This document shows positions 1-12,116 of a stretch of DNA of 12,116 nt, one piece after another (position 1 is the first letter of the stretch; each line of letters starts with the position of its first letter). This DNA comes from Actinomycetes bacterium (GTDB taxonomy: Bacteria; Actinomycetota; Acidimicrobiia; Acidimicrobiales; Microtrichaceae), in assembly GCA_023423475.1 (NCBI GenBank), contig JAFAFN010000590.1:1-12116 (forward strand). The letters run 5' to 3'. A program made the position numbers and the translations under genes. The notes under the pieces are model-generated. The model saw nothing but the letters and a program-made list of their open reading frames with translations, was not told the origin of the DNA and did not search any database.

Positions 1-2008
1 ACGGACCGTCGAGCTCGAGTCCCTCGATGAAGCGATCGACGAACGCCCTGTTGCGGACACGGCGCATCGGCGGGAGCAGCTGGAGCATCTGCTCGCGGTA
101 GCGGGCCTCGGCGAGTCGGGAGTCGCACACCGCCACCACACCTCGGTCGGTCGCCGTGCGGATCAGTCGGCCGACGCCCTGGGCGAGCTGCATGCCCGCG
201 GCCGGCACCGAGACCGCCATGAACGCGCGCTCGTCGCCGACGAGCTCGGACCGGGCCTCGACGATGGGGTCGCTCGGCACGGGGAACGGGATCTTGTCGA
301 GCACGACCGCGCTGCAGGTCGTGCCGGGACTGGACATGCCCGTCCAGAAGCTCGCCGTCGCGAACAGGCAGGCGTGCTCCTCGGTGACGAAGCGCTCCTG
401 GAGCACGGGGTTCGGAGCGTCGCCCTGTGAGAGCAGCACGAAGTCGTCGCCGAGCGCGGCCCGGCAGCGCTCCACCGTCGCTCGCAGCATCGAGTTCGAC
501 GTGAACAGCGCGAGCGTGCGGCCGTTGCAGGCCCGGATGAGGTGCTCGATCTCCGCGGCGACCTGTTCGGGCCACTGCGGCTGGTTCGGCCGAGCGATCT
601 TGGGCACGTAGAGCAGCGCGTGGTCCTGGAAGTTGAACGGCGATGCCACCGAGATGAACGTGGCGTCGAGCCCGAGGCGCTTCGCGGTCCCGGGATCGAG
701 CGTCGCCGAGCAGCACACGACGGTGAGCTCATCGTCCTCCCAGGCCCGCTTGCGGAGCGTCGCGGCGACGTCGATGCGCGTGAGTCGGACCGCGTGTCGA
801 TCGGAGCGGGTGGTCTCGACCCAGCAGACCGCACCCGGCTCGAGCTTGCCGAGCAGGGCCTGCGTGTCGTTGACCGCGGACTCGGCGGTGCGCACGGCGC
901 GGTCGATGCGGTGTCGGGCCGAGGACTCCCCGGCGTTCTTCGCCGCGACGCGGAGGCTGTTGAGCGCACGGTCCGACGCGGACAGCGCGGAGGACAGCGC
1001 ACCGCTGAGGGCGACACCGGGGCCGTCGTGCAGACGCAGCGAGGTCGGCGTGCCACCCTGGTGGCCGCGGTTCGCCGCCACCGCGACCAGCTCGCCCTGG
1101 AGCGCCGCCTCGAGGGTCTCCGCAGCGGTCCGCAGCGAGCGGGACACGATCTCGTCGCCCGCGACGCAGCGGTCGTGCACCCTGGCGAGGTTCGCGAGCC
1201 GGCCTGCGGTCATCTCGATCGACAGCGATCCGACGATGGAGTCCTCGAACTCGTGCGCCTCGTCGATCACGAGCTGGGTGTGCGGCGGCAGCAGCGTCCG
1301 GCCCGTCTGGATGTGTGCCCCGTAGAGGTGCGCGTTGACGACGACGATCTTGGCCGCCTCGGCACGTTCGCGGGCCCGCTCGGACCAGCACTCCTCGGAG
1401 TACGAGCACCGTGAGGCTCCGACGCACTCTCCCGGTCCCACCGAGACCGCTCCCCAGGCCTTCCAGTGCGGGGTGAACGGCAGCTCGGCCATGTCGCCGG
1501 ACGTGGTCGACTCGGACCACTCGAGGATCTGCTCGACCTCGGCGACCAGCGCCTCGTCGTCGAGCTCGTCGCTGCCGGCGGTCGGTTCGTCCATGTCGAG
1601 GCGTTGCTGGGTGGCGCCGTGCAGCTGGACCCGCACCTCGGACGCGGCGGCTTCGCAGAGGTAGTTGGAACGCCCCTTGAGCACGGCGTAGTCGACGGGC
1701 ACGTCGAGCACCGACGCAAGGAAGGGCAGCTCGACCTCGGCCAGCTGGTCCTGGAGCGCACGGGACGACGTCACCACGACCGTGCGCGTGCCACGGGTCG
1801 CCGCCGCGACCGCGGGGAGCAGGTAGGCCAGCGACTTCCCCACGCCCGTCGGACCCTGCACCGCCAGGTGCTGCCCGCTACGGAAGGCGTCGTCGACCGC
1901 CTCGACCATCTCACGCTGGGACGGCCGGTCCTCGCCGTCGGGGATCGAGGCGACCACCGTCGTCAACAGGTCGCCGGGCGCGACGGAGGGACTGGCGGTC
2001 GGGGACAT
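1..2008 (-). CDS. dinG: DinG/XPD-family ATP-dependent DNA helicase (C-terminus cut by window edge)
   Basis: Superfamily 2 iron-sulfur helicase, expected to unwind DNA 5'-3' in repair or R-loop removal. I read an uninterrupted minus-strand frame of 669 codons from ATG at 2008. It shows a Q-motif-like SQRE near residue 30, a Walker A GPTGVGKS at 52-59, a DEAH box at 249-252, and motif VI QGVGRLIR at 610-617. Four cysteines between the Walker A and DEAH boxes (C118, C195, C201, C207) match the 4Fe-4S ligands of XPD/DinG proteins. The visible end (VRNRAFVDRFIEG) lies close to the usual C-terminus, so probably only a few residues are missing. No clear Shine-Dalgarno precedes the ATG. The gene begins 31 bp after the stop of the LPXTG protein gene and may share its transcript. 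The family call is firm; the symbol follows common actinobacterial usage. Confidence 0.93.
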   Translation of the reverse strand, partial: MSPTASPSVAPGDLLTTVVASIPDGEDRPSQREMVEAVDDAFRSGQHLAVQGPTGVGKSLAYLLPAVAAATRGTRTVVVTSSRALQDQLAEVELPFLASVLDVPVDYAVLKGRSNYLCEAAASEVRVQLHGATQQRLDMDEPTAGSDELDDEALVAEVEQILEWSESTTSGDMAELPFTPHWKAWGAVSVGPGECVGASRCSYSEECWSERARERAEAAKIVVVNAHLYGAHIQTGRTLLPPHTQLVIDEAHEFEDSIVGSLSIEMTAGRLANLARVHDRCVAGDEIVSRSLRTAAETLEAALQGELVAVAANRGHQGGTPTSLRLHDGPGVALSGALSSALSASDRALNSLRVAAKNAGESSARHRIDRAVRTAESAVNDTQALLGKLEPGAVCWVETTRSDRHAVRLTRIDVAATLRKRAWEDDELTVVCCSATLDPGTAKRLGLDATFISVASPFNFQDHALLYVPKIARPNQPQWPEQVAAEIEHLIRACNGRTLALFTSNSMLRATVERCRAALGDDFVLLSQGDAPNPVLQERFVTEEHACLFATASFWTGMSSPGTTCSAVVLDKIPFPVPSDPIVEARSELVGDERAFMAVSVPAAGMQLAQGVGRLIRTATDRGVVAVCDSRLAEARYREQMLQLLPPMRRVRNRAFVDRFIEGLELDGP

Positions 2009-2039
2009 CGGCCCAAGACTAGGAGCGGACCGAGGGCCC

Positions 2040-2909
2040 TCAGTGGAGCCTGCGCCCCGGAGGGCTCGGTGCTCGTCGGCCACGGATCATCAACACGAGG
2101 CCGCAGGCCGTCATGACCACCGCGAGTGCGACGAGCGAGCCGATGCCGGCGCCGGTGAAGGGCAGGCGGCCGGGGGTCCCGCCGCTGGACGGCCCGGAGC
2201 CGCCACCCGGACCCAGCGGCGGTCGAACGGCCGCATCGGTGGGACGCGGCGTGCTGATCGACGTCGTCGGCCCCGGGCCGGTGGTGCTCGGACCTGCCGT
2301 CGTCGGCACCGCGGTCGTCGGCCCTGTGGTCGTGGTCGGGCAGGCGTCGCCCCACACCACCAGTGAGCGCACGGTGCCGGTCGCGCCCTGGAGCTCGTTC
2401 CCGGTCGTCGCCGGCAGATGCGCCCTGAACATGGCGTACCAGATCGCGCCGGGTGCGAGGTTCGGTGCGTGGTGCTCGAGGTCGCCGTCGAGCACCGTCG
2501 CCGGGATCTCGACACGGGCGCCACTGGCACAGGTCGCCGGTGCGGCTCCCACGGACGGTGTCCACGGTTCGATGCACACGTCGAGTCCGATGCGGAGCGC
2601 GTCGAGCACTTCACCGGTGGGCTCGAGGGTCACCTCGATGGCGAGTGGGCCGTCGGTGGTGTTCTCGACGGTCATCGGCCACTGCCGGGTCGACCCCGGC
2701 GCCAGGTCGGGGAAGTCGATCGTGTCCGAGGTGCCCGCCGGATCGGCGTCACCGCCCCCGCAGAGCTGCGCTGCTGCGTCGCCGAGCGCGATCACCAGCA
2801 CGATCGTCACCACTGCCGCCGCGACGAGGCCCGTGGCGGGCCCGCCGAGGCGGGGACGGCCGCGGTCCATCACCGGTCGCCGTCCCACGTGTCGGTCGTC
2901 CCGGTTCAT
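2040..2909 (-). CDS. Secreted, LPXTG-anchored surface protein of the SipW/TasA-like operon
   Basis: Predicted 289-residue cell-wall protein, last of four overlapping genes. A basic N-terminus (to about residue 20) is followed by a hydrophobic segment at 24-47 ending in DAAA, a plausible signal peptide. Residues about 60-190 form a beta-rich domain with an APGSTRQWPMTVENTTDG stretch, reminiscent of the 'LxPG...VxNxG' part of TasA/CalY-like proteins, and cysteines C112, C127 and C190. A Thr/Pro-rich stalk (191-245) leads to LPFTG at 249-253, a hydrophobic helix at 254-275 and a basic RGRR tail, the layout of a class A sortase substrate. The ATG at 2909 overlaps the RCC1 gene stop as ATGA, which favours it over the in-frame ATG at 2870. 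No sortase gene is visible. The wall-anchor reading is strong; the ectodomain family is inferred and its function unknown. Confidence 0.85.
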   Translation of the reverse strand: MNRDDRHVGRRPVMDRGRPRLGGPATGLVAAAVVTIVLVIALGDAAAQLCGGGDADPAGTSDTIDFPDLAPGSTRQWPMTVENTTDGPLAIEVTLEPTGEVLDALRIGLDVCIEPWTPSVGAAPATCASGARVEIPATVLDGDLEHHAPNLAPGAIWYAMFRAHLPATTGNELQGATGTVRSLVVWGDACPTTTTGPTTAVPTTAGPSTTGPGPTTSISTPRPTDAAVRPPLGPGGGSGPSSGGTPGRLPFTGAGIGSLVALAVVMTACGLVLMIRGRRAPSPPGRRLH

Positions 2910-4345
2910 GGAGCGACCAACAGGATCGTGGTGGCACTGCCGACGGCCACGGCGACCGCCGATGCAGCGAGCGGCAGTTGCGACGCCGGCTGGCGGAGCA
3001 CCGCGCCGGGCACGACGGCGTCGGGTCCGGGTCCGACGCCCAGCTGGCCCGACGCGTTCGACCCCCAGCAGTAGGCCGACGACGTGGCGGGTGCGCCAGA
3101 GAGCACGCAGAAGGTGCTCGACGCCGTCGGACCTCGCCCCGCGGCCAGGCCGGACGCGGTGCCGAGGGGCAGCTGCGAGGCGCCGGTCCCCACCCTGGCG
3201 ACCTCGGTCGCGGTGCGCACCACGTTCGAGCTCGTCCCGGTGTCGATCGTGATGTCGGCACCGAGCTGACCAGAGCGGTTCGTGCCCCAGCAGTACGGGG
3301 TGCCGTCGTGCAGCACGCACGCGGAGCTGGCGCCGACTGCCACCTCGGTCACCAACGCCGTCGCCGGCAGGGACGATGCCGGAGCGGTCTGGACCGGAAT
3401 CGGAACGGTCTGGGCGACTCCGGGAAGGCCGGTTCCGTCTCCAAGCTGACCGTATCCAGACCAGCCCCAGCACCACGCGGATCCTGATGCCACCGCGCAG
3501 ACAGTCTCGGGTCCCAGCGAGACGTCGGTGACCGCACCGGTGCTCCACATCGCAACCGTGGCTACGGGCACCGTCACGCCGGTCGCAGAATTGATTCCGT
3601 TGCCGAGCCGTCCGTGGAGTCGGCTGCCCCAGCAGTACAGGCGTCCTGCAGCGATGGCGCACGCGTAGGCGCCCTGACCGCTGCCGCCGGTCTCGACATC
3701 GGTCACCGTCCCGGCAGGCAGGGTCGAGCCGGCGGTACCGACCACGGCGACGGCACGAGGCACCGAGCTGGCGAGGAACGAGCCGTCACCGAGCTGGCCC
3801 GAGGTGTTGTCGCCCCAGCAGTACACGCGCCCGGCGGCGACGGCACAGGCGAAGCCGTCCGCCACCGAGACATCGGTGACCGTCGCCGACGACGGGAGCT
3901 GCGAGCCGCCCGGATCGGCCTCGGTGAGCACGGACACCGCCAGCGGATGGTCCGTCGTGGTGCCGTCGCCGAGCTGGCCCATGTCGTTGGAGCCCCAGCA
4001 GGCGGCACGTCCGACGGCGACGGCGCAGCCCGACGTGGTCCCGAGGCTCACCGAGGACACCGAGAGCCCATCGGGGATCGCGCTGCCCGCCGGCACCAGC
4101 ACCCGGACCGCCGTGTTGCGGTCACCCGTGCCGCCCGAGGCGAAGGTCCCGGTGGCGTCGCTGCCCTGCGCCCACCAGAGCGTCGGGACGACGGCCACGT
4201 CGGTGTCAACCTCCGCACGGTCCGACAGCTCAGCATCCGTCACCGCAGGAGCGGGCACCGCAGCGAGGACGGCGACGGCGAGCCCCGCCGCCAGCGCGAT
4301 CACCGGCAGCGACCCCCTGAGCTCTCGGTCCCCGTGGCGCCGCAT
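2906..4345 (-). CDS. Secreted RCC1-repeat beta-propeller protein
   Basis: Predicted 479-residue exported propeller. The N-terminus has a basic start and a hydrophobic segment at 12-35. Six RCC1-type repeats follow with cores C-x8-C-W-G...GQLGDG: the CWG cysteines are at 116, 176, 238, 292, 352 and 426. A partner cysteine lies 9 residues before the first five and 13 before the last, so each blade probably carries a disulfide. Residues 56-80 (LWWAQGSDATGTF) resemble the second half of a repeat and the last 20 residues the first half, so the ends could close a seventh blade. There is no LPXTG motif or C-terminal membrane helix. The ATG at 4345 shares its A with the preceding signal peptidase stop (TGATG). 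RCC1-like propellers bind proteins or ligands; the partner is unknown. A longer N-terminal start up to 4489 is possible in frame but would overlap the peptidase gene. Confidence 0.88.
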   Translation of the reverse strand: MRRHGDRELRGSLPVIALAAGLAVAVLAAVPAPAVTDAELSDRAEVDTDVAVVPTLWWAQGSDATGTFASGGTGDRNTAVRVLVPAGSAIPDGLSVSSVSLGTTSGCAVAVGRAACWGSNDMGQLGDGTTTDHPLAVSVLTEADPGGSQLPSSATVTDVSVADGFACAVAAGRVYCWGDNTSGQLGDGSFLASSVPRAVAVVGTAGSTLPAGTVTDVETGGSGQGAYACAIAAGRLYCWGSRLHGRLGNGINSATGVTVPVATVAMWSTGAVTDVSLGPETVCAVASGSAWCWGWSGYGQLGDGTGLPGVAQTVPIPVQTAPASSLPATALVTEVAVGASSACVLHDGTPYCWGTNRSGQLGADITIDTGTSSNVVRTATEVARVGTGASQLPLGTASGLAAGRGPTASSTFCVLSGAPATSSAYCWGSNASGQLGVGPGPDAVVPGAVLRQPASQLPLAASAVAVAVGSATTILLVAP

Positions 4346-4896
4346 CAGCTCACCCGGTAGGGCACATCGTCGATCCAGAGGACCGCGCGAGTGCGGCGGC
4401 GGGTCTCGGTCCCGGCAGCCCAACAGGCCCAGCCGGCCAGTGCACCCGCCACGAAGACCGCCCACGGGCTGTCGAGTGCGGTCATCCATCGACCGACGAG
4501 CGGCACGGATCCGACCACGAGGTCCGCCGTCGCGGCGACGTGGGGGCGCGGGTCGGGACCGGGGTTGGCGTCGCCCTGCAGGGTCATCGACATCGTGCCG
4601 TCCGTCGGGTCCACGACCGAGAGGTCCACCACACGGTGGGTGACCCGCGATCCGTCGTCGCGTTCGACGCTCACGACCGCGCCGGGCTCGAGTGCCGCCG
4701 CGGGGGTCGACCGGGCGATGGCCAGGGAGCCGACGGGCAGCGACGGCTCCATCGACGAGCCGGCGACGATCAGGGGTCGCAGGTCGAGGACCGCGGCGGC
4801 CGCCACGAGCAGCAGACAGGCACAGCCCAGCACCGCGCCGAGGTCGAGCAGGCGTCGACGGGGTCGACGGGGCCGACGGCCACCGTGATCAGACAC
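4345..4896 (-). CDS. sipW: ER-type (SipW-class) signal peptidase I
   Basis: Membrane serine peptidase of the S26B type, 183 residues, expected to remove signal peptides of TasA-like substrates. A very basic N-terminus (RRPRRPRRR) precedes a membrane helix at about 17-40, then the box with nucleophile S48 (GSSMEP). The basic residue is H87 in VTHRVV rather than the lysine of ordinary bacterial LepB enzymes, and QGDANPGPDP (D109, D115) supplies the acidic box; this is the Ser-His arrangement of archaeal, eukaryotic and SipW enzymes. A second hydrophobic helix lies at about 144-162, with a basic stretch after it. The start is GTG at 4896, overlapping the end of the TasA-like gene by 8 bp, with a GGAG-like sequence about 9 bases upstream. 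It sits between the TasA-like gene and the RCC1 gene, as expected for a dedicated processing enzyme. The symbol denotes the class, not proven orthology to Bacillus SipW. Confidence 0.9.
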   Translation of the reverse strand: MSDHGGRRPRRPRRRLLDLGAVLGCACLLLVAAAAVLDLRPLIVAGSSMEPSLPVGSLAIARSTPAAALEPGAVVSVERDDGSRVTHRVVDLSVVDPTDGTMSMTLQGDANPGPDPRPHVAATADLVVGSVPLVGRWMTALDSPWAVFVAGALAGWACWAAGTETRRRTRAVLWIDDVPYRVS

Positions 4897-5470
4897 CCGC
4901 CTGCTCCGCGACGAAGTCGAAGGTCACCGTGGCCGACCCGCCGCCGGTGCCGACGACGGAATCGGGCAGCCCGACCGCGATGCAGAGGTCGACGGCATCC
5001 CCTCCGGCGAGGGGGACGTCGGCGAACGCCACGCTGCCGATCGGCTCATCGATCGCGTAGGGCGCCACGGCGCCGGCGACGACCCCCGCGTCGCAGGCGG
5101 TGCCGGTGGTCGGGACCACCGACATGAGCAGCTCCTCGGGCGTGTCCGGTCCAAGTGGGTCGAGCTCGAGCGAGGTGGCGAGCGACAGGTCGGCATCGAC
5201 GTCGCCGATGTTCGCGACCTCGAGAGGGGAGTAGACCGTCTCGCCCGGCGCGATCCGGTCCGCCCCGGCGACGACCAGCTCGTAGGGCACCGGGTTGCCC
5301 TGCTCTCCGTCGACGGTGATGTCCAGCGTCCCCACGGTGAAGCCAGCGGTCACCTCGGCGGAGTCGGAGAACGCCGCCGAGGTGAGGATCCCTCCGAGTG
5401 CGAGCACGCCGCCCACTCCCAGGAGGATCCGCAGACGATCACCGAACATCGATCCCACGGTCGTCGACAT
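4889..5470 (-). CDS. TasA/CalY-like secreted protein with SipW-type signal peptide
   Basis: Predicted 193-residue exported protein, first gene of the surface operon. The N-terminus has RLR (12-14), a hydrophobic stretch at 15-30 and then TSAAFSDSAEVTAGFTVGTLDI, with the 'AAF-S/N-D ... F..GTLD' pattern that follows the signal peptide in Bacillus TasA and camelysin. The mature part contains an APGETVYSPLEVANIGDVDA segment, again like TasA, with cysteines C123 and C156 and no C-terminal membrane helix. TasA forms extracellular matrix fibres and camelysin is a surface protease-like protein; which activity, if any, applies here cannot be told. I chose the ATG at 5470 because GGAAGG lies 8 bases upstream; an in-frame GTG at 5479 overlaps that ribosome site. 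The 3' end overlaps the signal peptidase gene by 8 bp. Confidence 0.85.
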   Translation of the reverse strand: MSTTVGSMFGDRLRILLGVGGVLALGGILTSAAFSDSAEVTAGFTVGTLDITVDGEQGNPVPYELVVAGADRIAPGETVYSPLEVANIGDVDADLSLATSLELDPLGPDTPEELLMSVVPTTGTACDAGVVAGAVAPYAIDEPIGSVAFADVPLAGGDAVDLCIAVGLPDSVVGTGGGSATVTFDFVAEQAGV

Positions 5471-5478
5471 CTCGAGCA

Positions 5479-5486
5479 CCTTCCCA
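5479..5486 (-). promoter_or_regulatory. Ribosome binding site of the TasA-like gene
   Basis: A GGGAAGG sequence on the minus strand lies about 8 bases before the ATG at 5470. It is the clearest Shine-Dalgarno in the four-gene operon and decides against the in-frame GTG at 5479. The three downstream genes start within the ends of their predecessors and appear to depend on translational coupling. Confidence 0.6.
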
Positions 5487-5560
5487 TCGACATCATTGCG
5501 TCCACACTGTGTCGGCAGACGCGGGAGGACGCTGAAGTCGATGGATCCGGATGGACCAAG

Positions 5561-5607
5561 GACATGGTCCGCCCGACCCAGCGCGTCGGCGCCGGGCGGA
5601 CCATGTC
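5561..5607 (-). terminator. Strong 15-bp stem-loop, probable former terminator of the glcD-like/ilvX-like operon
   Basis: GACATGGTCCGCCCG (5561-5575) is repeated exactly as its reverse complement at 5593-5607, with a 17-base loop. No T-run follows on either strand, so it would be a hairpin-only terminator; an operator or other RNA structure is also possible. If the insertion sequence is removed in thought, the hairpin begins about 6 bases past the junction beside the end of the ThDP enzyme gene, which favours a terminator for that operon. Confidence 0.5.
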
Positions 5608-5613
5608 GTCAGT

Positions 5614-5634
5614 GCTCTGACCCTGATATTGCAG
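5614..5634 (+). repeat. Left terminal inverted repeat of the IS1380-family element
   Basis: Begins GCTCTGACCCTGATATT and matches the reverse complement of 7284-7304 at 19 of 21 positions; similarity continues a few more bases if one gap is allowed (a shared TGGGT). Confidence 0.85.
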
Positions 5635-5740
5635 GTGGGTTGGGGTTGTTGATGCTGTGAGCGCGACAAGTGCCCCTGCTGGCTGGCACGATTCGAAGTG
5701 CGACCTACGAATTGTGACCGGCCAGAGGAGCACCTGACAG

Positions 5741-7147
5741 GTGAACGCTACCGCGCTGTTGTTCGACGCTGGTGAGACCGTTGCTCGTCCCCGACGCCAA
5801 GCGGCCCGGCTGGCGGTGGAACGCTCCGGTGATGACGTGACCGGGATCGCTGGGGCGGCGTTGTGGGGTCCATTCTTGGACCGCTTGAACGTGGTCGACG
5901 CGGCGGACGAGATCGGGCTCCGTCCGATCGGCTCGGGTGGCTACACCGGTGGCGAGTGCTACCGGACCCTGGTCGAGGTGCTCCTCGCTGGCGGTGATTT
6001 CCTCTCGGATCGGTCGCTGCTCGCTGGGGCGACCCAGCGGCTCCGGGGAGCGCATCGGTTGCCGTCACACACCACGTTGTTTCGGTTCTGCGCGGGCGCG
6101 GATCTCGGTCGGGCGCAGAAGGCTGCGGCGGTGAACCGCACGATGCTGGCTCGGGCGTGGGCGATGGGGTTCGGGCCTTCGGGCGGGGTCGTCACGATCG
6201 ACCCGGACGCGACGGGTGTCGCGACCTACGGACCTGGCAAGGAAGGGTCCAGGTTCAGCTACAGCGGTCAGACAGGGCTGTCGCCGCTGCTCGGCATGTG
6301 CGGCGAGACCGGTGACGTGCTCGCGGTTCGAGCCCGCTCCGGGAGCGCGAACCCGGGCCGGGCGATGGGCAGCTTCATCAGCGAATGCGTCTCGGCGATC
6401 CCGCGTCAGGTCCGCGCCGAGAAGAACCTGTGGGTCCGGATCGATTCCGCCGGGTTCCAACTCGAGGTGTTCGACACCTGTGACCGGCTCGGCGCCGCGT
6501 TCAGTGTGACTGCCCGCCAGCAAGCCAACGTGCGAGCAGCGATCGAGACGCTCGCTGCGGACCCCGACACGGTGTGGGTCCCGGCGCTCGGCGCCGAGCA
6601 CGCCCTGGGTTCCGAGATCGCCGAAACCCACCTCGATGTCGGTGTTCGTCACGTCGGTTCCCGACGTCGCCTCCGGTTGATCGTGCGGCGTCAACGCCGC
6701 AGCGTCGGAGACCAACTCTCCTTCGATGACCTCGATGGGTGGCGGTTCCACGCGATCGTGACGAACCTGCCCGCTTGGTTCGCTCCACCCGAGGAGGTCG
6801 AAGCACATCACCGGCTCCGAGGCGGGGTCCCCGAAGACACCATCCGGCAACTCAAGGAGGACTACGGACTCATCCACGCACCGGTCGGCAACTTCTTCGG
6901 GAACTGGCTCTGGTGGCACGCATGCGCGCTCGCACACAACATCGGGCACTGGATCCGCGACCACTTCCTCCCCGAAGAGTTCCGACGCTGCCGCGGCAAA
7001 CGACTCCGAATCGCGTTCTTCAACGCCCCCGCCCGAGTCGTGACCCACGCACGCGGCCTTCAGCTCCGCCTCCCCAGATCACACCGCTGGGGCGCAGAGT
7101 TCATCGCAGCACTTACCAGGATCCGAGCACTCCCAGCCTTCGCCTGA
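5741..7147 (+). CDS. IS1380-family DDE transposase
   Basis: Full-length 468-residue transposase that would cut and paste the surrounding element. The likely catalytic triad is D154 (VVTIDPDATG), D235 (WVRIDSAGF) and E365 (GGVPEDTIRQLKEDYG), with the spacing expected of an RNase H-like DDE domain interrupted by a beta-rich insertion before the glutamate. The HRLRGGVPEDTIRQLK segment followed by GLIHAP and a Trp/His-rich helix (NWLWWHACALAHNI) is typical of the family. The N-terminal segment (about 1-130) should hold the DNA-binding domain. Translation starts at GTG 5741, with AGAGGAG at 5724-5730. No frameshift or stop interrupts the frame, so the element may be active. It is the only plus-strand gene in the window. 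Confidence 0.92.
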   Translation: MNATALLFDAGETVARPRRQAARLAVERSGDDVTGIAGAALWGPFLDRLNVVDAADEIGLRPIGSGGYTGGECYRTLVEVLLAGGDFLSDRSLLAGATQRLRGAHRLPSHTTLFRFCAGADLGRAQKAAAVNRTMLARAWAMGFGPSGGVVTIDPDATGVATYGPGKEGSRFSYSGQTGLSPLLGMCGETGDVLAVRARSGSANPGRAMGSFISECVSAIPRQVRAEKNLWVRIDSAGFQLEVFDTCDRLGAAFSVTARQQANVRAAIETLAADPDTVWVPALGAEHALGSEIAETHLDVGVRHVGSRRRLRLIVRRQRRSVGDQLSFDDLDGWRFHAIVTNLPAWFAPPEEVEAHHRLRGGVPEDTIRQLKEDYGLIHAPVGNFFGNWLWWHACALAHNIGHWIRDHFLPEEFRRCRGKRLRIAFFNAPARVVTHARGLQLRLPRSHRWGAEFIAALTRIRALPAFA

Positions 7148-7283
7148 CCGGCCAGGCCAACGAGCACCTTCCGACGCCGGACAACACAGAGCCACCGCAG
7201 CACCCGTCACCGTCACGTCCCCGAACGCCCCCACCAAGCCGAGCCCACCAAACCCCGGCCCAGACCACCCGGCCACACACCCA

Positions 7284-7304
7284 CTGAAATATCCGGGTCA
7301 GAGC
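7284..7304 (-). repeat. Right terminal inverted repeat of the IS1380-family element
   Basis: Reads GCTCTGACCCGGATATTTC on the minus strand and pairs with 5614-5634. Its outer bases overlap the last codons of the upstream gene: the CTC-TGA that ends the ThDP enzyme lies at 7303-7298, inside this repeat. Confidence 0.85.
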
Positions 7305-8851
7305 GTGGGCGGGAGGATGGCCTCGACGAGGTTCGGGCCCGGAGTCGCCAGCGCCGCCTCGAGCTGCTCGGTGAACTCCTCGGCGGTCGTCGCGCGGGTC
7401 GCGCTGACACCCATCCCACGGGCGATCGACACGAAGTCGAGCGTGGGGTTGGTGAGGTCGAGCATCTCGAGCGCCTTCGGTCCGGGATCGGCGCCGACCC
7501 GGGTGAGCTCGAGGTTCAAGATGGCGTACGACTGGTTGTTGAGGATGACCGTCGTGACGTCGAGGCCCTCGCGGACCTGGGTCCACAGGGACTGGATCGT
7601 GTACATCGCACTGCCGTCCGCCTGGAGGTTGACCACGCGACGTCCCGGGCTGGCGACCGCGGCGCCGGTGGCGACGGGCATGCCGTAGCCGATGGCGCCA
7701 CCGGGCAGACACAGCCAATCGTGGCGTGGGGCGCCGGCGGTGAACCCAGCGGCGAAGAGCCCTGCGGTGTTGCCCTCGTCGACGACGATGGCGTCCTCGG
7801 GCAGCAGCGCCCCGAGTGCCGATGCCAACGTGTCGGCCTTCAACTCGCCGGTGGGGCGGTCCGGTCGGAACGCCGGGGCCAGGTCCGCTGCGTCGGGCGC
7901 TGCGCCGAGTGCGTCCGCGAGCGCTTCGAGCGCGGCGGTGGAGTCCTCGCCGGGCTGCGAGAGCACGTGCACGGTGCAGCCGTCGGGCACGAGGTCCGAC
8001 GCCTTGTCCGGGTAGGCGAAGAAGGACACCGGCGACGCCGCCTCGACGAGGATGAGGTGGTCGAGTCCATCGAGCTGCGCCTGCGCGAACTCCGCGAGGT
8101 ACCCCAGGCGGTCGAACGCCGGGAGCCCTGCGCCCCGCTCGAGACGAGCGGGGAAGGTCTCGACGATGACCTTCGCTGCCGATGTCGTGGACACACGTGA
8201 GGCGGCGAGCAGACCGGCCTCGCGGGTGACGCTGCCTCCGACGAGGATGCCGACGGATGCGTCCGAGCGGAGCACGTCGGCGATCGACTCGATCACGTCC
8301 GTCGCGACCGGACGGCGCGGCTCGATCGCCCGGGGGGCGACGGGGCCCGGCGCCTCGAGCCAGCAGACGTCGGCGGGGAGGATCAGCGTGGCGACCTCTC
8401 CGGGCGGGCCCATGGCGGCCGCCACCGCGTCCGCGGCGTCGTCCGCGACCTCGGCGGGGTCCGTCGAGGAGCGGATCCACGTCGAGACACCCTTGGCGAT
8501 GCTGTGGATGTCGCTCTGCAACGGGGCGTCGTACTTGGCGTGGTACGTGGCGTGGTCGCCGATGATGTTGACGATCGGGGTCCGGCCACGACGGGCGTTG
8601 TGCAGGTTGGCCAGGCCGTTACCGAGGCCGGGTCCCAGGTGCAGCAGCACCGCGGCCGGCTTGTCGGCCATGCGGGCGTAGCCGTCTGCTGCACCGGTGG
8701 CCACGCCCTCGAAGAGGGCCAGGACCGAGTGCATCTCGGGCACGTCGTCGAGCGCGGCGACGAAGTGCATCTCGGAGGTGCCGGGGTTCATGAAGCAGGT
8801 GTCGACGCCGGCGTCGACGAGTGTCCGGATGAGTGCGTGTGCACCGTTCAT
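7298..8851 (-). CDS. ilvX: ThDP-dependent enzyme, IlvX-like / acetolactate synthase-benzoylformate decarboxylase superfamily
   Basis: Predicted 517-residue cytoplasmic thiamine-diphosphate enzyme acting on a 2-oxoacid. The N-terminal PYR domain has NPGTSE (22-27), the cofactor-activating glutamate E48 (ALFEGVATGAADGYA) and H71 (LLHLGPGLGN). The C-terminal PP domain binds Mg-ThDP through D412 (QADGSAMYTIQSLWT) and N438/N439. The first glycine of the usual GDG is alanine. Length and the MNGAxALI...NPGTSEMHF start resemble mycobacterial IlvX, recalled from memory and not compared by alignment. H71 and the SAMYTIQSLW segment are more like benzoylformate decarboxylase than a biosynthetic acetolactate synthase, and no small subunit gene is nearby, so a catabolic decarboxylase or carboligase is plausible. 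A GGAG precedes the ATG by 10 bases. It follows the GlcD-like gene by 49 bp. Its stop codon lies within the insertion sequence end, so the last residue or two may be altered. Confidence 0.85.
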   Translation of the reverse strand: MNGAHALIRTLVDAGVDTCFMNPGTSEMHFVAALDDVPEMHSVLALFEGVATGAADGYARMADKPAAVLLHLGPGLGNGLANLHNARRGRTPIVNIIGDHATYHAKYDAPLQSDIHSIAKGVSTWIRSSTDPAEVADDAADAVAAAMGPPGEVATLILPADVCWLEAPGPVAPRAIEPRRPVATDVIESIADVLRSDASVGILVGGSVTREAGLLAASRVSTTSAAKVIVETFPARLERGAGLPAFDRLGYLAEFAQAQLDGLDHLILVEAASPVSFFAYPDKASDLVPDGCTVHVLSQPGEDSTAALEALADALGAAPDAADLAPAFRPDRPTGELKADTLASALGALLPEDAIVVDEGNTAGLFAAGFTAGAPRHDWLCLPGGAIGYGMPVATGAAVASPGRRVVNLQADGSAMYTIQSLWTQVREGLDVTTVILNNQSYAILNLELTRVGADPGPKALEMLDLTNPTLDFVSIARGMGVSATRATTAEEFTEQLEAALATPGPNLVEAILPPTL

Positions 8852-8900
8852 CTGCGTGGTTCTCCGTTCGTGTGCGTGTGCGTCGTGGCGTGGTTAATGC

Positions 8901-10274
8901 TCAGTCGAACAGGACGCCGGGGTTGAGGATGCCGTTCGGGTCGAACGCCGACTTGATGCGACGCATGAGGTCGATCTTCGCGGGGTCCTCGAGCTCGTTG
9001 AAGTAGTGCTTCTTGGCGTAGCCGATGCCGTGCTCGCCCGAGATCGCGCCGCCGAGCTCCATGCCCTTGGTGAACAGGGCCGTGAGCAGCTTCGAGCGGC
9101 GCTCGTCGTCCGAGCAGAAGATGCCCATGTGGACGTTGCCGTCGCCCGCGTGGCCGCAGCCTGCGATCCACGCCTCGTACTCGGCCGCGAGCGCGGGGAC
9201 CGCCTCCATGAAGGAAGGGATCTGGGCACGGGGCACGACGATGTCGATGATGTCGTCCGCCCCGTTCGCCTTGGCCATCCAGAAGGCCTTCTCGCGGGCG
9301 TCGATCAGCCCTGCGGCCGACGCCGCGGGCAGGACGTAGACGTCCATGGCGCCCAGGTCACCCAGCTGCTCGGCGAGCTGGGCGGTGTCCTGGTCGAGTC
9401 GGTCCTCGGAGGTGTTCTCGAGCATGACGACCAGGTAGGCCAGCGCGGTGTCCTTCACCTCCTGGGGGATGCCCAGCTCGAGCCCGGTGAAGCTCTGCAC
9501 CGCGGACATCGTGAGCAGATCGATGTACTCCAGGATGAGCGGGTCGACACCCGAGTCGATGATCCGAGGCACCGCGGCGGTGACCTCATCGAGCGTCGAG
9601 AAGGGGGCCAGCACCGTGGCCTGGTGTGCCGCTCGCGGGTAGAGGCGCAATGTCGCCTCGGTCACCAGCGCCAGGGTGCCCTCGCTGCCGATGACCAGCT
9701 GGGTCAGGTCGTAGCCGGTCGAGGCCTTGACGAACTTGCCGCCGGAGCGCAGCACCTGGCCACCGGGCAGCACGGCCTCGACGCCCAGCACCTGGTGGCG
9801 CGTCACGCCGTACTTCACCGCACGCATGCCACCGGCGTTGGTCGCGATGTTGCCGCCGAGGCTGGCGGAGTACTCGCCCGGGTACACCGGGTAGACCAGG
9901 CCCTGGGCACGGGTCAGCTCGTCGAGCTCGTTCAGTCGCACGCCGGGCTGGACCACGGCGGTGTGGTTGTCGGGGTCGATCTCGATCACGGAGTTCATGC
10001 GCTCGAACGAGACCACGATCGAGTCGGAACCGGGACGAGCCGCCCCGGAGAGCCCCGTGCCGGCGCCCCGTGCGGTCACGGGCACACCCAGCTCGTCCGC
10101 GATCCGCAGCACCGCGGCGACCTCGTCGGTGTGCTCGGGACGCACGACCACCGCGGGCGTCACCGCCTCGACCGTGAGGCACTCGTCGTGGGTGTAGTCG
10201 TCGCCGCTCTCGGCGCCGGCCTGCACCCGGTCCGCACCGAGCTCGCCCGACAGGCGGTCGATCAGATCAGCCAT
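8901..10274 (-). CDS. GlcD-type FAD-linked 2-hydroxyacid dehydrogenase (glycolate/D-lactate type)
   Basis: Predicted 457-residue flavoprotein that oxidises a 2-hydroxyacid to a 2-oxoacid. The N-terminal PCMH-type FAD-binding domain (about 40-215) shows VVVRPEHTDEV, PVTARGAGTGLSG (65-77), GEYSASLGGNIATNAGG and VIGSEGTLALVTEATL. The C-terminal FAD-oxidase domain carries GHAGDGNVHMGI (H375, D378) and GEHGIG (413-418), motifs that line the active site in this family. Length matches GlcD/D-lactate dehydrogenase homologues. The GlcE and GlcF partners of the E. coli glycolate oxidase are absent here, so it may be a single-subunit enzyme. ATG at 10274 is preceded by GGAG with a 6-base gap. It is the first gene of a pair with the ThDP enzyme, suggesting that its 2-oxoacid product feeds that enzyme. 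The exact substrate cannot be read from sequence. Confidence 0.93.
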   Translation of the reverse strand: MADLIDRLSGELGADRVQAGAESGDDYTHDECLTVEAVTPAVVVRPEHTDEVAAVLRIADELGVPVTARGAGTGLSGAARPGSDSIVVSFERMNSVIEIDPDNHTAVVQPGVRLNELDELTRAQGLVYPVYPGEYSASLGGNIATNAGGMRAVKYGVTRHQVLGVEAVLPGGQVLRSGGKFVKASTGYDLTQLVIGSEGTLALVTEATLRLYPRAAHQATVLAPFSTLDEVTAAVPRIIDSGVDPLILEYIDLLTMSAVQSFTGLELGIPQEVKDTALAYLVVMLENTSEDRLDQDTAQLAEQLGDLGAMDVYVLPAASAAGLIDAREKAFWMAKANGADDIIDIVVPRAQIPSFMEAVPALAAEYEAWIAGCGHAGDGNVHMGIFCSDDERRSKLLTALFTKGMELGGAISGEHGIGYAKKHYFNELEDPAKIDLMRRIKSAFDPNGILNPGVLFD

Positions 10275-10427
10275 GTTCGTCTCCGTGGTCGGGGAACGGT
10301 CGGCCGTCCCCCCTCGTCGTCCGCCCCCCGAGGGCGCTACCGCTGGCCGCGAGTCTGTCAGATCACGGCGCCCCGGCAGATCACGGCGCCCCGGCAGATC
10401 ATGGCGCTTCGTCAGGTCAGCGCAGGG
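10275..10427. other. Intergenic spacer upstream of the GlcD-like operon
   Basis: This 153-bp gap between the TetR-type gene and the GlcD-like gene should carry the promoter of the latter. It holds an 18-bp tandem repeat (10359-10411) and a Shine-Dalgarno GGAG just before the ATG at 10274. I cannot pick out a confident -35/-10 pair and see no reading frame worth calling. Confidence 0.5.
10359..10411. repeat. 18-bp tandem repeat, about three copies
   Basis: CAGATCACGGCGCCCCGG occurs perfectly at 10359-10376 and 10377-10394, followed by a degenerate third copy from 10395. Just beyond, GTCAGGTCAGC is repeated directly at 10411-10421 and 10427-10437, the second copy overlapping the 3' end of the TetR-type gene. 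The repeats lie 85 or more bases upstream of the GlcD-like start, so they could be regulator sites or simply slippage products. Confidence 0.75.
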
Positions 10428-11051
10428 TCAGGTCAGCATCCTGGTCAACATGATCACGACGGTGGCCTCGGCGCGTCGGCGCGAGAGCGAGCGGAACACC
10501 CGTAGCTGGTCCCACGTCTCGAACCCTGCGATGACGTCGAGCGCGTCGAGGGTCGATCGTCGCGAGTCGGCGTCGAGCACGGCGAGCTCTGGCTCGAAGC
10601 ACGACTCGACCTGGCGACGGAGATCCGCCGAGAGCTCGTCGAGTCGGCTGCGCAGCACCGTGGAGGTGTGGGCGCGCGTGCCGATCGCGTGCCGGACCGG
10701 GGTGATGAACTCGAAGAGCTCCGCCCGACGAGCGGCGAGGTCGTCGATGCGGGCGTCGAGGGTCCCGGATGAGTCGGGTGGATCGAGTAGCGGCAGCACC
10801 CGTCGTGCCTGCTCCGCTGCCAGCTCGAGGTGCAGCGCGTCGAGGTCGTCGAAGTGCTGGAAGACCGAGCGCACCGAGACCCCCGCACCCTCGGCGATCT
10901 GGGCCGCGGTGGGGGCGAGCACGCCTGCGTCGAGCAGGGCGAGCAGCGCGTCGACGATGGCCGAGCGGGTCCGCTCCCCGCGACGCACACGACCGTCGGT
11001 GGCGCCCGCGTCCGACGGCTCCACCCCGGGGACCGACCGGCCGGCGCTCAC
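10428..11051 (-). CDS. TetR-family transcriptional regulator
   Basis: Predicted 207-residue one-component repressor. After a flexible N-terminus of about 25 residues, ERTRSAIVDALLALLDAG forms helix 1, and TAAQIAEGAGVSVRSVFQHF (about 48-67) is a standard TetR helix-turn-helix in which the usual 'tyr-tyr-hisF' is QHFDD. The variable C-terminal half should bind ligand and dimerise; it shows nothing that identifies the ligand. The start at GTG 11051 overlaps the dehalogenase stop as GTGA and implies coupled translation; GTG codons at 11024 and 10988 are possible alternatives, none with a good ribosome site. Being last in the dehalogenase operon, it is probably autoregulatory, with the palindrome at 11974-11987 as candidate operator. 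The same frame stays open far upstream, but that part is antisense-like shadow of the dehalogenase gene. Confidence 0.85.
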   Translation of the reverse strand: MSAGRSVPGVEPSDAGATDGRVRRGERTRSAIVDALLALLDAGVLAPTAAQIAEGAGVSVRSVFQHFDDLDALHLELAAEQARRVLPLLDPPDSSGTLDARIDDLAARRAELFEFITPVRHAIGTRAHTSTVLRSRLDELSADLRRQVESCFEPELAVLDADSRRSTLDALDVIAGFETWDQLRVFRSLSRRRAEATVVIMLTRMLT

Positions 11052-11962
11052 GCCGACGGGGTCGAGGCGATGAAGTCGATCACGACGCGTGCCAGCTCGG
11101 GGCCACGATCCTCCTGGAGGAAGTGGCCACCGCCCTCGATGACCGCATGGGGTCGTCCCTCGGCGCCGGGCACCTTGTGCTGGAACACACGCTCGCCGCC
11201 CTTCGTGATCGGGTCGCTGTCGGAGAAGGCCGTGAGCACGGGCTTCGTCCAGGCTTCGAGCACCTCCCACGCCGCTCGGTTGGCGGCGGCGGCGGGATCC
11301 CCGGGCGAGGTGGGCACCAGCAACGGGAAGCGTCGGGCGCCGGCGGTCGAGGTGTCGTCGGGGAACGGTGCGTTGTACGCGGCGACGACCTCTTCGGAGA
11401 GGTCCGTCGTCGTGCCCATCGCCACGATGATGCCGGAGTCGAAGTGCTCGACGTCCTGGGAGAAGCGCTGCCAGTTGAGGAACGCCTCGGTCGGCGGTCG
11501 GTCGCCGGTGGGCAGGCCGGTGTTGGCGACGACGAGGCGGTCGAAGCGATCGGGCATGGCCGTGGCGAGGCGCAGGCCGATCAGTCCGCCCCAGTCCTGG
11601 CAGACCAGCGTGATGCCGCGGAGGTCGAGCTGCTCGAGCCACTGCGTCATCCACTCGACGTGGCGGGCGTAGGTGTAGTCGGACTGCTCGACGGGCTTGT
11701 CGGAGCGACCGAAGCCGACCAGGTCCGGCGCCACGACACGGTGCCCGGCGGCTGCGAACACCGGGATCATGTGGCGGTACAGGTACGACCACGACGGCTC
11801 GCCGTGCAGGCACAGCACCGGCGCCGCGTCGGCAGGACCCTCGTCGACGTGGTGGATCCGCAGCTGTCCGCCGTCGCCGTCGTCGACCTCGCTGAAGTGC
11901 GGCGAGTAGGGCCAGTCGGGAAGTCCGCCGAAGCGGTCCTCCGGCGTCCTCGTGATCTCCAT
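11048..11962 (-). CDS. dhmA: Haloalkane dehalogenase, subfamily I (DhlA/DhmA type)
   Basis: Predicted 304-residue cytoplasmic alpha/beta-hydrolase that replaces a halide on a haloalkane by hydroxyl, giving an alcohol and free halide. The diagnostic residues are present: E55 in HGEPSWSYLYR, nucleophile D123 with halide-binding W124 in CQDWGGLIG, W164 in the cap (FLNWQRF) as the second halide tryptophan, D248 in FSDSDPI as the probable acid, and H280 in GGGHFLQED as the base. Positions nearly match Xanthobacter DhlA (56, 124, 125, 175, 260, 289), placing it in subfamily I. APDLVGFGRSDKP and the APFPD-x-ST-AG-R-FP cap segment agree. ATG at 11962 has only a weak AGG upstream. The gene overlaps the TetR-type gene by 4 bp. 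The natural substrate is unknown; epoxide hydrolase is a less likely alternative because of the two tryptophans and E55. Confidence 0.93.
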   Translation of the reverse strand: MEITRTPEDRFGGLPDWPYSPHFSEVDDGDGGQLRIHHVDEGPADAAPVLCLHGEPSWSYLYRHMIPVFAAAGHRVVAPDLVGFGRSDKPVEQSDYTYARHVEWMTQWLEQLDLRGITLVCQDWGGLIGLRLATAMPDRFDRLVVANTGLPTGDRPPTEAFLNWQRFSQDVEHFDSGIIVAMGTTTDLSEEVVAAYNAPFPDDTSTAGARRFPLLVPTSPGDPAAAANRAAWEVLEAWTKPVLTAFSDSDPITKGGERVFQHKVPGAEGRPHAVIEGGGHFLQEDRGPELARVVIDFIASTPSA

Positions 11963-11973
11963 GAACCTGCACC

Positions 11974-11987
11974 CTAGCTGCAGCTAG
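11974..11987. promoter_or_regulatory. Perfect 14-bp palindrome, candidate operator for the adjacent TetR-type regulator
   Basis: CTAGCTGCAGCTAG reads identically on both strands and ends 12 bases before the dehalogenase ATG at 11962. Size and position suit a TetR-family operator overlapping the promoter or the transcript start of the dehalogenase-regulator operon. No other copy was noticed in the window. Confidence 0.55.
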
Positions 11988-12019
11988 TCGCGCATGACGG
12001 AGATCTCGTGGACGGCGAC

Positions 12020-12047
12020 GGCCGCACGGCTCCCGGTACGAGCGGCC
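12020..12047 (-). terminator. Possible hairpin after the glutamine synthetase gene
   Basis: GGCCGC at 12020-12025 pairs with GCGGCC at 12042-12047, one base after the TGA of the glutamine synthetase gene. The stem is only 6 bp, the loop is long and there is no T-run, so a terminator role is weakly supported. Confidence 0.3.
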
Positions 12048-12116
12048 TCAGATGCGCTCGAAGTTGCGGCGCAGCTCCCACTCGGTGACGACGTTGTTGA
12101 ACGCCTTCCACTCCTC
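12048..12116 (-). CDS. Glutamine synthetase family protein, C-terminal end only
   Basis: Twenty-two codons and a TGA enter from the right edge. The end VTEWELRRNFERI matches the characteristic 'VT-x-WE...x-R-x-FERI' finish of actinobacterial glutamine synthetases and related gamma-glutamyl ligases. Too little is visible to tell GlnA from a GlnA-like or PuuA-type enzyme. The dehalogenase gene starts 85 bases downstream. Confidence 0.72.
   Translation of the reverse strand, partial: EEWKAFNNVVTEWELRRNFERI

Follow-up and report, generated by a model that had tools for sequence, protein, structure and literature searches.

Do the four overlapping genes of this acidimicrobial contig encode one surface structure, or a set of proteins that only share a peptidase and a transcript? 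They occupy positions 2040-5470 on the minus strand of the window (the whole 12,116-nucleotide stretch analysed) and overlap successively by 8, 1 and 4 bp:

4889-5470, minus strand: gene 1 (ATG start, 193 aa), TasA/camelysin-like exported protein, the proposed fibre shaft
4345-4896, minus strand: gene 2 (GTG start, 183 aa), ER/archaeal-type (SipW-like) signal peptidase
2906-4345, minus strand: gene 3 (ATG start, 479 aa), secreted seven-repeat RCC1 propeller
2040-2909, minus strand: gene 4 (ATG start, 289 aa), TasA-like domain, P/T/G-rich stalk and LPFTG sorting signal

An alternative GTG start for gene 1 is present at 5479. Third-position GC is 0.85-0.90 across the four genes, and 0.91 and 0.94 in two neighbouring genes. 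The overlaps and protein types had been named in a first-pass annotation of the sequence, and are borne out by the coordinates and by family matches. Protein searches with genes 1, 3 and 4, which scored only the approximately 8,000 candidates sharing most words, listed nineteen relatives for gene 1, many for gene 3 and one (P0005) for gene 4. A chance arrangement is unlikely, since relatives of these three genes exist and apparently occur together on one other contig.

The product of gene 1 matches the camelysin family (PF12389, 25.4 bits; cut-off 22.5) and the SipW-dependent signal model (TIGR04088, 21.1 bits; cut-off 19). With a compatible predicted fold of the single chain, this agrees with its initial description as TasA/CalY-like. 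Foldseek placed the archaeal bundling pilin 7ueg and the TasA fibre 8aur first and VIA-align ranked TasA chains first, in both cases with unrelated folds close behind. Identification as a true TasA equivalog was rejected, as the NCBI equivalog model NF046066 was not matched by gene 1; seven of the twenty members of its family match that model weakly (best E 0.0031). A sequence search of solved structures with genes 1 and 2 gave no result. The stretch proposed to act in fibre assembly is as follows:

5339-5371, minus strand: gene 1 residues 34-44 (FSDSAEVTAGF), proposed to serve as donor strand at the N-terminus left by SipW-type cleavage

It falls within a stretch of low model confidence (residues 18-60, pLDDT <50), and F-S-D-x-A-x-V is common to all twenty family members.

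Gene 2 appears by similarity to be a SipW/ER-type peptidase, as the first-pass annotation had it, while scoring under every curated cut-off: TIGR02228 (archaeal-type signal peptidase, the best match) 44 bits against 51.85, NF046067 31 against 190, and PF10502 16.4 against 22.9. It possesses SMEP at residue 48, VTHRV at 85 and GDAN at 108, which we take to be the Ser and His boxes of ER-type signal peptidases, and is hydrophobic around residues 14-46 and 140-165. It is 41-42% identical to peptidases adjoining TasA-like genes in acidimicrobial loci L092 and L091, and the L091 peptidase (42%) passes TIGR02228 with 71.8 bits.

Gene 4 has no Pfam family match and was divided into three parts:

2340-2768, minus strand: residues 48-190, TasA-like domain with cysteines at 50, 112, 127 and 190
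2166-2339, minus strand: residues 191-248, a 58-residue stalk containing 13 P, 15 T, 12 G and 6 S
2043-2165, minus strand: residues 249-289, sortase signal with LPFTG at 249-253, a hydrophobic stretch and an RGRR tail

The C-terminus has the full pattern of a sortase substrate (LPXTG, hydrophobic stretch, basic tail), NCBIfam LPXTG models matching below cut-off only. Comparison of the domain with three TasA-like ORFs gave E values of 6.5e-7, 9.5e-6 and 3e-5, the best of 300 shuffled sequences reaching 0.01, which points to homology with TasA/camelysin at the sequence level. Values were weaker for the P0005 domain (0.074) and for gene 1 itself (0.13), and hhalign returned P 0.046. TasA is absent among the fifty Foldseek matches listed for gene 4, which leaves a TasA fold possible. 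Description of gene 4 as a featureless stalk protein was rejected on the shuffle comparison. The protein seems to have no N-terminal joining strand.

Gene 3 strongly matches RCC1 (PF00415, 117.9 bits; cut-off 21.7). Six CWG units spaced 54-74 residues apart, together with LWWA at residue 56, make up seven repeats, which fill the protein from residue 56 to the C-terminus, and the Ig domain of TapA is not present. One segment lies just ahead of the first repeat:

4196-4228, minus strand: gene 3 residues 40-50 (LSDRAEVDTDV), TasA/TapA-like N-terminal segment

The motif A-x-L-x-D occurs in 17/17 members of the gene 3 clade as against 4/103 other RCC1 proteins among the best 120 of 7,322 matches listed. 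The clade (gene 3, as P0003, and fifteen relatives) was chosen by length and identity before the N-termini were inspected, with fragment P0053 joining afterwards; because the motif was derived from these clade sequences before being counted in them, 17/17 describes a clade feature and is not independent evidence. Proteins of the control set (103) are longer, with a median of 774 aa and a minimum of 489, and their four matches all lie away from a signal end or within a repeat. Alanine at position 5 is shared by 15/17 clade and 20/20 gene 1 family members, and position 11 is F, V, I or L in 13/17 and 20/20. With hhalign, the gene 3-side alignment (A4) is set on the donor-strand stretch of the gene 1 alignment (A1), at a P of only 0.029; TIGR04088 matched none of sixteen clade members. 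The N-terminus of the clade seems to resemble a SipW/TasA start, as that of TapA does in Bacillus. A generic RCC1 protein was rejected as a description of gene 3 on the clade-specific motif.

These similarities, of gene 4 to TasA and of the gene 3 clade to SipW/TasA starts, were missed by the first-pass annotation; with such an N-terminus on gene 3, the module appears more integrated than that annotation held. Its own objection, that the first and last proteins might be unrelated to TasA/CalY folds, was not realised, as gene 4 is by its sequence TasA-like too. We give a probability of roughly 0.5 to a donor-strand TasA fibre anchored to the wall at one end by gene 4 and capped at the other by the propeller of gene 3. 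The gene 2 peptidase would cut off the signal of gene 1, and the new N-terminus (FSDxAxV...F) would be the donor strand that fills in the beta-sandwich of the following subunit, as happens with TasA. Gene 3 would be another such substrate, starting or capping the fibre like TapA and bearing the propeller; this role is proposed because its donor-strand-like segment runs directly into the seven-bladed propeller. The gene 4 domain, apparently a groove without a donor segment, would take the last donor strand and fix the fibre to the wall, leaving the propeller distal.

A tentative alternative, which we regard as possible if short of probable, is that the products are SipW-processed surface proteins merely expressed together: gene 1 would make fibres or coat the cell, the propeller and the LPFTG protein would be separate adhesins, and A-x-[FL]-x-D would be recognised by the peptidase. 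What genes 1 and 3 share is indeed short and takes in the presumed peptidase site, and at loci L094 and L095 SipW-like peptidases are accompanied by several exported proteins. In the cited part of the work on Clostridium perfringens, BsaA, in which no LPXTG was found, needs neither BsaB nor BsaC nor the neighbouring sortase (srtB) to polymerise (PMC7395162). Against this, the likeness of genes 1 and 3 extends past the start to positions 5 and 11, and gene 4 belongs to a fibre-protein family, which mere cargo would not need.

It is improbable that the gene 3 segment is simply a closing strand of the propeller, unrelated to fibres. Terminal strands can serve to close an RCC1 propeller, and conservation continues directly into the first repeat; counting LWWA at 56 and the strands at the C-terminus, however, none of the seven repeats is incomplete, and the motif is missing from the first 75 residues of 99 of the 103 other RCC1 matches.

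Identical sizes of listed contigs (e.g. 11,861 nt for relatives of genes 1, 3 and 4) suggest that relatives of genes 1 and 3 share three further contigs, one also with a gene 4 relative; the comparison covered genes 1, 3 and 4. The co-occurrence check proposed initially is favourable to that extent and unfavourable in another respect: gene 1 was found in 0/33 searched genomes of the family and, as distant matches, in 10/397 of the order, with the RCC1 motif absent from all ten regions read. Several of these regions come from contigs of only 4.1-8.7 kb, on which neighbouring genes may have been cut off. The four-gene set is rare. The gene 4 alignment matched 56/397 genomes of the order at E 0.01, mostly in stalk/LPXTG columns only, and the RCC1 N-terminal alignment 15/395 genomes of the class at E 1e-12; the latter are plain repeats rather than the gene 3 clade, as all seventeen listed begin at column 48 or later. 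Candidates scored per genome numbered seven (gene 1, order), six (gene 4, order) and eleven (RCC1, class). A search of genome contigs with the gene 1 alignment picked out 54 stretches by pattern, and no relative was confirmed among them; viral contigs (A1 and A4) and plasmids (gene 1) gave no result. Sortase (PF04203) was identified in 32/33 of the family genomes searched. None of the eight proteins scanned from the window is a sortase, of the dedicated pilin kind or otherwise, leaving the description of the module as self-contained unsupported; production in a fixed order, also claimed, holds as gene order and nothing beyond it.

Upstream of gene 1, the following were identified:

5561-5607, no strand: perfect 15-bp inverted repeat, its loop 17 nt long, in the gap from gene 1 to the insertion sequence
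5741-7147, plus strand: IS1380-family transposase adjoining the operon (NF033539, 234.7 bits; cut-off 180)
5614-5640 and 7279-7304: inverted terminal-repeat-like arms of the insertion sequence, compared by eye

The inverted repeat is a possible operator or IS/terminator hairpin. A scan of 1950-5750 gave no sigma-70-like promoter and no terminator-like site, and DNA from 2040-7300 was similar to none of 80 loci at E 1e-3. That operon and IS, which lie between a TPP enzyme gene and a helicase gene, form a recently gained, possibly non-functional islet is very improbable. In its favour, the IS adjoins the operon, gene 1 was found in none of the family genomes searched, and the TPP enzyme and helicase genes are adjacent with no room for an operon in L001, L012 and L013 (3 of the 54 loci, out of 80, in which the TPP gene is complete and followed by 400 nt or more). 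Against it, each of the four genes has an open frame of coding composition, other contigs seem to carry the set as well, and the other 51/54 have no helicase match after the TPP gene, so the junction is itself variable.

Compared with described systems, the locus resembles tapA-sipW-tasA of Bacillus subtilis in pairing a TasA-like subunit with a SipW peptidase and in having a third protein that begins, at its N-terminus, as a subunit donor strand does; tapA and sipW overlap too (PMC9674648, PMC10151520). TapA has been argued to start the TasA fibre. Gene order differs, the folded part of TapA is an Ig domain rather than an RCC1 propeller, and the cited parts of these accounts mention no sortase-anchored TasA-like protein. 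The sipW-tasA/capP (BC1280)/calY locus of B. cereus likewise places two TasA-like proteins together with SipW and an accessory protein; as far as the cited part goes, it is described as sortase-independent, whereas one TasA-like protein here has LPFTG, and CapP is a chaperone-like two-domain protein with no propeller described (PMC13082335). In C. perfringens, sipW-bsaABCRSD encodes a polymer-forming protein that depends on SipW, along with secreted accessory proteins, no RCC1 protein being mentioned in the part cited (PMC7395162). Honeybee bifidobacteria share actinobacterial surface RCC1 proteins and sortase anchoring, with anchor and propeller in one protein where here they are separate; SipW/TasA genes go unmentioned in the parts on RCC1, LPXTG and sortase (PMC4449606). 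Also comparable are the acidimicrobial tasA-sipW-FN3 operons L091 and L092, two of the ten regions of the order described above, with the same order of genes and a third gene that overlaps sipW and, like gene 3, carries a similar start (A-x-F-x-D-x-A). An FN3-like domain replaces the propeller and, unlike gene 4, no LPXTG C-terminus was found in the regions read.

Somewhat unlikely, in our estimate, is the broader reading of a Gram-positive counterpart of chaperone-usher pili, with donor-strand joining and release by a dedicated SipW-type peptidase, in which the wall-anchored base (gene 4) has only a groove, the shaft (gene 1) both strand and groove, and an exchangeable tip only a strand (RCC1 here, FN3 in the related operons). 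The comparison suggests that SipW/TasA operons use their third gene to place varied folded domains behind one joining segment. In the cited parts of the TasA literature, attachment of the fibre to the cell and the cargo at its end are unsettled, and the sequence of this operon defines a candidate for each end. We read it as a SipW/TasA-type surface-fibre operon with two proposed additions, a propeller protein and a wall-anchored TasA-like protein. If this is right, acidimicrobial actinobacteria, seen so far mainly through metagenomes, would make a biofilm-type fibre with one end on the wall and a propeller at the other.

The operon occupies the minus strand from 5470 to 2040 and consists of four genes with successive overlaps of 8, 1 and 4 bp, confirming the arrangement described in the first-pass annotation. 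Third-position GC is strong in all four (0.85–0.90). These genes and their surroundings in the window are:

4889–5470, minus strand: gene 1, TasA/camelysin-like protein
4345–4896, minus strand: gene 2, SipW-like peptidase
2906–4345, minus strand: gene 3, RCC1 propeller
2040–2909, minus strand: gene 4, TasA-like LPFTG protein
ATG at 2008, extending past the window edge, minus strand: helicase gene downstream of the operon (PF13307, 114.9 bits; PF00270, 50.5 bits; both above cut-off)
5561–5607: perfect inverted repeat of 15 bp (loop of 17 nt), close to gene 1 on its upstream side
5614–7304, strand opposite to the operon: IS1380-family element with inverted arms, upstream of gene 1
Beyond the IS1380 element, on the upstream side: TPP-enzyme and FAD-oxidase genes

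Family models identify the gene 1 product as TasA/camelysin-like with a SipW-dependent signal, and its family carries the N-terminal motif F-S-D-x-A-x-V in 20/20 sequences. Gene 2 encodes a small ER/archaeal-type peptidase with one hydrophobic stretch near either end. It scores under every curated cut-off and is 41–42% identical to peptidases from two further acidimicrobial genomes, where they adjoin TasA-like genes; one of these two peptidases exceeds the archaeal signal peptidase cut-off. The gene 3 product is a secreted RCC1 propeller, while that of gene 4 possesses a stalk rich in P/T/G followed by an LPFTG sorting signal.

Judged by its sequence, gene 3 is different from generic RCC1 proteins. 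It forms a clade with 15 full-length relatives (45–66% identity) and one fragment, whose N-terminus reads A-x-L-x-D, then mostly x-A, then P-T-L-W-W. Among the matches listed (the best 120 of 7,322), A-x-L-x-D lies within the first 75 residues of 17/17 clade members versus 4/103 other RCC1 proteins, and TLW[WF] within the first 110 residues of 17/17 versus 0/103. This N-terminal segment seems to be extra, as the propeller has seven units without it. Compared with the gene 1 motif, the clade has A at position 5 in 15/17 members and V at position 7 in only 4/17; at position 11, 13/17 have F, V, I or L. The NCBI SipW-signal model matched none of the 16 clade members scanned, and profile comparison with the gene 1 family aligned the right place, but with a P of only 0.029.

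The A-x-L-x-D start can be likened to the TasA-like start of Bacillus TapA, which begins AFHDI, resembling the AFNDI of TasA, and is proposed to be a strand donor (PMC10151520). Bacillus TasA subunits are linked by donated N-terminal strands (PMC9674648). Each half of the operon has a precedent, since a B. cereus locus of SipW, two TasA-like proteins and CapP is described as sortase-independent (PMC13082335) and bifidobacteria have RCC1 proteins with an LPxTG anchor (PMC4449606). SipW, LPXTG, TasA and sortase are all mentioned in PMC7395162. Searches of the open-licence PMC library turned up no paper mentioning both SipW and RCC1, and neither the union of SipW/TasA with RCC1 and LPFTG proteins nor a TasA-like LPFTG protein or a propeller starting like TasA came to light there, in agreement with the earlier remark, whose author was aware of no such system.

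Relatives of genes 1, 3 and 4 (P0012, P0029 and P0005) are each on a contig listed as 11,861 nt, and relatives of genes 1 and 3 share listed sizes of 359,997 nt (P0011/P0053) and 15,221 nt (P0017/P0037). The longest contig is at least 5 kb for 5/19 gene 1 relatives, and for three of these five an RCC1 clade member has a contig of equal size; among the matches listed, no control RCC1 protein (103 in all) is on a contig equal in size to that of any of the 19. From these equal sizes we infer linkage of gene 1 with gene 3, and once with gene 4. Gene 1 relatives were identified in 0/33 genomes searched of the same family, 10/397 of the order and 4/395 of a class sample (two already among the order's ten). 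For the proposed co-occurrence of the four families there is evidence on both sides: three contigs appear to join genes 1 and 3, one also gene 4, whereas the ten order regions (4–18 kb, several ending at a contig edge) contain no RCC1 motif. An LPXTG-like C-terminus occurs in one of the ten (L095), without a convincing sorting signal.

Two acidimicrobial regions, L091 and L092, share the order TasA-like, SipW-like and a third gene overlapping sipW by 8 bp. The third genes are:

L091, 5959–6399: short exported FN3-like protein (32.4 bits, above the 25-bit cut-off)
L092, 7594–8025: short exported FN3-like protein (23 bits, under the cut-off of 25)

Both products start A-S-F-x-D-x-A, with no NCBI SipW-signal match listed for either, and may represent another type of protein placed at the fibre end. 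L094 (6471–13778) and L095 (951–7417) hold larger clusters of matching gene order, each with a pair of SipW-like peptidase genes; here the peptidase part is fused to long proteins (572–997 aa), accompanied by several short exported proteins, some TasA-like.

Of the IS1380 arms, one reaches the TPP stop codon and the other comes to within ~144 bp of gene 1, on its upstream side; no target duplication was recognised by eye around the element. The operon promoter may have been displaced or supplied by this insertion. Among 80 related loci, identity to the window's FAD-oxidase reaches 78%, and the nearest relative is L002, which bears the title Microthrixaceae. A complete TPP gene with at least 400 nt beyond it is present in 54/80 loci. 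In three (L001, L012 and L013) a helicase match starts within ~80 nt of the TPP gene end or overlaps that gene, with no space for operon or IS; none was found past the TPP gene in the other 51. As these genes abut or overlap in the three loci, the site of the operon and IS is empty in some relatives. Four metagenome assemblies titled Bifidobacterium breve (L007, L009, L019 and L021) encode FAD-oxidase and TPP proteins 66–75% and 63–78% identical to the window's, a resemblance that makes the titles look wrong where these contigs are concerned.

The facts presented are those of sequence, and donor-strand assembly, anchoring and polarity are our proposal, the most likely one. The products of genes 1 and 3 would be exported via the general export machinery, and the SipW-like peptidase would release N-termini beginning F-S-D or L-S-D. 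The gene 1 product would then polymerise through donor-strand joining, with the propeller as a strand donor without a groove and the gene 4 product offering a groove without a strand. The weakest step is the polarity: by analogy with the TasA rule, in which the strand of subunit n enters n+1, the gene 4 product would form the wall end and the propeller the far end. Attachment of the gene 4 product to peptidoglycan would be performed by a housekeeping sortase; as sortase genes are present in 32/33 genomes searched of the family, the LPFTG protein would likely meet an enzyme.
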